A stretch of DNA of 64,000 nucleotides, from assembly GCF_026072915.1 (NCBI RefSeq), contig NZ_AP025943.1, forward strand, positions 1,426,001 to 1,490,000, written 5' to 3'. Origin of the DNA: Akkermansia biwaensis (GTDB taxonomy: Bacteria; Verrucomicrobiota; Verrucomicrobiia; Verrucomicrobiales; Akkermansiaceae). The position numbers were made by a program, and so were the translations under genes. Positions 1-64,000 of this stretch are shown here, piece after piece; the stretch's first letter is position 1, and the number at the start of each line of letters is the position of its first letter. A model generated the notes under the pieces. The model had not been told where the DNA came from and did not search any database. It saw only the letters and a list, made by a program, of their open reading frames with translations.

Positions 1-48
1 GACTTTAACCTTGAGGTGCGGGAGGCGTTGGGGCAGAATCAGCCCACT

Positions 49-1227
49 ATGGATTTAGTTCAGCGAGAAATCTCTAAAGAAACGGTGACTCCGTATTTCA
101 TCGAGTATTTCGGTCAGGCTCCAACTCATGTGGCAGCGGCACCGGGACGTGTGAACCTCATTGGCGAGCACACGGATTATAATAATGGTTTTGTGATGCC
201 CATGGCTCTGGACAATCATTGTGTCGTCGCAGTAGCTCCTTCCCCTGTCAGCAAACATCGCTTCTGCGGTTCTCTGGGAGACCAGATACATGAAATTGCC
301 GTGGAGGATGCCCTGGTTCCCGGCGAGCCGTTCTGGTCCAATTACGTGCGCGGCGTGCTGGCCAATCTGCATCGGCGCGGCATAGAAATCGGCCCGGTGG
401 ACATGCTGATTGACAGCAACGTGCCTCGCGGCGGCGGCCTTTCTTCCAGCGCCGCCCTGGAAGTCGCCGTCTGCACCGCACTGGCCGCCTTTGCCGGTGT
501 CAGGATTGATCCCAAGGAGGTAGCCTTGATCGGGCAGGCCGTGGAACACGAGTTCGTGAATGTGCCCTGCGGCATCATGGACCAGTTCATTTCCGCCAAC
601 GGCAAGAAGGGCATGGCCCTTAAGCTGGATTGCGCCACTCTGGAATATGAGCTGGTGCCGATGAATAACGATTCCGTTTCCGTGCTGGTTCTGGACAGTG
701 CCGTGAAGCATTCCCTGGCGGACGGAGCCTACGGCCAGCGCCGCAAGCAGTGCGAGGAAGCCTCCGCCATCATGGGGGTGCCTTCCCTGCGCGAAGCTTC
801 CCTGGAATTGCTGGAATCCTTCAAGGAACAGCTTGGCGACGTACGTTACCGCCGTGCCCGCCACGTCATCGGTGAAAACGCCCGGGTGGCCGTTTTTGCG
901 GATGCCCTCGCCCGCGGCGACTGGGATGAAGCCGGCGTAGCCATGCGCGGCAGCCATGCCTCCCTGCGCGATGATTATGAAGTTTCCTGTGCGGAGGTGG
1001 ATACTCTGGTTTCCCTTTGTGACCGCATTCCTTCCGCTTCTTCCGTTTACGGCGCCCGCATGACGGGCGGCGGCTTCGGCGGTTGCATCGTCGCCCTGGT
1101 CAAGACGGAAGACGTGGACAAGGTAGCGCAGGAACTGCTCCAGGCCTATTGCCAGGAAACAGGGATTGAAACCACCTACCTCGTGACGAGCGCCGGTGAA
1201 GGCGCCCGTGTATTGTACCAAGCTTAA
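49..1227 (+). CDS. galK: Galactokinase
   Basis: Phosphorylates alpha-galactose at C1 with ATP, the first cytoplasmic step of the Leloir pathway. The protein (392 aa from this start) shows the galactokinase signature GRVNLIGEHTDYNNG near residue 34, the GHMP ATP-binding loop GGGLSSSAA, and the C-terminal GHMP motif ARMTGGGFGGC. The frame is open to the left edge of the window and also offers a GTG at 16. I chose ATG 49 because it leaves about 33 residues before the signature, close to other GalK proteins; the true start could lie further upstream. It is followed 12 bases later by a sugar symporter, so uptake and phosphorylation are probably co-expressed. Function is confident, start less so. 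Confidence 0.93.
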   Translation: MDLVQREISKETVTPYFIEYFGQAPTHVAAAPGRVNLIGEHTDYNNGFVMPMALDNHCVVAVAPSPVSKHRFCGSLGDQIHEIAVEDALVPGEPFWSNYVRGVLANLHRRGIEIGPVDMLIDSNVPRGGGLSSSAALEVAVCTALAAFAGVRIDPKEVALIGQAVEHEFVNVPCGIMDQFISANGKKGMALKLDCATLEYELVPMNNDSVSVLVLDSAVKHSLADGAYGQRRKQCEEASAIMGVPSLREASLELLESFKEQLGDVRYRRARHVIGENARVAVFADALARGDWDEAGVAMRGSHASLRDDYEVSCAEVDTLVSLCDRIPSASSVYGARMTGGGFGGCIVALVKTEDVDKVAQELLQAYCQETGIETTYLVTSAGEGARVLYQA

Positions 1228-1239
1228 TCCACACTGATT

Positions 1240-3540
1240 ATGAGAAAACTAGCAACCATACTCGGGGCTGTGGCCCTGATGACGTGGGGCGCCGCCGCCC
1301 AGGAGGGGGCCGTTCCTGCAACAGCTCCGGACGCCCAGCCCACGCTGTCCGCTCCGGCTTTGACGCCTGCTGCGGAAATGCAGCCAGCCGCTGAAATCCA
1401 GCCAGCCTCTCCCGTGGCTGTGGAAAACGCCGCCCAAAAGGCTGAGGAACCCAAGGAACCGGTGACGGCGGCACCTCTTTCCATGCCGGAAGTCATTCTG
1501 TTCTGCGTGGTGGTCGTGGGCGTCATTGCCCTGGGTATCTGGAAGAGCCGTGATCCGCAGGAGACGGAGGAAGAGAAGAAGACGAAGGGTGCTTCCGACT
1601 ATTTCCTGGCCGGCCGCGGCCTGACCTGGTGGCTCGTCGGCTTTTCTCTGATTGCCGCCAACATTTCCACGGAACAGTTCGTGGGCATGTCCGGCAAGGC
1701 CGCCAACTGGGTGGGCATGGCGATTGCCGGGTATGAATGGCTGGCCGCCATTACGCTGGTGATCGTGGCTTTCTGCTTCCTTCCCAAATTGCTGAAAGGC
1801 GGTGTGTACACCATTCCGGAATTCCTGGAACAGCGCTATGATACTGCGGCGCGTTCCCTGATGGCTATTGCCACGCTGCTTATTCTGGTGGGCGTGCCGA
1901 CCGCCGGCGTCATTTATGCCGGGGCCAAGGTGATTTCCGTATTCTTTACCGGGTACACCGCTATGGGCATCGACTTCGGCAACATTACCGTCGGCTGCAT
2001 CATCATTGCGTTCTGCAGTACCGTGTATGTGTTCGTGGGCGGTTTGAAGGCCTGCGCCTGGACGGACCTGTTCTGGGGTGCCGCCCTGATTGTAGGCGGC
2101 GGCGTGGTGGCCTATTTTGCCCTGATGGCCCTGAGCGGGGCCGACCCGAACCACCTGGTGCAGTCCGCAGCCGCCAATTCCGGCGCTACGGTGGCTTCTC
2201 TGGGAGACCCCTCCAACAGCCTCTGGCACGGGGTGACGCGTTTCTTTGAGCTCAACTCCGGGGATGCCACGAGCGGTGTGAATACCGTGGGCGGCAAGCT
2301 GCACATGATTCGTCCGGCGGACGATGCCGAAATCCCGTGGACGGCCCTTTGCCTGGGCCTGTGGATTCCCAACTTTTTCTACTGGGGCCTCAACCAGTAC
2401 ATCATGCAGCGTACGCTTGCTTCCAAGTCCCTGGCGGAAGGACAGATGGGCATCGTGTTCGCCGCTTTCCTCAAGCTGATCATCCCGTTCGTGGTGGTGG
2501 TACCCGGCATTCTGGCCTACAATCTGTACCGCAATGATCTGAAGGAACAGGCGGAAGTCAAGTATGAGAAGCAAATCGATAAGACGAAGGATGCCGCCGT
2601 CGTCAAGGGGCGTCCCGTCATTTACAGGATCACGGACAGCTTCCTGGTAGAAAACGTGGAAGCCGGGTGCGCCCACGCCCTGCACAACGCTACGGTCATG
2701 AAGGCCGGTGAAGACGTGATGACCGAGTTGAAACAGGCCTGTGACGAACTCAAGGCGGACGCCGCCAATGAACAAACCACGCTGGCGGAACGCGCTCCCT
2801 TTGTGGCAAAAATCGCCACTCTCAATGACGAGATCATCAAGCCTGCTGCAAGCGATACGGACAATTATTATTTGACGGATACGCTGGTAGGTTTTGACTA
2901 TGATTCCGCTTTCGGCACGTTGATTAGGAAACTGCTGCCCGGTACGGGGTGGACCTGGTTCGTACTCGCCGCCCTTTTCGGGGCAGTGGTGTCTTCCTTG
3001 GCGTCCATGCTGAACTCCGCATCCACCATCTTTACGATGGATATTTACAACAAGCTGCGCCGGAATGCGAAACCTACGGAGCTTGTCACCGTCGGCAAGA
3101 TAGGCCTGCTGGTGTGCGCCCTGATTGCATTGTGCATTGCCCCGTTCCTGGACAGCCCGGCCTTCGGCGGCATCTTCAACTTCATTCAGGAATTCCAGGG
3201 CTTCCTGAGTCCGGGCGCCCTGTGCGTGTTCCTCTTCGGCTTCTTTGTGCCCAAGTGTCCGCGTATCTTTGGCTGGCTGGGTATCGTCATCAATGCCGCC
3301 CTATACGGCTTCCTGAAGATCTGGCAGCCGGAAATGGCGTTCCTGAACCGCATGGCCATCTGCTTCATCACTGTGGTGATCATCGGCTTCATCTTTACGG
3401 CCGTGAATACCGCCCGCGGGGGCCAGGCCATCGTCCTGCCCGACAGGGGAGTGGTAGCCTTGCAATCTTCTTCCCGTGCCAAGGTTTTTGGCTGGTTCGT
3501 GGTTGCCGCAACGGTTGCCCTGTACATCATCTTCTGGTGA
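1240..3540 (+). CDS. Sodium/solute symporter (SSS family), probable galactose or related sugar transporter
   Basis: Large inner-membrane symporter of the SLC5/SSS family, 766 aa. The core has many hydrophobic helices and the late SSS signature-like segment SSLASMLNSASTIFTMDIY. Placement 12 bases after galK suggests galactose as substrate; that is inference from context. Two features are odd. The N terminus looks like a signal peptide (MRKLATILGAVALMTWGAAA) followed by an Ala/Pro/Glu-rich linker of about 60 residues before the first transporter helix. A hydrophilic, partly helical insertion of about 110 residues (about 430-545) interrupts the membrane core. The usual family length is 500-600 aa, so these two additions explain the excess. 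A strong terminator follows. Confidence 0.88.
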   Translation: MRKLATILGAVALMTWGAAAQEGAVPATAPDAQPTLSAPALTPAAEMQPAAEIQPASPVAVENAAQKAEEPKEPVTAAPLSMPEVILFCVVVVGVIALGIWKSRDPQETEEEKKTKGASDYFLAGRGLTWWLVGFSLIAANISTEQFVGMSGKAANWVGMAIAGYEWLAAITLVIVAFCFLPKLLKGGVYTIPEFLEQRYDTAARSLMAIATLLILVGVPTAGVIYAGAKVISVFFTGYTAMGIDFGNITVGCIIIAFCSTVYVFVGGLKACAWTDLFWGAALIVGGGVVAYFALMALSGADPNHLVQSAAANSGATVASLGDPSNSLWHGVTRFFELNSGDATSGVNTVGGKLHMIRPADDAEIPWTALCLGLWIPNFFYWGLNQYIMQRTLASKSLAEGQMGIVFAAFLKLIIPFVVVVPGILAYNLYRNDLKEQAEVKYEKQIDKTKDAAVVKGRPVIYRITDSFLVENVEAGCAHALHNATVMKAGEDVMTELKQACDELKADAANEQTTLAERAPFVAKIATLNDEIIKPAASDTDNYYLTDTLVGFDYDSAFGTLIRKLLPGTGWTWFVLAALFGAVVSSLASMLNSASTIFTMDIYNKLRRNAKPTELVTVGKIGLLVCALIALCIAPFLDSPAFGGIFNFIQEFQGFLSPGALCVFLFGFFVPKCPRIFGWLGIVINAALYGFLKIWQPEMAFLNRMAICFITVVIIGFIFTAVNTARGGQAIVLPDRGVVALQSSSRAKVFGWFVVAATVALYIIFW

Positions 3541-3562
3541 TGTAAGGCGACAGGAATTTCTT

Positions 3563-3598
3563 TCATCCTCCCGGCGGTTGCGCCGGGGGGATTTTTTT
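3563..3598 (+). terminator. Rho-independent terminator after the galK-symporter pair
   Basis: A G+C-rich hairpin (TCCTCCCGGCG, loop GTTG, then CGCCGGGGGGA) is followed directly by seven T residues. It closes the galK-symporter transcription unit 23 bases after the stop codon. Confidence 0.85.
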
Positions 3599-3837
3599 GT
3601 GCCCGGAATGCTTCCGTCATTGGAATAAACGGAAGTGAAAATCACATGATGGTGGAACTGAGGACAAAGGTTCTGTTTTTTCAATCTGTTGAAAGATAGA
3701 TGGGGATGGCTTCTCGTAAGATTGTCCCCCGTACTTTTTGCCAGTCTCCCTAATTTTCATGAGAGATTGGAGTCAAAGATTTCATTGCCTGCCGATGAGA
3801 GAGCAATAGTAAATAACAGCCCCTGTTCCTTGATAAT

Positions 3838-4688
3838 ATGAAAATGCGTTTCTATGTAATGCCATGCCTTGCGCTTCTGTGCTGTTCCCTTGGCCGGTCC
3901 AAAACAGCGATGACCTCGTCCGGAGAAAATGGGAATGTCTATTCCGGCCATTGGAACATGGCAAACGGCACAGCCGGAGCAACCTTTATTTCCGGCCATA
4001 TGTCCCGCGCGCTGAAACAACGGACAATTCTCTTTTCGCGATCCAGGGGACATGGACGGACGGGAATTCCGGATGGACCGAACTTTCCGGCATATCCCTG
4101 TTTTTTGCCGGAATGGAAACCGATACCGGAAGTTTGAACCTGTAGAAGCAAGCTCATGGCTATTCTCTTGATTCCGGGAAAACGATCCGGGGAAGGAAGG
4201 AAAAACCGGAGTGGAATGTGAGCGGCCCGGTTGATGCCGGGGATGTTTTTCCTGGAGGTTTGCCGAAAAACGGTTCCCATACCATTTCCCCTGCCTTCAC
4301 CGGGAGCGGTATGTCCCCTCTCTCTCCATGGCATTCAGATCATCCCGTGAATGTGGAGAGAACAGAATTCCATATTCAAGGCACCTGTCTGCCGGATAGG
4401 GACGGACAGGTTGTGGACTTGCCGCATATCGGCAGCGGCGGCCCGGAGATTCTATTGTCCGGAGCCCCCTTCGTGACGACCTGACAGCGGGAAACGGATT
4501 CTGCGTGCCAGTCCTTTATCAATACGGATTTTTCCAACGGATTGCTTGGACTGGATGCCAAGGGCGGCATCCCCTCCATGGCGGTAACCGACGGTGTTTC
4601 CGTCTTGACCCTTCTTGAGCCCGCAACGGCTGGTCCGTGCCTGTTGGGAGCGCTCTTCCTGCTGATGCGCCGCGCGTTCGTTAATTAA
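3838..4688 (+). pseudogene. Decayed PEP-CTERM exported protein gene
   Basis: The region starts with an ATG and a signal-peptide-like stretch (MKMRFYVMPCLALLCCSL) in one frame. It then shifts by about 4.0 kb into the frame that begins near 3864. That frame continues to 4688 but is broken by TAG at 4143-4145 and TGA at 4482-4484. Its last part reads NTDFSNGLLGLDAKGG, then LTLLEPATAGPCLLGALFLL and MRRAFVN, a degraded version of the PEP-CTERM tail found in intact genes here. One frameshift and two nonsense codons mean no complete product can be made. The original function is unknown; the family is an exported, probably surface-associated protein. Right-end identification is confident, exact left boundary less so. 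Confidence 0.75.
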
Positions 4689-4732
4689 GGCAAACCTTTG
4701 TATTCATGAAGGGATCCCGGCTGTGCCGGATG

Positions 4733-6739
4733 CTATTCATCTTCCAGAAGCATGCTGCGGAGGGAGTCGAAGAAGTTCTCCGATTCTTCTTCCGTAGCTT
4801 CCGCATTCATCAGGTCTTCCCATTTGGAATATTCCATCAGGTGGGGGGGAATTTCGCTCAGGAAAGAGGAACGCTGGCAGGGCATGCGGTCTCCGTAGCG
4901 CAGGCGCGTGGCGCAGTAGGTCAGCATGAGCCTTTCCTGCGCACGCGTGATGCCCACATAAAGCAGGCGCCGTTCCTCGTCGCAGTTGCCGTCTTCCAGC
5001 GAGCGTTTGTGCGGCAGGATTCCTTCCTCCAGTCCTACGAGGTAAACGACGGGGAATTCCAGTCCTTTGGCGGCGTGCATGGTAATCAGGCAGACGCCCG
5101 GCTTGTTTTCCACATCGTCGTCATTGTCCTCCTTGTCCAGGGTAACCTGGGCCAGGTAGTCCCTCAGGCTTTTTTCCGGCTGCCAGAAATTGCGGAGGGA
5201 GGCCTTCACGTCTCCGATGGAAACGAGGCGCTTCTGTGTTTCCACCTCCGTCTTGCACAGCCGGGTAACGTAGTCGCTGAATCCCGTTTCCTCAATGAGC
5301 TGTTCCATGGCATCTCCGAAGTTGGTTTCCCTGTCCTGGAAAATGTCGATGTATTTGGTGATCAGCTCATTGAATTCCTGAATGCTGTTGCGGGCGCGGG
5401 TGGTCAGGGTTTCCAGGAATTCCTCGTCCTGCAGGGCGGCCCAGACGCTGTTGCCGTGTTCCCGGCTCCAGTCGATGGCAAGCTGGGCCGTCAGGTCGCT
5501 GATGCCGCGGGGCGGGGTGTTGAGAATGCGCAGCAGGTATTCGTCCGCCTGCGGGTTTTCAATCGTCGCCAGATAGGAGATAAGGTCCTTCACCTCCTTG
5601 CGGTCGAAAAAACTCTGCGCTCCCACCATGCGGTAGGGTATTTTGTGTTCCCGCAGGGTTTGTTCAATGACGCGGCTCTGGGTATTGGCCCGGAACAGGA
5701 TGGCGAAATCCTCCCAGGGGCGTTCTTCCTGCCTGCGGACGTTTTCAATGTCCGTGATGATGAATTCCGCCTCTTCCGCATCGCCGGGCATGGAGATGAG
5801 ACGTACGGGGTCTCCGCCGCCCTTGTGGGCGCGCAGCGTCTTGTCCCTGCGGCCCAGGTTGTGCCGTATCAGGGCGTTGGCCGTGTCCAGGATGGGGGCG
5901 GTGCAGCGGTAGTTTTCCTCCAGCTTGATGACGGAGGGATTTGGAAAAAAGCGTTCGAATTCCAGGATGTTGCTGATCTGGGCGCCGCGCCATCCATAAA
6001 TGGATTGGTCGTCGTCCCCCACTACGCAGACGTTGTGATCCGGGCCAACCAGGTGGCCGAGGAGGCTCATTTGCAGGCTGTTGGTGTCCTGGAACTCGTC
6101 CACGGTGATGTACCGGAAGCGCTGCTGCCAGGCCGCCCGGACATCCGGGTGTTCCTTCAGCAGTTTGTCCGCCAGAATCAGCAGGTCGTCAAAGTCCACG
6201 GAATTCTGGGCCTGAAGCTCCCGCTGGTAGGAGGCGGCGATGTTGGCCGTCAGGTTGTCTTCAATGGAGTCAATGCCGAGGCCGTTGTTTTTCATCCGGC
6301 TCATGGCGGACAGTACATCCTTGGGCCCGATTTTTTCCTTAATGCCTCCGTGACGGACGATGAGGCGGCGGATCAGGCCGCTCTGCTCGGACCCGCTGTA
6401 AATGGTGAAGTTGGTCTTGTAGCCCAGACGGCCTATGTCCTCCCTCAGGATGCGCACGCACAGGGAGTGGAAAGTACTGACCATGATCTGGCGCGCCGCC
6501 TTCCGGTCCACCATCTGGCCTACGCGTTCCCTCATTTCCAGAGCGGCCTTGTTCGTGAACGTAACGGCCAGGATGCTTTTCGGGCTGATGCCTCTGTCCA
6601 CCATGTGGGCAATGCGGCAGGTGACGGTGCGCGTTTTTCCCGTTCCCGCTCCGGCCAGGATCAGGACAGGCCCCTGAAGGGTCTGAACGGCCCGGCGCTG
6701 GGCCGCGTTCAGGCTTTCCATGGAAAATGACTTGGCCAT
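4733..6739 (-). CDS. pcrA: UvrD/PcrA/Rep-type superfamily 1 DNA helicase
   Basis: ATP-dependent 3'-5' DNA helicase used in repair and replication restart, 668 aa. Visible helicase motifs in order: Walker A AGAGTGKTRT near residue 30, motif II VDEFQDTNS, motif III GDDDQSIYGWRG, motif V TMHAAKGLEFPVVYL, and motif VI RLLYVGITRAQERL. It is slightly shorter than typical PcrA or UvrD (about 720 aa), mainly at the C terminus, so the conserved C-terminal RNA-polymerase-binding extension of PcrA may be missing. The start codon abuts the stop codon of fmt read from the same strand, so fmt (upstream) and this gene are likely co-transcribed. The PcrA versus Rep versus UvrD assignment is uncertain. Confidence 0.92.
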   Translation of the reverse strand: MAKSFSMESLNAAQRRAVQTLQGPVLILAGAGTGKTRTVTCRIAHMVDRGISPKSILAVTFTNKAALEMRERVGQMVDRKAARQIMVSTFHSLCVRILREDIGRLGYKTNFTIYSGSEQSGLIRRLIVRHGGIKEKIGPKDVLSAMSRMKNNGLGIDSIEDNLTANIAASYQRELQAQNSVDFDDLLILADKLLKEHPDVRAAWQQRFRYITVDEFQDTNSLQMSLLGHLVGPDHNVCVVGDDDQSIYGWRGAQISNILEFERFFPNPSVIKLEENYRCTAPILDTANALIRHNLGRRDKTLRAHKGGGDPVRLISMPGDAEEAEFIITDIENVRRQEERPWEDFAILFRANTQSRVIEQTLREHKIPYRMVGAQSFFDRKEVKDLISYLATIENPQADEYLLRILNTPPRGISDLTAQLAIDWSREHGNSVWAALQDEEFLETLTTRARNSIQEFNELITKYIDIFQDRETNFGDAMEQLIEETGFSDYVTRLCKTEVETQKRLVSIGDVKASLRNFWQPEKSLRDYLAQVTLDKEDNDDDVENKPGVCLITMHAAKGLEFPVVYLVGLEEGILPHKRSLEDGNCDEERRLLYVGITRAQERLMLTYCATRLRYGDRMPCQRSSFLSEIPPHLMEYSKWEDLMNAEATEEESENFFDSLRSMLLEDE

Positions 6740-7684
6740 TTACACGTCGAAATGGATGTCTTTCAAATTCGGGTGCCCCGCGATGAGCTGTGCAATGTTC
6801 ATGCGCGTGCTGCCTTCCAGTTGAACGTCCGTCACCAGCAGGCCTCCTTCACCGCAGGCGATCAGCAATCCCTGCTCCCCGGCGGAAAGCACCTGGCCCG
6901 GTTTGCCGGAAACCTCCGGCACGATGGTGAAGCCGGGGAAGATTTTCATGTTGCGGATGCGCCCCTTGCGGTTCCAATAGTTGGTAAAGGTGCCCGGCCA
7001 GGGATCGTAGGCCCGGATCATCCGTCCGATTTCCTCGGCGGGAACGGTCCAGTCTATTTTGCCGTCCGCCCGCAGAAGCTTGGGCGCGTATGTGGCCAGA
7101 ATTTCCTGCTGCCGTACGCGTGCGGCCGTTCCCTTTTCAATGGAATGGATAACGGGAAGAAGAATGTCCGGGGTCATTTGCGCCAGTTTGTCGTGCAGGC
7201 TGCCGCCGGTCTCCGTGCCGTCCAGGGGCATGCTGATCTGGGCGATAATGTCTCCGGCATCCAGTTTTTTGACGATGTGCATGATCGTTACACCCGTATG
7301 GGAATCCCCCGATTTGATGGCGGACTGGATGCAGGCGGCTCCGCGGTGGCGCGGGAGCAGAGAGGCGTGGGCGTTGATGCAGCCCATGGGGGCCATGTCG
7401 ATTACTTCCTGGCTTAAAATCTGCCCGTACGCCATGACCACGATCAGGTCCGGATTCAGCCTCCTGAGGCCCGCCAGGGATTCCGGCGCCTTCAGGGAGG
7501 CCGGCTGGAACACGGTGATGCCCGCTTCCCGGGCAATGTTCTTGATGGGAGGGGCCGTGAGAATCTGGTGCCTGCCCACCGGACGGTCGGGCTGCGTGAC
7601 CAGCCCTACCAGATCCGTGTGCCGGATCAGGCTGCGGAAGGCGGGAATGGCAATGTCGCCCGTGCCCATGAAGACGATGCGCAT
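6740..7684 (-). CDS. fmt: Methionyl-tRNA formyltransferase
   Basis: Formylates the methionine on initiator tRNA using 10-formyl-tetrahydrofolate. From the chosen start (MRIVFMGTGD) the protein has 314 aa, the usual family length. Motifs include the N-terminal VFMGTGDIA, the active-site region INAHASLLPRHRGAA with the catalytic Asn and His, and LDAGDII with the catalytic Asp. The C-terminal domain contains the typical WDPWPGTF-like segment as YDPWPGTF. The longer reading frame from 7720 only adds 12 residues of non-conserved sequence. The initiator tRNA it acts on is encoded in the same window at 26388. Confidence 0.95.
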   Translation of the reverse strand: MRIVFMGTGDIAIPAFRSLIRHTDLVGLVTQPDRPVGRHQILTAPPIKNIAREAGITVFQPASLKAPESLAGLRRLNPDLIVVMAYGQILSQEVIDMAPMGCINAHASLLPRHRGAACIQSAIKSGDSHTGVTIMHIVKKLDAGDIIAQISMPLDGTETGGSLHDKLAQMTPDILLPVIHSIEKGTAARVRQQEILATYAPKLLRADGKIDWTVPAEEIGRMIRAYDPWPGTFTNYWNRKGRIRNMKIFPGFTIVPEVSGKPGQVLSAGEQGLLIACGEGGLLVTDVQLEGSTRMNIAQLIAGHPNLKDIHFDV

Positions 7685-7872
7685 GGCAGGGAGATTGCCT
7701 TGCCGGCCTGCGCAGGTCAATGTTAAATCGGGAGACAGGAAGGGAATATCGCTGCGGGGAACCGGTTTTTTACGTTATGCCGCGGCGGTGCGCCGTCGTC
7801 CGCCTCCCGGCGGCCCGGTTCGTGGGGAAAGAAGTTCTTTCCGATTGGAAGGAATATGGTATATGTTTACCC

Positions 7873-8997
7873 ATGGAGCATGGAAGGCTGCCGCGCATGT
7901 TGATCATCACCGCAGGGTATGGAGAGGGGCACAATTCCGCCGCCCGCGGCGTGGAAGAGGCGATGAGGGGCAGGGCGGAAACGCGCCTCGTTGACTTGTG
8001 CGCGGAGGCCATGCCCGCTACGTTCCGGATGACCCGCGCGGGATATCTCTGGATCATTTCCCGCATGCCCGGCCTCTGGAAGCTGATGTACGACGTGAGC
8101 GACCGGCGCAACATGGCGGAAAAGCCCGTCAAGGGCCTGGGCCCGGTGGAAGGGCTGCTGGAACGGCTGCTGCTGGAATGGAAGCCGGACGCCGTTGTCT
8201 GCACATACATGGTGTATCCCTACATGCTGGATTCCATCGCCGCGCGTACGGGACGCGCCGTGCCGTATATCACCGTGGTGACGGACTCCTTTGTTATCAA
8301 CAAGTCGTGGTTGTGTGCGGATTCTCCTCTTTTTGCCGTTACGGATTCATGGACGCGGGACGTCATGGCGGGAAAGGGAATTGATCCGGAAAGAATTCGC
8401 GTGACCGGTTTTCCCGTAAATCCCTGTTTGGAGGCGGTCCGGAAGCATCCCATTTGCTGGAAGCCGGGGGAACCGTTCCGCGTTCTTTATTTTGCCCAGC
8501 GTTCTTTCCGGCATGCCCGTGAAGAGCTGGAGGCCATGCTGGAGGCCGACCCCGCCGTGTATGTGACCTGCATCCTGGGCCGCAAATTCAGGAGGATTTA
8601 TCCCCATATCCGCGATTTGCGCGCGAAATACGGTAAAAGGCTGACCGTGCGCGGCTGGACGCGCTGCGTACCCTCGTACCTGACTGTAAACCATGTGGTG
8701 GTCGGCAAGGCCGGAGGCGCTACGGTGCATGAGGTGCTGGCCGCCGCGAGGCCCATGCTGGTGAATTTTCTTCTGCCCGGACAGGAAGAGGGAAACGCCC
8801 GCCTGCTGGAGACCCTGGGCGGCGGCGGCCATGTGCAGGATGCCGCCGCATTGGCGGAAGCCCTGAAGAACATGATGGCGGACGGAGGAGCGCCATGGAG
8901 GCTCCTGCATGAAAACCTGCTGAAGGCGGATATGACCGGAGGAAGCGGAAAGATAGCGGATTTGGCCTTGAATCTGGCGGCGGAACGTACTAACTGA
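7873..8997 (+). CDS. GT28-type glycosyltransferase, MGDG synthase / diglucosyldiacylglycerol synthase-like
   Basis: Probable membrane-associated enzyme that transfers a hexose to diacylglycerol or a related lipid. The N terminus carries ITAGYGEGHNSAARG, the glycine/histidine motif of monogalactosyl-diacylglycerol synthases. The C-terminal half has the nucleotide-sugar binding region VVGKAGGATVHEVLAAARP followed by LPGQEEGNA, typical of GT28 enzymes (MurG relatives). The start is ambiguous. ATG 7873 gives 374 aa, but ATG 7897 (MLIITAG) has a better Shine-Dalgarno sequence, GGAAGG at 7882-7887, and fits the family N terminus. An upstream reading to 7720 is not conserved in appearance. The gene ends 5 bases before coaX. 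The acceptor and sugar are not decidable from sequence. Confidence 0.82.
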   Translation: MEHGRLPRMLIITAGYGEGHNSAARGVEEAMRGRAETRLVDLCAEAMPATFRMTRAGYLWIISRMPGLWKLMYDVSDRRNMAEKPVKGLGPVEGLLERLLLEWKPDAVVCTYMVYPYMLDSIAARTGRAVPYITVVTDSFVINKSWLCADSPLFAVTDSWTRDVMAGKGIDPERIRVTGFPVNPCLEAVRKHPICWKPGEPFRVLYFAQRSFRHAREELEAMLEADPAVYVTCILGRKFRRIYPHIRDLRAKYGKRLTVRGWTRCVPSYLTVNHVVVGKAGGATVHEVLAAARPMLVNFLLPGQEEGNARLLETLGGGGHVQDAAALAEALKNMMADGGAPWRLLHENLLKADMTGGSGKIADLALNLAAERTN

Positions 8998-9002
8998 TTC
9001 CC

Positions 9003-9731
9003 GTGACCTATCTGCTGATCGACAACTCCAATACGCGCACCAAATTCGTGCTCTCCACCCCGGAGGCCCTGCTGAAGGAGCGGCGCATGATTCCCACCCG
9101 GGAAGTGAGCGAGGAACGGCTGGACGACGCCCTCAAGGGACTTCACTATGATGCCGCCGTCGTGTGTTCCGTGGTGCCCCGCGTGGCGGATGTTCTGCGG
9201 AACTGGCTCACCAGGCCGAGCCATTTTCTTTCCTGCGATTCCCGGCTGGGCGTGGGCATAGACTATCCTTCCCCGCGCCAGATCGGTGCGGACAGGCTGG
9301 CGAATGCCGCCGGGGCTGTGGCCTATTACGGTTATCCGTGCATTGTGGTTGACTTCGGAACGGCCGTGACGTTTGACGTGATCGGCCCGGAGCGTACTTA
9401 TTTGGGCGGAGCGATTGCCCCCGGGCTGGCCAGCATGGGGGATTACCTGGCGCGCAATACGGCCCTGCTGCCCGCCATCGAACCCCATGAGCCGAAACAT
9501 GCCATCGGAACAAGCACGGTGGAAGCCATGCATTCCGGCGCCGTGTACGGCTACCGCGGCATGGTGAAGGAAATTCTGGCGAAGCTGGAAGAGGAAATGG
9601 GGAAGCGTCCCACGGTGGTGGCTACCGGCGGAGATGCGGCCCTGATTGCCCGGGGAGTGCCGCGCATCGACCATGTGGACCCGGATATTACGCTGAACGG
9701 CCTGCGGATGGTTGCCGGGCTTAATCTTTGA
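9003..9731 (+). CDS. coaX: Type III pantothenate kinase
   Basis: Phosphorylates pantothenate in the first step of coenzyme A synthesis. The 242-aa protein has the ASKHA-fold phosphate-1 motif DNSNTRTKF at the N terminus, the conserved GADRLANAAGA segment, VVDFGTAVTFDVI (phosphate-2 type region), and VVATGGDAALI near the C terminus. It starts at GTG 9003, five bases after the preceding glycosyltransferase stop, so the two are likely one operon. CoA feeds the 4'-phosphopantetheine arm of the acyl carrier protein encoded next. Function is well supported. Confidence 0.94.
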   Translation: MTYLLIDNSNTRTKFVLSTPEALLKERRMIPTREVSEERLDDALKGLHYDAAVVCSVVPRVADVLRNWLTRPSHFLSCDSRLGVGIDYPSPRQIGADRLANAAGAVAYYGYPCIVVDFGTAVTFDVIGPERTYLGGAIAPGLASMGDYLARNTALLPAIEPHEPKHAIGTSTVEAMHSGAVYGYRGMVKEILAKLEEEMGKRPTVVATGGDAALIARGVPRIDHVDPDITLNGLRMVAGLNL

Positions 9732-9813
9732 AAAGTGGTGCAAGAGCCTGCTTCAGAAGGGATTTTCCTCCGGGTGGCATGATAGATGACACGTAAAAAC
9801 TCATAAATAGGTA

Positions 9814-9842
9814 TTGCAAAACGTGCATGCCGCATGTAGTAT
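9814..9842 (+). promoter_or_regulatory. Sigma70-type promoter for acpP
   Basis: A -35 element TTGCAA (9814-9819) and a -10 element TAGTAT (9837-9842) are separated by exactly 17 bases. They lie just upstream of acpP in an A/T-rich stretch. The expected transcript start is about 9849, giving a short leader before ATG 9867. Seen in sequence; activity is inferred. Confidence 0.6.
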
Positions 9843-9866
9843 CCATGAACCTTAACAATAAATATC

Positions 9867-10109
9867 ATGTCTGATAACAGCATCGAAGAAAAAGTAAGAA
9901 GTATCATCGTTGACCAACTTGGCGTTGAATCCGATAAAGTGACTGCTGATGCGAAATTCATCGAGGATCTCGGTGCTGATTCGCTGGATACCGTTGAACT
10001 TGTGATGGCTTTCGAAGAAAACTTTGACATCGAAGTGCCTGACGAAGAAGCGGAAAAACTTCAGTCCGTGGCAGACGTCGTTGCCTACATCGAAAAAGTT
10101 CAGGGCTAA
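9867..10109 (+). CDS. acpP: Acyl carrier protein
   Basis: Small acidic carrier (80 aa) that holds growing fatty acids on a phosphopantetheine arm in type II fatty acid synthesis. The attachment site is the serine in [18 protein letters not shown], a near-perfect ACP signature around residue 36. The length and the strongly acidic composition are typical. The gene has its own promoter and its own terminator, so it is probably a single-gene, highly expressed unit. Its codons are more A/T-ending than the neighbours', consistent with a highly expressed gene. fabG, a partner enzyme, lies separately at 20.8 kb. Confidence 0.97.
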
Positions 10110-10134
10110 GTTGAACTGCTGAAATCCTTTATAC

Positions 10135-10177
10135 AAAAAGCGGCTTCCCTGTAATTCTGCAAGGGAGCCGCTTTTTC
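10135..10177 (+). terminator. Terminator of acpP
   Basis: A long hairpin (AAAAAGCGGCTTCCCT, loop, AGGGAGCCGCTTTTT) with flanking A and T runs follows acpP. One bulged T interrupts the stem. The A-tract and T-tract would let it work in both directions. Confidence 0.88.
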
Positions 10178-10208
10178 ATGGGATAAGCCCGGTTCCCGCC
10201 TTTCTGCC

Positions 10209-10751
10209 ATGAGTGAATTGCCCCCCTATTCCCGTGACGACATTCGCTACGCGGCGGAAATGACCCGCGTGGTGTATGAACCGGACCGCCGCATAGACAC
10301 GTTCGGCGATACCCGGTTCAATTTCCTCCTGATCTCCGAAGTGATGGACGAGATTGACGTGGTGCGCGTGCGCAGCGGCTGGGTGGAGGCGGAAAAGCCC
10401 AAGATCATACGCCCCTCCATTTACAATGAAGTCAGTACGGAGGGTTTTTCCGGGGAGGCCAAACGCTTTTTTGACTGGCTGTCCAAAAATGGTCCCGGTT
10501 TCCTGACCCTGCTGGAATATGGATTCCGGTTCAAGAGGTCGGAGGTGCGGGAGGAAATCCTGCATGAACCGCTTGAATCCGTTCGCGGCCGGTTGCTGGA
10601 CCAGGTGCGCAACGGAGAGGACACGTTCATGGCCCTTGTGGAAGGGGTGGATGACGCATGGGAGGTCTCCCTCTTGAAATTCACCGTGGAAATGATACAA
10701 AAATCCCATGAGATCAACATTTTCGACTTCAAGCGCAAGGGCCTGCTGTAG
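10209..10751 (+). CDS. Conserved-looking hypothetical protein
   Basis: A 180-aa soluble protein I do not recognise. It has no signal peptide or membrane segment. It is rich in charged residues, with a stretch of alternating hydrophobic and charged residues (FNFLLISEVMDEIDVVRVRS) and a tail that reads EINIFDFKRKGLL. Coding quality is good: strong third-position G+C and no internal stops. Its 3' end overlaps the start of the following LysM gene by 44 bases in another frame, suggesting translational coupling with that gene and with dtd. No function assigned. Confidence 0.7.
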   Translation: MSELPPYSRDDIRYAAEMTRVVYEPDRRIDTFGDTRFNFLLISEVMDEIDVVRVRSGWVEAEKPKIIRPSIYNEVSTEGFSGEAKRFFDWLSKNGPGFLTLLEYGFRFKRSEVREEILHEPLESVRGRLLDQVRNGEDTFMALVEGVDDAWEVSLLKFTVEMIQKSHEINIFDFKRKGLL

Positions 10752-11484
10752 CCTTCTGGTAGCGGTATTCTGCGCCCAGGCCACTTTGGCCGACGGGGAG
10801 AATTACTCCCTCTGGCCGCGCCGTCCGGCAGCCCTTGAAGAAGCGCGCAGGCTGATGGATCGCGGCAGTCTGGCGCAAGCCCTGGAACTGCTCCAGCCCC
10901 TGGTGAACCAGGGCGGCGTGGTGGGTCGGGAGGCCAAGGATCTCATCGGGGCGCTGCGCATCCGCCAGGTTCTGGACCCCAATGGGCCGGACGTGAAGGA
11001 ATACACCGTCAAAAGGGGAGATACCTGGATACGCATGGTCAAAAAGCTGGGATGTTCCCCGGCCATGCTGGTGCATTTGAACGGCCTGATGGATGTTCCT
11101 TCCCTTCAGCCCGGGGATGTATTCAAATACCGTCCCCTTAACTTTCATGTGGTGGTCAACGTGCCTGAAAAGGAAGTCTGCCTGTACGACGGGGAAAACT
11201 TTGTGAAGGCCTATTCCATGGTGGCCATGAAGGACACGGGGCGAAAGAATTTTGAGACGACCGTCAAGGATGAACAGGCTTCCTTTTCCATTTACGACAA
11301 GCACTATCCCGCAGCGGACAAGACCCTTCTGCTGGCCGCCGGAGGATATGTCATCGAAGCCGGAAACGGAGCTCCCCGTTCCCCCGGATTTTATCTGAAC
11401 CGGCAGGACTGCAATGAACTGGCCATGCTGACGAGGCCGGGCACCAAGGTAACTATCATCAGGGAGAAGGGAACGGAACAATGA
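10708..11484 (+). CDS. LysM protein with a degenerate YkuD (L,D-transpeptidase-like) domain
   Basis: Exported 258-aa protein. The N-terminal hydrophobic segment CCSLLVAVFCAQATLA looks like a signal peptide. A LysM peptidoglycan-binding repeat follows (KEYTVKRGDTWIRMVKKLG ... LQPGDVFKY, about residues 92-140). The C-terminal domain (about 145-255) has the layout of YkuD L,D-transpeptidases, but the HG motif and the SHGC catalytic motif are replaced by EAGNGAP and SPGF. The catalytic Cys and His therefore appear to be missing, and I expect a non-catalytic wall-binding protein. The start overlaps the upstream gene by 44 bases, and the stop overlaps dtd by four (ATGA), so the three genes look like an operon. 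Confidence 0.78.
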   Translation: MRSTFSTSSARACCSLLVAVFCAQATLADGENYSLWPRRPAALEEARRLMDRGSLAQALELLQPLVNQGGVVGREAKDLIGALRIRQVLDPNGPDVKEYTVKRGDTWIRMVKKLGCSPAMLVHLNGLMDVPSLQPGDVFKYRPLNFHVVVNVPEKEVCLYDGENFVKAYSMVAMKDTGRKNFETTVKDEQASFSIYDKHYPAADKTLLLAAGGYVIEAGNGAPRSPGFYLNRQDCNELAMLTRPGTKVTIIREKGTEQ

Positions 11485-11933
11485 GGCTGGTCGTCCAGCG
11501 GGTGACGGAAGCCGCCGTCCATATCGGGGGAGTCTGTGCGGGCCGCACGGGCCGCGGGCTGATGATTTTGATAGGCATTGAGGAGGCGGATACGGAAGAG
11601 GACGCGCTTTGGCTGGCCAAAAAGGCGGCTGACATGCGCATTTTTTCCGATGAAGAGGGAAAGATGAACCTCTCTGTGAAGGACATCGGGGGAGGAGCCC
11701 TGGTCGTCAGCCAGTTCACGCTGCACGCTTCCACCAAAAAGGGGAACAGACCCTCCTTCATCCGCGCCGCGAGACCCAATCATGCCGTTCCCCTCTATGA
11801 ACGGTTCAAGGAGGAACTGGCCGCACTGCTGGAAGGCCGGGTGGAGAGCGGGGAATTCGGTGCGGACATGCAGATTTCCCTGGTCAATGACGGCCCCGTG
11901 ACAATCTTCATGGATTCCCGGAACAGGGAGTAA
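11481..11933 (+). CDS. dtd: D-aminoacyl-tRNA deacylase
   Basis: Hydrolyses D-amino acids, and glycine mischarged on tRNA-Ala, from tRNA. The 150-aa length is standard. Both DTD active-site motifs are visible: SQFTLHAS near residue 79 and NDGPVT near the C terminus (family NXGPXT with the cis Gly-Pro). The N terminus MRLVVQRVTEAAV is also typical. The ATG overlaps the stop of the LysM gene as ATGA, indicating translational coupling. No clear terminator was found directly after it. Confidence 0.95.
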   Translation: MRLVVQRVTEAAVHIGGVCAGRTGRGLMILIGIEEADTEEDALWLAKKAADMRIFSDEEGKMNLSVKDIGGGALVVSQFTLHASTKKGNRPSFIRAARPNHAVPLYERFKEELAALLEGRVESGEFGADMQISLVNDGPVTIFMDSRNRE

Positions 11934-12198
11934 GTTTTTCCTCCCTGGCGAGCGCATTGTTCAGAGAGGAGTCTCGCGTTTCATTTGGGACGGATAGCCG
12001 TTAAGACTGGGAGAGCTTGATTCCCGTTCCGCAGACAAGCGGGAAAAGACGTGGTGGATATCCCGGCTGACTCTGCATGGCTCCGTCCGTGCGGAGGACG
12101 GGGAAAGAATTTCCTGCCTTTCCGGTGAAGGCGGCATGATTGAATACTATTCTCAGTAACCGTCATCGCTGAAAGACGGCGGTGTTTCAAAAGGGATT
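11934..12198. other. Gap between dtd and the sdh terminator, with a possible coding remnant
   Basis: No intact gene is seen. A plus-strand frame from about 12034 to the TAA at 12157-12159 reads like the end of a protein (KTWWISRLTLHGSVRAEDGE, later GGMIEYYSQ), but it has no start or upstream continuation. It may be a 3' fragment of a lost gene. I cannot name it. Confidence 0.35.
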
Positions 12199-12241
12199 TA
12201 AAAAAACAGGGGCTGTTCCGCTTTTGGCAGAACAGCCCCTT
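12199..12241 (-). terminator. Terminator of the sdhCAB operon
   Basis: On the minus strand AAGGGGCTGTTCTGCC pairs across a short loop with GGAACAGCCCC, then a run of seven T follows. It lies just after the sdhB stop. Confidence 0.85.
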
Positions 12242-12266
12242 GATGGGGATTTTGCTGAAAGTCCTC

Positions 12267-13034
12267 TTAGTAGCAGAGGCCTTCCTTGGCATTGGCGCGG
12301 ATGAAGTCGCGGTTGAGGCGGGCAATGTTGTCCACGCTCACGCCCTTCGGGCAGGCCGCTTCACATTCATACTGGTTCGTGCAGTTACCGAAGCCTTCCG
12401 CTTCCATCTGCTTCATCATGGCCAGGACGCGCTTGGTGCGTTCCGGCTGGCCCTGGGGCAGAAGGTTGAGGTGGGCAATCTTGGCGGAGGTGAACAGCAT
12501 GGCGGAGGCGTTCTTGCAGGAAGCCACGCAGGCGCCGCAGCCGATGCAGGCGGCGGCGTCGAAGGCGGCTTCCGCTTTCACCTTTTCCACGGCGATGTTG
12601 TTGGCATTCGGGGCCGCTCCGGTGCGCACGTCGATGTAGCCGCCGGCGGCAATGATGCGGTCCAGGGCGGAACGGTCCACCATCAGGTCCCGCAGGATCG
12701 GGAATGCCTTCGCGCGGAAGGGCTCGATCCAGACGGTATCGCCGTCCTTGAACTTGCGCATGTGAAGCTGGCAGGTGGTCACCTGGCGTTCCGGTCCGTG
12801 GGGGATGCCGTTGATCGTCAGGGAGCACATACCGCAGATGCCTTCCCGGCAGTCGTGGTCAAAGTGGATGGGCTCCTTGCCTTCCTTCACCAGACCTTCG
12901 TTGACGATGTCCAGCATTTCCAGGAAGGAGGCGTCCACCGGGATATCCTTGGCGGCGTAAGTCTCAATGCGGCCCTTGGCATCCTTGTTTTCCTGGCGCC
13001 AGACCTTGAGGGTGAGATTGATTGTTTTAGCCAT
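12267..13034 (-). CDS. sdhB: Succinate dehydrogenase/fumarate reductase iron-sulfur subunit
   Basis: Electron-transfer subunit of complex II, 255 aa. The N-terminal 2Fe-2S domain carries [10 protein letters not shown]. The C-terminal ferredoxin-like domain has [12 protein letters not shown] for the 4Fe-4S cluster and [10 protein letters not shown] for the 3Fe-4S cluster. It is the last gene of the minus-strand sdhC-sdhA-sdhB operon, 40 bases after sdhA, and is followed by a terminator. Akkermansia is anaerobic and mucin-fermenting, so the complex probably works mostly as a fumarate reductase; that is inference from physiology, not from this sequence. Confidence 0.95.
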
Positions 13035-13074
13035 GTGATAATCTTTCTTTTAAGTGTTAATGTAGTGGCTATTT

Positions 13075-15033
<1,959 letters not shown>

Positions 15034-15053
15034 GTCTTTGCAGTGAGTTGAGG

Positions 15054-15755
15054 TTATTTGATGATACCCAAAAGAACCGACACCGGCACGGAGATGAAGC
15101 CGGCGCAGATCACCACGCCGTAAGCGATGGCGATGAAGTTGTACACGGGGCGGATTTTCCGGGAGTCAAGGCCCACCGTCTGGAAGATGGACTGCACGCC
15201 GTGGCGCAGGTGGCTGAAGAGCATCAGGATGGCCAGGATGTAGAACGCAGAGCACCATACGTTGCTGAACCCGTTGACAATCATCCTGTAAACGTCGAAT
15301 GTCTCCACGTTGCCGTCGGAGATGTAGGCGACGTATTGTGCGGGATCATAGCCGACGCGCAGGGTGTATTGGTAGAGATGGTAGATCAGGAACACCAGGA
15401 TGGTCAGGCCGGTGTAGATCATGTAGCGGGAGGAGAGCGTCGCCTTGATCGTGTTCTTGAACACATAGGGTTCACGGGCCGCGTTGTTCTCCAGCTTCAG
15501 TTGGATGGTCAGCCAGATGTGGATGATGAAGATCACCGCAAGGCCCAGGCGGATGCCCCACAGGGCGGCTTCCGGCATGGAGTGCAGGCCGTGGGCGTAT
15601 GTGTTGATCCACTCAGGCCCTCCGAAGATGAGGAGGTTGCCTGCCAGGTGTCCCGCAAGGAACAAGACTAAACATAACCCCGTCAGAGCCACAATGATTT
15701 TGCGGCCGATGGAGGATGTCACGAATGTACATATGGTTTTTACTAGTGCATTCAT
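15054..15755 (-). CDS. sdhC: Succinate dehydrogenase cytochrome b558 membrane subunit
   Basis: Single membrane anchor that binds heme b and quinone in B-type complex II. The protein from ATG 15755 ([20 protein letters not shown]) has 233 aa and about five hydrophobic helices, including [17 protein letters not shown]. Conserved histidines suited to heme ligation are present in the helices, for example in GHLAGN and in YHLYQY. The longer frame to 15881 adds non-conserved residues and was rejected. It is the first gene of the sdhCAB operon, and no separate sdhD is present, as expected for the B type. Confidence 0.92.
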
Positions 15756-15919
15756 AGGCGCTCTAATGAAATAAATGCGTCTCCACAGGATGACGGATTC
15801 AGGTTCGGATGGCAAGCCTCTTCTTGAATTCCCGGTGCTTTTCGGATTTTCGCAAAGGCGCGGGAACCCCTTGCAAATCACTAGTTTGGAATAGTTATAA
15901 ATTTGTTACCCATTCCGGC

Positions 15920-15949
15920 TTGACTGGGCTTTCCGCACGGGCGTATCGT
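15920..15949 (+). promoter_or_regulatory. Candidate promoter giving a leaderless or near-leaderless transcript
   Basis: TTGACT (15920-15925) and TATCGT (15944-15949) are 18 bases apart. The predicted start of transcription, about seven bases after the -10, falls on or beside ATG 15956, and no Shine-Dalgarno sequence precedes that ATG. Weak -10 match; inferred. Confidence 0.4.
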
Positions 15950-15955
15950 CACTGC

Positions 15956-16228
15956 ATGAAAAGGAGCAAAAAAGAGGTTCTGGACGCGGACTTTGCCGCG
16001 GCGCGTGCGGGCGTGCTGGATGTAGCCGCATTTCTGGACCGTGTGGATAGAGGAGAAGGAGAAGCCGATTTCCGCTACCGGGCATTGCTGGAAGTACTCC
16101 CGCTGCTGTCCGTCCCCGGCCCCGGGCGAGCCCGCGCCGTGCTGGAAGCGCTTTCCTGCCGGGATGCCGCCATAGCTGAAACCGCCGCCTCCAAGGCTGC
16201 CTGCGGAGCACCGAACCCGAACAAATAA
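15956..16228 (+). CDS. Small hypothetical protein upstream of a TatD-like hydrolase
   Basis: A 90-aa predicted soluble, helical protein (MKRSKKEVLDADFAAARAGV at the N terminus), rich in Ala, Arg and Glu. It ends five bases before the TatD-like hydrolase and is likely co-transcribed with it. It may relate to EboA-type proteins, which accompany TatD-like hydrolases in ebo clusters, but I see no decisive motif. The frame is open further upstream to 15809, but ATG 15956 gives the more plausible coding start. Confidence 0.6.
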   Translation: MKRSKKEVLDADFAAARAGVLDVAAFLDRVDRGEGEADFRYRALLEVLPLLSVPGPGRARAVLEALSCRDAAIAETAASKAACGAPNPNK

Positions 16229-16233
16229 CCGTC

Positions 16234-17052
16234 ATGGCTTTCATTGAACCACATATTCACATGGTGTGCCGCACCACGGACGAATACCGCTCCATGGCCC
16301 AGGCCGGATGCCTGGCCGTGGGGGAACCCGCCTTCTGGGCCGGGTATGACCGTTCTTCCGTGGACGGGTTCCGAGATTACTTCGTCCAGCTTACGGAATG
16401 CGAGCCGGCCAGGGCAGCCAAATTCGGCCTGGATCATTATACCTGGCTGTGCATCAACCCGAAGGAAGCGCAGGACGTAGTCTTTGCGCGGGAAGTGATG
16501 AAACTTATTCCCGAGTTCATTGACCGGCCCAATGTCCTGGGCGTCGGGGAAATCGGACTGAACAGGAACACGTCACGGGAACTGGCCATTTTTGAAGAGC
16601 ATCTGGACCTGGCCATCCGCCTCAACCAGCTTGTCCTGATTCACACTCCCCATCTGGAAGACAAGCTCAAGGGGACCAACATGATTCTGGATGCCCTGAA
16701 AAATCGTCCGGAACTGGAGCCGGGCCGGGTATTGATTGATCATTGCGAGGAACACACGTTCCCGCTGGTGAAGGATGCCGGTTACTGGGCAGGCCTGACC
16801 CTGTACCCGACCAGCAAGCTCAATCCCAAACGTGCGGCGGATATTCTGGAAATGTACGGAACGGACCGGGTCTGGGCCAATTCGGCGGCGGACTGGGGAG
16901 ATTCCGATCCTCTGGCGCTGACTGCTCTGGCCTGCGAACTTTACGGGCGCGGTTTTTCCCGGCCGGAAGTGGATCGCCTTCTTTTGTCCAATCCGGAGGC
17001 GTTCATGAGCCAATCTCCCAAGTTCCGGAAGGTGTCCGCCCGGCTGGGTTAG
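16234..17052 (+). CDS. TatD-family metal-dependent hydrolase
   Basis: Amidohydrolase-fold protein, 272 aa, likely cytoplasmic and binding two divalent metals. Expected ligands are visible: HIH in EPHIHMVC near the N terminus, the glutamate in LGVGEIGLNRN, a histidine in LIHTPH, a histidine in LIDHCEEHT, and the late aspartate in NSAADWGDSDPLA. The sequence around these motifs fits the TatD-like branch found with eboA-type genes better than the DNase TatD itself, so a metabolite hydrolase is more likely than a nuclease. Substrate unknown. It pairs with the small upstream gene. Confidence 0.8.
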   Translation: MAFIEPHIHMVCRTTDEYRSMAQAGCLAVGEPAFWAGYDRSSVDGFRDYFVQLTECEPARAAKFGLDHYTWLCINPKEAQDVVFAREVMKLIPEFIDRPNVLGVGEIGLNRNTSRELAIFEEHLDLAIRLNQLVLIHTPHLEDKLKGTNMILDALKNRPELEPGRVLIDHCEEHTFPLVKDAGYWAGLTLYPTSKLNPKRAADILEMYGTDRVWANSAADWGDSDPLALTALACELYGRGFSRPEVDRLLLSNPEAFMSQSPKFRKVSARLG

Positions 17053-17065
17053 GGAAAATTTCCGT

Positions 17066-17099
17066 TCCCCCTGTCCCTGCCTGGAAACAGGGCAGGGGG
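17066..17099 (+). terminator. Possible terminator hairpin after the TatD-like gene
   Basis: CCCCCTG-T-CCCTG pairs with CAGGG-CAGGGGG across an eight-base loop. There is no T-tract, so it may be a weak terminator or an RNA 3' end stabiliser. Confidence 0.45.
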
Positions 17100-17247
17100 G
17101 AATAGCGGCATTTACCCGTTTCTGAAAACGGGAGGGAAGCGGTGGAAATGAGCTATCAGCAGGGTTGCTGTAGTGCCCGGCGGCTCTGTCTGCCGGGTCC
17201 GGAAAACTCTAAGACTTTCCGTTAGCGCAGAAAAAGAAGGATGCCGG

Positions 17248-17799
17248 TCAAGGCTTCCACTCGTTGATGGCACGGGCGACTTCCACACAAAATTCGCGGA
17301 CGCGGTTTTGGAGCCGTTCATTGTCCTGCGGGTTGGAAGCGGCGAAGGCCGGTTCCACCAGAACGGCGGGCATTCTGGTTTTGGCGAAGTAGGAAACGGC
17401 TCGTGCGCTGTGTCTGTTGACCGGTTTTAATCCCCGGTTTTTCAGTTCCAGAACTTTCACCATGGCATCGTTTACCAGCGCGGCTGCCAGTTTGCCTTTG
17501 GGAGAACTTTCCCAGTACAGGGTCTCCGTGCCGGTGGCGGCGGGAGAATCCGCGCTGTTGAAATGGAATTCAATGGCCAGGTCCGCTCCGGTGCTGTTGC
17601 AGGCCGCGGCCGCATGTCCCGGAGTGGTGCCTCCGGCATCGAAACGGTTGACAATGGGCGCCTGGTGCCCCATCTGCTGAAGTTCCTCCTGCAGCAGGGG
17701 CAAATGATGCTTCCAGAAAGAATATTCGGAATATTTTTTATCATATGTTTCCGCTCCTCCGTCTTTTGGGGAGTGGCCGATGGATAAGGCAATTTTCAT
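17248..17799 (-). CDS. N-acetylmuramoyl-L-alanine amidase (Amidase_3 type)
   Basis: Zinc amidase that cuts the bond between MurNAc and the stem peptide, 183 aa. It shows the first His in ALSIGHSPKDGGA, the second in AIEFHFNSAD, the ETLYWESS segment, and the catalytic Glu in VLVEPAFAA. There is no signal peptide, so it is either cytoplasmic or released another way. Its size and lack of extra domains resemble phage endolysins and stand-alone amidases. It is on its own on the minus strand, next to no phage genes. Confidence 0.85.
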   Translation of the reverse strand: MKIALSIGHSPKDGGAETYDKKYSEYSFWKHHLPLLQEELQQMGHQAPIVNRFDAGGTTPGHAAAACNSTGADLAIEFHFNSADSPAATGTETLYWESSPKGKLAAALVNDAMVKVLELKNRGLKPVNRHSARAVSYFAKTRMPAVLVEPAFAASNPQDNERLQNRVREFCVEVARAINEWKP

Positions 17800-18145
17800 G
17801 GCGATGTGTTGTCGGGATTGTTAATTGAGCCGGGCTCCTTGGACCCATGAATGACAGACTAGGATAAAGACGGCGGGAAATCAATGTGCGTAACACGTTT
17901 TGAAGATATTGCCGCCGGAGCGGAAGCCCTTCAGGAGGAAATTTTTCCGTTAAAGATACCGCAGGAATAAACGGACGGTATGAAAAGAAAAATTCCGCTT
18001 TTCTGGTTCAGGAAACGCCTGGGAATGTACCGCGGCATTTGGAAATGTGCGGAACGGAAGAAGAGCAGCTGTGCATGAATGCAAACAGTACCGGAAAAGA
18101 ATACCCTTCAGTATCGCCTGCCTTGCGTAAACATTTTTAGAGATG
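17800..18145. other. Non-coding gap upstream of the amidase
   Basis: No open frame with protein-like composition is visible. The part nearest the amidase probably holds its promoter. The rest shows no repeat or RNA-like structure that I can support. Confidence 0.4.
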
Positions 18146-18180
18146 AAAAAAGGACTGCCCCGTATTTGGCGGAGCAGTCC
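18146..18180 (-). terminator. Terminator of the PEP-CTERM gene at 18.2-18.9 kb
   Basis: On the minus strand GGACTGCTCC pairs with GGGGCAGTCC across an eight-base loop, followed by six T residues. Confidence 0.85.
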
Positions 18181-18209
18181 CGAAAGAAAGATTAAAAAGG
18201 ATGGAAAGC

Positions 18210-18929
18210 CTATGCTCTGCGGCGGCGCATCATCAGGGCGGCCAGTCCCAGCAGGCTCAGGGAAGCAGTGGCGGGTTCCGGAACGCTTGCTATTTCAGCC
18301 ATGAGCTGGCCTATCTGCTCTTGTGAAAGCGCGGAATCATGCACATAGAGCTGTTCAATGGCGTCCGCCATTCCCGCGTTAATCAGGAGCTGGGTGATAT
18401 CCACATTGCCGAATTTCAGAGCACCAGCAGTATAATAGGCGGACTCGTCCCCCAGATAAATGCGGGTTCCGGATTCTCCGGTAACCACGGAAATGGTCAG
18501 CGTGCCTTCCGTACCCAGGGTTGTCGTCGTAGGGCCGCCGGAATAGGCTCCATTGTTCCACAATCCCTGCAAGGTGCGGTTTGAATTGAGGCCCACACCC
18601 CAGCTCGTACTTCCGCCTTTGGCGTTGAACAGAGCGGTGTAGCTTTCAGGGGTATTGAGTTTTGACAAATCCAGGACCATGGAAACGGTCATGTTGTTGC
18701 GCGTGCCGGAACCGGAAACGGGCGTGCTGAATTTGACGTCGGGACCGGACAGGAGCAAGTTGTCGCCACTTGTGGTGATTGTGACGGAGTCCCGCTGGGT
18801 GCCGAAATCGGCAATGCGGGAATCAAAATCGGAATATCCCACGATCGACTGATCCAGAAGAGTAGTGGCTGCGGAGGCGGCTACGCTGAGACCTGCCGTA
18901 AGCATTAGAATGGACAATGTTTTCTTCAT
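18210..18929 (-). CDS. PEP-CTERM domain exported protein
   Basis: Secreted protein of 239 aa with a signal peptide (MKKTLSILMLTAGLSVAASA) and the tail VPEPATASLSLLGLAALM followed by arginines. The middle part is Ser/Thr/Gly-rich beta-type sequence, and its SDFDSRIADF and LYVHDSALSQEQIG segments fit a LamG/concanavalin-like jelly-roll. The PEP motif, one hydrophobic helix and an Arg cluster are the standard sorting signal processed by exosortase; no exosortase is in this window. Probable role is cell-surface or extracellular-matrix display. Function of the N-terminal domain is unknown. It has its own terminator. Confidence 0.85.
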   Translation of the reverse strand: MKKTLSILMLTAGLSVAASAATTLLDQSIVGYSDFDSRIADFGTQRDSVTITTSGDNLLLSGPDVKFSTPVSGSGTRNNMTVSMVLDLSKLNTPESYTALFNAKGGSTSWGVGLNSNRTLQGLWNNGAYSGGPTTTTLGTEGTLTISVVTGESGTRIYLGDESAYYTAGALKFGNVDITQLLINAGMADAIEQLYVHDSALSQEQIGQLMAEIASVPEPATASLSLLGLAALMMRRRRA

Positions 18930-19266
18930 GGCTGGCTTTAAGAAGGGTTGCTTGTTTCCTGCCTACATAACGGTTTTGGAATCCGCCAACAACCAAAAAT
19001 ATTAACTGTCAATATTATGTTTACATAAAAAATTAACATTCATTGGCTTGTTGTAGAACTGGTTCTTTCTTTCAGAGGGCTTGTTATCCCTCGTTTTACA
19101 TAGATTTCATAATTTCTTCAGTCTGCATGAAAAACAGGCCGGATTCCAAATTCGCATGAGTGAATTTCAAATGCGTTATTTCATCTGGAACAGCAGGAAC
19201 AGTATGAAGAAAATATTGATCAACCTGCTGATATTAAAGGGACGGAGTTCTTGATAAAATCAAGAG
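18930..19266. other. A/T-rich upstream region of the PEP-CTERM gene
   Basis: The first 120 bases are very A/T-rich and carry a TTGACA-like element on the minus strand near 19008, plausible promoter DNA for the PEP-CTERM gene, but I could not place a convincing -10. The remaining part has no recognisable gene. Confidence 0.35.
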
Positions 19267-19375
19267 ATGGTCATTCCTTTTTATGGAAACCTGTGGGAAA
19301 CGGCTTTGGAATCTGCCACGGCAGCTTTGAATCTTCCAGATCCGGCTGCGCTGCTGATGCCTTGCCGCAGCGTGC
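19267..19375 (+). pseudogene. Relic of a PEP-CTERM tail
   Basis: The plus-strand frame reads ESATAALNLPDPAALLMPCR at 19309-19368. This lines up without gaps with the tail of intact genes (EPATASLSLLGLAALLMRRR), with scattered substitutions including loss of the PEP proline and two arginines. Nothing upstream in this frame looks like the rest of a PEP-CTERM protein, so it is an isolated 3' fragment of a lost gene. Confidence 0.6.
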
Positions 19376-19550
19376 ATGAACGCTCCATTGATGGATTATC
19401 CTTCAGCCCCGGATTGTTGATCCGAAAGCCAGGCAAGGATAAGGTACCGGATAGGCCATTATTCCATAAACGAGTCGGAGGAATATGTTGGAGCACTCCG
19501 GATGTGCAGTCATTCGCCGATTGAAGCGGCGGTGCACGGAGAAGAGTTGC
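19376..19550. other. Non-coding stretch after the relic
   Basis: No gene-like frame and no clear terminator for the FGE-like gene that ends at 19551 were found here. Confidence 0.35.
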
Positions 19551-20753
19551 CTATGGTTCCCCTTTGGAAAAATTCCAGAGGCGGTGCATGGTGATCACGT
19601 CCGGAATGTGCAGGGGGCGTACCACGCGGAAGCCGATCATTCCGCCGTCCGTCAGGTACCAGATGCTTTTGGGGTTCTGCGGGTCCTGCCGGTTCCAGGC
19701 AGGCGTGCTGGCGCGGCGTGCGGCGCTCCGCAGGCGGTCCGGATCATCTTCCCATGAACCGCCCCGGACGATGTGGGGCGTTCCGGGACGGATGACAAGC
19801 GGGTCTTTCACGGAACTCCCGGCTCTTTTTCCGTAAGCGTCAGGTACGTAGGAATCCAGAACCCATTCCGCCACGTTTCCATGCATGTCGCGCAGGCCCC
19901 AGGCATTCGGTTCCCTGGTTCCCGTTCGCTGGTAGCGGTCGTTGGAGTTGTCCCAATACCATGCGTACCGGTCCAGCCGGTCTTCTCCACTGCCGTAGCA
20001 ATAAGCGCCGGAATTTCCGGCGCGGGCGGCGTATTCCCATTCCGCTTCCGTGGGAAGACGGTAGTAATGCCCCGTCTGGGCGCTCAGCCATTCGCAGAAT
20101 TTGCTGGCGGCGTGATGGGACATGGAAATGGCCGGTATGCCGTGTTCATAGCCGTGGCCCATGCCCAGGTTCATGGCGGTATAGGGCGCCGTGGGCTGCG
20201 TAACGGCATCCCAGAGCTCGTCGTCCGGCTGCTCTTCCAGCAGCTGGCCGTCTTTGGCACGCGGGCGTCCGTTTTCCATGAAGGCAGTATAAAGCTCCCA
20301 GGGGATTTCCATTTCCGAGATCCAGAAGGGAGAAATGCTCACTTCATGCTGCGGGCCTTCGTCCGGCTTGCGGTGGGGTTCGTCCTCCGGGCTTCCCATC
20401 AGGAAGGAGCCCCCCGGAATGGCAATCATGCGCAGGGAAGCTCCCGCCGCGGGCACGGCCTCCGTATAGGATTCAAACCGGGCCGGCGTTCCCGTTGATT
20501 CAATCAGTTGATGAATTTGGCGCGTGGTTCCCACCAGTTCTGGAGAAGGCAGGTCGTCGGGGATGGGAAGTGCCGGTCCCGCGGCGCGTTCCAGTTCCCG
20601 TTTTTGCAGAGCGGAGCGGCTTTCCCCCCACTGGCGCGCGCCGGTAATGCGCGCGGCATCTTCCGTGGCCGGCCTGGGGCCGCCGTCATCCCGGCACCCT
20701 GTCAGCAGGGCGCCTCCTCCGAGGAGGCAGGAAACAAGGAAAATGCCGCGCAT
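19551..20753 (-). CDS. FGE/SUMF1-fold lipoprotein, probably not a sulfatase activator
   Basis: A 400-aa predicted lipoprotein; the signal peptide ends in the lipobox LLTGC (Cys 20). From about residue 105 it has the formylglycine-generating-enzyme fold: IPGGSFLMGSPEDEP, YYRLPTEAEWEYAARAG, WGLRDMHGNVAEWV and IVRGGSWEDDPDRLRSAARR. True FGEs carry two catalytic cysteines just after the RGGS segment; here that stretch has none. It therefore looks like a non-catalytic or different-activity member of the family. It lies 20 bases downstream of fabG on the same strand and is probably co-transcribed. Anaerobes usually activate sulfatases with a radical-SAM enzyme instead. Confidence 0.82.
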   Translation of the reverse strand: MRGIFLVSCLLGGGALLTGCRDDGGPRPATEDAARITGARQWGESRSALQKRELERAAGPALPIPDDLPSPELVGTTRQIHQLIESTGTPARFESYTEAVPAAGASLRMIAIPGGSFLMGSPEDEPHRKPDEGPQHEVSISPFWISEMEIPWELYTAFMENGRPRAKDGQLLEEQPDDELWDAVTQPTAPYTAMNLGMGHGYEHGIPAISMSHHAASKFCEWLSAQTGHYYRLPTEAEWEYAARAGNSGAYCYGSGEDRLDRYAWYWDNSNDRYQRTGTREPNAWGLRDMHGNVAEWVLDSYVPDAYGKRAGSSVKDPLVIRPGTPHIVRGGSWEDDPDRLRSAARRASTPAWNRQDPQNPKSIWYLTDGGMIGFRVVRPLHIPDVITMHRLWNFSKGEP

Positions 20754-20773
20754 GGAAAAGTGATATCCGGACC

Positions 20774-21520
20774 TTACATCGTCATGCCGCCGTCGCAGGT
20801 GATGACCTGTCCGGTGATATAGCGGGCATCGTCGGAGGCAAGGAAAGCGGTAAGGGAGGCGATGTCATTCGGCTCTCCAAGGGAACCCAGAGGAATCTTC
20901 TTGAGCATTTCCTCCTTGATCTTTTCCGGGATGGCGTCCGTCATGTCCGTGGCGATGAAGCCGGGCGCAATGGCGTTGCTCGTCACTTTACGGCTGGCGA
21001 ATTCCTGGGCAAGGGACTTGGTAAAGCCGATGAGGCCTGCCTTGGAGGCGGCGTAGTTGGCCTGTCCCATGTTGCCCGTGAGGCCTACGACGGAACTCAT
21101 GTTGATGATGCGGCCCGCAGGGGATTTCATCAGAACGCGCTGGAAGGCCTTCACCATGTTGAAGGCGCTTTTCAGGTTGGTGGCCATGACGGAATCCCAG
21201 TCTTCCTCCTTCATGCGGAGCATCAGGGTGTCGCGCGTAATTCCGGCGTTATTCACCAGAATGTCGATCTGCGGAAAGTTTGCCAGGATGGCCGCCGCGG
21301 TTTCCTGAACCGCGTCGTAATCCGCCACGTCACAGGGATAGGCCGTGCATGAACCGGGGAATTCCTTGTTGATTTCTTCCGCGGCTCCTCCGCAGCTGGA
21401 CGCACTGCGGCTGATCAGGATGACCGTGGCTCCTTCCGAAGCGAAGCGCCGGGCAATGGCGTTGCCGATGCCGCGGCCTGCGCCGGTGACGATTGCTGTT
21501 TTACCTGCTAATTGTTGCAT
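20774..21520 (-). CDS. fabG: 3-oxoacyl-[acyl-carrier-protein] reductase
   Basis: Reduces 3-oxoacyl-ACP with NADPH in fatty acid elongation. The 248-aa short-chain dehydrogenase has the cofactor motif VTGAGRGIGNAIA at the N terminus, LVNNAGITRD, the catalytic Ser in INMSSVVGLTGNMGQ, and the YAASKAG active-site Tyr and Lys. The C-terminal sequence ITGQVITCDGGMTM is also classical for FabG. It appears to be first in a two-gene unit with the FGE-like lipoprotein. Its ACP partner is at 9867. Confidence 0.94.
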   Translation of the reverse strand: MQQLAGKTAIVTGAGRGIGNAIARRFASEGATVILISRSASSCGGAAEEINKEFPGSCTAYPCDVADYDAVQETAAAILANFPQIDILVNNAGITRDTLMLRMKEEDWDSVMATNLKSAFNMVKAFQRVLMKSPAGRIINMSSVVGLTGNMGQANYAASKAGLIGFTKSLAQEFASRKVTSNAIAPGFIATDMTDAIPEKIKEEMLKKIPLGSLGEPNDIASLTAFLASDDARYITGQVITCDGGMTM

Positions 21521-21852
21521 GCTGCCTTCAGTAAACCCGTTTTCCGCCTATCCGGCAAGCTTGAAATGGAGCGGAATAAGAAGCTGAACCCGGTGTTTCC
21601 GTTTCTCTCAGGGTAGGCTGTCCCTTGCTCGCCTCCCTTGCCTAATCACGCCGTAGATTCAAAACACGATAATCCTTCCATCCGTCGTAACCGTGTAACG
21701 GATAGTCTGCCCCTTGGCTAGGACTTTTGGCTGTCAACCGCGCTGCCAGGGTCAATGTTACCCAGGCAGACAGGTCCGCTTGAACCGTATTTCCGTGACT
21801 GGCCTTTTGATGAGGACGGCCGTTTTCCGGGCAACGCGGAAGATGCGGGGTG
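21521..21852. other. Gap with a possible coding fragment
   Basis: On the minus strand a frame ending in TAG at 21642-21644 reads protein-like near its end (SAWVTLTLAARLTAK, later YDGWKDYRVLNLRRD), but its N-terminal part overlaps the next gene in a poor frame. It could be the tail of a lost gene. Not named. Confidence 0.3.
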
Positions 21853-22383
21853 TTATTCCTCTTCCTGCTCGTCCCCTCCGGCGGCAGGCCCTCCCTCTTC
21901 TTCGTCCTGCTCAATGAATTCGCTGAATTCGTCCGAATTATTCATCACATCTTTCAGGGCGGTGGAGTTGTAAAAATCAGCTTTCACCAGGCGCTTGCCT
22001 TCCTGTTTGCAGCTTTCTTCCAGCCTTTTTCCACGTTCTTCCATCTTTTCCAACAATTCGAATGCCTTTTCCTGTTCCGCGTCGTTGAGTTTGTTCATGA
22101 TATCCTGGAAATGCTTGATGTCTTTCTGAATGCCTTCCAGGGTTTTGGCGGCTTTGTCTGCGCTTTCCTTGTCCTGCGCTGCGGCCAGGGTCTGCTGTAT
22201 GTTGATCAGCAGGGAAAAAGACTGATTAACGAGTGAATCGACCGAAGGGATGGACTCCTTTCCGGTGGCAGTTGCAGCCGGGGTGGATGTCGGCGGAGCC
22301 TGGGAAGCGGCAGGGGTATCAGCCAGCAGGGGTGCGGCGGACAGAAGGGCGAAACTTAAGACGGGAATGGAAAAAGTCTTCAT
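21853..22383 (-). CDS. Exported coiled-coil protein of unknown function
   Basis: 176 aa with a clear signal peptide (MKTFSIPVLSFALLSAAPLL ending near ADTPA), then an Ala/Pro/Thr-rich linker to about residue 45. A long helical region follows (SLLINIQQTLAAAQDKESAD ... EQEKAFELLEKMEERGKRLE) that looks like a coiled coil. The C terminus is strongly acidic and glycine-containing (DEEEGGPAAGGDEQEEE). Probably periplasmic. It lies 58 bases downstream of the ABC-F gene on the same strand. I do not recognise a family. Confidence 0.7.
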   Translation of the reverse strand: MKTFSIPVLSFALLSAAPLLADTPAASQAPPTSTPAATATGKESIPSVDSLVNQSFSLLINIQQTLAAAQDKESADKAAKTLEGIQKDIKHFQDIMNKLNDAEQEKAFELLEKMEERGKRLEESCKQEGKRLVKADFYNSTALKDVMNNSDEFSEFIEQDEEEGGPAAGGDEQEEE

Positions 22384-22441
22384 TTACTCTTTGTAAGGCA
22401 GGGAGGAACGCGGAGCAAGGAGAAAAGAAGACGTACGGGGA

Positions 22442-24052
22442 CTATTCCGCCGTAATGCCGCCCTTCTCGTCGTCCAGAATCCCGGATTTCTCCAGGTAAT
22501 AATCGTACCCGCCTGCATAGGTGGTGATGGTTCCCCGGTTGACGTGCAGGGTCTTTTCCGCCAGGGAGCGGATAAAGTGCACGTCGTGGGAGATGAAGAC
22601 CAGCGTGCCTTCATAATGCTTCAGAGCCTGGACGAGGGCCTCCACGGAAAGGAGGTCCAGGTGGGTGGTCGGTTCGTCCATCAACAGGAGGTTGGGAGGG
22701 TCCACCAGGAATTTGACCAGGCTGAGGCGCGATTTTTCTCCCCCGGAGAGCACGCTGACGCGTTTCTCCACATCCAGGCGGCGGAACAGGAAGGAACCCA
22801 GGATGGAACGCGCTTCCTCCTCCCGGATTTCCGCATTGCACTTCATGATTTCCTCCAGAACGGTATTCTCCGGATTCAGGTTTTCCGTGCGGGCCTGGGA
22901 AAAGTACCCGATGCGCGTTGTGGTGCCGGGAATGCGCTTGCCGGAGTCTATGGGGATGATGCCGGCGAGAATTTTCAGCAGGGTGGATTTGCCCGCACCG
23001 TTGGGGCCCACCAGTACGGTCCTTTCCCCTCTTTCCACCAGCAGATCCAGGTTTTCATAGACCTTGTGGTCGCCGTAGGACTGGCACACCTTTTCCAGCT
23101 CAATCACTTTCTGCGTACTGCGCGGCGGCTGGGGGAAGTTGAACTTGAATACCTTTCTGCGTGCTACCGGCTTTTGGATGACTTTCATCTTTTCCAGCTG
23201 CTTGATGCGGCTCTGCACCTGACCCGCCTTGGAGTTGATGGAGCGGAAACGGTCAATGAACTCCTGAATGTGCGCAATTTCCTTCTGCTGGTTGCGGTAG
23301 GCGGCCTGGAGCTGTTCAAAGCGGACATCCCTTTGCTTCAGGAAATCCGTGTAATTGCCGCGGTACTCCACCAATTCCTCGTTGTCGATGTCGTACACGC
23401 TCTCCACCAGCTCGTCCATGAAATCCCGGTCGTGGGAAATCATCAGGATGGCGCCGGGATAATTTTTCAGGTAGCGCTGGAGCCAGAGCAGGGAAAGAAG
23501 GTCCAGATGGTTGGTGGGTTCGTCCAGCATCAGCAGGTCCGGCTCCAGAACCAGCAGTTTGGCTAGATAGGCGCGCATGATCCATCCGCCGGACATTTCC
23601 CGCGCGGGACGGTGAAAATCGCTTTCCCGGAAGGCAAGCCCTTTGAGAATCTTCTTGGCCTTGGGCTCCAGCTGGTAGCCGTTGGCGGCATTGAACGTGT
23701 CAATTGCTTCCGCGTACTCCGGCGTGTCCGTTTTATTGGCATTCTCGCTCATCCGGATGACATGGATTGCCCGTTCCATTTCAGGCGTGATACCCATCGC
23801 TATTTCCAGCACGGTCTCGTCCTTCGGTTCGCTGGCCTCCTGGGGCAGATAGCCCACAATGGCATATTCGTCCAGGCTGATGGAACCTTCGTCCGGCGTA
23901 TCTTCCCGGAGAATCATGCGGAACAAGGTGGATTTGCCTGCGCCATTGGGTCCCACCAGGGCGACTCTTTCTCCCCAATTGATGGTCATTTCCGTTTCTC
24001 TGAAAAGGGTGCGTCCGGCGTGGGCTTTCGTAAGTTTTTTAATGGTCAGCAT
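22442..24052 (-). CDS. ABC-F family ATPase
   Basis: Soluble protein with two ATP-binding cassettes and no membrane domain, 536 aa. Each half has a Walker A (GPNGAGKSTLFRM and GPNGAGKSTLLKI), a signature motif (first MSGGW, second LSGGEKSRLSL) and a Walker B (LLMLDEPTNHLDL and LLLMDEPTTHLDL). A basic linker of about 80 residues joins the halves. ABC-F proteins act on the ribosome in translation regulation or antibiotic protection. The length and plain C terminus suggest a YbiT/EttA-like housekeeping member rather than a resistance protein, but this is not certain. A second ABC-F is at 46521. Confidence 0.9.
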   Translation of the reverse strand: MLTIKKLTKAHAGRTLFRETEMTINWGERVALVGPNGAGKSTLFRMILREDTPDEGSISLDEYAIVGYLPQEASEPKDETVLEIAMGITPEMERAIHVIRMSENANKTDTPEYAEAIDTFNAANGYQLEPKAKKILKGLAFRESDFHRPAREMSGGWIMRAYLAKLLVLEPDLLMLDEPTNHLDLLSLLWLQRYLKNYPGAILMISHDRDFMDELVESVYDIDNEELVEYRGNYTDFLKQRDVRFEQLQAAYRNQQKEIAHIQEFIDRFRSINSKAGQVQSRIKQLEKMKVIQKPVARRKVFKFNFPQPPRSTQKVIELEKVCQSYGDHKVYENLDLLVERGERTVLVGPNGAGKSTLLKILAGIIPIDSGKRIPGTTTRIGYFSQARTENLNPENTVLEEIMKCNAEIREEEARSILGSFLFRRLDVEKRVSVLSGGEKSRLSLVKFLVDPPNLLLMDEPTTHLDLLSVEALVQALKHYEGTLVFISHDVHFIRSLAEKTLHVNRGTITTYAGGYDYYLEKSGILDDEKGGITAE

Positions 24053-24183
24053 GGTGGAAGAAGGGGCGCATTCTACCGGTCAGACGCGAAGAAGGCAAGA
24101 GCGGCCAGGCTGTTGCCGGGAATTTTAAAAGCTTTGCTGGATTTTCCCGCGCAGTTTGATAGCCTTGCCGCGCTATGCCAGCC

Positions 24184-24891
24184 ATGCACACATTCAGGCT
24201 TTTTCTTGCTGCCGTACTTTTGGGCGGTTGGAGTTCCTGCTGCACTCCACCTGATGAAGATTATGTGCAACAACCTTATGCACAGCATCAGATGTCCCGT
24301 CTTAAGGAATCCTTCCTGGCCTTGCTGCCGGAAAATCAGGCTTCCCGTCCGGCGGCGCAGGAGGAAGCCAAATGGCTGGCTGATACGGCGGTAGCGCAGT
24401 CAGCCTCCATCGCCCGGAAAAACAAGGTAGTGCTGTTCGGCTGGCTGAACAATATTCTGGTGAATTCCAATTTGAGAGACCGTGGCCTCTGCTGGGAAGT
24501 TCAGCAGGACCTCTACCGGGATTTACGCCGCCGTCCGGTCAAGTATTTCCGCGTAGGGCTGGCTATCCGGGACCGCGGGACGGGGCGCGAACACAGTTGC
24601 GTGTACATCAATGCGGCCGGAAAAGGGCTGAAGGATTCCCTGGTGCTGGATGCCTGGAAAAACTGCGGCTACCTGGTTGTACTGACCCAGGAGGACAGGG
24701 AAGGCGACAAATGGGAGGAAGACTGGCGGGAGCCTTACGTCTCCTCCGCGTATCCGGAGGGCCATTCCTATGACATGCAGTACCATCTCGTCTGGCCCGG
24801 CTGGACTCGCAAGCGCAACATGTTCCAGAGAATGCAGGCCCAGAAGGAGGCTCCTGAACCCGCTGCTGCCGGGTCAGCTTCCGGAAATTGA
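24184..24891 (+). CDS. Lipoprotein with a papain-like Cys-His-Asp arrangement
   Basis: A 235-aa protein from ATG 24184 (MHTFRLFLAAVLLGGWSSCC); a second ATG at 24175 adds three residues. The signal peptide ends at a cysteine pair, so it is probably a lipoprotein. Three motifs recur in spacing like a papain-like or transglutaminase-like triad: RDRGLCWEVQQDLYRDL, then REHSCVYI, then LVLDAWKNCG. Such GLCW/EHS/LDAW proteins are known in other bacteria as uncharacterised. I infer a cysteine hydrolase fold; the reaction is unknown. It is divergently placed from the ABC-F gene. Confidence 0.65.
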   Translation: MHTFRLFLAAVLLGGWSSCCTPPDEDYVQQPYAQHQMSRLKESFLALLPENQASRPAAQEEAKWLADTAVAQSASIARKNKVVLFGWLNNILVNSNLRDRGLCWEVQQDLYRDLRRRPVKYFRVGLAIRDRGTGREHSCVYINAAGKGLKDSLVLDAWKNCGYLVVLTQEDREGDKWEEDWREPYVSSAYPEGHSYDMQYHLVWPGWTRKRNMFQRMQAQKEAPEPAAAGSASGN

Positions 24892-25022
24892 CGGAATTGT
24901 CCGTGCATATCCGACAACCTGCGGTGAAACCGCGGAAAGCTGCCGTTTTTCCAGCCGGCGGCAAATTTATTCCATGGACGGAAGGGCGGCCATTTTTAAA
25001 TGGGAGGAAACGTCTTCCGGGA

Positions 25023-25058
25023 AAATAAAAACGCACTCAGTGCGTACACCGAGTGCGG
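25023..25058 (-). terminator. Terminator of the polyglutamine lipoprotein gene
   Basis: On the minus strand CGCACTC pairs with GAGTGCG over a loop and is followed by TTTTTATTTT. A separate perfect 16-base palindrome GCAGGGCGCGCCCTGC lies between it and the gene at 25082-25097. Confidence 0.75.
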
Positions 25059-25104
25059 ATTAAATGATAATTTGCTAAGTAGCAGGGCGCGCCCTGCAGC
25101 AAAC

Positions 25105-25233
25105 TTACTTCTTCATGGGCTGGACGACCGTAGTGGTGGTCTGCACAGGCTGCTGTTGCTGCTGCTGCTGCTGGGAGCAGGAAGCAACCAGGCAAGCTGC
25201 GCCGGCGATGGCGAGGATAGCGATGTTCTTCAT
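25105..25233 (-). CDS. Tiny lipoprotein with a polyglutamine run
   Basis: Only 42 aa. The signal peptide MKNIAILAIAGAACLVASC ends in a lipobox (VASC). The mature part begins with Ser and eight consecutive Gln, then PVQTTTTVVQPMKK. The Gln run is encoded by CAG/CAA repeats, so its length may vary between strains. The frame is open upstream to 25347, but ATG 25233 starts a standard lipoprotein signal. It has its own terminator. Small, Gln/Thr-rich entericidin-like lipoproteins are the closest analogy, with no proven function. Confidence 0.75.
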   Translation of the reverse strand: MKNIAILAIAGAACLVASCSQQQQQQQQPVQTTTTVVQPMKK

Positions 25234-25361
25234 AATTCGAATTAAATTACAGTGTTTATTAACTACTGGAACCTCCGCATCCACGGAGGTTTGCTGGGAC
25301 CAATGTAAATGGTGGCAAGTAGAAATCAAGAGATTTTCTTGTTCCATGTCACGGCATTACA

Positions 25362-25400
25362 GAAAAGGGCAGGACTCCCTCATAAGGAATCCCGCCCTGT
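25362..25400 (-). terminator. Terminator of hpf
   Basis: On the minus strand GGGCGGGATTCC pairs with GGAGTCCTGCCC (two weak pairs) across a short loop, then CTTTTC. It lies about 45 bases after the hpf stop. Confidence 0.65.
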
Positions 25401-25445
25401 GCCGCATGGTACGGAAAACGTCCGTATCCGGCCGGCGGCTTCACT

Positions 25446-26039
25446 CTATAAAGTAGTGCCGAGCTCAATAATGGAGTAATCCCCGTCCGGCCTTCTGTAC
25501 ACGATCTGGAGAACGTCGCGCCGCGCGTTGCGGTACAGCACGAAAGGCTTGTCGGAAAGCTCCAGTTCCATAATGGCCTCTTCCTTGTAGAGTTTCTTAA
25601 GATTGTAGCTTTCGCGGTGAATCAGCATCGGTTCCGGGTCTTCCTTGGAATCTTCCGGGTAATCGAGTACGGAATCGTCATACACGGTTTCATCCAGCTT
25701 GCGGATGGTTTCCTGATGATGAGGGCGGAATTTCTTCATCAGGCGTGTTTTGTGCTTCCGCATGCGACGCATGATCTTGGTGATCGTTTCGTCGATGCAG
25801 GCGTACATGTCCGCTCCCTCCGTGGAAGCGTCAATGGTGATGTGGTCCGAGCAGAACAGGATAACCTCGGAAATCATGCGGTCGCGTTGCACATCAAGTA
25901 AGACTTTAACCTCCATAATGCGCGGGAAATCCAGACGGATCCCTTCAATCTTTTTCGTTACGAATTCCCGGATCGCGTCGGTTACTTCCACATGGCGCCC
26001 CGTGATCGTAATAGGTGTATTTACGTTTACCTTTTGCAT
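25446..26039 (-). CDS. hpf: Ribosome hibernation promoting factor, long form
   Basis: Binds idle 30S subunits and, in the long form, dimerises 70S ribosomes to 100S in stationary phase. From ATG 26039 (MQKVNVNTPITITGRHVEVT) the protein has 197 aa. The N-terminal beta-alpha domain of the HPF/YfiA family covers about residues 1-105 and contains a basic helix (ITKIMRRMRKHKTRL). After a linker, the C-terminal dimerisation domain reads EEAIMELELSDKPFVLYRNA ... YRRPDGDYSIIEL. AGAGG lies eight bases before the start. The longer frame to 26264 is not conserved in character. Confidence 0.92.
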   Translation of the reverse strand: MQKVNVNTPITITGRHVEVTDAIREFVTKKIEGIRLDFPRIMEVKVLLDVQRDRMISEVILFCSDHITIDASTEGADMYACIDETITKIMRRMRKHKTRLMKKFRPHHQETIRKLDETVYDDSVLDYPEDSKEDPEPMLIHRESYNLKKLYKEEAIMELELSDKPFVLYRNARRDVLQIVYRRPDGDYSIIELGTTL

Positions 26040-26093
26040 TGTCGTACCTCTTTCTATTGATGTTGATTGCGGAACCCTGTCCGCACCTTTCAA

Positions 26094-26121
26094 GATATAC
26101 AGATTTGACAATGTTTGTCGA
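26094..26121 (-). promoter_or_regulatory. Candidate promoter of hpf
   Basis: Reading the minus strand, TCGACA (26121-26116) and TATATC (26099-26094) are 16 bases apart and lie 55 bases upstream of the hpf start. Match is moderate. Confidence 0.35.
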
Positions 26122-26326
26122 GGAATCCTTTCTTTTTTTCCGCCCGTGATGTCGGAAGCCATCTGTTCCTCCTTCTGTTTGCAAGGCCCGTTCTTTGCGC
26201 CTAGCGGTTGTTTTCCAGTCTGCGGCGCGGGTGAGCCCTGGCACGGAGCGAAAAAAGGAAGCATGTGGAGGCGCTGCGGACCTTTGTCATGCGGCAGGAA
26301 ATATTAAAAATTTTATATAAAAAAAC

Positions 26327-26354
26327 TTGACATCCTGCAAAAATAGACTATAAA
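26327..26354 (+). promoter_or_regulatory. Strong promoter of the initiator tRNA gene
   Basis: A perfect -35 TTGACA (26327-26332) and a -10 TATAAA (26349-26354) are 16 bases apart in a very A/T-rich tract. The predicted start is about 27 bases before the mature tRNA. Confidence 0.75.
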
Positions 26355-26387
26355 GATTCCGCACTCCTCTACGGATGCCCTCCAAAT

Positions 26388-26464
<77 letters not shown>

Positions 26465-26470
26465 ATTTCA

Positions 26471-26505
26471 AAAACCCTGCAAGTCAAAACCTTGCAGGGT
26501 TTTAT
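26471..26505 (+). terminator. Terminator of tRNA-fMet
   Basis: A perfect hairpin AAAACCCTGCAAG / CTTGCAGGGTTTT with a seven-base loop, seven bases after the CCA end. A related hairpin occurs again at 28315. Confidence 0.9.
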
Positions 26506-26647
26506 TTGGACCAAAATCTTGGTTTTCTCCCTTCGAATATTTTCAAGGGAAATAAAAATTGTCGCTGCTGCGTGAAAGAAATTCCGGGTATAATTAGGTA
26601 TATTTGAAAAAGTTTGTTAAATATCCCCTGCTTTTGAAATACACCGG

Positions 26648-28075
26648 ATGAATAAACTGAATATGAAAGTTTCAATCTCTCTTTTTCTTGTCGTTCTTTT
26701 TTCAGTCTGCGCACCGGGACTTCGGGCGGAAAAAGGGAAAGAGTCCCAGCCTCCCAACCTCGTGGTATTGTTGGCGGATGATCTCGGTTACGGTGATTTG
26801 GGTTGTACGGGCTCTCTCCAGATACCTACGCCCAACATTGATAATCTGGCTAAACAGGGTGTATTCTGTTCCCGGGCCTATGTGTCCGCCCCGATGTGCG
26901 CCCCATCGAGAATGGCGCTGCTGACGGGAAGATTTCCCAAAAGATATGGCATCACGACGAATCCTAATTCAAAGATCGACTATCTCCCGGAATCCCATTA
27001 CGGGCTGCCCCAGACGGAAAAATGTCTTCCCCAGTATCTTGCCGAATTTGGTTACAACAGCGCCGTGATCGGCAAATGGCACTTGGGACATACGGAGGGA
27101 TACCAGCCCACCGACCGCGGTTTCGATGCCTGGTGGGGTTTTCTTGGAGGTTCCCGATATTATTTTCCCAATCGGCCGGAAAAAAAGGGGCTGAACCCGT
27201 CGAAGATTGTATCCAATTATACGGAGGAAACGCAGGTAAGCTATCTGACGGACGATATCGCACGCGAATGTATCCGCTTCATACGGAAACAGAAGGAAGC
27301 GGGGAAGCCATTCTTCCTCTATGCTTCGTTCAACGCCCCCCATGCCCCCTTGGAAGCGTTGCCGGAGGATTTGGAACGCTTCAAGCATATCAAGTCCAAG
27401 AACCGCCGGACCTATTGCGCCATGGTGCATGCTCTTGACAGGGCCATGGGGCGTATTTTGACAGCTTTGGATGAGACAGGACTGGCACGCAATACGGTCG
27501 TTGTCTTTTTGTCCGATAACGGAGGTGAACCTAATATTCCCACTTGCAATGCTCCTTTCAAAGGAGAAAAACGCATGCATTTTGAAGGCGGCGTTCGCGT
27601 GCCCATGATTGTCCGCTATCCTGCCGATTCCCGGATCAGGCCTGGTTCCGTTTGTGAGCAGGTCATTTCCGCCGTCGACGTGCTTCCTACGATGCTTGCG
27701 GAAAACGGGGCATCCATTCCCGAAAACCTGGATGGCATGAACATGCTGCCGCTGCTCGCCGCGAAGGAAAACAAAGTGCCGCGGACGCTTTACTGGTGCA
27801 CGGATTATACTTCCGCCATACTGGATGGAGATGAGAAATACCTGCTCGTGCCCGACCGGGCTCCCCAGTTATATAATGTCGTGAAAGATTATCAGGAAAT
27901 GAACGACCTTTATCCTCAGCACATGGAAAAGGCGGCTCCTCTGGCCCGCAAACTGGGTACTTATCTGACGACGACACCCGCCTCCCGCTTTCCGGATACC
28001 ATTTCCTGGTCTTCCGGTTTGATGCGGCAATACGACCATGCGCGCCCGGCCGTCCAGCCCGGTGCAAATAAGTAA
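26648..28075 (+). CDS. Sulfatase (cysteine-type, exported)
   Basis: Removes sulfate from a sugar, most likely on mucin glycans. 475 aa with a signal peptide (KVSISLFLVVLFSVCAPGLRA). The metal site begins in LVVLLADDLGYGD, and the modified residue is the Cys of CAPSRMALLTGR, matching the CxPSR sulfatase signature. GKWHLGH and FLSDNGGEPN are the next conserved active-site segments. The Cys must be converted to formylglycine by a maturase not seen here. It starts 183 bases after tRNA-fMet and is flanked by two similar hairpin terminators. A second ATG (26663) is an equally good start. Substrate position is unknown. Confidence 0.9.
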   Translation: MNKLNMKVSISLFLVVLFSVCAPGLRAEKGKESQPPNLVVLLADDLGYGDLGCTGSLQIPTPNIDNLAKQGVFCSRAYVSAPMCAPSRMALLTGRFPKRYGITTNPNSKIDYLPESHYGLPQTEKCLPQYLAEFGYNSAVIGKWHLGHTEGYQPTDRGFDAWWGFLGGSRYYFPNRPEKKGLNPSKIVSNYTEETQVSYLTDDIARECIRFIRKQKEAGKPFFLYASFNAPHAPLEALPEDLERFKHIKSKNRRTYCAMVHALDRAMGRILTALDETGLARNTVVVFLSDNGGEPNIPTCNAPFKGEKRMHFEGGVRVPMIVRYPADSRIRPGSVCEQVISAVDVLPTMLAENGASIPENLDGMNMLPLLAAKENKVPRTLYWCTDYTSAILDGDEKYLLVPDRAPQLYNVVKDYQEMNDLYPQHMEKAAPLARKLGTYLTTTPASRFPDTISWSSGLMRQYDHARPAVQPGANK

Positions 28076-28314
28076 TTTTTCTATTCCGTACATTCGCTGA
28101 GGTTCCCGGAGAGGTCATGTCTGCCGGATTGTTTCAGAGTAGATGCGTGTTTCGGCATCCTCAGGGTTGACGAGTGTTTGGATGCCTGGTCTTTTGCCGG
28201 AAGGCTATCCCCCGGCTTGAAGCATGGCTGTCTTTCTTCCAGCCGGGGAACGCAGTGGTTTCTTTGAGTAAAGACTGCCATACGTGTTTGGGATTCCTGC
28301 TGCTGCCATCCTTT
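28076..28314. other. Non-coding gap after the sulfatase
   Basis: No supported gene. The segment runs up to a hairpin terminator at 28315. Frames here are short and have no recognisable motif. Confidence 0.4.
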
Positions 28315-28352
28315 AAAAAGACCTGCAAGTTGACATCTTGCAGGTCTTTTTT
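28315..28352 (+). terminator. Terminator related to the tRNA-fMet terminator
   Basis: AAAAAGACCTGCAAG pairs with CTTGCAGGTCTTTTTT across TTGACAT. The core CCTGCAAG...CTTGCAGG is shared with the hairpin at 26471. It lies about 240 bases after the sulfatase stop. Confidence 0.8.
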
Positions 28353-28608
28353 CTCGAACAGGGTAATTGAGGAAATACCCGGAATATCAGGGAAAGCCTT
28401 CCAGGGAAGTCCCTTGATGGCCTGTAAAAGAAATTCTTCACGCTCCTTCCATGATGCGCTGCCTTTTCCCGGTTCTTGCGTTGCATATGATTGAAACAGA
28501 AGAAAGAAGTGGCATGTAACTCCGTCGTATCATATCCAAACTTGTCCATTGCCAGGATAAAAGTTTGCGTGCTAGCGTCGCTCAGTGAATCCACTTGAGA
28601 ATTAACCC
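28353..28608. other. Leader region of the glycan cluster
   Basis: No gene-like frame is seen. It presumably holds the promoter of the glycosyltransferase cluster; TTGCCA near 28551 followed 18 bases later by TAGCGT is a weak candidate. Confidence 0.3.
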
Positions 28609-29655
28609 ATGAGCACCTCCTTAAAGAAAATCTATGTCAACGGCTTCCCCAGCCTCTACGGTGGAGCGGGAACCGAACTCCACCACCAGATCCTGGTCTG
28701 GAAACACATGGACATTGACGTCCACATCATCCCCACCAACGACGGCTTCCAAAACGAAATCCTCTATCTGGACATGGTCAGGCTGGGCGTCCATATCCAC
28801 GCTCCCAACGACTGGTCCGTTCTGGAAGAAGGCGATGCCATCATCGGATTCTGCAACGGCGAATACCTGGAAAACCTCCCCGCCATCCGCCAAAAAACCA
28901 GGCGCACCATCTTCGTCAACTGCATGACCTGGCTCTTCAACAAGGAAAAGGAACTCATGAAGCAGGGGCTCATTGCCATGTTCCTCTACCAGAACGAAGA
29001 AGTCAGGCAGAAAAACATGCCCCTGCTCAAGCGCTGCAACGACGACCCCTCCATTGCGTTCATGACCTTCAAGCCCTACTTCCACAACGACTCCTTCCCC
29101 TTCATCGCCGAGAGAAGCGGGGAATACTTCGGCTGCGGGCGCATCTCCCGGCAGGACGCGGACAAATTCGCCGCCAACACGCTCCACATCTACGAATACT
29201 TCGTCTCCCCCCTCTTCAAGCGTGGCCTGTTTCTGGGCTTCGACCAGAGGAGCCGGGAGAAAATCGGAGAACCCTACGGGTGGATACGCACGGCGCGCGA
29301 CCAGAGGGAGGTGAGCCAGCAGGACTTCTACAAGCACTGTGAAATAGTGCTTCAGCCCACGGACACGACGGAAAACTGGCCGAGAGTGGGCTTTGAGGCC
29401 ATGGCCAGCGGAAGCGTACTGGTGGTGGACAACCGCGGAGGTTGGCGCCAGATGGTGGAGCACGGCAAAACCGGATGGCTGTGCGACCATGAAAGGGACT
29501 TCATCTACTACGCCAGCAAGATGGCCTACGAACCGAACCTGAGGAGGGACATGGCGGAGGCGGCTCGGGAGCGCGGTATGGAGCTGGGGGGGCTGGAATC
29601 GTCGGTAGCCAGCTGGGAGGAAATCTTTGAAGCGGTGGAACAGCTTCCTGCCTAG
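28609..29655 (+). CDS. GT4-like glycosyltransferase
   Basis: Predicted cytoplasmic sugar transferase, 348 aa, with no membrane segment. The N terminus KKIYVNGFPSLYGGAGTELH has the glycine-rich acceptor loop of GT-B enzymes. The C-terminal donor-binding region reads VLQPTDTTENWPRVGFEAMA, then SGSVLVVDNRGGWRQMVEHG and TGWLC, typical of GT4 with an EAMASG core. It is the first gene of the cluster and ends 14 bases before the three-domain protein. Codon use is unusually C-rich in the first two thirds. The sugar is unknown. Confidence 0.82.
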   Translation: MSTSLKKIYVNGFPSLYGGAGTELHHQILVWKHMDIDVHIIPTNDGFQNEILYLDMVRLGVHIHAPNDWSVLEEGDAIIGFCNGEYLENLPAIRQKTRRTIFVNCMTWLFNKEKELMKQGLIAMFLYQNEEVRQKNMPLLKRCNDDPSIAFMTFKPYFHNDSFPFIAERSGEYFGCGRISRQDADKFAANTLHIYEYFVSPLFKRGLFLGFDQRSREKIGEPYGWIRTARDQREVSQQDFYKHCEIVLQPTDTTENWPRVGFEAMASGSVLVVDNRGGWRQMVEHGKTGWLCDHERDFIYYASKMAYEPNLRRDMAEAARERGMELGGLESSVASWEEIFEAVEQLPA

Positions 29656-29669
29656 AAAGGAGAAAAGAC

Positions 29670-31919
29670 ATGAAAAAGCAAGTGAAGATACTGGTAGGAA
29701 TCTGCTCGTGCCAGCGGATGAAGGAAAAGAGGGATGCGGTGAGGGAGACGTGGCTGAGGCATCCGGCGGATGGGATAGAATGCGTGTTCTTCGTGGGAGG
29801 AAAGGAAGGAGTGGAAGAGGAAAGGAGGGATACGGTGGTGCTGGACACAGCGGACGGCTACAACGAGCTTCCGGGGAAGGTGAAATCTTTCTTTGTGTAT
29901 GCGCTGGAGAACTACGACTTTGAGTGGTTGTTCAAGTGCGATGACGACACGTATGTGGACTTGGGACGTTTGGAATCCCTGGTTGATGATGAGTATGACC
30001 TGATCGGGGATGTGCTGGTATCGACGCGCAACTCACCGAGTGGAGGAGCGGGTTATTTTCTGAAGAGAAGCATGGTGGAGAAGCTTGTGGAGGCGCCCGG
30101 TTTTCCTGACTGCGGAGCGGAAGACCTGATCGTGGGTGAACTGGCAGGAAGGCTGGGAGGCCGGATGAAGTCAACCGGCCGTCTTTACACGAGCAATGTT
30201 CATTATCCGTATAAGGACAACGACATGGTGACGGCGCACTGGTGTACGCCCGCCATTCTGCGTGCCCTGCATGAATTCAACTACTCACGGCCGGATGTGG
30301 TGGGGGATGCCTGCCATCCTCAATGGAAGGATGAACTGCATTTTTATGCCAGTGGAGTATTCCGCCGCAAATCTTCCGGCTGTTATGGGTGGTGGAGTAT
30401 GGGCAGCCAGGGAGAGCTGATACTGAAATGGCTCGTCTGGCCCATGGAACAACTACTGCCTCAGCATGGAAAATATGTGGGGTCATCCATCACAATTCAA
30501 TTCCGTATCGGAATGATGCCCTTGGAACAATGGCGTCAGGAACATGGGAGCAATGCCGGATTTCCGCATTCGCCCAAATTGTATGTCCATCTTGGCTGCG
30601 GAGATCGGCGTTTAAGCGGCTGGCTGAATCTGGATGTTCCCAATTATGATATATCCCGCCCTCTGCCTTGGGAAAATGAATCTGTAGATGCTTATTATTT
30701 GGAACATGTCATTGACAAGGTAAGCTCGGAGAAAGTCTGCGGCTTCTTTTTTGAGGCGTTTCGCTCCCTGAAGCCCGGCGGCATGTTGAGACTTGCATTC
30801 CGGGATGTGCTGTCTCTGGCGGGGACCGTTACCCCTGCATTCCGCCGGTATATGAAAAACAAGTATCCGGACACGTTCATCCCTTCCAATGAAGTGGGGG
30901 CCATCCTGGCATTCTACAGGCAAAAATCCTTGTGGACGGTTGATTTACTGACGGAAATACTGAAATCCGCAGGTTTTGAAGTGGAGGTTCTGGATCCGGG
31001 CGTGTCGGAGCATACCCACTTGCAGTCGCTGGAACGTCGTTCCGACCGGGATGAACATCCTTTCGATCTGCTGGGAACTGTTTGCATGGAGGCGAAAAAG
31101 CCGGCATACAGAACCCAAGTCAGACAGGCCCCCGCCGATTTCCGTGTCCTTTCCACGGATAAGTGGAATGATTGCGTGGCTCCTTTCTTCACGAATTGTA
31201 CACGCACGGGGAACCACCTTTTCCAGATTGCCGCTATTTACGCTCACGCCCTCCGCCATGGGCTTGAATGCAGAATCCCTTGGAAACGGAAGGAAGAAAC
31301 CGTGAAGTTGAGGGCGTGGCTGGGGGACTCCTGTTCATGCTGTCCTGAAGGGGGATACGAGTTTCCCGTTGTTTACAAGGAGCCGTGTTTTTCCTATCGC
31401 GCCATTCCCGGCATGATTCGGAAGGGAGCCATAAAAGGTTATTTTCAGAGTGAAAAATATTTTGAGGAATATGGAAACGAAATACGCTCCCTCTTCGGGA
31501 ATTTAATCGCTCCCATCCGAGAGGGAAGGGCGGGTGTCCATTTAAGGATGGGCGATTACCTCCATCTGACCTCCCTCTACCATACTCCGGATGTGCCCTT
31601 CCTGAATGAAGCGCTTGCAAGGCTGTCCGGCAATATCAGCAAGCTGGTCATTTTCTCCGACTCTCCGGGACTTGCCCGTAAACTAATGGATAATGTTCCT
31701 GAGGCCCGGCGTTTTGAAATAGTGATGGATGAACATGAAACGCTGGGCGCCCTTCGGGAATTGACATCCATGCAGGAACTCGTTCTTTCCTGTTCCTCCT
31801 TCTCCTGGTGGGGAGCTTATTTGGGAGATCAGGACAAAGTCTTTATCCAGAAGGAGTGGTTTGCAGGTAAAATTACGGATTATCAGGATGTCTATCGGAA
31901 CAAATGGATAAAAATTTAA
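29670..31919 (+). CDS. Three-domain fusion: GT31 galactosyltransferase-like, SAM methyltransferase-like, GT11 fucosyltransferase
   Basis: A 749-aa protein with three enzyme domains. Residues 1-205 resemble GT31 beta-1,3-galactosyltransferases: KREAVR-like EKRDAVRETWL, WLFKCDDDTYVDL (DxD metal motif near 91) and GAEDLIVGELAG. Residues about 300-475 look like a class I methyltransferase: KLYVHLGCGDRRLSGWLNLD (motif I), LEHVIDKV and LKPGGMLRLAFRD. Residues about 500-749 match GT11 alpha-1,2-fucosyltransferases: TRTGNHLFQIAA, GYFQSEKYFEEY, GVHLRMGDY (HxRRGDY-like, one Arg changed to Met) and SSFSWWGAYLG. AAAGGAGA gives a good ribosome site. The first 510 bases are purine-rich with AGG/AGA codons, unlike the rest, suggesting a recent domain join. 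Confidence 0.85.
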   Translation: MKKQVKILVGICSCQRMKEKRDAVRETWLRHPADGIECVFFVGGKEGVEEERRDTVVLDTADGYNELPGKVKSFFVYALENYDFEWLFKCDDDTYVDLGRLESLVDDEYDLIGDVLVSTRNSPSGGAGYFLKRSMVEKLVEAPGFPDCGAEDLIVGELAGRLGGRMKSTGRLYTSNVHYPYKDNDMVTAHWCTPAILRALHEFNYSRPDVVGDACHPQWKDELHFYASGVFRRKSSGCYGWWSMGSQGELILKWLVWPMEQLLPQHGKYVGSSITIQFRIGMMPLEQWRQEHGSNAGFPHSPKLYVHLGCGDRRLSGWLNLDVPNYDISRPLPWENESVDAYYLEHVIDKVSSEKVCGFFFEAFRSLKPGGMLRLAFRDVLSLAGTVTPAFRRYMKNKYPDTFIPSNEVGAILAFYRQKSLWTVDLLTEILKSAGFEVEVLDPGVSEHTHLQSLERRSDRDEHPFDLLGTVCMEAKKPAYRTQVRQAPADFRVLSTDKWNDCVAPFFTNCTRTGNHLFQIAAIYAHALRHGLECRIPWKRKEETVKLRAWLGDSCSCCPEGGYEFPVVYKEPCFSYRAIPGMIRKGAIKGYFQSEKYFEEYGNEIRSLFGNLIAPIREGRAGVHLRMGDYLHLTSLYHTPDVPFLNEALARLSGNISKLVIFSDSPGLARKLMDNVPEARRFEIVMDEHETLGALRELTSMQELVLSCSSFSWWGAYLGDQDKVFIQKEWFAGKITDYQDVYRNKWIKI

Positions 31920-31966
31920 GTTTCAGCACCTTAATATAATAATATGAAACTTGGAATCAATTCACC

Positions 31967-32875
31967 ATGAATACAAAAACAAAACGAAACATACGCGTTA
32001 TTCATTCGCGATGGCAGGGAAACTGCCGCATAGAGGGGCTCCGGCTTTTCCGCGAACAAGGGAACGACATGGCTATCATTACGGAAGGGGACGGAGAAGA
32101 CCCCCGTGCCCTGTTCTGGCCCGGATACGAAAGTGTCGAACTGCTCATCTACAACCCGGCTACCGATGAGTATTTTGCAACGGGGGCGGCGGGGCAGTGG
32201 CAGTCCCGGCATTGTGCTGCAAGCGTAACCGGTGCGAAATATGTTCTTCACGAACCGAGCAGAACATTGATGTACCTGATCCCCAAAAACGCGTGCAGTA
32301 CGCAAATGGGAACCGTGCTTCACGAATTGGGATTCAGGCCCGCAGCGGGCAGCCCGTCGAGGGTTTGGAACGGCAATGCCTACAGTCACTGCCTGAACAA
32401 TGAGGACTACGATGCGGACAAATTCGGGAAATACACTCATCTGGTCGTTTTCCGCGATCCTGTCGAAAGGTTTGTCAACCTCGCCAATTATGCCTGGTGC
32501 ATCAACCGGGGAATGTTTTCTCCCTTCACTTCATCCTGCAAAAGCAAAAGGCAGCTGCTGGACACCATGCATCTGCTTGTCCGGATGAATGAAGCCAATC
32601 ATCCCGGCAGATTTGAGCAGCATCTTGAAGGGCAGGCCTGGTATTACGACCATTGCCCCCGCATTGACACGGTGGTCCGCGTTGAAGACCTGACCGACTA
32701 TATGAAAACCGTCATGAACGTGGAGCCGTACAACTGCAATGTGGACGGCAAATACGAACTGACGCGCGACGATTTGACAGAGGAAGACATCGCCAGGATC
32801 AGGGAAAACTGGGCCGGTGATTTCCTGCTTGAAGAACGCTTCAAGGAACTTTTCTGGATTAACCCTACGAAATAA
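31967..32875 (+). CDS. Carbohydrate sulfotransferase-like protein
   Basis: Predicted PAPS-dependent sulfotransferase of the Sulfotransfer_2 type (relatives of heparan and chondroitin sulfotransferases), 302 aa. The 5'-phosphosulfate loop is LMYLIPKNACSTQMGTV, and the 3'-phosphate-binding segment is LVVFRDPVERFVNLANYAW. There is no signal peptide or membrane helix, so it likely acts in the cytoplasm on a lipid-linked or nucleotide-linked glycan before export. The N-terminal 90 residues form an additional, unrecognised domain. It sits 47 bases after the fucosyltransferase fusion and six bases before a CysD gene that would help make its donor. Confidence 0.8.
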   Translation: MNTKTKRNIRVIHSRWQGNCRIEGLRLFREQGNDMAIITEGDGEDPRALFWPGYESVELLIYNPATDEYFATGAAGQWQSRHCAASVTGAKYVLHEPSRTLMYLIPKNACSTQMGTVLHELGFRPAAGSPSRVWNGNAYSHCLNNEDYDADKFGKYTHLVVFRDPVERFVNLANYAWCINRGMFSPFTSSCKSKRQLLDTMHLLVRMNEANHPGRFEQHLEGQAWYYDHCPRIDTVVRVEDLTDYMKTVMNVEPYNCNVDGKYELTRDDLTEEDIARIRENWAGDFLLEERFKELFWINPTK

Positions 32876-32881
32876 CAAACC

Positions 32882-33688
32882 ATGACTGACTGGATAGAAA
32901 AAACGCACAGAATCATTGAAACGGCTCTTTCCAAGGCAAAGCGCCCGGCCGTCCTCTGCTCCTACGGCAAAGACAGCATCGTCCTGCTGGATTTGCTCCG
33001 GCAGCACGTCAACCTGGACCGGCTGAGGGTCATTCACGTCGATACGACCTTTGAATTTCCGCAGCTTTATGCCTACAAGAAAAGCATTATCAAGGAATTC
33101 GGCATTGGTTCCGGTGATCTCACCGTGACCAATACGGCTGCCCTCAATTCCGGGATGAACTATGAAAACACGCCTGTTTTCGAAGTGACGGCTGCCCTCA
33201 AGACGGAACCCCTCAAGCAGGTTATCCGTGATGAAGCAATCGACTTCCTGTTCACGGGAATCCGCCGGGACGAAGAAGGTTCTCGGGCCAAGGAACGCTA
33301 CTTCTCCTACCGGGACGCCCAGGGCGTTTATGAACCGTCGGACAACAATCCGGAATTCCACCCCTTTGAAGGAGTCAATATTTCCTCTCCGGAAAAAGGG
33401 CATTACCGGGTCAATACCCTGTTGGACTGGACGGAACTGGACATCTGGCAATATACCCTGGAACACAAACTTCCCCTGTGCCCCCTTTACCTTGCAGTTG
33501 ACGGCAAACGCTACCGTTCCCTCGGGTGCATGCCTGTAACCACTCCGGTTGATTCCGGGGCGGATACCATTGAAAAAATCATTGATGAAGTAGCCGTGAC
33601 TCTGGTTCCGGAACGCGCCAGCAGGGCGCGCCAGGACGAAGCCGTGCCGCATTGCATGGAAATGCTCCGCCGCAACGGTTTTTGCTGA
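32882..33688 (+). CDS. cysD: ATP sulfurylase small subunit (CysD type)
   Basis: Forms adenosine phosphosulfate from sulfate and ATP together with a CysN GTPase. The 268-aa protein has the PP-loop SYGKDSIVLLDLL near residue 22 and the diagnostic CysD segment GIRRDEEGSRAKERYFSYRD. The last quarter (SLGCMPVTTPVDSGADTIEK, then EVAVTLVPERASRARQDE) matches CysD rather than APS/PAPS reductase, which would carry redox cysteine pairs. It starts six bases after the sulfotransferase and precedes a CysN-like GTPase. No APS kinase gene is visible in the window. Confidence 0.88.
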   Translation: MTDWIEKTHRIIETALSKAKRPAVLCSYGKDSIVLLDLLRQHVNLDRLRVIHVDTTFEFPQLYAYKKSIIKEFGIGSGDLTVTNTAALNSGMNYENTPVFEVTAALKTEPLKQVIRDEAIDFLFTGIRRDEEGSRAKERYFSYRDAQGVYEPSDNNPEFHPFEGVNISSPEKGHYRVNTLLDWTELDIWQYTLEHKLPLCPLYLAVDGKRYRSLGCMPVTTPVDSGADTIEKIIDEVAVTLVPERASRARQDEAVPHCMEMLRRNGFC

Positions 33689-33710
33689 TTCATCCCCCAC
33701 ATTCAAACAT

Positions 33711-34424
33711 ATGAAATCAAAAGCCACAATAGCCGTATGCGGCCTGATGGACAGTGGAAAATCCACGCTCATCAAGAGCCTTCTCCGGAAGAACACCGGA
33801 CGCGTGATTGAACCGGATGCCCTCTGCATTGAACAGGCCACGGGCCGTACGATCACGGGGACCCGCATCGCCTGCCCCGTCAATGACCATACCGATCTGG
33901 TCTTCTGTGACTGCCCCGGGCATCTGGAATACCTTCCGGAAATCGTGTCGGGGCTGTGCGCCTCCAGGGGATATATCCTGATCATTGATGAAAATCGGAG
34001 GGAACAGTCGGAAGCCTACCAGCGGAAGCTGGGAGAAATTGCCGCCGCCATCGGCGTGGAAAACATCGCCGTGGTCCACAGCCATTCCATGGAGGAACAG
34101 ACAGAGCAAATCCATTATGATACGGAACAGCCTTCCTTTGATGCCGCCATGGATCGGCTGCTGGAAATCATGGACCGTTTTCTCCGGAAGGAGCATCAGG
34201 TTCCGCCAGACGAATCCCGCGTCGTATGGTTTGATTCCCTGGACGGAACGGCCCGGTACGTTCTATATGACTCCGCGGGTCATGCTCTGGACTGGTCCCA
34301 TGAAGGCAGCCATGATCCGGGGGACTGTTCTCCCATTGACGGCTTGCCGCCTTCCCTCTCCGGCCGTTTTCTCGTCTGCCGCGCCAAAAAGGGAAATATC
34401 GTGGGCGTGGGATGCGCCGCCTGA
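33711..34424 (+). CDS. Short CysN-like GTPase
   Basis: 237 aa, about half the size of CysN (about 470 aa). G1 is GLMDSGKSTL, a G2-like threonine is in TGRTIT, and G3 is DCPGHLEYLPEIVSG, all arranged as in CysN/EF-Tu GTPases. The G4 motif NKxD is absent at the expected place (NIAVVHSHSMEEQ). The beta-barrel domains II and III of CysN are missing; instead there are about 80 residues that I do not recognise, ending GRFLVCRAKKGNIVGVGC. It probably serves as the partner of the upstream CysD, 22 bases away. A different nucleotide specificity, or a purely structural role, is possible. Confidence 0.7.
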   Translation: MKSKATIAVCGLMDSGKSTLIKSLLRKNTGRVIEPDALCIEQATGRTITGTRIACPVNDHTDLVFCDCPGHLEYLPEIVSGLCASRGYILIIDENRREQSEAYQRKLGEIAAAIGVENIAVVHSHSMEEQTEQIHYDTEQPSFDAAMDRLLEIMDRFLRKEHQVPPDESRVVWFDSLDGTARYVLYDSAGHALDWSHEGSHDPGDCSPIDGLPPSLSGRFLVCRAKKGNIVGVGCAA

Positions 34425-34777
34425 AACATTCGGGAATAACCTGCATGCCGTCGGTTCTTGGTGAAAGAGCCGGCGGCATGCCGCATTTTGCGGCGCTCTT
34501 CAATATAATGTCCGGATTTTCTATTACATTGACCAGGAAGGGCGTTGTGAAATAATTCAAAAGCGGATTTGGCCGGACGGAATGCAGGCAGGGGAAAGTA
34601 TGAAAAAAGCGCAGGAAACCGCCGGTATATCTGGCAACTGGAAAATGCCGGAGCACCTGACTCTTTTTTGTATGATTCAATACACATGCGATGTCGCGGG
34701 CACAGCCTGTACAGGAAACCGCATGGTGGAAAAAAAGGGGATGCCATTCACCTTTGGATTGATTATTTGAGTTCATT
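34425..34777. other. Gap after the sulfation genes, with a terminator-like hairpin
   Basis: At 34441-34482 GCATGCCG-T-CGG pairs with CCG-GCGGCATGC across a short loop, followed by a weak T-tract, and likely ends the cluster transcript. The rest shows no gene. Confidence 0.5.
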
Positions 34778-34806
34778 TTGAGACGGTGTTCCGGCTGACG
34801 TGATAA
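34778..34806 (+). promoter_or_regulatory. Candidate promoter of the GH31 gene
   Basis: TTGAGA (34778-34783) and TGATAA (34801-34806) are 17 bases apart, immediately before ATG 34814. If used, the transcript would be almost leaderless, or translation could begin at ATG 34844 (MLRKTVLL). Confidence 0.35.
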
Positions 34807-34813
34807 AAATGAT

Positions 34814-37800
34814 ATGATAATGGGAAAATCAACTGACAGCGGCATGCTGAGGAAAACGGTGTTACTGACCTGCGGCCTATCTCTCTTCTTCTCCGGCTTT
34901 GCCTTTTCCGCCCAGAGCGGTCCGCAGGAAGGGTCGCAGTCCCCGATGGTGGAGAATGCCAGGAAAATCAATCCTTCAGCAGTCGAGGTGCTGCTCGGGA
35001 AAGACCACCGGATGACCTTCGACTTTTACGGGGACAACATCTTCCGCCTTTTCCGCGACGATTCGGGAGGAATTATCCGGGATCCGAAGGCGGAGCCCGA
35101 AGCTAAAATACTGGTCGACCAGCCCAGGAAGCCCGTTTCCAGACTGGATGTCGGCACCGAAGGGGATACGGTCACGATCACCACGGGAAAAATCAGGGTG
35201 GAAATTGACAAGAAGACTTCCCTCATCAAAATCGTTGACTTGAAAACCGAAGCCGTGGCTGTTGAGCAGGCGGCTCCCGTCCTCTTTGAAAAAGGCAAAA
35301 CCACCCTGTCCCTGAAAACGGGGCCGGAGGAATACTTCTACGGAGGAGGCGTGCAGAACGGCCGCTTCTCGCACAAGGGAAAAGTAATTTCCATTGAAAA
35401 CCAGAACAGTTGGACGGACGGAGGCGTAGCCTCCCCCACTCCCTTCTACTGGTCCACGAACGGCTACGGCCTTCTGTGGCATACGTTCAAGAAGGGGCAG
35501 TATGACTTTGGCGCCAAAGAAAAAGGCACCGTCAATCTCAGCCATGATGAAAACTATCTGGATGTCTTCTTCATGGTTGACGACGGAGCGGTCAACCTGC
35601 TGAGAAAGTTTTACCAATTGACGGGAAATCCCGTGCTGCTGCCCAAATTCGCCTTCTACCAGGGTCATCTGAATGCCTACAACAGGGACTACTGGAAGGA
35701 AGATGAAAAAGGCATCCTGTTTGAAGACGGCAAGAGATACAAGGAAAGCCAGAAGGACAACGGGGGAATCAGGGAATCCCTGAACGGAGAGCTGGACAAC
35801 TACCAGTTTTCCGCCCGCGCCGTGATCGACCGTTACAAGGCCCATGACATGCCGCTGGGCTGGCTCCTCCCGAACGACGGCTACGGCGCCGGGTACGGAC
35901 AGACGGATACTCTGGACGGGAACATTGCAAACTTGAAAAGCCTGGCAGACTACGCTCTGAAAAACGGGGTGGAAATAGGCTTGTGGACCCAGTCGGACCT
36001 GCACCCCAAACCGGAGATAAGCGCCCTTTTGCAGCGTGACATCGTCAAGGAAGTCAGGGATGCCGGGGTGCGCGTATTGAAAACGGACGTCGCCTGGGTC
36101 GGAGCCGGCTATTCCTTCGGCCTGAACGGCATTACGGATGTTGCCCAGATCATGACCTATTACGGGAACAACAGCCGCCCGTTCATCATCTCCCTGGACG
36201 GCTGGGCCGGGACCCAGCGTTATGCCGGCATCTGGACGGGCGACCAGACGGGCGGAGCGTGGGAATACATCCGTTTCCATATTCCTACCTACATCGGCTC
36301 CGGCCTCTCCGGCCAGCCGAACATCTGTTCGGACATGGACGGCATCTTCGGCGGGAAAAATCCCGCGGTCAACATCCGCGATTTCCAATGGAAAACCTTC
36401 ACCCCCATGGAACTCAACATGGACGGATGGGGAGCCAATGAAAAATATCCCCATGTATTCGGGGAACCCGCCACCTCCATCAACCGGTGGTATCTGAAGC
36501 TCAAATCGGAACTGATGCCTTACGCCTACAGCATTGCGGAAGAATCCGTCAGCGGAATGCCCATGGTCCGGGCCATGTTCCTGGAATATCCCAATCCCTA
36601 TACCTTGGGCAAGGCAACGCAATACCAGTTCCTCTTCGGCCCCTATTTCCTGGTGGCTCCCGTCTATCAGGATACGAACGCGGACAAGGAGGGCAACGAC
36701 GTGCGCCACGGCATTTACCTGCCGGAAGGCCAGTGGATCGACTACTTCACGGGCGACCTGTACGAAGGGGGTAAAATCTACAACTGTTTTGACGCCCCCG
36801 TCTGGAAATTGCCCGTCTTCGTGAAAAACGGGGCTATCATTCCCATGACGGGCCCGAACAACAACGTGTCGGAAATAAATCCGAACCACAGGATATATGA
36901 AATTTACCCCCATGGCCGCACTTCCTTCACCACGTACGACGACGACGGCGTAACGGAGGAATACCGTCAGGGCAGGGGCGTCAAAACCCGGATTGAATCG
37001 GCCCTTGACGGCAGTAATAACGTCACCGTCACCGTTCATCCGTCGGTTGGCGACTTCAACGGATTCGACAAGAAAAAGTCGACGGAATTCCGTATCAACG
37101 TGACACGGAAGCCGGACAAGGTTTCCGCCCGGATTGGCAAGGATAATCTGGAACTGGCGGAAGCGGCGTCCAAAGACGACTTCCTGTCCGGGGAAAACGT
37201 TTATTTCTACGACGCCGCTCCCAACCTGAACAAATTCGCCACGAAGGGAAGCGACTTTGAAAAGAAGGTGATTTCCAAGAACCCGCAGCTTTTGGTGAAA
37301 CTGACCGCGACGGACGTCACGGCAAATCCCGTGGTGCTTTCCGTGGAAGGCTTCCAGTTCCAGCCTGCCGAAAAATACCGTCTTTCATCCGGTCCTCTTT
37401 CCGCTCCTGCGAATGCCGGGGTCACGGAAGAAAACACGACGGCCTACACGCTGAAACCCACTTGGAATGCAGCAGCCAATGCGGACTACTATGAAATTGA
37501 GTTCGGCGGCATGCTGTACACCACCATCAAGGGAACGGAATTCCTGTTCGAGGACCTGGAAGCCGAAACCCCCTACTCCTTCAAACTGCGCGCCGTCAAC
37601 CGCGACGGCCATTCGGACTGGACGGCCTTTAATGCCAAAACGCAGGCTAATCCGCTTGAATTTGCCATTGAGGGAATTGTCGGTGAAACGACTGCGGAAA
37701 ACCAGGGCAATTCCCTGACCAAGCTGTTTGACTTCAAGGAAAAGGATGCCTGGCACACGAAATATGGTGCGAATGCCCTCCCGTTTGATCTGGTCATGGA

Positions 37801-38731
37801 TCTGAAAACGATCAACAAGATTGAAAAATTCCATTACGTCCCCCGTGAAGACGCCGGGAACGGCACCCTTCTGAAAGGTACCGTCTTCTACAGCATGGAC
37901 AAGGAAAACTGGACGAAGGCCGGAACCTTCCAGTGGGACAAGAACAACGAAGTGAAAATCTTCGGGTTCAAGGACGCTCCCACCGCCCGCTACATTAAGC
38001 TGAATATAACCGAAGGCGTGGGAGGATACGGTTCAGGACGGGAAATCTACGTCTTCAAGGTACCGGGAACGGAAAGCTACCTTCCGGGCGATATCAACAA
38101 TGACGGCAAGATCGACAGGAACGACCTTACCTCCTACATCAACTACACGGGATTGAGGAAAGGGGATTCCGACTTCGAGGGCTATATCAGCAATGGGGAC
38201 ATCAACAGGAACGGCCTTATTGACGCTTATGACATCTCCGTCGTGGCCACCCAGCTGGAAGATGACTCCGACCAGCCGCAGGAGGATGCCGGCCAGGATA
38301 AGGGGGATGCCGAAGAGAAGAAGGACGCAACCGAGAAAAAGAAAGAGGAACTGGGCGGAAAACTTCTGATCAGTGCGGACAAAAAGAGATACGCCAAGGG
38401 AGACATCGCCAAGGTTACCGTCAAGGGCCAAAAGCTTAGTCTGGTGAATGCCTTGAGCTTTGCCCTCCCGTATGATCCCAAGGATTATGAATTCGTGGGT
38501 GTGGAGGTCAAGGACATGAATAAGATGGAAAACCTGACGAACGACAGGCTCCATACGAGTGGAGACAAGGCCTTGTATCCCACCTTTGTCAACATCGGCG
38601 ACAAGGAGCCGGTGGAAGGAACCAAGGAACTCTTTGTGTTGAAATTCAAGGCCAGAAGAGATGTCAAATTTGATTTAAAACTCAAGGACGGCATGCTGGT
38701 GGACAAAAAACTGAATACCAAAAAATTGTAA
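34814..38731 (+). CDS. Modular GH31 glycoside hydrolase with FN3, F5/8C-like, dockerin and cohesin-like domains
   Basis: Secreted 1305-aa glycosidase with a signal peptide near residues 12-33. The GH31 module covers about 60-790. The likely nucleophile is Asp 425 in VLKTDVAWVG and the acid/base Asp 477 in WTGDQTGGAWEYI, followed by SGLSGQPNICSDMDG. Then come a fibronectin type III domain (about 858-948), an F5/8 type C-like carbohydrate-binding domain (about 955-1085), a dockerin with two calcium repeats (GDINNDGKIDRNDLTSYI and GDINRNGLIDAYDISVV), an acidic Lys/Glu linker and a C-terminal cohesin-like domain. Substrate is an alpha-linked sugar; relatives in mucin degraders act on alpha-GalNAc or alpha-Gal, so I favour an O-glycan target, unproven. 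Confidence 0.88.
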   Translation: MIMGKSTDSGMLRKTVLLTCGLSLFFSGFAFSAQSGPQEGSQSPMVENARKINPSAVEVLLGKDHRMTFDFYGDNIFRLFRDDSGGIIRDPKAEPEAKILVDQPRKPVSRLDVGTEGDTVTITTGKIRVEIDKKTSLIKIVDLKTEAVAVEQAAPVLFEKGKTTLSLKTGPEEYFYGGGVQNGRFSHKGKVISIENQNSWTDGGVASPTPFYWSTNGYGLLWHTFKKGQYDFGAKEKGTVNLSHDENYLDVFFMVDDGAVNLLRKFYQLTGNPVLLPKFAFYQGHLNAYNRDYWKEDEKGILFEDGKRYKESQKDNGGIRESLNGELDNYQFSARAVIDRYKAHDMPLGWLLPNDGYGAGYGQTDTLDGNIANLKSLADYALKNGVEIGLWTQSDLHPKPEISALLQRDIVKEVRDAGVRVLKTDVAWVGAGYSFGLNGITDVAQIMTYYGNNSRPFIISLDGWAGTQRYAGIWTGDQTGGAWEYIRFHIPTYIGSGLSGQPNICSDMDGIFGGKNPAVNIRDFQWKTFTPMELNMDGWGANEKYPHVFGEPATSINRWYLKLKSELMPYAYSIAEESVSGMPMVRAMFLEYPNPYTLGKATQYQFLFGPYFLVAPVYQDTNADKEGNDVRHGIYLPEGQWIDYFTGDLYEGGKIYNCFDAPVWKLPVFVKNGAIIPMTGPNNNVSEINPNHRIYEIYPHGRTSFTTYDDDGVTEEYRQGRGVKTRIESALDGSNNVTVTVHPSVGDFNGFDKKKSTEFRINVTRKPDKVSARIGKDNLELAEAASKDDFLSGENVYFYDAAPNLNKFATKGSDFEKKVISKNPQLLVKLTATDVTANPVVLSVEGFQFQPAEKYRLSSGPLSAPANAGVTEENTTAYTLKPTWNAAANADYYEIEFGGMLYTTIKGTEFLFEDLEAETPYSFKLRAVNRDGHSDWTAFNAKTQANPLEFAIEGIVGETTAENQGNSLTKLFDFKEKDAWHTKYGANALPFDLVMDLKTINKIEKFHYVPREDAGNGTLLKGTVFYSMDKENWTKAGTFQWDKNNEVKIFGFKDAPTARYIKLNITEGVGGYGSGREIYVFKVPGTESYLPGDINNDGKIDRNDLTSYINYTGLRKGDSDFEGYISNGDINRNGLIDAYDISVVATQLEDDSDQPQEDAGQDKGDAEEKKDATEKKKEELGGKLLISADKKRYAKGDIAKVTVKGQKLSLVNALSFALPYDPKDYEFVGVEVKDMNKMENLTNDRLHTSGDKALYPTFVNIGDKEPVEGTKELFVLKFKARRDVKFDLKLKDGMLVDKKLNTKKL

Positions 38732-39151
38732 AAACCCCTATTTTCACGGCCCCGTTTTCCGGTTGAATGATTGCCGGAAGACGGGGCCGTATTGTTTTTG
38801 CCGGCAGAGCATCATGACGGCGGAGAACCCTGCATGATGCGGATTGCCGCCGCTCCCGTCATTTCTGAGACCAATGGACAGCTTTTTCTAAGTGCCGCCG
38901 ATAAGAAAATTGGAAAAACAAGAGGCGGCTCATGCCTGCTGAATGAGGCCATTTTGAAATATTGCGAGTGTGAGGCCGTCCCTGGCGTTGGCAAGGTGCT
39001 TCCCGCCATGCGGAGGGAAAACCGTATTGCCATCTCCGGAAGCAGGCTGTCGGAGATTTCCGACGTGGAGAATAGTTTTTATATACTGGATGCAGTTTGC
39101 TGCGGCAGAGACAAGCTGGAAAATCAGGCCTGTCCCGCAATCCGTGCAGCG
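38732..39151. other. Gap after the GH31 gene with a strong terminator
   Basis: The terminator is at 38746-38799 (see its own entry). Between 38800 and 39150 frames are open in places but lack recognisable motifs; I see no supported gene. Confidence 0.45.
38746..38799 (+). terminator. Terminator of the GH31 gene
   Basis: A 17-pair stem starts ACGGCCCCGT and ends ACGGGGCCGT, with one mismatch region and a ten-base loop, followed by ATTGTTTTT. It would work on the plus strand. Confidence 0.85.
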
Positions 39152-39472
39152 TCATTCATTCTCAAAATCCCACACGCGGCGGCGGGCGTTCTTCTTTGTC
39201 CTGCCGCCGTTGGCCTTCCGGAAAGGGTCAAAAAGGTTGTCCAGCCCGTTCCCTTTCAGGAGCAGGCATTGCTCCATCAGGCGTCCCAGTTTGCCCTTGG
39301 GAAACCCTTTGGCCTGGAACCATGCCAGATATTCCTGGGGCACATCCATCAGGGGGCACCCCTTGGGCGGGTATTTGGCCGGACCGTACATGCCGAACGG
39401 GATGTGGGTCTGGGCTATTTCCTCCACCAGTTTTCTCAAGTCTTCCGCGTCCGGGATTCCTGAATCATTCAT
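39152..39472 (-). CDS. DUF3820-family protein
   Basis: Small 106-aa protein. The core HIPFGMYGPAKYPPKGCPLM, then DVPQEYLAWF and GKLGRLMEQ, fits the DUF3820 family (pattern PFGKYKG...LPEDYLxWF). The family is linked to exonuclease-like or quorum-regulated proteins in annotation, but its biochemical role is not established. The C terminus is basic (RTKKNARRR). Its start overlaps the end of the MenH-like hydrolase by eight bases, so it is the last gene of that minus-strand unit. Confidence 0.75.
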   Translation of the reverse strand: MNDSGIPDAEDLRKLVEEIAQTHIPFGMYGPAKYPPKGCPLMDVPQEYLAWFQAKGFPKGKLGRLMEQCLLLKGNGLDNLFDPFRKANGGRTKKNARRRVWDFENE

Positions 39473-40169
39473 AAGTTGCAGTGATTAATTGTTGCAGGCA
39501 TTCCGCCAGCTTTTCCGGAGCTTCCAGGGGAATCCGGTGGCCGGCATGAGGGATGATCGCCGCCTTGTCCCCGGCTGCCCGGCGGGCAAGGGCGGTGAAT
39601 TTGGAGTCCCGTTCCCCGGCTATCCACAACTGGGGGACGGGCGATTGCTTCAGAGAAGGGGCCAGGTCCGCCTGTGCTCCCACGGACCAGTCGATAAACG
39701 CGCGGGAAATGGACCTGCGCCACGGTTTCAGCAGGGAACGGTCGCGCCCTTCCTCCCCCCGGAAGATTCCCTGGGCATCCCATTCCCTTAAAAAATCCTC
39801 CCACGGGGCGGAGAGGCATTTGACGGCCCATTCCGCATCCGCGGCGCGGCGGGCAGCCTGTTCCGCTTCATTCTCCAGGCCGGGATTGGCGCTGACGAAC
39901 GCGGCTCCCTTCCAGAGGGGGGGATGCGCCAGAACCGCGTGCATGGCCAGCCTTCCTCCCAGGGAATAGCCGCAGATATGGGGGTGCTTGTCCTGCGCGG
40001 CGATTTCAGAGCAAAGCACGCGGCCCATTTCGGGAAGGCTTTTAGGGCAGCATTCCAGGTATTTCCAGAGGTTCAGGGCGCGGGATTCGATTCCGTTGGA
40101 ACGCAGCGCGTCCATGACGGGCTTCCAGTCCGCCGGAGATCCCAGATTGCCGTGAAGGAGCCAGAGCAT
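39465..40169 (-). CDS. Alpha/beta hydrolase, MenH-like
   Basis: 234-aa serine hydrolase fold. The oxyanion-hole segment is LLHGNLGSPADW, the nucleophile elbow is ICGYSLGGRLAMHA, a likely acid residue is in AGERDSKFTAL, and the catalytic His is in IPHAGHRIPLEAPEKL. The GYSLGGRLA plus FVSANPGL pattern is that of MenH (SHCHC synthase in menaquinone synthesis), but other men genes are not adjacent, so a general esterase is possible. It lies 15 bases downstream of the MarC gene. Confidence 0.78.
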   Translation of the reverse strand: MLWLLHGNLGSPADWKPVMDALRSNGIESRALNLWKYLECCPKSLPEMGRVLCSEIAAQDKHPHICGYSLGGRLAMHAVLAHPPLWKGAAFVSANPGLENEAEQAARRAADAEWAVKCLSAPWEDFLREWDAQGIFRGEEGRDRSLLKPWRRSISRAFIDWSVGAQADLAPSLKQSPVPQLWIAGERDSKFTALARRAAGDKAAIIPHAGHRIPLEAPEKLAECLQQLITATYE

Positions 40170-40184
40170 GGTCGAATTCCTGTT

Positions 40185-40790
40185 CTATTTGACGCCGTAT
40201 CCCGCCAGGCCATTCATGAACATCTGGACGGAAATCATGATGAGCACCATGCCCATCATCCGTTCCAGGGCGATCGTTCCCTTTTCCCCCAGCAGGCGGA
40301 GGAATTTATGGGCGATGAAAAGGACCAGTCCGGAAAGCAGCCATGCCGTGACGATGGCGGCGGCGTAAGTCATCTGGGAAATGCTGTCCGGACTCTGGGA
40401 GGCATGCAGCATGATGATGGCCAGCGAGGAGGGGCCTGCCATCAGCGGCATGGCGATGGGAACGATGAAAGGTTCGTCCTGTCCGGACGCATGGGCCGCA
40501 GACGTGAGCATATCCTTGGCGGGGAATACCATTCCCAGAGCCACGAGGAACAGCAGGATTCCGCCGGAAATATTCAGGGTGGCCGGTTCCAGGCCGAGCA
40601 GGTTCAGCAGGAATTTCCCGGAGAAAAAGAACAGTAGCAGCAGGCCCAGAGCAAAAACCAGTTCCCTTTTCAGAATGGCCTTTTGCTTCTCCGGCGTGTA
40701 TTTTTTCAGCATTCCCTGGATCATCGGCGCCAATCCCACGGGATCAATGACGATAAACAAAAGAATGACGGTGGAAAGAAAGTCCTGCAT
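40185..40790 (-). CDS. MarC-family integral membrane protein
   Basis: Inner-membrane protein of 201 aa with about six hydrophobic helices. The N terminus FLSTVILLFIVIDPVGLAPM and the loop AMPLMAGPSSLAIIML are hallmark MarC/UPF0056 segments. Family members do not have a proven transport function, despite the old link to multiple antibiotic resistance. It begins 36 bases after the GNAT gene in a row of close minus-strand genes. Confidence 0.87.
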   Translation of the reverse strand: MQDFLSTVILLFIVIDPVGLAPMIQGMLKKYTPEKQKAILKRELVFALGLLLLFFFSGKFLLNLLGLEPATLNISGGILLFLVALGMVFPAKDMLTSAAHASGQDEPFIVPIAMPLMAGPSSLAIIMLHASQSPDSISQMTYAAAIVTAWLLSGLVLFIAHKFLRLLGEKGTIALERMMGMVLIMISVQMFMNGLAGYGVK

Positions 40791-40826
40791 GGAATATCTT
40801 CTTTTTAACCCATGCGGAAGCGTCCG

Positions 40827-41336
40827 TCAAAGGCAACCGCCGGCAGCGGAAAAATTCCGGCGTTGGCGTACTATTCCCTTCAACCGTTCGGGAGAGAGAA
40901 CCAGAATCTGGTAAACTTGGTCCTCCTGCCGGATGAATTCATCCTCTCGGAAGCCCAGGGAAAGGTACAGGAAACGGGCTGCGGAAACGCCCGGGTAAAC
41001 GTGGACAAACACTCCGCGGTCCTGCGGCATGCAGGAAAGAGCCTCCCGTATCAGCAGGCTTCCGATGCCGCGCCTTCTGTATTCCGGACGGACGGCCAGA
41101 AAACCGATCCCGCCGTACTTCGGGGAGAACGCCGTTCCTCCCGCAAACTCCTCTTCCACGCAGGCGCAAAGGGCCGTATTTCTGGCAATGCACCGTTCCA
41201 TGGCGTCGCGGTGGTCGGCGGAAGTCATGCCGGGGAAATCGTCCCGGACGTCCGCGGCCATTTCCATCCAGGCGGCAAAATCCGCAGGCACGGCCGGACG
41301 AATGAAAGCCGGGGAATGGATGGGCTGGGCAGGCAT
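40827..41336 (-). CDS. GNAT-family N-acetyltransferase
   Basis: 169-aa acetyl-CoA-dependent acetyltransferase. The acetyl-CoA binding motif A is visible as LAVRPEYRRRGIGSLLIREAL (R/Q-x-x-G-x-G/A type), preceded by beta strands with IGFLAV and followed by VFVHVYPGVSAARFLYLSLGF. Substrate unknown. It sits in the middle of the minus-strand gene train, with MarC downstream and a membrane protein upstream. Confidence 0.82.
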   Translation of the reverse strand: MPAQPIHSPAFIRPAVPADFAAWMEMAADVRDDFPGMTSADHRDAMERCIARNTALCACVEEEFAGGTAFSPKYGGIGFLAVRPEYRRRGIGSLLIREALSCMPQDRGVFVHVYPGVSAARFLYLSLGFREDEFIRQEDQVYQILVLSPERLKGIVRQRRNFSAAGGCL

Positions 41337-41430
41337 CGGACGGCGGATAAAAAACCTATACTGCTTTTTGGAAAAGACTGCAGGGAAGCCGGACCGGGTG
41401 CGCGGCTCTTCCGTGTTTCCTTTTCAAGGG

Positions 41431-41838
41431 CTACAAAAGCAGGTCCTGAATACTGTCGGAAGAAATAATGCCCGTTTCCGTGGAAGACAGCGTGCAAATG
41501 GCGTCCACCAGGTTTTCCTGGCCCAAAGCCAGCCCGGCTTCTTCCACAAGTACATCGTCGATGTCCAGGGAAGCGACGGATATGAAGGGAACTTCCGGCG
41601 CCGCAGGCTCCATCAGTACGGAAATGCCGATGACCCCGGCTATCAGCGCCGCCGCGGAGGAGGCCCAGATGCGGAAGGAATTCCACTTGAAGCTGCGGAT
41701 GGATTCCACGGGAACGGGCTGGGTGCGTTCCTCTTCGGCAATACGCATCATGACCTTGCGGGCAAAATCATCCCCCGGAGCCGCCTGGGAGGCATGGCCC
41801 AGCAGTTGCCAGAGTTTTGTATCGTCCTGTTCGTTCAT
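41431..41838 (-). CDS. Small single-pass membrane protein, anti-sigma-like layout
   Basis: 135 aa. The N-terminal 60 residues are soluble and helical (TKLWQLLGHASQAAPGDDFA, then RKVMMRIAEEE), followed by one membrane helix (WASSAAALIAGVIGISVLM) and an outer part. The layout, and the DDFARKVMMRI segment, resemble anti-sigma factors, but no zinc motif and no sigma gene lie nearby. The start overlaps the SGNH hydrolase stop by four bases (ATGA). Confidence 0.6.
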   Translation of the reverse strand: MNEQDDTKLWQLLGHASQAAPGDDFARKVMMRIAEEERTQPVPVESIRSFKWNSFRIWASSAAALIAGVIGISVLMEPAAPEVPFISVASLDIDDVLVEEAGLALGQENLVDAICTLSSTETGIISSDSIQDLLL

Positions 41839-42872
41839 CGTGATTGTTCCATTGGGGGTTCTATTACAGAAACCCCGGAGGGGAGGAAAGGTTTCTTGGC
41901 CGCGTCATTTTTTCTTTCTTCCGCCGCCCGGCGGATGACAGGGGCGAGAACGGAGGCTATCCGTTCATAACCTGGAGCGGATGGATGCAGCCCGTCGGCG
42001 GAAAGTTCCTCCGGAACGCGGCCGGATTCATCCGTCATCAGCCGCCCCGGTTCCGTATAAACAAAGCCTTGTTCCGAGGCCAGGGCCTTCAGCCGAAGAT
42101 TGATGGCGGCAATGCGCTCCGTCGTTCCCTCCCGGACGCTGTTGCGCGGATAAAAACCCTGGAGAATGATGAAAGCTCCGGTGAGCCTGTTCCTGATTTC
42201 CCCGCATACGGCGCGGATGCCCAGCAGAATCTCTTCATCCGTGTTTTCCGCAAGATTGTTCGTACCGATCAGCACCACGCATACGGCATTTGAGGCAGCG
42301 CCGTCCAGCTCGCCGTGGCGGAGCCTCCACAGGGCGTTTTCCACGCGGTCGTAGCCAAAGCCCAGATTGGCGGCCCTCATGCCTTCCGTGCATGCGGCCC
42401 AGGTTTCCGGGGACTTTTGAAGGATATCGCGGTGCGGCTCGTCCACGGGATTTCCTCCCCAGAAATGGGTGATGGAATCTCCGATGAAGAGCAATTCCGG
42501 CTGCGTCTTCCGCACCAGGCGGCAGACCGCTTCATGCCGCGCGGCCCAGTCATAGATCAGGAAATCCCTGTTCTGGGTGCACGGAATCAGCGTGGAGGGA
42601 ATGGGCGGAACGTCGGGAATGCCCGGCATGACGAAGGTTTCCGGTTCCCCAAGACCCTTTTTGCCGATAAAAAGACGGTAGCGTATGCGCGTCCCCGGAG
42701 GCGCCTGGATGGGAGCCAGGTACTGCCCTTGCGTGCACAGCATGCGGGGAGACTCTGCATTAAGGTCCACGCGGATGACGGCCCCGTCCGGAGCATGGAC
42801 CGCGGCAAGTTCCAGTTCTCCGGCATTGTTCAGAATGGCGCGGATTTCAGGGGATGGAGGGACAGCCGTCAT
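41835..42872 (-). CDS. SGNH/GDSL-type esterase or acetylhydrolase
   Basis: 345 aa with an N-terminal beta-rich extension (about 110 residues) and a C-terminal SGNH hydrolase domain resembling platelet-activating-factor acetylhydrolase. The catalytic Ser lies in LLFIGDSITHFWGG, the Asn in VCVVLIGTNNLAENT, and the Asp-His pair in SADGLHPSAPGYERI. No clear signal peptide. Could de-acetylate a sugar; target unknown. Four-base overlaps with both neighbours show a tightly coupled operon. Confidence 0.83.
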   Translation of the reverse strand: MTAVPPSPEIRAILNNAGELELAAVHAPDGAVIRVDLNAESPRMLCTQGQYLAPIQAPPGTRIRYRLFIGKKGLGEPETFVMPGIPDVPPIPSTLIPCTQNRDFLIYDWAARHEAVCRLVRKTQPELLFIGDSITHFWGGNPVDEPHRDILQKSPETWAACTEGMRAANLGFGYDRVENALWRLRHGELDGAASNAVCVVLIGTNNLAENTDEEILLGIRAVCGEIRNRLTGAFIILQGFYPRNSVREGTTERIAAINLRLKALASEQGFVYTEPGRLMTDESGRVPEELSADGLHPSAPGYERIASVLAPVIRRAAEERKNDAAKKPFLPSGVSVIEPPMEQSR

Positions 42873-43927
42873 GATACGTCGCGCATGTGCTGCCGCATCT
42901 GCCTGCGGCCGATGGAGTCGGGATGGCGGCCTTCCTGCATGCAGTAATTGACGGGGCGGCTCTGGGAGGCCCCGTGCGGCGCACCGAGCCTTTTATCCGG
43001 TTCCGACGGAAGCAGGCGCACCACCCGCTTGTTTTTCCAGACCAGCCAGAGAACCACCAGGGAAACCAGTGCGGAGACATGCAGGATGATGCCCGCGACA
43101 TTCGCCAGGGCGAAAGACATCCAGGCCTTCATCAGGATGTGCAGGTGGGATTCCGGGGCTTCCTCCGTCTCCAGGATGGTGATATTGGCTTCCGGGATGC
43201 TGTCAGGATTGTCCGCTTCCAGGGCGGGCAGTGCGGGCTTGGGAACGGCGGCCATGTTGGCTTCCGTTCTCCGGGCCAGGGAAATCATGGCTGTGACCAG
43301 TTCGTCCTGCGGATGGGTGAAGCGGGATGCGTCCTGCTTCACCTGGTAGAGCAAATCGCGCCGTCCGGTATCCCCCAGATGGGAGCTGAGGTCGGGATCC
43401 AGGGCTATCTGGGCGCTTTTGATATCCCCCATATGGAAATGCAGCAGCAGGTTGCGCTCCTTGTCCTTGAAAATCTGGCGCGCGATGGTGGGGGCGTTGA
43501 CGGAGGGGGGGACCTTCTGCCCGGCGGCGAAGATGCTGACAAACAGATTGACGTTGTAGCGGTCCTTGATGAGCCGGATAAGTTCAATGACGTCGTTCCT
43601 CTCCACTTCTCCAAGCAGCTTTTGCGGATCTATCAGCCCTGTCGTGGTCCGGATATACTCCGGCAGGAAATATTCGTTCACATCCGTGAAATCTTCCGGA
43701 ATGGGGTCCACGGCGGGGGAATCCGCGTCCGCAGGCGTTTCCGGAGCGGAGGGAACCGGGGAAACGGCTGCCTCCACGGGGGGAAGGACGGGGGCGTGGG
43801 TTTCCCACCATGTCCCCTTCATCAGGGACTGCTGGTCTTTGGAAGACCATTTCAGGAGGGGAAGTTCCTGGGCGGGGGCCGTCAGGACCGCCATGAGGAA
43901 CAGGGCCGCGGGCAGGAGCTTTTTCAT
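42869..43927 (-). CDS. Exported/membrane protein, possibly TPM-like
   Basis: 352 aa with a signal peptide (MKKLLPAALFLMAVLTAPAQ) and a C-terminal transmembrane helix (VAGIILHVSALVSLVVLWLVW). The middle (residues about 95-200) has alternating strands and helices (VIELIRLIKDRYNVNLFVSI, then NLLLHFHMGDIKSAQIAL) that are reminiscent of the TPM fold of the neighbouring gene, though no motif is decisive. The cytoplasmic tail is basic. It overlaps both neighbours by four bases. Function unknown. Confidence 0.6.
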   Translation of the reverse strand: MKKLLPAALFLMAVLTAPAQELPLLKWSSKDQQSLMKGTWWETHAPVLPPVEAAVSPVPSAPETPADADSPAVDPIPEDFTDVNEYFLPEYIRTTTGLIDPQKLLGEVERNDVIELIRLIKDRYNVNLFVSIFAAGQKVPPSVNAPTIARQIFKDKERNLLLHFHMGDIKSAQIALDPDLSSHLGDTGRRDLLYQVKQDASRFTHPQDELVTAMISLARRTEANMAAVPKPALPALEADNPDSIPEANITILETEEAPESHLHILMKAWMSFALANVAGIILHVSALVSLVVLWLVWKNKRVVRLLPSEPDKRLGAPHGASQSRPVNYCMQEGRHPDSIGRRQMRQHMRDVS

Positions 43928-44547
43928 GCCGCACCGCCTCCTTTCCTTTCCGGCGGAGGTGGCGGCGTAAGGCCGTACCTCATGGGATGCCTGACTTTGG
44001 AACGCGCCTTCCGGGCCACCAGATGGACGGCGTCCTTCATGATGGAGCCCGCGGCGTGCAGCAGCATGCTTTCCCGGAGGGGAATGCGGGCTTTCATGAT
44101 GGACTTGTTGATCAGGTCCGGTTCCACATAGGGGTCCAGTTCATAACCCCACATGAAGCACGCCGTATCCGTCCGCACATCCAGCACCAGAACCAGGAGC
44201 CACTGAGGATCGAGGGGGCCCTGGTGGTTGGGGAACCCGGCTTCATCCACCGTCAGGTGGTTCATCATCCAGAAGCTGTGCGGAATCAGGGAAAAGGGCT
44301 CCAGAATATTGGGAAAATAGACGGAAAGAAGAACGGGGGGAATGCGGCGTTCCAGTTTTTCCAGCAGGGCGTTCAGCTTCACGCGGTCCTGCTGACGGAG
44401 CGCTCCCGCGTTGTCGCACACGCGGCGGTAGGGGATGGAATCCCTGCCGTATTTCTTGTCCAGATTTTCCAGGGAAAAGCCGCAGTGAGGGCACAATGAT
44501 TCCGCCCCGCGGTGGAAATTATGTAAACACTTCGGACAAGTCGGCAC
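43924..44547 (-). CDS. Zinc-ribbon protein with a TPM-like domain
   Basis: 207 aa. The N terminus has a zinc ribbon with CPKCLHN and CPHCGFSLE. The next part, RVCDNAGALRQQDRVKLNAL, resembles the start of TPM domains (proteins with a phosphatase-like fold linked to membrane assembly and photosystem II repair in other bacteria). A Pro-rich tail (TPPPPPERKGGG) ends the protein. It is first of a set of four genes, each overlapping the next by four bases. Role is inferred only from fold similarity. Confidence 0.6.
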   Translation of the reverse strand: MPTCPKCLHNFHRGAESLCPHCGFSLENLDKKYGRDSIPYRRVCDNAGALRQQDRVKLNALLEKLERRIPPVLLSVYFPNILEPFSLIPHSFWMMNHLTVDEAGFPNHQGPLDPQWLLVLVLDVRTDTACFMWGYELDPYVEPDLINKSIMKARIPLRESMLLHAAGSIMKDAVHLVARKARSKVRHPMRYGLTPPPPPERKGGGAA

Positions 44548-44613
44548 GAGGAAAGTTTAAGCACGAATTTCGCTGCCGAAAAGGCTAATTGTCAGAAAGA
44601 AATCGTGTATGTC

Positions 44614-45423
44614 TCAATCTTCCAGATTTTCTCTCGTCACGCGGTAGATGGCGGCGCATCTGGGGCAGGTGATTTCCAGTTCATTTTCCCCCTGGAACAA
44701 ATCTTTCTCCTTCTCCTGGAGCGCCTTGAGCGTTGGGAGTATGCGGTCCAGGGTACAGCCGCAGTAAAAACGGAAGCGGCGGGTTTCCAGCACGCGCGTA
44801 TTTTCGTTTTCTTCCAGGTGGGCCATCTTTTCCTGGTTGAGGGAATTGAGCCATTCCTCGTCGGCGTCCGGCTGGGCCGTCACCATCGTATAGCATTCGT
44901 CCGGCAGCTCGATGCAGCGCGCCGTTCTCTGTTCGCTCTGCTTGTAAAATTCCTCCACCCACTGGGCAGGGGATGCACCGGGAATGGGAACGACGGAATA
45001 ACGCGGCTCCTGACCCTTGCAGAGCATGGTGGAATACAGCGTATTCTCTTCCGGTTCTTTCACGTCCTGCGTGAAGACCCGGCCCACGACGGATTCCGTC
45101 AGGGATGAACCGGAAACAAACAGGTTGGCCACGACCGGAGTATTCAAATTGACCGTCCACGCATGCTGTTCCGCCCACGGGCGGGCAACCATGTACAGCG
45201 TAAAATAGGCCATCAGCTCTTTCAGCAGGCTGTCGTAAATCTCTTCATTGCGCAGGCCGTACTGCATGAGATGAAGATAGTAGTCCGTAAACAGGGGTGA
45301 GAACTTCGCCCTAAGCGCCAGGCAGTTGCGTCCGCGCACAAAGATAGATTCAACCGTAACGAATTCTTCTACCATTTCTTCGCTCATATAATGCAAATTC
45401 ATCCCTTTTACAGGGAAAATCAA
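44614..45423 (-). CDS. hslO: Hsp33-family redox-regulated chaperone
   Basis: Holdase chaperone switched on by oxidation. 269 aa from the first ATG; ATG 45402 or 45387 are also possible, and AGGAGG sits too close to the first ATG to decide. The C-terminal zinc centre is visible: FRFYCGCTLDRILPTLK (CxC) and EITCPRCAAIYR (CxxC), with a spacing like Hsp33. The N-terminal domain is typical for length but has low conservation by eye. It is separated from the TPM set by 66 bases on the same strand. A perfect 7-base stem hairpin (CAGGCCG/CGGCCTG) lies upstream at 45455-45471. Confidence 0.85.
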   Translation of the reverse strand: MIFPVKGMNLHYMSEEMVEEFVTVESIFVRGRNCLALRAKFSPLFTDYYLHLMQYGLRNEEIYDSLLKELMAYFTLYMVARPWAEQHAWTVNLNTPVVANLFVSGSSLTESVVGRVFTQDVKEPEENTLYSTMLCKGQEPRYSVVPIPGASPAQWVEEFYKQSEQRTARCIELPDECYTMVTAQPDADEEWLNSLNQEKMAHLEENENTRVLETRRFRFYCGCTLDRILPTLKALQEKEKDLFQGENELEITCPRCAAIYRVTRENLED

Positions 45424-45928
45424 TCATGCCTCCTGTCATCGCCGGCTATCATGACAGGCCGGAACGGCCTGTTCCGGGGAAATTGCGGGTATGTTACCCT
45501 CCTGAAAAGGAAGATGAAAAATGAAAAAGAATTCTTTCCGGAAGTACCTGGCAGGTTCCTTTTAATGATGGAACGGTTGAAACAAGGGGGGGCAGGAAGG
45601 GAGGAAAGCCGGGAACCTTGGGGATTTCCGGGACGCTGCGTTCGGAATCGGGCATTCCCGACGGATGAACTAACGTATTCTCCGGAGTGAGGATGGGACC
45701 GCCGCAGTCCCTGCGCCATTTCTTTTTTCATCCATGAAATGCGGCAAATGATCTTCCGCAACATGGACCGGAGGCGGCACCATAAAGAGGCGCGTAAACG
45801 CGAGACAAATCCCTGCGCACCAGCGTGGGAAAGTGAAAAGGAATTGCGAGGGACCAATAAGAAACAGGCCCTCTATTTGCACGCAATACAGCCTTTACCA
45901 TGCCTTTCCATGCGTTTAACATGTGTGC
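45424..45928. other. Divergent gap between hslO and the cyclophilin gene
   Basis: It should hold both promoters. A 7-base-pair hairpin is at 45455-45471. I found no protein-like frame and no RNA gene. Confidence 0.4.
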
Positions 45929-46432
45929 ATGGCAACCGACAAGAATATTACCATCCATACTTCCAAGGGAGACATCAAGCTGACGGTGTTCGCTTCCAAG
46001 ACACCCGTGACGGCGGCTTCCTTCCTGAACCTGGCTTCCCGCGGCTTTTACGACGGCCTCAAATTCCATCGCGTGATTCCGGATTTCATGATCCAGGGCG
46101 GCGATCCCACCGGAACGGGCATGGGAGGTCCCGGCTACCGTTTTGAAGACGAATGCCGCCCGGACCTCAAGCATGACGGCCCTGGCGTACTTTCCATGGC
46201 GAATGCGGGTCCCGGTACCAACGGCTCCCAGTTCTTCATCACTCATGTGCCTACCGACTGGCTGAACGGCAAGCACACCGTCTTCGGCAAAGTGACGGAA
46301 GGCCAGGACGTGGTGGACTCCATCAAGCAGGGGGATACTATTTCCCGCATCACGATTGAAGACGACACCGCCGACCTGTTCACGGAGCAGGCCGACCGCA
46401 TCGCCGCATGGAACAAGGTCCTCGGCAAATAA
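45929..46432 (+). CDS. Peptidyl-prolyl cis-trans isomerase, cyclophilin type
   Basis: Cytoplasmic proline isomerase that helps protein folding, 167 aa from ATG 45929 ([20 protein letters not shown]); the upstream ATG at 45923 adds two residues. Cyclophilin landmarks are visible: [20 protein letters not shown] with the catalytic Arg, [30 protein letters not shown], and GKHTVFGKV. There is no signal peptide. A long perfect inverted repeat follows. Confidence 0.95.
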
Positions 46433-46455
46433 GGATTAAAAGGAAAAACGGTGGA

Positions 46456-46496
46456 GGCGGCGCGGAAAACGTTCTTGGAACGTTTTCCGCGCCGCC
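46456..46496 (+). terminator. Perfect 19-base-pair inverted repeat after the cyclophilin gene
   Basis: GGCGGCGCGGAAAACGTTC pairs exactly with its complement across a three-base TTG loop. There is no T-tract, so it may act as a 3' end structure rather than a classical terminator. Confidence 0.6.
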
Positions 46497-46520
46497 TGTC
46501 CCGATGATTGATTCCGGCAC

Positions 46521-48497
46521 ATGGTTCTGGCCGTTCAAAATCTGCGCGTGCAATATGGCGCGCGCGTGTTGTTCAACGATCTCTCCTTCACGATTGAGGA
46601 CGGGGAGCGCATTGCCCTGGCGGGGCATAACGGCGCGGGCAAGTCCACGCTGATGAAATGCATTGCCGGCCTCAATGAGCCGGACTCCGGTTCCATCATT
46701 CATTCCAAACACTGCCAGGTGGGTTATTTGCCGCAGGAGGGCATTCACGTCCGGGGGCGCAAACTGGTTGACGAAGCCATGTCGGCTTTTGCGGACCTGA
46801 TGGACATTCAGCAGCGTATTGATGCGCTGACGCAGGACATGGCCGGGCTGGACCCCCGTTCAGCCGCCTATTCCGAGGTGCTCAATGAAATCGGGGAGCT
46901 GGAACTCGTGCTGCACGCCCATGACACCGCCCGTCTCCGGCCGCGGACGGAATCCATTCTACGCGGCCTCGGATTCAAGGACCGGGATTTCGACCGGGAC
47001 TGCGGGGAATTCTCCGGCGGCTGGCAAATGCGCATCGCGCTGGCGAAGCTTCTTCTCCGGGAGCCGGAAGTGCTGCTGCTGGACGAACCCACCAACCATT
47101 TGGATATCCAGTCCCAGCGATGGATGGAACAATACCTGCGCACCTACCGCGGAGCCATCGTAATCATCTCCCATGACGTGGCCCTGCTGGATTCCCTGGT
47201 TTCCCGGACCATCGCCTTTTATCATGGCCGTGCGGAGGAATATGCGGGGAACTTTTCCTACTTCCTGAAGGAAAGCGAGCTGAGGAAGGAAATCCTTCTG
47301 CGCCAGAAAAAGGCCCAGGACCGGGAAATAGCCAAAACGAAGGAATTCATCGACCGCTTCCGCTACAAGGCCACGAAGGCTTCTCTGGTGCAGTCCCGCA
47401 TCAAGCAGTTGGAAAAAGTGGAACTGATTGAGGTGGAGGAAGACGATGCCGTGATGGACTTTCACTTCCCCACTCCCCCGGCGGGAGGTCATTCCGTCGT
47501 CAAGCTGGAAAAGGTTTCCAAAAATTACGGCCCCATTTCCATTCTGGACAACTTCGACTTTGAAATCGTCAAGGGCGACCGGATTGCCATCGTGGGCGTG
47601 AACGGAGCGGGCAAGTCCACCTTTTCCCGCCTTGTCTCCGGCGGAGAGGAACCGACTGCGGGCCGCGTCACGATGGGCCACCACACCCGGATCGCCTTCT
47701 TTTCCCAGACCCACGCCGACGATCTGAACCCGGACAAGACGGTGCTGGAATGCGTGGAAGCGGCCGCAACGCGGGAATCCGCCCCCATGGTGCGGAACCT
47801 GCTGGGCTGTTTCCTGTTCCGGGGGGACGACGTGCATAAAAGCGTGGGCGTGCTGTCCGGTGGAGAACGCTCCCGCGTGGCCCTGGTCTGCATGCTGCTG
47901 CATCCCGCCAATTTCCTGATTCTGGACGAACCGACGAACCATTTGGACATTCAGTCCCAGCAGGTTCTTCAAAAAGCCCTGGCCGAATATCCGGGTTCCT
48001 ACTGCATCGTTTCCCACAACCGCAGCTTTCTGGACCCCATTGTTACCAAGGTGCTGGAATTCGTGCCGGGGGAAAAGCCGCGCCTGTACATAGGCAACGT
48101 ATCCGATTATTTGGAAAAGGTGGAGCGCGACCAGGCCCTGGGCGCTGCAGCGCGTTCTGCCGCCGCCGGAGGAACGGAGCAGGGCGGCGGAGGGGATCGG
48201 AAGGCACGCAGGCGCATGGAGGCGGAAATCCGCCAGAAAAAGACGCGCCTGCTTCGTCCCCTCCAGGAAAAACTGGAAGGCCTGGAAGCGGAAATAAGCC
48301 GTCTTGAAACGGAAAAAACGGACATTACGACCCGTCTGGAACAGCCGGAAACAGCGGCGGACACGGATGCGGTGATGGAATTGACCATGCGTTTCCAGCA
48401 GGCGGACCGCCAGCTGGAAGCCTGTTTCTCCCAATGGGCGGAACTTTCCGAAGAAATTGAGGAGACGGAAGCCCGCATTGAGGCGGAAACCGTCTGA
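46521..48497 (+). CDS. ABC-F family ATPase with long C-terminal coiled coil
   Basis: 658 aa. Two ATP cassettes: Walker A GHNGAGKSTLMK and GVNGAGKSTFSR, signature FSGGWQMRIALAK and LSGGERSRVAL, Walker B VLLLDEPTNHLD and FLILDEPTNHLD. The C-terminal 130 residues form a coiled coil (KLEGLEAEISRLETEKTDI, then EEIEETEARIEAE) as in Uup/YheS-type ABC-F proteins. Probably acts on ribosomes or branched DNA intermediates. It ends 50 bases before a two-way terminator. It differs from the ABC-F at 22442 by this C-terminal extension. Confidence 0.9.
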   Translation: MVLAVQNLRVQYGARVLFNDLSFTIEDGERIALAGHNGAGKSTLMKCIAGLNEPDSGSIIHSKHCQVGYLPQEGIHVRGRKLVDEAMSAFADLMDIQQRIDALTQDMAGLDPRSAAYSEVLNEIGELELVLHAHDTARLRPRTESILRGLGFKDRDFDRDCGEFSGGWQMRIALAKLLLREPEVLLLDEPTNHLDIQSQRWMEQYLRTYRGAIVIISHDVALLDSLVSRTIAFYHGRAEEYAGNFSYFLKESELRKEILLRQKKAQDREIAKTKEFIDRFRYKATKASLVQSRIKQLEKVELIEVEEDDAVMDFHFPTPPAGGHSVVKLEKVSKNYGPISILDNFDFEIVKGDRIAIVGVNGAGKSTFSRLVSGGEEPTAGRVTMGHHTRIAFFSQTHADDLNPDKTVLECVEAAATRESAPMVRNLLGCFLFRGDDVHKSVGVLSGGERSRVALVCMLLHPANFLILDEPTNHLDIQSQQVLQKALAEYPGSYCIVSHNRSFLDPIVTKVLEFVPGEKPRLYIGNVSDYLEKVERDQALGAAARSAAAGGTEQGGGGDRKARRRMEAEIRQKKTRLLRPLQEKLEGLEAEISRLETEKTDITTRLEQPETAADTDAVMELTMRFQQADRQLEACFSQWAELSEEIEETEARIEAETV

Positions 48498-48546
48498 GGC
48501 AGTTTTTATCAAACACGGATTCCTGTGGAGAAATCCCCGGGAATGG

Positions 48547-48576
48547 AAAATCCGCTCCAAGCCTGGAGCGGATTTT
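48547..48576. terminator. Bidirectional terminator
   Basis: AAAATCCGCTCCA pairs with TGGAGCGGATTTT across a four-base loop, with A and T runs on both sides. It lies between the ABC-F gene (plus) and the PEP-CTERM fragment (minus) and can serve both. Confidence 0.85.
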
Positions 48577-48600
48577 CACAAAGGCTTTTATAAGATGAAT

Positions 48601-49113
48601 TTATTTTTTGCGGCGGCGCATCAGCAGAAAAGCCATTCCGGCCAGACCTGAGGAAGCGGTGGCCGGTTCCGGGACAGCCAGGCCTTCTCCGGACAATTGG
48701 AAGTTGCTCATCAGCACACCCTGGTTGCTGCCGGTAACGCTATCGGTGGAAGCCAGAAATACCAGGTCCTGGTCGATTCCGGCATCTCTCATTGCTGATA
48801 CCTCTTCCGCCGTAAATGTCATTTGAACATAAATGGAACTAGAAACAGAAAGCAGATTGTCTCCCGTTTTACTGTTGTAAGTAAGGGATTGCAGGGTTTC
48901 GCCCCCATTCATCAGGAAGAAACTGAAGGCATGATTTTTGTTGTTGTTTCCTGCGGAAGTAAGCTTGAGATCAAAGGAAAAGGTCAAATCTCCGGTGCAT
49001 GTCGCCAGGGTGGAGTGAATGCCGCCTGCTACAGACGTCATGTTATTCGGAGAACCGCCAGTCACCAGAGTAACTCCGTCAGACGGACTAGTAGAGTCGC
49101 CGACGTTAACCAT
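48601..49113 (-). pseudogene. 5'-truncated PEP-CTERM protein gene
   Basis: The frame gives 170 aa ending in VPEPATASSGLAGMAFLLMR plus basic residues, a normal PEP-CTERM tail. The middle reads like an exported beta-rich domain (LTFSFDLKLTSAGNNNKNHA). It has no signal peptide. Reading further upstream in frame gives nine more sensible codons (about KIPCNFLS) and then a TAA, so the 5' end has been lost or shifted. Without a signal the product would not be exported. Upstream sequence up to 49300 does not restore a signal in another frame. Confidence 0.7.
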
Positions 49114-49303
49114 GGACAGGAAGTTGCATGGTATTTTTTCTTATCTTCCTGTTTATCCTACAGAATTTCCTTTTTCTCATCATTTAATGTTGATTCCAGA
49201 TTTAGAATCCGGGGAAAGAAAATCCCTGCTGTTCTCTTCTATATATCAATATGTAAATGAATTCAGCGGTCTTTCTCGAAAGGGCCTTACTGATTTGCTG
49301 TAT

Positions 49304-50191
49304 TCAGCCTTTTTTCCTGTATTCGGAAATCATGACGCCGCAAAGGGTCAGAAGAATCCCCGTTATGGAAATCCATGTCAGGGTTTCCCCCAGGATGAGA
49401 GCGGAAGCTATCACGGCCACGACAGGGACCATGTAAATGTAAACGCTGGATTTGACGGCTCCCAGCACTTCCACCACCCGGCTCCAGGCCAGGAAGCACA
49501 GGGCGGAGGCAAAGAAGCCCAGATACAGCAGGTTCGCGGCGTTGACGGGCCGGATGAACAGATCCCAGTCAAAGTTCACCGGCAGCAGGAACAGAGCCGG
49601 CACCATCATCACGATGCCGTAGAAGAAAATGCGGCGCGTGCAGGTTACCATGTTGGACGTGTTGACACCGATTTTCTTCATCAGGATAGAATAAACCGCC
49701 CAGACAAAGGCTGCTCCCAGGGCCAGCAGGTCGCCTGCCGGATTCAATTCCAGAACGAAAGCCCCATTCGCCATGATGAGGAAAATGCCTGAAAACGCGG
49801 CGACAAAGCCTAGGAAGAATCGCGGCGTGAACCGTTCCCCCTTGATCAGGAAGTGGGCCAGGAGGGCTGTGAAGAACGGCACCACGGCCACGATGATTCC
49901 CACGTTGGAAGCCAGCGTGTACGTCAGGGCGATGTTTTCCAGCAGGAAATACAGGGTGACTCCCGTCAAACCGGCCCCGGCAAACAGGAATTCCTTTTTC
50001 CAGCCGGAGAAAGGCATCCAGCGAGGTTTCAGGCACCAGAGAAAGGCATAGCCGATAACAAAGCGCGTGAAGAGCACTGTAACGGGTGTGAAGTCCTGCA
50101 GCAGCACTTTGGTGGAGACGAAGGTTGTGCCCCAGATCAGGATAGTCAGCAGGGCGGCAATGTGCCCAAGGGTTTTTTGGCGGCGCGGCAT
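49304..50191 (-). CDS. EamA/DMT-superfamily transporter
   Basis: Inner-membrane permease with about ten helices in two repeats. From ATG 50191 (MPRRQKTLGHIAALLTILIW) it has 295 aa, the usual family length; the frame to 50251 adds residues that lack helix character. The first repeat opens with WGTTFVSTKVLL and the second has GAAFVWAVYSILMKKIG, both typical EamA patterns. Exports or imports an unknown small metabolite or amino acid. Stands alone on the minus strand. Confidence 0.85.
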   Translation of the reverse strand: MPRRQKTLGHIAALLTILIWGTTFVSTKVLLQDFTPVTVLFTRFVIGYAFLWCLKPRWMPFSGWKKEFLFAGAGLTGVTLYFLLENIALTYTLASNVGIIVAVVPFFTALLAHFLIKGERFTPRFFLGFVAAFSGIFLIMANGAFVLELNPAGDLLALGAAFVWAVYSILMKKIGVNTSNMVTCTRRIFFYGIVMMVPALFLLPVNFDWDLFIRPVNAANLLYLGFFASALCFLAWSRVVEVLGAVKSSVYIYMVPVVAVIASALILGETLTWISITGILLTLCGVMISEYRKKG

Positions 50192-50334
50192 GAAAAAGGG
50201 GCGGAAAAAGCTCGGCGCATTCTGTAGGCCCTTGCGGGCATGATCAACCACAAATATTCCTGAGCTCTGGAAAGGGCACTGATATTTCAGTCATCCCGGA
50301 ATATTCGTCAGGGAGTGCTTTATTGACGGAAAAG

Positions 50335-50366
50335 AAAAAGCCGTTTTCCCGTGGGAGAAAACGGCG
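50335..50366 (-). terminator. Terminator of the PEP-CTERM gene at 50.4 kb
   Basis: On the minus strand GCCGTTTTC pairs with GAAAACGGC across an eight-base loop, followed by TTTTTC. It lies 24 bases after the gene. Confidence 0.85.
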
Positions 50367-50389
50367 TTGAAATTTTCAAAGACGGGAAT

Positions 50390-51184
50390 CTATTTTCTCC
50401 TCCTGCGCATAAGCAGGGAAGCCAGCCCCAGCAGGCTCAGGGAAGCGGAGGCCGGTTCCGGAACCAGCTCGGCAGGCATGGCATGCTGGCTCAGGTAGGC
50501 GAAATCGTTGCCATTGAGCACGCCGTCATAAACGGCCACGTTGTCTATATAGACCTGGGAATTAGTAGCGGCATGTTCGCCTCCGCCTCTGATGCCGGTA
50601 ACGAGGGTGGAATCTGAAAGACCGGTCGTGATGGAATTAGTCAACTGGCCGTTTTTGTACACATTCATTTTGTCGCCTTGGAAGGTCAGACCCAGGTAAT
50701 CCCAGTTGCCGGGGTCTGCCTGGAAGAGAAGAGTTCCTTGCGGAATACCTATGTCGGCCCCGTTGTAAATCACCCACTGGTTGGAAGAAGTCATTTCCAC
50801 CCTGATGGTTGTGGTGCCGAATGTGATGGAAAGGGCATTCTGCCAGACGGGATTGTTGCCGTTTTTCAGATGGAGACCGACGCTGAACCCGGTGGAAAGG
50901 TTGATGCCGTCAATGCCGCTGCTGCTGCTGATATTGAATGTTCCGCCGTTGACCCGGTGGGCATAGCCTCCATCGGCAAGGGGAAGATCGTCTCCACTCC
51001 AGTTGATGTATCCGTTTGTTCTGCCTATGGCGGTTGTTCCGCTCCCCAGATTGGTTAAATTTTGTTCATTTAAATCATTGAAATCCAGACCATAAAGTAG
51101 GGTGGAGGCATCGGCGTTGGAAGCCAGGAATGTTGCAGCCACCATGACGCTGGAGAAAAATATAGTCACCAAGCTTTTGCGCAT
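50390..51184 (-). CDS. PEP-CTERM protein with a LamG-like domain
   Basis: 264 aa with a signal peptide (MRKSLVTIFFSSVMVAATFL) and the tail LVPEPASASLSLLGLASLLM followed by Arg and Lys. The centre looks like a concanavalin/LamG jelly-roll, with segments such as GFSVGLHLKNGNNPVWQNAL and VYIDNVAVYDGVLNGND. Probably an exosortase-processed surface or matrix protein that binds a glycan. Function unproven. The tail is PEPAS rather than PEPAT, a minor variant. Confidence 0.85.
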   Translation of the reverse strand: MRKSLVTIFFSSVMVAATFLASNADASTLLYGLDFNDLNEQNLTNLGSGTTAIGRTNGYINWSGDDLPLADGGYAHRVNGGTFNISSSSGIDGINLSTGFSVGLHLKNGNNPVWQNALSITFGTTTIRVEMTSSNQWVIYNGADIGIPQGTLLFQADPGNWDYLGLTFQGDKMNVYKNGQLTNSITTGLSDSTLVTGIRGGGEHAATNSQVYIDNVAVYDGVLNGNDFAYLSQHAMPAELVPEPASASLSLLGLASLLMRRRRK

Positions 51185-51553
51185 GGCCGGATCAAAGCGA
51201 ATTTGTAATCCGGAAAAGATTTCAACTTAATTTAAAAAACATATAAAACATTGATGATAATGTTATTGAATATTCATCCCCATAATCCCTTCCTGTTTCA
51301 CAAGTTTTTTATTTTGCTTTTTCCAACTTTTTTAAAGCGCTTTGCATCAAAAATTGTCGTTGACTCCGGATTACAAATTCGTTGATGGAAAGTGATTTTA
51401 ATATTTAAGAAAAAGAGAACCTTTCCGAAAAAGAACGGTTTTGTTTTTTGGTTATGAGCCTGAAAACCCGTTTAAAGTGTTTTAATTGAAGTAATCAATT
51501 AAGTAATGAATACGAAAGGAAGGGTGCAGGTCAGCTTCTTTTTGTCCTGATCG
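51185..51553. other. A/T-rich gap upstream of the LamG-like PEP-CTERM gene
   Basis: Strongly A/T-rich for this genome, with several T-tracts and no open frames. Likely contains the promoter for the PEP-CTERM gene. No RNA gene recognised. Confidence 0.4.
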
Positions 51554-51592
51554 AAAAAGATCCGGGCAATACTGGAAAAGTATTACCCGGAT
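51554..51592 (-). terminator. Terminator of cysS
   Basis: On the minus strand ATCCGGGTAATAC pairs with GTATTGCCCGGAT (one G:T-type mismatch) across a seven-base loop, followed by CTTTTTC. Confidence 0.85.
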
Positions 51593-51632
51593 TCATGATT
51601 GGTGCTTAAAGAATTGTCAGGAATATCCCGTC

Positions 51633-53048
51633 TTAGTTCCTGACGATGTCGTAGCCGTCCTTCCGGTCCTTGATGGTCCAGCCCCGGGCCGTCACTTCCG
51701 CCCGGAGACGGTCGGCTTCCGCCCAGTCCCTGTTCTGCTTGGCCTGCCAGCGCTGTTCCGCCAGCGTGCGCACTTCCTCCGGTGCTTCTTCCTTCTCCTC
51801 TTCCGGCAGGATGATGCCGAAGGCATTCAGGATGAAATGGAACGCGTGCCGCATATGAAGCGCTTCTTCCGGAGACAGGGAGGAAACGTCCGCCTTTTTT
51901 ATGGCGGTGAAAACGTGACCCAGGGCTTCCGGAGTGTTCAGGTCGTCGTTCAGGCTGTCCCAGGCAGGCTGGAAAATCCCAGGTTCGGAACGCAGCGTGC
52001 GGAACTCGTCATAGGAAGGGACGGTGTCCGTTCCCGCGGCGGTCCGGAGTTGTGCGTCGAATTTGGCCATGCGGTTCAGGGCGGCTTTTGCATCCTCCAG
52101 GGAGGAAAGAGTGAAATTCAGCGGCCGCCGGTAGTAGCCGCCGGCCAGCACGTAGCGTACGGCTTCCGCTTTATGACCCAGCTTCGCCAGATCTTCCAGC
52201 GTGTACATGTTGCCCAGGGACTTGGACATTTTGCCGCCGTCCACCAGCAGGTGGGCAATATGGAACCACAGGCGCGCAAAGCCGCCTCCGCAGGCGCAGC
52301 GCGATTGGGCTACTTCGTTCTCATGATGGGGGAAGACGAGGTCCACACCGCCGGAATGAAGGTCGAAATCATTGCCGAAGTATTTATGGATCATTGCGGA
52401 GCATTCCAGGTGCCAGCCAGGGCGTCCTTCTCCCCACGGGGACGGCCAGTAGTTGTCTCCGTCTTCCGGCCGGCGGCTTTTCCAAAGCACGAAATCCGCC
52501 ACGGAATCCTTTTCATACTCGTCTGCATTGGAACGGGCGTTGGCGGTTTTGCCGAGGTCCAGTTCCCGCTTGTCCAGATGGGAAAGACTGCCGTATTCCG
52601 GGAAAGAGGAAATCCTGAAATACACGGACCCGTCTTCGGAAGGGTAGGCGTGGCCTTTTTCCACAAGGGCTTTCACCATTTCTATCTGCTCCGGAATGTG
52701 GGCGACGGCGGAGGGTTCCACATGCGGGGGGAGGCAGTTGAGGGCCTGGCAGTCCCGGTGGAACTTGTCCGCCCATGTGGCGGTGAATTCCGCCAGAGTG
52801 ACGGCCGCCTTGCGGGAGTCGCGGATGGTTTTGTCATCCACGTCCGTCAGGTTGCGGACATGTGTGGTGGCCGTTCCTCCCAGTTCCACAACGCGGCGGA
52901 ACACATCCTGCATGATGAAGGTGCGGAAATTGCCGATGTGGGCGGGAGCATACACCGTGGGACCGCAGCAGTAGAAGCGCAGCGTTTTTCCGTCCATTGG
53001 GGAAATCTCCTGTGCCTTCCGGGTGCGGGTATCGTAAAGGTGTAACAT
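51633..53048 (-). CDS. cysS: Cysteinyl-tRNA synthetase
   Basis: Charges tRNA-Cys, 471 aa, standard length. The class I HIGH-type motif is [10 protein letters not shown] near residue 35. A zinc-binding Cys (CCGPTVY) precedes it, [18 protein letters not shown] is the conserved helix, and KMSKS is in [12 protein letters not shown]. It lies 119 bases downstream of the GH20 gene's stop on the same strand but is probably transcribed separately. It has its own terminator. Confidence 0.96.
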
Positions 53049-53167
53049 GGCGGGACGATTAGAAGGGAAGAGCCGCGTCCGGTCAAGCGGGAAAAAAAGA
53101 ACGGGGACATGCGGTTGCCCGTGTCCCCGTCCTGAATGAATCGAATGGCTCTGAAAGGGTGGAAAAA

Positions 53168-54724
53168 CTACTTGTCCGCGTTCTGCTGACCCTTCTTGTA
53201 GTTCTCGTTAATGCGGTCGATCTGCTCCTGGGTGATGAACTTTTCACGGTAGGGCTTGTTCTCGACCGTGCGTTCCAGCGTATAGCCGAAACGCTTCTGG
53301 AAGTGCTTCTTGTGGGTTTCCATCTTCTTCTCGAAGTCTTCCAGGCTGGGGCGGTTCTTGTGGTTGCCCCAGGCGGTTTCAGAGACGGCCATGGCCCGCG
53401 GATAGGTCATGTACATCAGCAGTTCCCCGGAAGGAATCCATTCCGCCCACATGCACAGGTTGATGCCCTTGATGTGCTTGACGTCGTTTTTGTCCCGTCC
53501 GTTGCGGGGATCGAAATTGTAGCAGTCCTTGAGCAGGATGGGGCCGCCGCCGGGCCTGGCGCGGACGTCGTCCTTCGGGAACTTCATCTGGGTGCGAGCC
53601 AGGTAATACTTGTACTGGGGAGTGACGATCAGGTCGATTCCCTGTTCCTTCGTCTTGTCGATGCACCGGGGAAATTCTCCCGGCAGCCAGGACATGACGG
53701 TTTCTCCCTTGTGGTAGTAACCCTTGTTGATGTCATACCACAGGATGGGCTTTTTCTTGTTTTTGGCCAGAAGGGCGCCCAGGTTCTTCGTGAAATCGCT
53801 CATCTGGGCTTCCACATCGTCTCCCTGGCCCTTCTTGGCGCGTGCCGCCTGGCAGTCCGGGCACTTCTTCCAGTCGCCCATGGGGCATTCGTCCCCGCCG
53901 ATGTGCACATAGTCAAAGGGGAAGATTTGTTTGACCGTGTCAAACGTGTCCTTGATGAACTTTTTGGTTCCAGGTTTCTGGGGGCAAATCAGCTTGGAGG
54001 AAACGCCGCCGTGCGTCCATACCTGGGCGCGCTTGGTATTGCAGCAGAATTCCGGGTAGGAGGCCGCCAGTGCCATATTATGGCCGGGCATTTCCACTTC
54101 CGGCAGTACCTGGATGCCGCGTGCATTGCAGTAGGCCACCAGATCCTGGAGCTCCTTCTTGGTGTACATGCCTTCATTGGCCAGCAGGGCGTTCCCCTGG
54201 TTGGGCGGGGCGGAGGGGCGGACGGCCCCGATGGTACGGAGCTTGTCGTAGCCCGGAACGGGCAGGCGCCAGCCCTGGTCTTCCGTCAGGTGCAGGTGCA
54301 GGACGTTGTACTTGTAGTAGTGCATGGCGTCCACAAAATTGTAGAGTTCCTTCATCGGGTAGTGATAGCGGCCCACATCCACCATCATGCCGCGCCAGCC
54401 GAAGTCCGGCGCATCCTGGATGCTGCCGCAAGGCAACCCGGACGGAGTATCCGAGAGCTGGTCCTGAAGCTGGAGGAGGGTTGCCATGGCCATGGCTTTT
54501 CCATTGGGCGTGGTGTAGCGCAGCTCCACGCCGCCGGGCGTAAGCTTCATGGTGTAGCCTTCACTGCCAAGCCCCGAAACTTTCTGTTCGTTCAGGATTT
54601 TGAGGTTCTTGGTAGTGCCGGAGGCGGTCGTCACCTTGACGGGCTCCGGAATGATGTTATAGGGGTTGGTCCCTGCCCAGCAAAGGGAGCAGAGGAACGC
54701 TGCCGCAAATAGGAATGCTTTCAT
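53168..54724 (-). CDS. GH20 beta-N-acetylhexosaminidase, exported
   Basis: Removes terminal beta-linked GlcNAc or GalNAc, for example from mucin glycans, with substrate-assisted catalysis. 518 aa with a signal peptide (MKAFLFAAAFLCSLCWA). After a short N-terminal domain, the catalytic barrel holds the Asp-Glu pair in VHIGGDECPMGDW and substrate-binding aromatic residues in later loops (for example ILWYDINKGYYH and WAEWIPSGELLMY). The gene sits downstream of a sulfatase on the same strand; a GH20/sulfatase pair of this kind is known in A. muciniphila (recalled, not checked). The two may act in turn on sulfated GlcNAc ends. Confidence 0.92.
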   Translation of the reverse strand: MKAFLFAAAFLCSLCWAGTNPYNIIPEPVKVTTASGTTKNLKILNEQKVSGLGSEGYTMKLTPGGVELRYTTPNGKAMAMATLLQLQDQLSDTPSGLPCGSIQDAPDFGWRGMMVDVGRYHYPMKELYNFVDAMHYYKYNVLHLHLTEDQGWRLPVPGYDKLRTIGAVRPSAPPNQGNALLANEGMYTKKELQDLVAYCNARGIQVLPEVEMPGHNMALAASYPEFCCNTKRAQVWTHGGVSSKLICPQKPGTKKFIKDTFDTVKQIFPFDYVHIGGDECPMGDWKKCPDCQAARAKKGQGDDVEAQMSDFTKNLGALLAKNKKKPILWYDINKGYYHKGETVMSWLPGEFPRCIDKTKEQGIDLIVTPQYKYYLARTQMKFPKDDVRARPGGGPILLKDCYNFDPRNGRDKNDVKHIKGINLCMWAEWIPSGELLMYMTYPRAMAVSETAWGNHKNRPSLEDFEKKMETHKKHFQKRFGYTLERTVENKPYREKFITQEQIDRINENYKKGQQNADK

Positions 54725-54833
54725 ATATAGTGACTGGTGTCAGGTCTTGTTTGGTTTGATTTTAGTTGTTGTAAAAATTGGGCGCCGCCATGCGGCCTTT
54801 TTCAGATGCGGAACAATGGAGTGCGGAGGCTTT

Positions 54834-56576
54834 TCAATTCTTGCCGGTCCCGCAGTCCCATCTGGGGGTGACGGAGAGCTTGCCCGTGGCGCCGGGAAAA
54901 CCTTCCGGAACCTGGCAATCCTTGCGGAGCTGCCGATACAGTTTTTTGAGTTCCTTCATGGTTTCCGCATACTCCGGCTTGGCGTGAACGTCCATCATCT
55001 GGGCGGGGTCCTTGTGGTTGTCGAAAAGCATCCATTCGTCGCTGGTCCAGAGGTAGGAAAGAGTATAGCGTTCCGTACGGAGGCCGTCGTGGCGCGGAGC
55101 GTTGTGTTCCCCGGGATTTTCATAGAAGGCGTAATACAGCGGACGGTCCTTGAAGTCCGGGTGTTCTCCCGTCTTGAACAGCGGCGTGAGGCTGCGCCCC
55201 TGGAAGGTGGACATGTTTTCCGGGGTGGCGGCTCCGGCCACTTCACAGAAAGTGGGGGCGTAGTCCAGTTCCTGCACCATGGCGTTGGAACGCACGCCGG
55301 GCTTGATGTGCCCCGGCCACTTCATGATGAGGGGCATCCGGAAAGATTCCTCGAAAATCCAGCGCTTGTCGTACAGGCCGTGTTCTCCCATGTAGAAACC
55401 CTGGTCCCCGCAATAGAGGACGATGGTGTTTTTCTCCAGGCCGTTCTTCTTCAGGTAATCCATGATTTCCCCGATGCTTTCATCCACGGAAAGCACGGTG
55501 CCCAGGTAATCTTCCATGTAATGGCGCCAGCGGCGGAGCAGGATATCATTCTTGGTCTTGATCTTGCCGCTGCGGATGTCTTTCACAAGCTGGAGGGTGC
55601 GAGCCTTGTGGTAATTATACCAGGCTTCCTTCTGCTGCGGGTCCATGCGCACCCATTCCGGCATTTCCCAGTCGTACTTGGTGTGCAGGGTCTTGGATTC
55701 AGGGCACGACAGCATCTTCTGGATGTCTTCCGGAACCACTTCCTTGATCAGGTGTTCGTCGGACCAGACATTGAAATGGTTGAGCAGCGTCTGTTCCGTC
55801 ATTTTCAGGAATTCCGGACGGTTGGCAAAGTCGTCTTCCAGATTGGCGGGCGGATCGGCAAGGTCCGCATACTGCTTGGCGCGTCCCAGATTCTGGATGG
55901 AAGGGCACCAGCAACGGTGGGGAGCCTTGTGGCCCACGACAAGCATGAAGGGCTTCGTCTTGTCACGCTGGTCCAGCCACTTGAGGCTCTTTTGCGTGAC
56001 CAGCTCCGTGGCATAGCCGGGTTCCGTCTTCACCACGCGTTTGCCGTCCTTGCCGGGCGTGATGAAATCCGGGTTGAAATAGTTGCCCTGGCCGGGGAAA
56101 ATTTCCCAGTAGTCGAATCCGGTGGGATTGGACTCATATTTGGACATGTCTCCCCTGGCATTCGGCGGAATGGCTTCCAGGTGCCATTTGCCTACAATGG
56201 CCGTCTGGTATCCGGCCTTCTGAAGCATTTTGGGAAAGGTGGGCTGGGAACCGTCGAAAGGAGCGGCGTGTTCATTGAACAGGTAGCCGTTCATGTGGGA
56301 ATGGCGGCCCGTGTAAATGCAGGCGCGGGACGGTCCGCAAAGGGAGTTGGCGCAGTAGCTGCGGTCGAACACCATGCCTTCGTCCGCCAGCTTGCGGAAA
56401 TTCGGGTAGGGCATGGGAGAATCTTTTTCACAGGTGCCCAGGGTCTGGTAGGAATGATCGTCCGTGACAATGACCAGAATATTGGGCCGTTGGTCTTCCT
56501 CCTTGGTCTGGGCGCTGAATGCCAGGGAGGCGGAGCAGGCCGCCAGCAGCAGGCCGTTCGTTAGATATTGGTGCAT
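54834..56576 (-). CDS. Sulfatase, exported
   Basis: Removes sulfate esters, probably from mucin sugars. From ATG 56576 (MHQYLTNGLLLAACSASLAF) it has 580 aa including a signal peptide; the longer frame adds non-conserved residues. Metal-binding starts at ILVIVTDDHSYQT, the modified Cys is in CGPSRACIYTGRHSHMN (CxPSR), the next sites are IVGKWHLEAIP and VLYCGDQGFYMGEHG, the usual S1 sulfatase set. It lies 109 bases upstream of GH20 on the same strand, so the pair may be co-expressed. The C-terminal 100 residues look typical of the family. Confidence 0.92.
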   Translation of the reverse strand: MHQYLTNGLLLAACSASLAFSAQTKEEDQRPNILVIVTDDHSYQTLGTCEKDSPMPYPNFRKLADEGMVFDRSYCANSLCGPSRACIYTGRHSHMNGYLFNEHAAPFDGSQPTFPKMLQKAGYQTAIVGKWHLEAIPPNARGDMSKYESNPTGFDYWEIFPGQGNYFNPDFITPGKDGKRVVKTEPGYATELVTQKSLKWLDQRDKTKPFMLVVGHKAPHRCWCPSIQNLGRAKQYADLADPPANLEDDFANRPEFLKMTEQTLLNHFNVWSDEHLIKEVVPEDIQKMLSCPESKTLHTKYDWEMPEWVRMDPQQKEAWYNYHKARTLQLVKDIRSGKIKTKNDILLRRWRHYMEDYLGTVLSVDESIGEIMDYLKKNGLEKNTIVLYCGDQGFYMGEHGLYDKRWIFEESFRMPLIMKWPGHIKPGVRSNAMVQELDYAPTFCEVAGAATPENMSTFQGRSLTPLFKTGEHPDFKDRPLYYAFYENPGEHNAPRHDGLRTERYTLSYLWTSDEWMLFDNHKDPAQMMDVHAKPEYAETMKELKKLYRQLRKDCQVPEGFPGATGKLSVTPRWDCGTGKN

Positions 56577-56845
56577 GGGATATGACAATATAGTGAAAAA
56601 ATACCAGGAAAGAGGCAGTGCGGAGAATTTCCCGGCGCGCGGTCCTCCATGAAATGGAGACATTTGAAATACACTAGCACTCCCCTTCTCTCTTGCAAGG
56701 TAAAAAGCAGACCAGAGGGACGCTGTAATGACATGGCCAGTCTGAAGCGATATCCGGCTATGTGTTTGATTGGCCGGAGCCAGTAGCCGGATGGAGAAAC
56801 TCTTCCGGAGAAAATTTCAATTGGGAAAAGAGGGAATGAAAGAAA

Positions 56846-57820
56846 CTAGAGCCTTCCGGTCGCGGGTGCGGAAGCCTTCCGCGCCGCCTTTTGATCCAGA
56901 ACCCATTTCCTGTCTTCTTCGCTAAGGCTTCTCAGGGAGGTTTTATTCTGGTGGCCGTCGAATTCCTGAAGCCAGATGGCCTGATCCTTCTCCGAATAGC
57001 GGGAAAGTTTGGCGAACAGGGTATTGCCGTTTGCCCCGGTCCAGGTCCTGTAGCCTTTGGGGATCAGGGTTTCTTTGAATTTTTCATACTGCTGGTTCGC
57101 CAGTTTGACGCTGTTCTTGATCTGGTCGAAATAAAGGCGGCTTTGACCGTTGTAATAACCGCGGAGGGTATCCACCTTGGTGCCGTCCGGAGACATGATC
57201 AGCAGGACGGGCGTCCCCCTGACTCCGAACAGGGAAGGGGCCTTGCTGACATAATCCTTCATCCGCTTGCGCTTTTTGGCGTTCGGCTCGCTTTCAAATT
57301 CTTCCGCCTGGTCATAGCAGACGCGGATAATATTTTCCTTGGCCCATTCCTCGAACTCCCGCGTGTGGAGCAGGTCCGCAGCCAGTTTCCTGCTGGGGGG
57401 GCTTCCCTTGGAATGGTGGAACCAGATCAGGATGGGATAGCCGGTTCTCTGGGCCTCCCGGAGGGCGGACGAATAACTTTGTATCCACCGCTGGTTTTCC
57501 TTCTTCCGCGTGAAGGCTTCATCCAGGCCGGGAATGGATGCGTCTGAATTGTAGGGGTCCGTGAAAAACACGGCGCCGCTGTCCGCACTTGCCAGCATTT
57601 CCTCCTGGGTGGAGGCGGTCAACTGGGTGGCCTGCTGCGTTCCGGGGCCGTTTCCCATGAGCGAAGGGGGAACGTTGGCGATGGATGCGGCCAGATTGTC
57701 CTGCAACTGTTCGGAAAGGCTTTTCCGGACTTTCGGCTTGTTTGCATCCGGAGATGTTCCCGCGCAGGAGGCCAGGAGGAGGGATGCCGTTATGAGCATG
57801 AAGGGCCTGAACAAACTCAT
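56846..57820 (-). CDS. Thioredoxin-fold lipoprotein without CxxC, with SHD1-like C terminus
   Basis: 324 aa from ATG 57820 (MSLFRPFMLITASLLLASCA); the lipobox is LLASC. Residues about 110-240 have a thioredoxin-like layout (YPILIWFHHSKGSPPSRKLA, then FGVRGTPVLLIMSPDGTKV with the cis-Pro). The usual CxxC is replaced by SPPS, so it cannot do disulfide chemistry in the normal way. The C-terminal part (YRTWTGANGNTLFAKLSRYS ... RSLSEEDRKWV) fits the SHD1-like domain common in Planctomycetes/Verrucomicrobia exported proteins. Role unknown, possibly a structural binder. Confidence 0.7.
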   Translation of the reverse strand: MSLFRPFMLITASLLLASCAGTSPDANKPKVRKSLSEQLQDNLAASIANVPPSLMGNGPGTQQATQLTASTQEEMLASADSGAVFFTDPYNSDASIPGLDEAFTRKKENQRWIQSYSSALREAQRTGYPILIWFHHSKGSPPSRKLAADLLHTREFEEWAKENIIRVCYDQAEEFESEPNAKKRKRMKDYVSKAPSLFGVRGTPVLLIMSPDGTKVDTLRGYYNGQSRLYFDQIKNSVKLANQQYEKFKETLIPKGYRTWTGANGNTLFAKLSRYSEKDQAIWLQEFDGHQNKTSLRSLSEEDRKWVLDQKAARKASAPATGRL

Positions 57821-57910
57821 GCCCGATCTGATAACATAACGGGAAAGGAGATGCAATCCGGGAATTACCCGGGCGACCTTCTGGCGTTCCGGGGCGTTTG
57901 TCAGCCGCTT

Positions 57911-58858
57911 TTATTGTCCGGCTTTGGCTTTCTGTGCTTTCAAAGCTCTGTCAATTGAATGCAGATGCCGGTCGTTCACGCTGCTCTCCTTTCCGGAACG
58001 TATCTTCCTTTCATATCTTTTCCCACGGGCGCCTTGATACAGGAATTCCGTTTTTGGAGTTCTTGCCAATGTTCTGAAGATAAGTTCGTCAATCTCTTCT
58101 TCACTCTGGTAACCTGCCAGTTTGATATACTTTTCCACCTCCCGCGGCTGACCGTGAAAATAACTCCACAGGCGCCCCATTAAAAGCTCTTCCATCATGT
58201 TGATGTAACTGGGAATGGTACTGTTTCTGTTATCCCTGAGAATTTGTTTGTTGATAAAAAAGAGATAATTGCGTTTGCTTATTTCCGCAGGGTCGTCTTT
58301 GCGCGGTTGGAATTTCATTTTTTTCAATTTTTCTCCCAGGTCCGGGTCGTAGCTTTCCCTTACTCTTTTTAATAGACCTGCAGAATAGGAAGAGAATAAA
58401 TACACTAATTCCTTGTGATGCTGTCGTTCGTACCTGAGGTAGTCTTCGTCGGAAATCAGCTCGAACGCGATTTGCATGAGAGCGGCACGTTTTAAAACAT
58501 AGTCGTCTTTATTAAACCGGGGATGAGGAACATCTGGAGAATAATCCACGGTGAGTAGAGGCACTGCCGTGATGTAATATAGCATCCAGAGTCTGTCCAG
58601 ATAGCCTTTCTCGGAAAACCGGTTTGTTTCTTTCAGTTCTTGGCGGGAATCATGCAGTTTCTTTTTAGCCAAAACATAAAATTCTTCCAGCCGCCATTCC
58701 TCAAGCAGACTTTTTAATTGGGAGGATGCAGTTTCCGTATCTTTCAAAATCTCCTTGTTCCATGGAATGGGAATTGTCCTGGCCAACTGGACGGGTTCTC
58801 CTCTGCCGGTCGCAAGCGAAAGTATCAGGGCAAGCATGCAATAAGTGATAGATTTCAC
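57911..58858 (-). CDS. Exported hypothetical protein
   Basis: 315 aa, starting at GTG 58858, with a signal-like N terminus (KSITYCMLALILSLATGRGE). The rest is helical and highly charged, rich in Glu, Lys, Arg and Tyr (YLRYERQHHKELVYLFSSYS). No family recognised. The GTG overlaps the stop of the frameshifted gene (GTGA), so translation is probably coupled to it. A/T content is higher than in most neighbours, suggesting an accessory pair of genes. The C terminus is basic. Confidence 0.65.
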   Translation of the reverse strand: MKSITYCMLALILSLATGRGEPVQLARTIPIPWNKEILKDTETASSQLKSLLEEWRLEEFYVLAKKKLHDSRQELKETNRFSEKGYLDRLWMLYYITAVPLLTVDYSPDVPHPRFNKDDYVLKRAALMQIAFELISDEDYLRYERQHHKELVYLFSSYSAGLLKRVRESYDPDLGEKLKKMKFQPRKDDPAEISKRNYLFFINKQILRDNRNSTIPSYINMMEELLMGRLWSYFHGQPREVEKYIKLAGYQSEEEIDELIFRTLARTPKTEFLYQGARGKRYERKIRSGKESSVNDRHLHSIDRALKAQKAKAGQ

Positions 58859-59962
58859 GGCTCTTGTTTTTCTTTTGTGAAGCTATGGTTTCCTCCTGTA
58901 ACGCGGCTTACTTTACAACCGAATTTGCTTAAAATGGTTTCGATTGTTTTGACGTCTCCCGGTTTGTGTTGAAGAAAATCTATTCTTTGCTCGTAAATTC
59001 CTATGCGGGAACGGATCTCCTCATGGCCGGCATTCTCCAGGGCAGTATAAAAACCGCACAACCATGTCCAACCAACGGGAAGAGGCAACGTCAGATTCAT
59101 GAATTTGCCCAAGCTTTTGCGTGCTCCTATATGATCCCTGCCTCCATTTTGTTTTGTGATGAGCGTTGCAAATGGAGTAGGCCGGTGCACTTCAATCAAT
59201 GATGGCTGAATCTTATGAAATTCAACCTCTTGGCCATTGTCATCATATTTTTTGAAGCCATGGTCCACCTCAATTTTTGCGAGGTTGCAGAAGCTGACAT
59301 CCGTAGGATGAAAGTCAGGTTAAGAACGGAGGATGCTCCGGCAGGCTCCCAATCTCCATCTTGCGGAAATCCTTCCCCGTATTCTCCATCTTTACCGGAA
59401 ACCGGACGCCCTTCATGTTCAGCAGTAATTTTGGAGGGAAGAACGGCAGTGAAGGTTTTTTTTGCTATAATTTCTTCTCCTTGTAGGACTTGCACATTGA
59501 ATTCTCCTTCCGTTTGCAAAGCTGTATCTCCTATTTCCTTTTCGGGATCCTGTGCTTCAGAAGTGTCGAAAACGAGGTCTTTGTTAATAGTCAAAACAAC
59601 AGGAACCCATAAACTGGGATTATTTCCATCGTCTACCTCTATTTGAGCCCAGTTGTCTCTTTTCTCGGTTCAATTCTCCATACCAGTTTTTTGGGATCTT
59701 CAATTAATGCTTCCTTTCCTGACAATCTTAACTTTACCAATTCACCAGCCCCAAAGCGGGGCCTTTTTCGCTCCCTTTCTTTTTCTTCGTCAGAGATAGG
59801 CTTTCCCTGGGCCTCGGCAATGCACAAGTCTGCGGAAAATTCATCCGGCTCCGATTCAATTTCCAACTTGGCTTTTTCTTCTTCATCAAAGGCGAAATGA
59901 TGGAGGCCAGATAACAGGCAAAACGAGATGATGAATAATCTTGACGGAAAGATGAATTTCAT
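58855..59962 (-). pseudogene. Exported protein gene broken by two single-base deletions
   Basis: Three overlapping minus-strand frames form one protein if one base is restored at each of two sites. At about 59657-59663 an A run appears one A short: IEPRK then continues as RDNWAQIEVDDGNNPSLW in the next frame. At about 59316-59319 a C run appears one C short: GASSVLN continues as PDFHPTDVSFCNLAKIEVDH. The repaired length is 1110 bases, an exact multiple of three, giving 369 aa. It starts with a signal peptide (MKFIFPSRLFIISFCLLSG). RFGAGELVKLRLSGKEALIE resembles the VGxGE-type strand motif of bacterial surface and effector proteins. The function is unknown. Sequencing error is possible. Confidence 0.75.
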
Positions 59963-60180
59963 TTTTATCTGGCCTTATGATAAAACTCTAATTTTCTTAA
60001 AAGGTATTAAACAATAGAAAAATCAATATTTTTTATTTCAATTATTATTTCATGAATATTATCTTGAATTTTCATAAAATCAAGATTTTTAAATGAAATC
60101 TGCAAGAAGACATGCTTCCTGTACGGCAGGATGATTTGGAACCGCAGGAATGGAAAAACAGAGCAGGAGCCGGAATCAAG
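59963..60180. other. Very A/T-rich gap
   Basis: Among the most A/T-rich DNA in the window, with no gene. Probably holds the promoter for the frameshifted gene pair. The lepA gene ends at its right side with no obvious terminator. Confidence 0.4.
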
Positions 60181-61980
60181 TTAGTCCCCAGTTTTCAGCA
60201 CCTTGATGAAAGCTTCCTGCGGGATATTGATTTTCCCGATGGCCTTCATGCGCTTTTTCCCTTCCTTCTGCTTTTCCAGAAGCTTGCGCTTGCGGGTCAC
60301 GTCACCGCCGTAACATTTGGCGGTAACGTCCTTGCGCATGGGAGAGATGCTTTCACGGGCGATGATCTTGCCGCCGATGCAGGCCTGGATGGCGACGGTG
60401 AAAAGCTGGCGGGGAATGACGTTTTTCAGCCGTTCCGCCAGTTCCCGGCCGCGGGAGGCCGCCTTGTCCTGGTGAACGATCATGGAGAAGGCGTCCACCG
60501 GCTCTCCGGCGATGAGCATGTCCATCTTGATCAGCTTGGCGGCCTGGTAGCCGGAGTATTCATAATCCATGGAGCCGTAGCCGCGGGTCATGGACTTGAG
60601 CTTGTCGTTGAAATCCACCAGGATTTCCGCCAGCGGCACGGTGCAGGTGAGCATGACGCGTGTATCGTCAATGGTCTCCGTATTGTCCACACTGCCGCGT
60701 TTCTCCAGAACAAGCTGCATGATGTCTCCAATGTATTCGCCGGGAAGCATGATAAACACCTTGACGATGGGTTCCCGTATCTCCTGGATTTCCTGGGGTT
60801 CCGGAAGCAGGCTGGGGTTGTCCACCTGCATTTCCTCGCCGCTGGTCTTGGTGACTTCATAGATCACGGAAGGATATGTGGAAATAATATCCATGTTGAA
60901 TTCCCGGCGCAGGCGTTCCTGGATGATTTCCATGTGGAGCAGGCCCAGGAAGCCGCAGCGGAAGCCGAAGCCGAGGGCCACGGAAGATTCCGCCTGGAAG
61001 GAAAAGGCAGCGTCATTGATCTGGAGCTTGGCCATGGCGGCCTTCAGCGCTTCAAAATCAGAGGAATCAACCGGGTAAATGCCGGAAAAGACCATGGGGC
61101 GGATTTCCTTGAAGCCGGGCAGAGGCTCGGGGCACGGGCGCATGCAGTCCGTGTAGGTATCCCCGATCTTGACGTCGGAAGCGGACTTCATGTTCGCGAT
61201 AATGTAGCCCACGTCCCCGGCTTCCAGCGTATCCGTTTTTGTCATTTTGGGCGTGAAAATTCCCACTTCCTTGACCTCATACACTTCATCCGTGGCGAAA
61301 AGCTTTACCTTCATGCCCCGCTGCACGCTGCCGGAGATGACACGCACGTAGGACACTACGCCGCGGTAGGCGTCATAGACGGAGTCGAACACCAGGGCGC
61401 GCAGGAGTCCGTCTTCCTCCGTTTTGGGCGCCGGTACCCGTTCCACGACGGCCTCCAGGATTTCATCAATACCGATTCCCATCTTGGCGGAGGCGTGAAT
61501 GGCTTCCTCATGGGGGATGCAAACGATGTCTTCCAGCTGGCGATACACATTGGGAAGGTTGGCGCTCGGCAGGTCGATCTTGTTGATGACCGGAATGATG
61601 GCCAGGTTCAGATCCATGGCCAGGTGCATGTTGGCCAGCGTCTGGGCTTCCACGCCCTGGGCCGCGTCCACGATGAGCAGGGCCCCTTCGCAGGCGGCCA
61701 GGGAACGGGACACCTCATAGGAAAAATCTACGTGGCCGGGAGTGTCCAGCAGGTTGAGCTTGTAGGTTTTTCCGTTCTTGGCCTTGTAAAAGATGGTGAC
61801 GGGGTGGGATTTGATCGTGATGCCCTTCTCCCGTTCAAGGTCCATGGCGTCCAGAAGCTGGTCCTGCTTTTCCCGGTCGGAAATGGTATTCGTCTTTTCC
61901 AGCAACCGGTCGGAAAGGGTGGTCTTTCCGTGGTCGATGTGTGCGATGATGGAGAAATTGCGAGTCAATTCAATGGACAT
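60181..61980 (-). CDS. lepA: Elongation factor 4 (LepA)
   Basis: Ribosome-bound GTPase, 599 aa, standard length. G1 is AHIDHGKTTLS, G2-like threonines are in KGITIKSHPV, G3 is DTPGHVDFSYEVSR, and G4 is NKIDLPSA. The LepA-specific C-terminal domain is present, with AKCYGGDVTRKRKLLEKQKEG close to the end. LepA affects translation initiation and fidelity, especially under stress. It is alone on the minus strand. Confidence 0.97.
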   Translation of the reverse strand: MSIELTRNFSIIAHIDHGKTTLSDRLLEKTNTISDREKQDQLLDAMDLEREKGITIKSHPVTIFYKAKNGKTYKLNLLDTPGHVDFSYEVSRSLAACEGALLIVDAAQGVEAQTLANMHLAMDLNLAIIPVINKIDLPSANLPNVYRQLEDIVCIPHEEAIHASAKMGIGIDEILEAVVERVPAPKTEEDGLLRALVFDSVYDAYRGVVSYVRVISGSVQRGMKVKLFATDEVYEVKEVGIFTPKMTKTDTLEAGDVGYIIANMKSASDVKIGDTYTDCMRPCPEPLPGFKEIRPMVFSGIYPVDSSDFEALKAAMAKLQINDAAFSFQAESSVALGFGFRCGFLGLLHMEIIQERLRREFNMDIISTYPSVIYEVTKTSGEEMQVDNPSLLPEPQEIQEIREPIVKVFIMLPGEYIGDIMQLVLEKRGSVDNTETIDDTRVMLTCTVPLAEILVDFNDKLKSMTRGYGSMDYEYSGYQAAKLIKMDMLIAGEPVDAFSMIVHQDKAASRGRELAERLKNVIPRQLFTVAIQACIGGKIIARESISPMRKDVTAKCYGGDVTRKRKLLEKQKEGKKRMKAIGKINIPQEAFIKVLKTGD

Positions 61981-62241
61981 GATGCTTCCTTACTCTTCTA
62001 ACGTGAGTGCCCTGTGCGCGGCGAGGGTAACACAGCCTTCCTCCCGGTCAAGACCGGAGCATGACCGCTGCACGGTTTTCACCGGCTGCGGCGTGAATGC
62101 CCGTTCCAGTACGGGGGAGGAAATCCGTCATTCATGACAGCGCGCGTCCGGTGATATTGAACAGGAAGCCGGAACAGCGGCTCTCAATGCGTGAGGGGCG
62201 TGCAGAAGAGGCCGTCCGGATCAATTCTATTTTTTAAGCAT

Positions 62242-62445
62242 ATGAAATCATTCCTGGCAGCTGTTTTAAGTTTGTTCGTCCCCGGCCTGGGGCAATTGTA
62301 CAAGGGCCACTTCGTCCAGGCCATTGTCTGGTTCCTGGTGGTGGGCGCGGCTTACGGCCTGCTGTACTGGTTCGTCTTTGCCCTGGTTCCCATTGTCCTG
62401 CATATCATCTGCATCCTGCAGGCCTACTTCATCGACAACGAATAG
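62242..62445 (+). CDS. Small two-helix membrane protein, TM2-like
   Basis: 67 aa. The segment LSLFVPGLGQLYKGHFVQAI followed by a long hydrophobic stretch (VWFLVVGAAYGLLYWFVFAL) fits the TM2-like pattern (PGxGQxYxG then two helices). ATG 62242 gives a compact protein; the open frame starts earlier at 62191. Probably in the inner membrane. Function unknown. It is convergent with the GyrI-like gene. Confidence 0.7.
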   Translation: MKSFLAAVLSLFVPGLGQLYKGHFVQAIVWFLVVGAAYGLLYWFVFALVPIVLHIICILQAYFIDNE

Positions 62446-62463
62446 GAAGCGGGAAGCGTGGCA

Positions 62464-63099
62464 TTACGCTTTCAGCACCGGAAGGCGCAATACGGTTTTC
62501 AACCGTTCCGCAGGCGTCTTCCGGGGGTCCGAGAGATAAATCTCATGATGTGCCCGCACACCTGATGTATCCGGGCGCAGCCCCGACTGTTCCATGAAAA
62601 CATGCATGCGGGCCAGAGTGGCTGGTTCATCGTCATAGGAACCCGTGTGCAGGCATTGTACGCAGAGCCCTTCCGCAAAGGAGGCCATGCGCGCTATTTC
62701 CACGTTCAAATGGGGCTTTTTCTTCATGGCGTTACTGCGTGCGTACTCAAATGCCTCCGCAGTGATGAAGCCGGGCTGGCGTATCATGGAAGTCCAGCGG
62801 AACGTATTTTTATCTGCGGAAGGGTTTTGCCCCGAATTCCACCAGAGCCCTTCCAAGGGAAGGACGACGTATTCCAGATAATCCGGAGCCGGGAAAGCTC
62901 CTTTTTTCCCTCCCATCCGGACGGCGTAGGAAAGGGTGTACAATAATTCCAGGGCGTGTGAATACTCTCCGTCCGGAGCATTGGGATCGCCCGTGCCGTC
63001 CACCATGAAAAACTGCATTTCCGGCACGTCCACCACGGCGGGAACGGCAGAGGGAAGGTAAAGGCGCCTGGCCTGTTTCTTGTAATCCAAAGGGGGCAT
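62464..63099 (-). CDS. GyrI-like small-molecule-binding protein
   Basis: 211 aa, cytoplasmic. The N-terminal half has VVDVPEMQFFMVDGTGDPNA, then FPAPDYLEYVVLPLEGLWW; the C-terminal half has HHEIYLSDPRKTPAERLKTV. This two-part SHS2-fold layout (GyrI-like, YdhR/AraC effector-binding relatives) is seen in stand-alone proteins that bind small ligands. No DNA-binding domain is attached. Ligand unknown. Confidence 0.8.
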   Translation of the reverse strand: MPPLDYKKQARRLYLPSAVPAVVDVPEMQFFMVDGTGDPNAPDGEYSHALELLYTLSYAVRMGGKKGAFPAPDYLEYVVLPLEGLWWNSGQNPSADKNTFRWTSMIRQPGFITAEAFEYARSNAMKKKPHLNVEIARMASFAEGLCVQCLHTGSYDDEPATLARMHVFMEQSGLRPDTSGVRAHHEIYLSDPRKTPAERLKTVLRLPVLKA

Positions 63100-63134
63100 G
63101 GAGGCATGCTAACGGCAGAGGGGAGCTTATGCAC

Positions 63135-63172
63135 GAAAAAAGAAGGCCGCCCCGTTTACGGGACAGCCTTCC
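63135..63172 (-). terminator. Terminator of the PEP-CTERM gene at 63.2 kb
   Basis: On the minus strand GGAAGGCTGTCCCG pairs with CGGGGCGGCCTTC (two mismatches) across a short loop, followed by six T. Confidence 0.8.
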
Positions 63173-63199
63173 ATATATAAGAAAAATGAAAGAGCCGGT

Positions 63200-63904
63200 T
63201 CAATTCCTGCGGCGGCGAAGCATCAGGGCGGCCAGACCCAGAAGGCTCAGGGATGCCGCAGCGGGTTCCGGAACGGCCAGCGTTCCTTCCAGGGAAATAT
63301 CGCGGATGGTTCCGCTGTAGTTGTCGCTGCCGCCCGAACTTCCGATGACAGTGTAAACCTTGCCGTTGCCGTTTGCCTTCATGGCCGCAAGCTGTTCGTC
63401 GGTCACATCGTAAGAAACGTTCCACTGTGAGGCGTTGTTGCCCCTGCTTCCCCTGCAGAGTTCCAGCAGGTCTCCGTTCATGGTTTCATACCAGACGGAA
63501 TAGGTGTACGTGGGGCCCGTTCCGGGAGGAGTCAGGCTGAAGCTGAAAGTGAGTCCGGAATAAGCCTGGATGTTTTCAATGGTCATTTTCAGGCCGGCGC
63601 AAACCCCGATCGTGCCGGGCATGTTGGGAAGGCTGATAGTCTGGTTGGCTGTATTGACGGAAGCTTTGCCCCAGCTCATGCTTCCGTTTCCGGTGGTGGT
63701 GTACCATCCGTCCGCGCGTCCGGCGCGTCCCAGCCATCCCTTGACGTCGGCGGCTTTGATCGTGTTATTGGCAAGGCGTCCTGCGGAATCGTAGCTCTGG
63801 CCGGTGATGGCGGTGATTTCCGGCATCAGCTCAATGGTTGCGGCGGAAACGGAGGCTCCCAGAGAGACCAGGCCCAAACAGATGGTATATAATATTTTCT
63901 TCAT
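63200..63904 (-). CDS. PEP-CTERM exported protein
   Basis: 234 aa from ATG 63904 (MKKILYTICLGLVSLGASVS), the first real signal peptide; the frame to 63949 is longer but adds no signal. The body is Thr/Ser/Gly-rich beta sequence (LKMTIENIQAYSGLTFSFSL) resembling a jelly-roll domain. The tail is VPEPAAASLSLLGLAALML followed by Arg residues, very close to the 18.2 kb protein. Predicted exosortase substrate shown at the cell surface. The promoter would lie in the last 90 bases of the window. Confidence 0.85.
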   Translation of the reverse strand: MKKILYTICLGLVSLGASVSAATIELMPEITAITGQSYDSAGRLANNTIKAADVKGWLGRAGRADGWYTTTGNGSMSWGKASVNTANQTISLPNMPGTIGVCAGLKMTIENIQAYSGLTFSFSLTPPGTGPTYTYSVWYETMNGDLLELCRGSRGNNASQWNVSYDVTDEQLAAMKANGNGKVYTVIGSSGGSDNYSGTIRDISLEGTLAVPEPAAASLSLLGLAALMLRRRRN

Positions 63905-64000
63905 AGCTGTAGCCTCAATATGCCGGATTGCTAACCCGCTCGGATTCACATGAGACTATAAGCAGGTTCAATCAATTCAATGTGTTACAGTTATCGTGGA

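Follow-up and report, generated by a model that had tools for sequence, protein, structure and literature searches.

Layout of the locus

The window analysed here is a 64,000-nucleotide stretch of Akkermansia biwaensis (G000:C1:1426001-1490000), whose genome, designated G000, is a single contig of 3,175,525 bases. An open reading frame (ORF) check of the window recovered five genes at the coordinates and on the strand given by the first-pass annotation:

28609..29655, plus strand: GT4-like glycosyltransferase, 348 aa (PF00534, E 4.8e-11; the copy in genome G262 is 98% identical)
29670..31919, plus strand: GT31/methyltransferase/GT11 fusion, 749 aa (PF01762, PF02434, PF08241 below cut-off, PF01531)
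31967..32875, plus strand: STF1, Sulfotransfer_2-like protein, 302 aa (PF03567, E 6.4e-4, 20.4 bits against a cut-off of 22)
32882..33688, plus strand: divergent CysD, the ATP sulfurylase catalytic subunit, 268 aa (PRK05253 over cut-off; PP-loop kept)
33711..34424, plus strand: CysN-like GTPase stub, 237 aa (PF00009, E 2.5e-12; no barrels, no APS kinase domain)

The genes are separated by 14, 47, 6 and 22 bases in order, the last two gaps being as previously stated, and they probably form one operon. Promoter and terminator scans returned signals at chance level. By simple hydropathy, none of the five proteins has a signal peptide or membrane stretch, and all look cytosolic. The family labels proposed at first pass hold in part: GT4, GT31, GT11 and CysD exceed their profile cut-offs, while the sulfotransferase call is weak on its profile score alone and "short CysN" is a generous name for a protein with only about 120 CysN-like residues and no NKxD motif.

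Predicted glycan-building enzymes

The fusion protein comprises three recognizable parts:

About 29727-29993, plus strand: GT31/Fringe-like part (PF01762, PF02434)
About 30654-30788, plus strand: methyltransferase-like part (PF08241, below cut-off)
About 31452-31916, plus strand: GT11 fucosyltransferase-like part (PF01531)

The first matches Galactosyl_T (PF01762) at E 1.9e-11 and 44.5 bits against a cut-off of 23, over profile positions 2-105 of 195, and the last matches Glyco_transf_11 (PF01531) at E 6.5e-15 and 55.6 bits against 23.9. The central Methyltransf_11 match reaches 19.5 bits against a cut-off of 21.2, and three of the four plasmid matches beneath this stretch are annotated as methyltransferases. 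GT31 enzymes make beta-1,3 links and GT11 enzymes add alpha-1,2-fucose; an H-antigen-like end is therefore the simplest guess, and from family knowledge the product is perhaps an H-type fucosylated glycan end. Such a glycan could mimic host mucin.

A divergent CysD and a CysN-like GTPase stub

CysD matches PAPS_reduct at E 1.1e-35 and passes the NCBIfam model PRK05253 (206.2 against a cut-off of 195 bits), falling below that of TIGR02039 (166.7 against 396.6 bits). It keeps the SYGKDS PP-loop and the RxDE..RxKER motifs common to other CysD proteins. In a CysD tree, midpoint-rooted for drawing only and open to long-branch effects, the three genomes that carry the cluster (G000, G036 and G262, the carriers) stand together on their own branch of length 2.17 (support 100/100). 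Five assimilation-type CysDs from other Akkermansia cluster with one another (99/94) inside another well-supported group, and this separate placement led to rejection of the idea that the window CysD was copied from the assimilation CysD of the genus. The only other PAPS_reduct match in G000 is weak and partial, within a 530-aa frame; thus no CysH is recognized, and the cluster is unlikely to act in sulfate assimilation.

The stub scores 22.4 bits on TIGR02034, below the cut-off of 336.1, and beyond its GTP_EFTU (PF00009) match it aligns over residues 2-122 with CysN of another Verrucomicrobiota genome, with E values down to 8.3e-10. Alignment with 11 CysN-type proteins located the following motifs:

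33741..33767, plus strand: G1 motif GLMDSGKST
33909..33923, plus strand: G3 motif DCPGH
34077..34091, plus strand: site of the CysN NKxD motif, HSHSM in the stub

NKxD is present in all 11 CysN-type proteins, and HSHSM is identical in G036 and G262. The stub keeps the switch-I Thr region, lacks 20-odd residues before switch I and ends before the two beta-barrels that follow the GTPase domain in CysN. Outside the carriers, blastp found a CysN-type ORF of at least 411 aa in 13 of 15 CysD neighbourhoods, and the stub is shorter than all of these. The CysD neighbourhood of G126 showed just an APS-kinase motif, the ORF filter having taken the opposite strand. In another genome (L179, G361:C11:34000-45000) no CysN-type ORF was seen around a short CysD, the next ORF being transporter-like. 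Searches of viral contigs and plasmids lent no support to phage or plasmid relatives of the stub, the plasmids giving only three weak matches.

Nucleotide loops of the putative sulfotransferase

STF1 retains two putative nucleotide-binding loops:

32285..32302, plus strand: 5'-phosphosulfate loop KNACST, aligned with the matching loops of 30 phylum relatives
32453..32479, plus strand: 3'-phosphate loop RDPVERFVN, with Arg163 kept and Asn171 in place of Ser

A 5'-phosphosulfate loop with Lys and Ser/Thr is characteristic of sulfotransferases, and in known sulfotransferase structures the Arg and Ser of the 3'-loop bind the 3'-phosphate of PAPS. The alignment held seven Akkermansia STFs, from three paralogue groups in three genomes (the broken STF1 of G262 was left out), and 30 relatives taken from the 62 PF03567 matches listed, three of which were the carriers' own. 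All seven Akkermansia proteins have a 5'-loop of the form KNA[CN]ST, and the 3'-loop Arg is kept in 37/37 sequences. Eight residues past this Arg, the Akkermansia STFs have Asn (7/7) where the relatives have Ser (29/30) or, in one case (L113), Ala. PF03567 itself matches five of the seven Akkermansia STFs at E<=1. The STF profile gave nothing meaningful against the PDB (best E 0.52), and one relative was likewise uninformative.

Two STF paralogues lie elsewhere in G000, at about 250 kb (55% identity) and about 2,610 kb (40% identity). Neither has a CysD nearby: the one clear PAPS_reduct match in the genome is that of the window. Of two orphan STF paralogues (L016:9084-10046 and L017:9534-10451), one is next to a DUF6056 protein and the other has an alpha-L-fucosidase at a distance of about 6 kb and an acyltransferase at 8.5 kb. 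Searches for mobile kin of STF found no match in phages, plasmids or viral contigs. A Skermanella sulfotransferase was dismissed as a close relative because it aligns poorly; on plasmid pSR-1 of Skermanella rosea (L038) a sulfotransferase is clustered with a short CysD and a gene annotated as cysC.

These features bear on whether the proteins handle sulfate at all. The PP-loop protein and the stub might not make APS but activate or modify some other substrate, with the STF-like protein not being a sulfotransferase in practice. The long CysD branch, a stub devoid of NKxD and barrels, and an STF below the PF03567 cut-off would fit that reading. It is nevertheless improbable: CysD keeps its PP-loop and RxDE/RxKER motifs and passes PRK05253, STF keeps both nucleotide loops, and the genes abut.

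The missing APS kinase

A whole-genome profile search for APS kinase (PF01583) came up empty in G000 and G036 at E<=0.001, and in seven genus genomes including G000, G036 and G262 nothing exceeded the cut-off even at E<=10. PF01583 does match 42 of 59 genus genomes, 32 of them over cut-off, but these matches cover only about 49 of 152 profile positions, the P-loop, and were thus not taken as APS kinases. The sub-cut-off P-loop scraps in the carriers resemble those in cluster-free relatives (for instance an 805-aa frame in G000 and an 812-aa frame in G084). Of 14 control genomes, 11 score over the cut-off with the same profile.

Across the phylum, PF03567 is matched at E<=0.01 in 48 of 288 genomes (including G000 and G036, both below cut-off) and over cut-off in 39. 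Full-length matches to APS kinase (E<1e-40) occur in 37 of the 39 other Verrucomicrobiota genomes with an over-cut-off Sulfotransfer_2 protein, as compared with three of 20 other comparison genomes, which may not all belong to the 288. Fisher's test, in which kinship is ignored, gives 6e-10 for 37/39 against 3/20 and 9e-4 for 37/39 against 0/3 carriers. An STF and an APS kinase are no more than 5 kb apart in five of the 39 (G260, G167, G233, G291 and G281). The two exceptions that have no full-length APS kinase, G299 and G312, are both in many contigs and both have a Ser-type STF. PAP phosphatase was uniform, with one PF00459 match in each of 12 genomes, carriers and non-carriers alike.

With no APS kinase found, the textbook PAPS route is broken in the carriers, and either STF uses APS or PAPS comes from a kinase that does not resemble Pfam APS_kinase. 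The second option is canonical sulfation: a diverged or non-homologous kinase would supply PAPS, and Asn171 would replace Ser with the donor unchanged. The 3'-loop Arg163, kept in all STFs, argues for it, as does the genome of L113 (G172), which has an APS kinase although its STF carries Ala, showing that Ser is not absolutely needed. G299 and G312, with Ser-type STFs, also have no full-length kinase. Against it stands the readiness with which the profile finds APS kinases in control genomes and in the 39 sulfotransferase genomes, when the carriers yield only sub-cut-off scraps. On balance this explanation is a serious contender, somewhat short of even odds.

The first option would make the Akkermansia STFs a family that takes its sulfo group from APS and not from PAPS. 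CysD and the stub would feed APS to STF in a two-step route, the kinase would be dispensed with, and the Ser of the 3'-loop would have given way to Asn. This proposal is speculative and rather doubtful as it stands; G299 and G312 (Ser, no full-length kinase) and G172 (Ala, kinase) speak against a simple link between kinase and loop.

Distribution and selection

STF is found in two of 59 genus genomes and in three of 387 phylum genomes, namely G000, G036 and G262, with no other carrier among the 387. The window-type CysD is confined to the same three genomes; some CysD match occurs in 213 of the 387, the next best at 47% identity. Full-length copies of the stub are likewise limited to three of 76 Akkermansia genomes. 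Some stub match is present in 66 of the 76, but 63 of these are weak only, at 24-32% identity, and presumably represent other GTPases. A scan of genome contigs with the stub returned the G036 locus alone.

G000 and G262 each have the complete five-gene set in one place. In G036 the contig breaks off within the fusion gene, so that part of the fusion, STF, CysD and the stub are visible and GT4 is beyond view. The expectation that the genes would co-occur is thus borne out across three carrier species, each represented by one genome and G036 by a partial view, but with a frameshifted STF in G262. The G262 fusion protein is 86% identical to that of G000 over all 749 aa, CysD 97% and the stub 93%. 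Its STF1 has, besides the frameshift, GTG in place of ATG and a Gly in the 5'-loop; CysD and the stub are intact, as is STF3. The frameshift is possibly an assembly error. Persistence of CysD and the stub beside a broken STF1 means that they may serve something else too.

In comparisons among the three carriers, dN/dS across the cluster is 0.033-0.231: CysD 0.033-0.048, stub 0.083-0.130, GT4 0.100 (one comparison), fusion 0.124-0.177 and STF1 0.055-0.231, the last including the downstream piece in G262. Among the paralogues, STF2 gives 0.29 (one comparison) and STF3 0.095-0.169. Coding constraint is strong, and selection keeps the cluster. These values bear on the idea of a decaying remnant, in which CysN or CysNC was truncated, sulfate activation was lost and sulfation ended. 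The size of the stub, which falls short of all CysN-type partners observed (at least 411 aa), and the broken STF1 of G262 would suit such decay, but the between-species ratios for the stub and CysD, and a stub length that is the same in all three species, make it the least probable of the explanations.

Synonymous divergence is uneven. dS is 0.39-0.60 in the fusion and 0.39-0.51 in STF1, as against 0.10 in GT4, 0.15-0.30 in CysD, 0.16-0.25 in the stub and 0.17-0.30 in the neighbouring GH31 gene. The raised values at 29670-31919 and 31967-32875 suggest exchange of fusion-STF alleles with the supply genes fixed, as in surface-antigen loci.

A variable islet

The five genes occupy a larger unit together with a sulfatase:

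26504..34787 (right edge approximate), no strand: islet of about 8.3 kb with the five genes and a sulfatase, missing at the same place in related genomes
26648..28075, plus strand: sulfatase in the left part of the islet, outside the five-gene operon (PF00884, E 4.1e-61; hydrophobic N-terminus)
34814..38731, plus strand: GH31-like protein, the conserved right neighbour, with F5/8, dockerin-like and (below cut-off) cohesin-like parts

The site is bounded on its other side by a conserved gene (25446-26264, minus strand). The sulfatase is probably exported, judging from its N-terminus. The GH31-like neighbour has a near full-length match in nine of 10 related genomes tried, at 76-85% identity. 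DNA comparison of seven related regions found that in G084, G016, G048 and G046 the flanks, matching up to 26503 and from 34766-34817 onward, are separated by just 228-284 unaligned bases, and that in G014 alignment is confined to the GH31-like gene. G053 has only a C-terminal remnant of the sulfatase at the site, and G262 has the sequence from 28535 on with the sulfatase, the left part of the islet, absent. In G159 (L078, G159:C1:1188000-1200800) the site is occupied by about 8 kb of other, unrelated ORFs, of which by eye one is aldo-keto reductase-like and one dehydrogenase-like. A site that is near-empty, remnant, replaced or partial across relatives is therefore variable in the genus.

Relation to known systems

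The first-pass annotation likened the locus to the rhizobial NodH-NodP-NodQ system, where a sulfotransferase stands beside genes of CysD and CysN type that serve a glycan and not assimilation. That arrangement is shared, but the likeness ends at the donor step: NodQ carries an APS kinase, whereas none was found in the Akkermansia genome, which pairs a divergent CysD with a GTPase stub and has other acceptor enzymes.

Another CysD and CysN-family GTPase pair is CysD-CysN(C) of Mycobacterium tuberculosis, in which CysN has an APS kinase at its C-terminus and the PAPS it makes goes to sulfotransferases; this kinase is absent from the Akkermansia operon (PMC4373884). Within the same phylum, Pontiella sulfatireligans, one of the marine Kiritimatiellae, has a cluster for a sulfated glycosaminoglycan-like exopolymer in which GT4 genes, a methyltransferase and a sulfotransferase occur together. 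Its sulfotransferases differ in being described by a PF13469 domain, and its strains have cysDNCHIJKM (PMC7356697). In the same genus, the assimilatory sulfate reduction locus of A. muciniphila AmI shares the names CysD and CysN with the window, but it has cysH and its CysD type lies elsewhere in the tree; that report describes the assimilation genes as absent from AmII and AmIV strains (PMC8262928). G052 and G159 each have a 575-aa CysN next to CysD. A passage of the AmI report names CysD as APS kinase, and a CysD so annotated would not raise the question of a missing kinase (PMC8262928).

Proposed pathway and significance

Taken together, the five-gene operon on its variable islet may assemble and decorate a surface glycan that is both fucosylated and sulfated, with a non-canonical donor step, a reading given a probability of roughly 0.55. 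The GT4 enzyme and the fusion would build and fucosylate the glycan, perhaps with methylation. Sulfate and ATP would be converted to APS by the divergent CysD, with the stub assisting as a nucleotide switch, and STF1 with its two scattered paralogues would place the sulfo group on glycans. Acceptor, linkage, glycan location and sulfo donor are inferred, as is the operon. The sulfated-glycan pathway first proposed for the locus remains plausible, but the PAPS step is missing; an "activated-sulfate supply" is arguable as far as APS and no further. Literature searches, judged from titles and abstract openings and in part phrased too narrowly to establish absence, listed no report of this operon or of APS as a glycan-sulfotransferase donor.

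What is most surprising is the donor problem. PAPS is the usual donor in sulfation biochemistry, and if the donor here were APS, this would be a departure from it and a shorter route to sulfated sugars. Akkermansia feeds on sulfated, fucosylated mucin glycans. If some species also make a sulfated, fucosylated glycan of their own, this would bear on colonization, immune recognition and the choice of strains.
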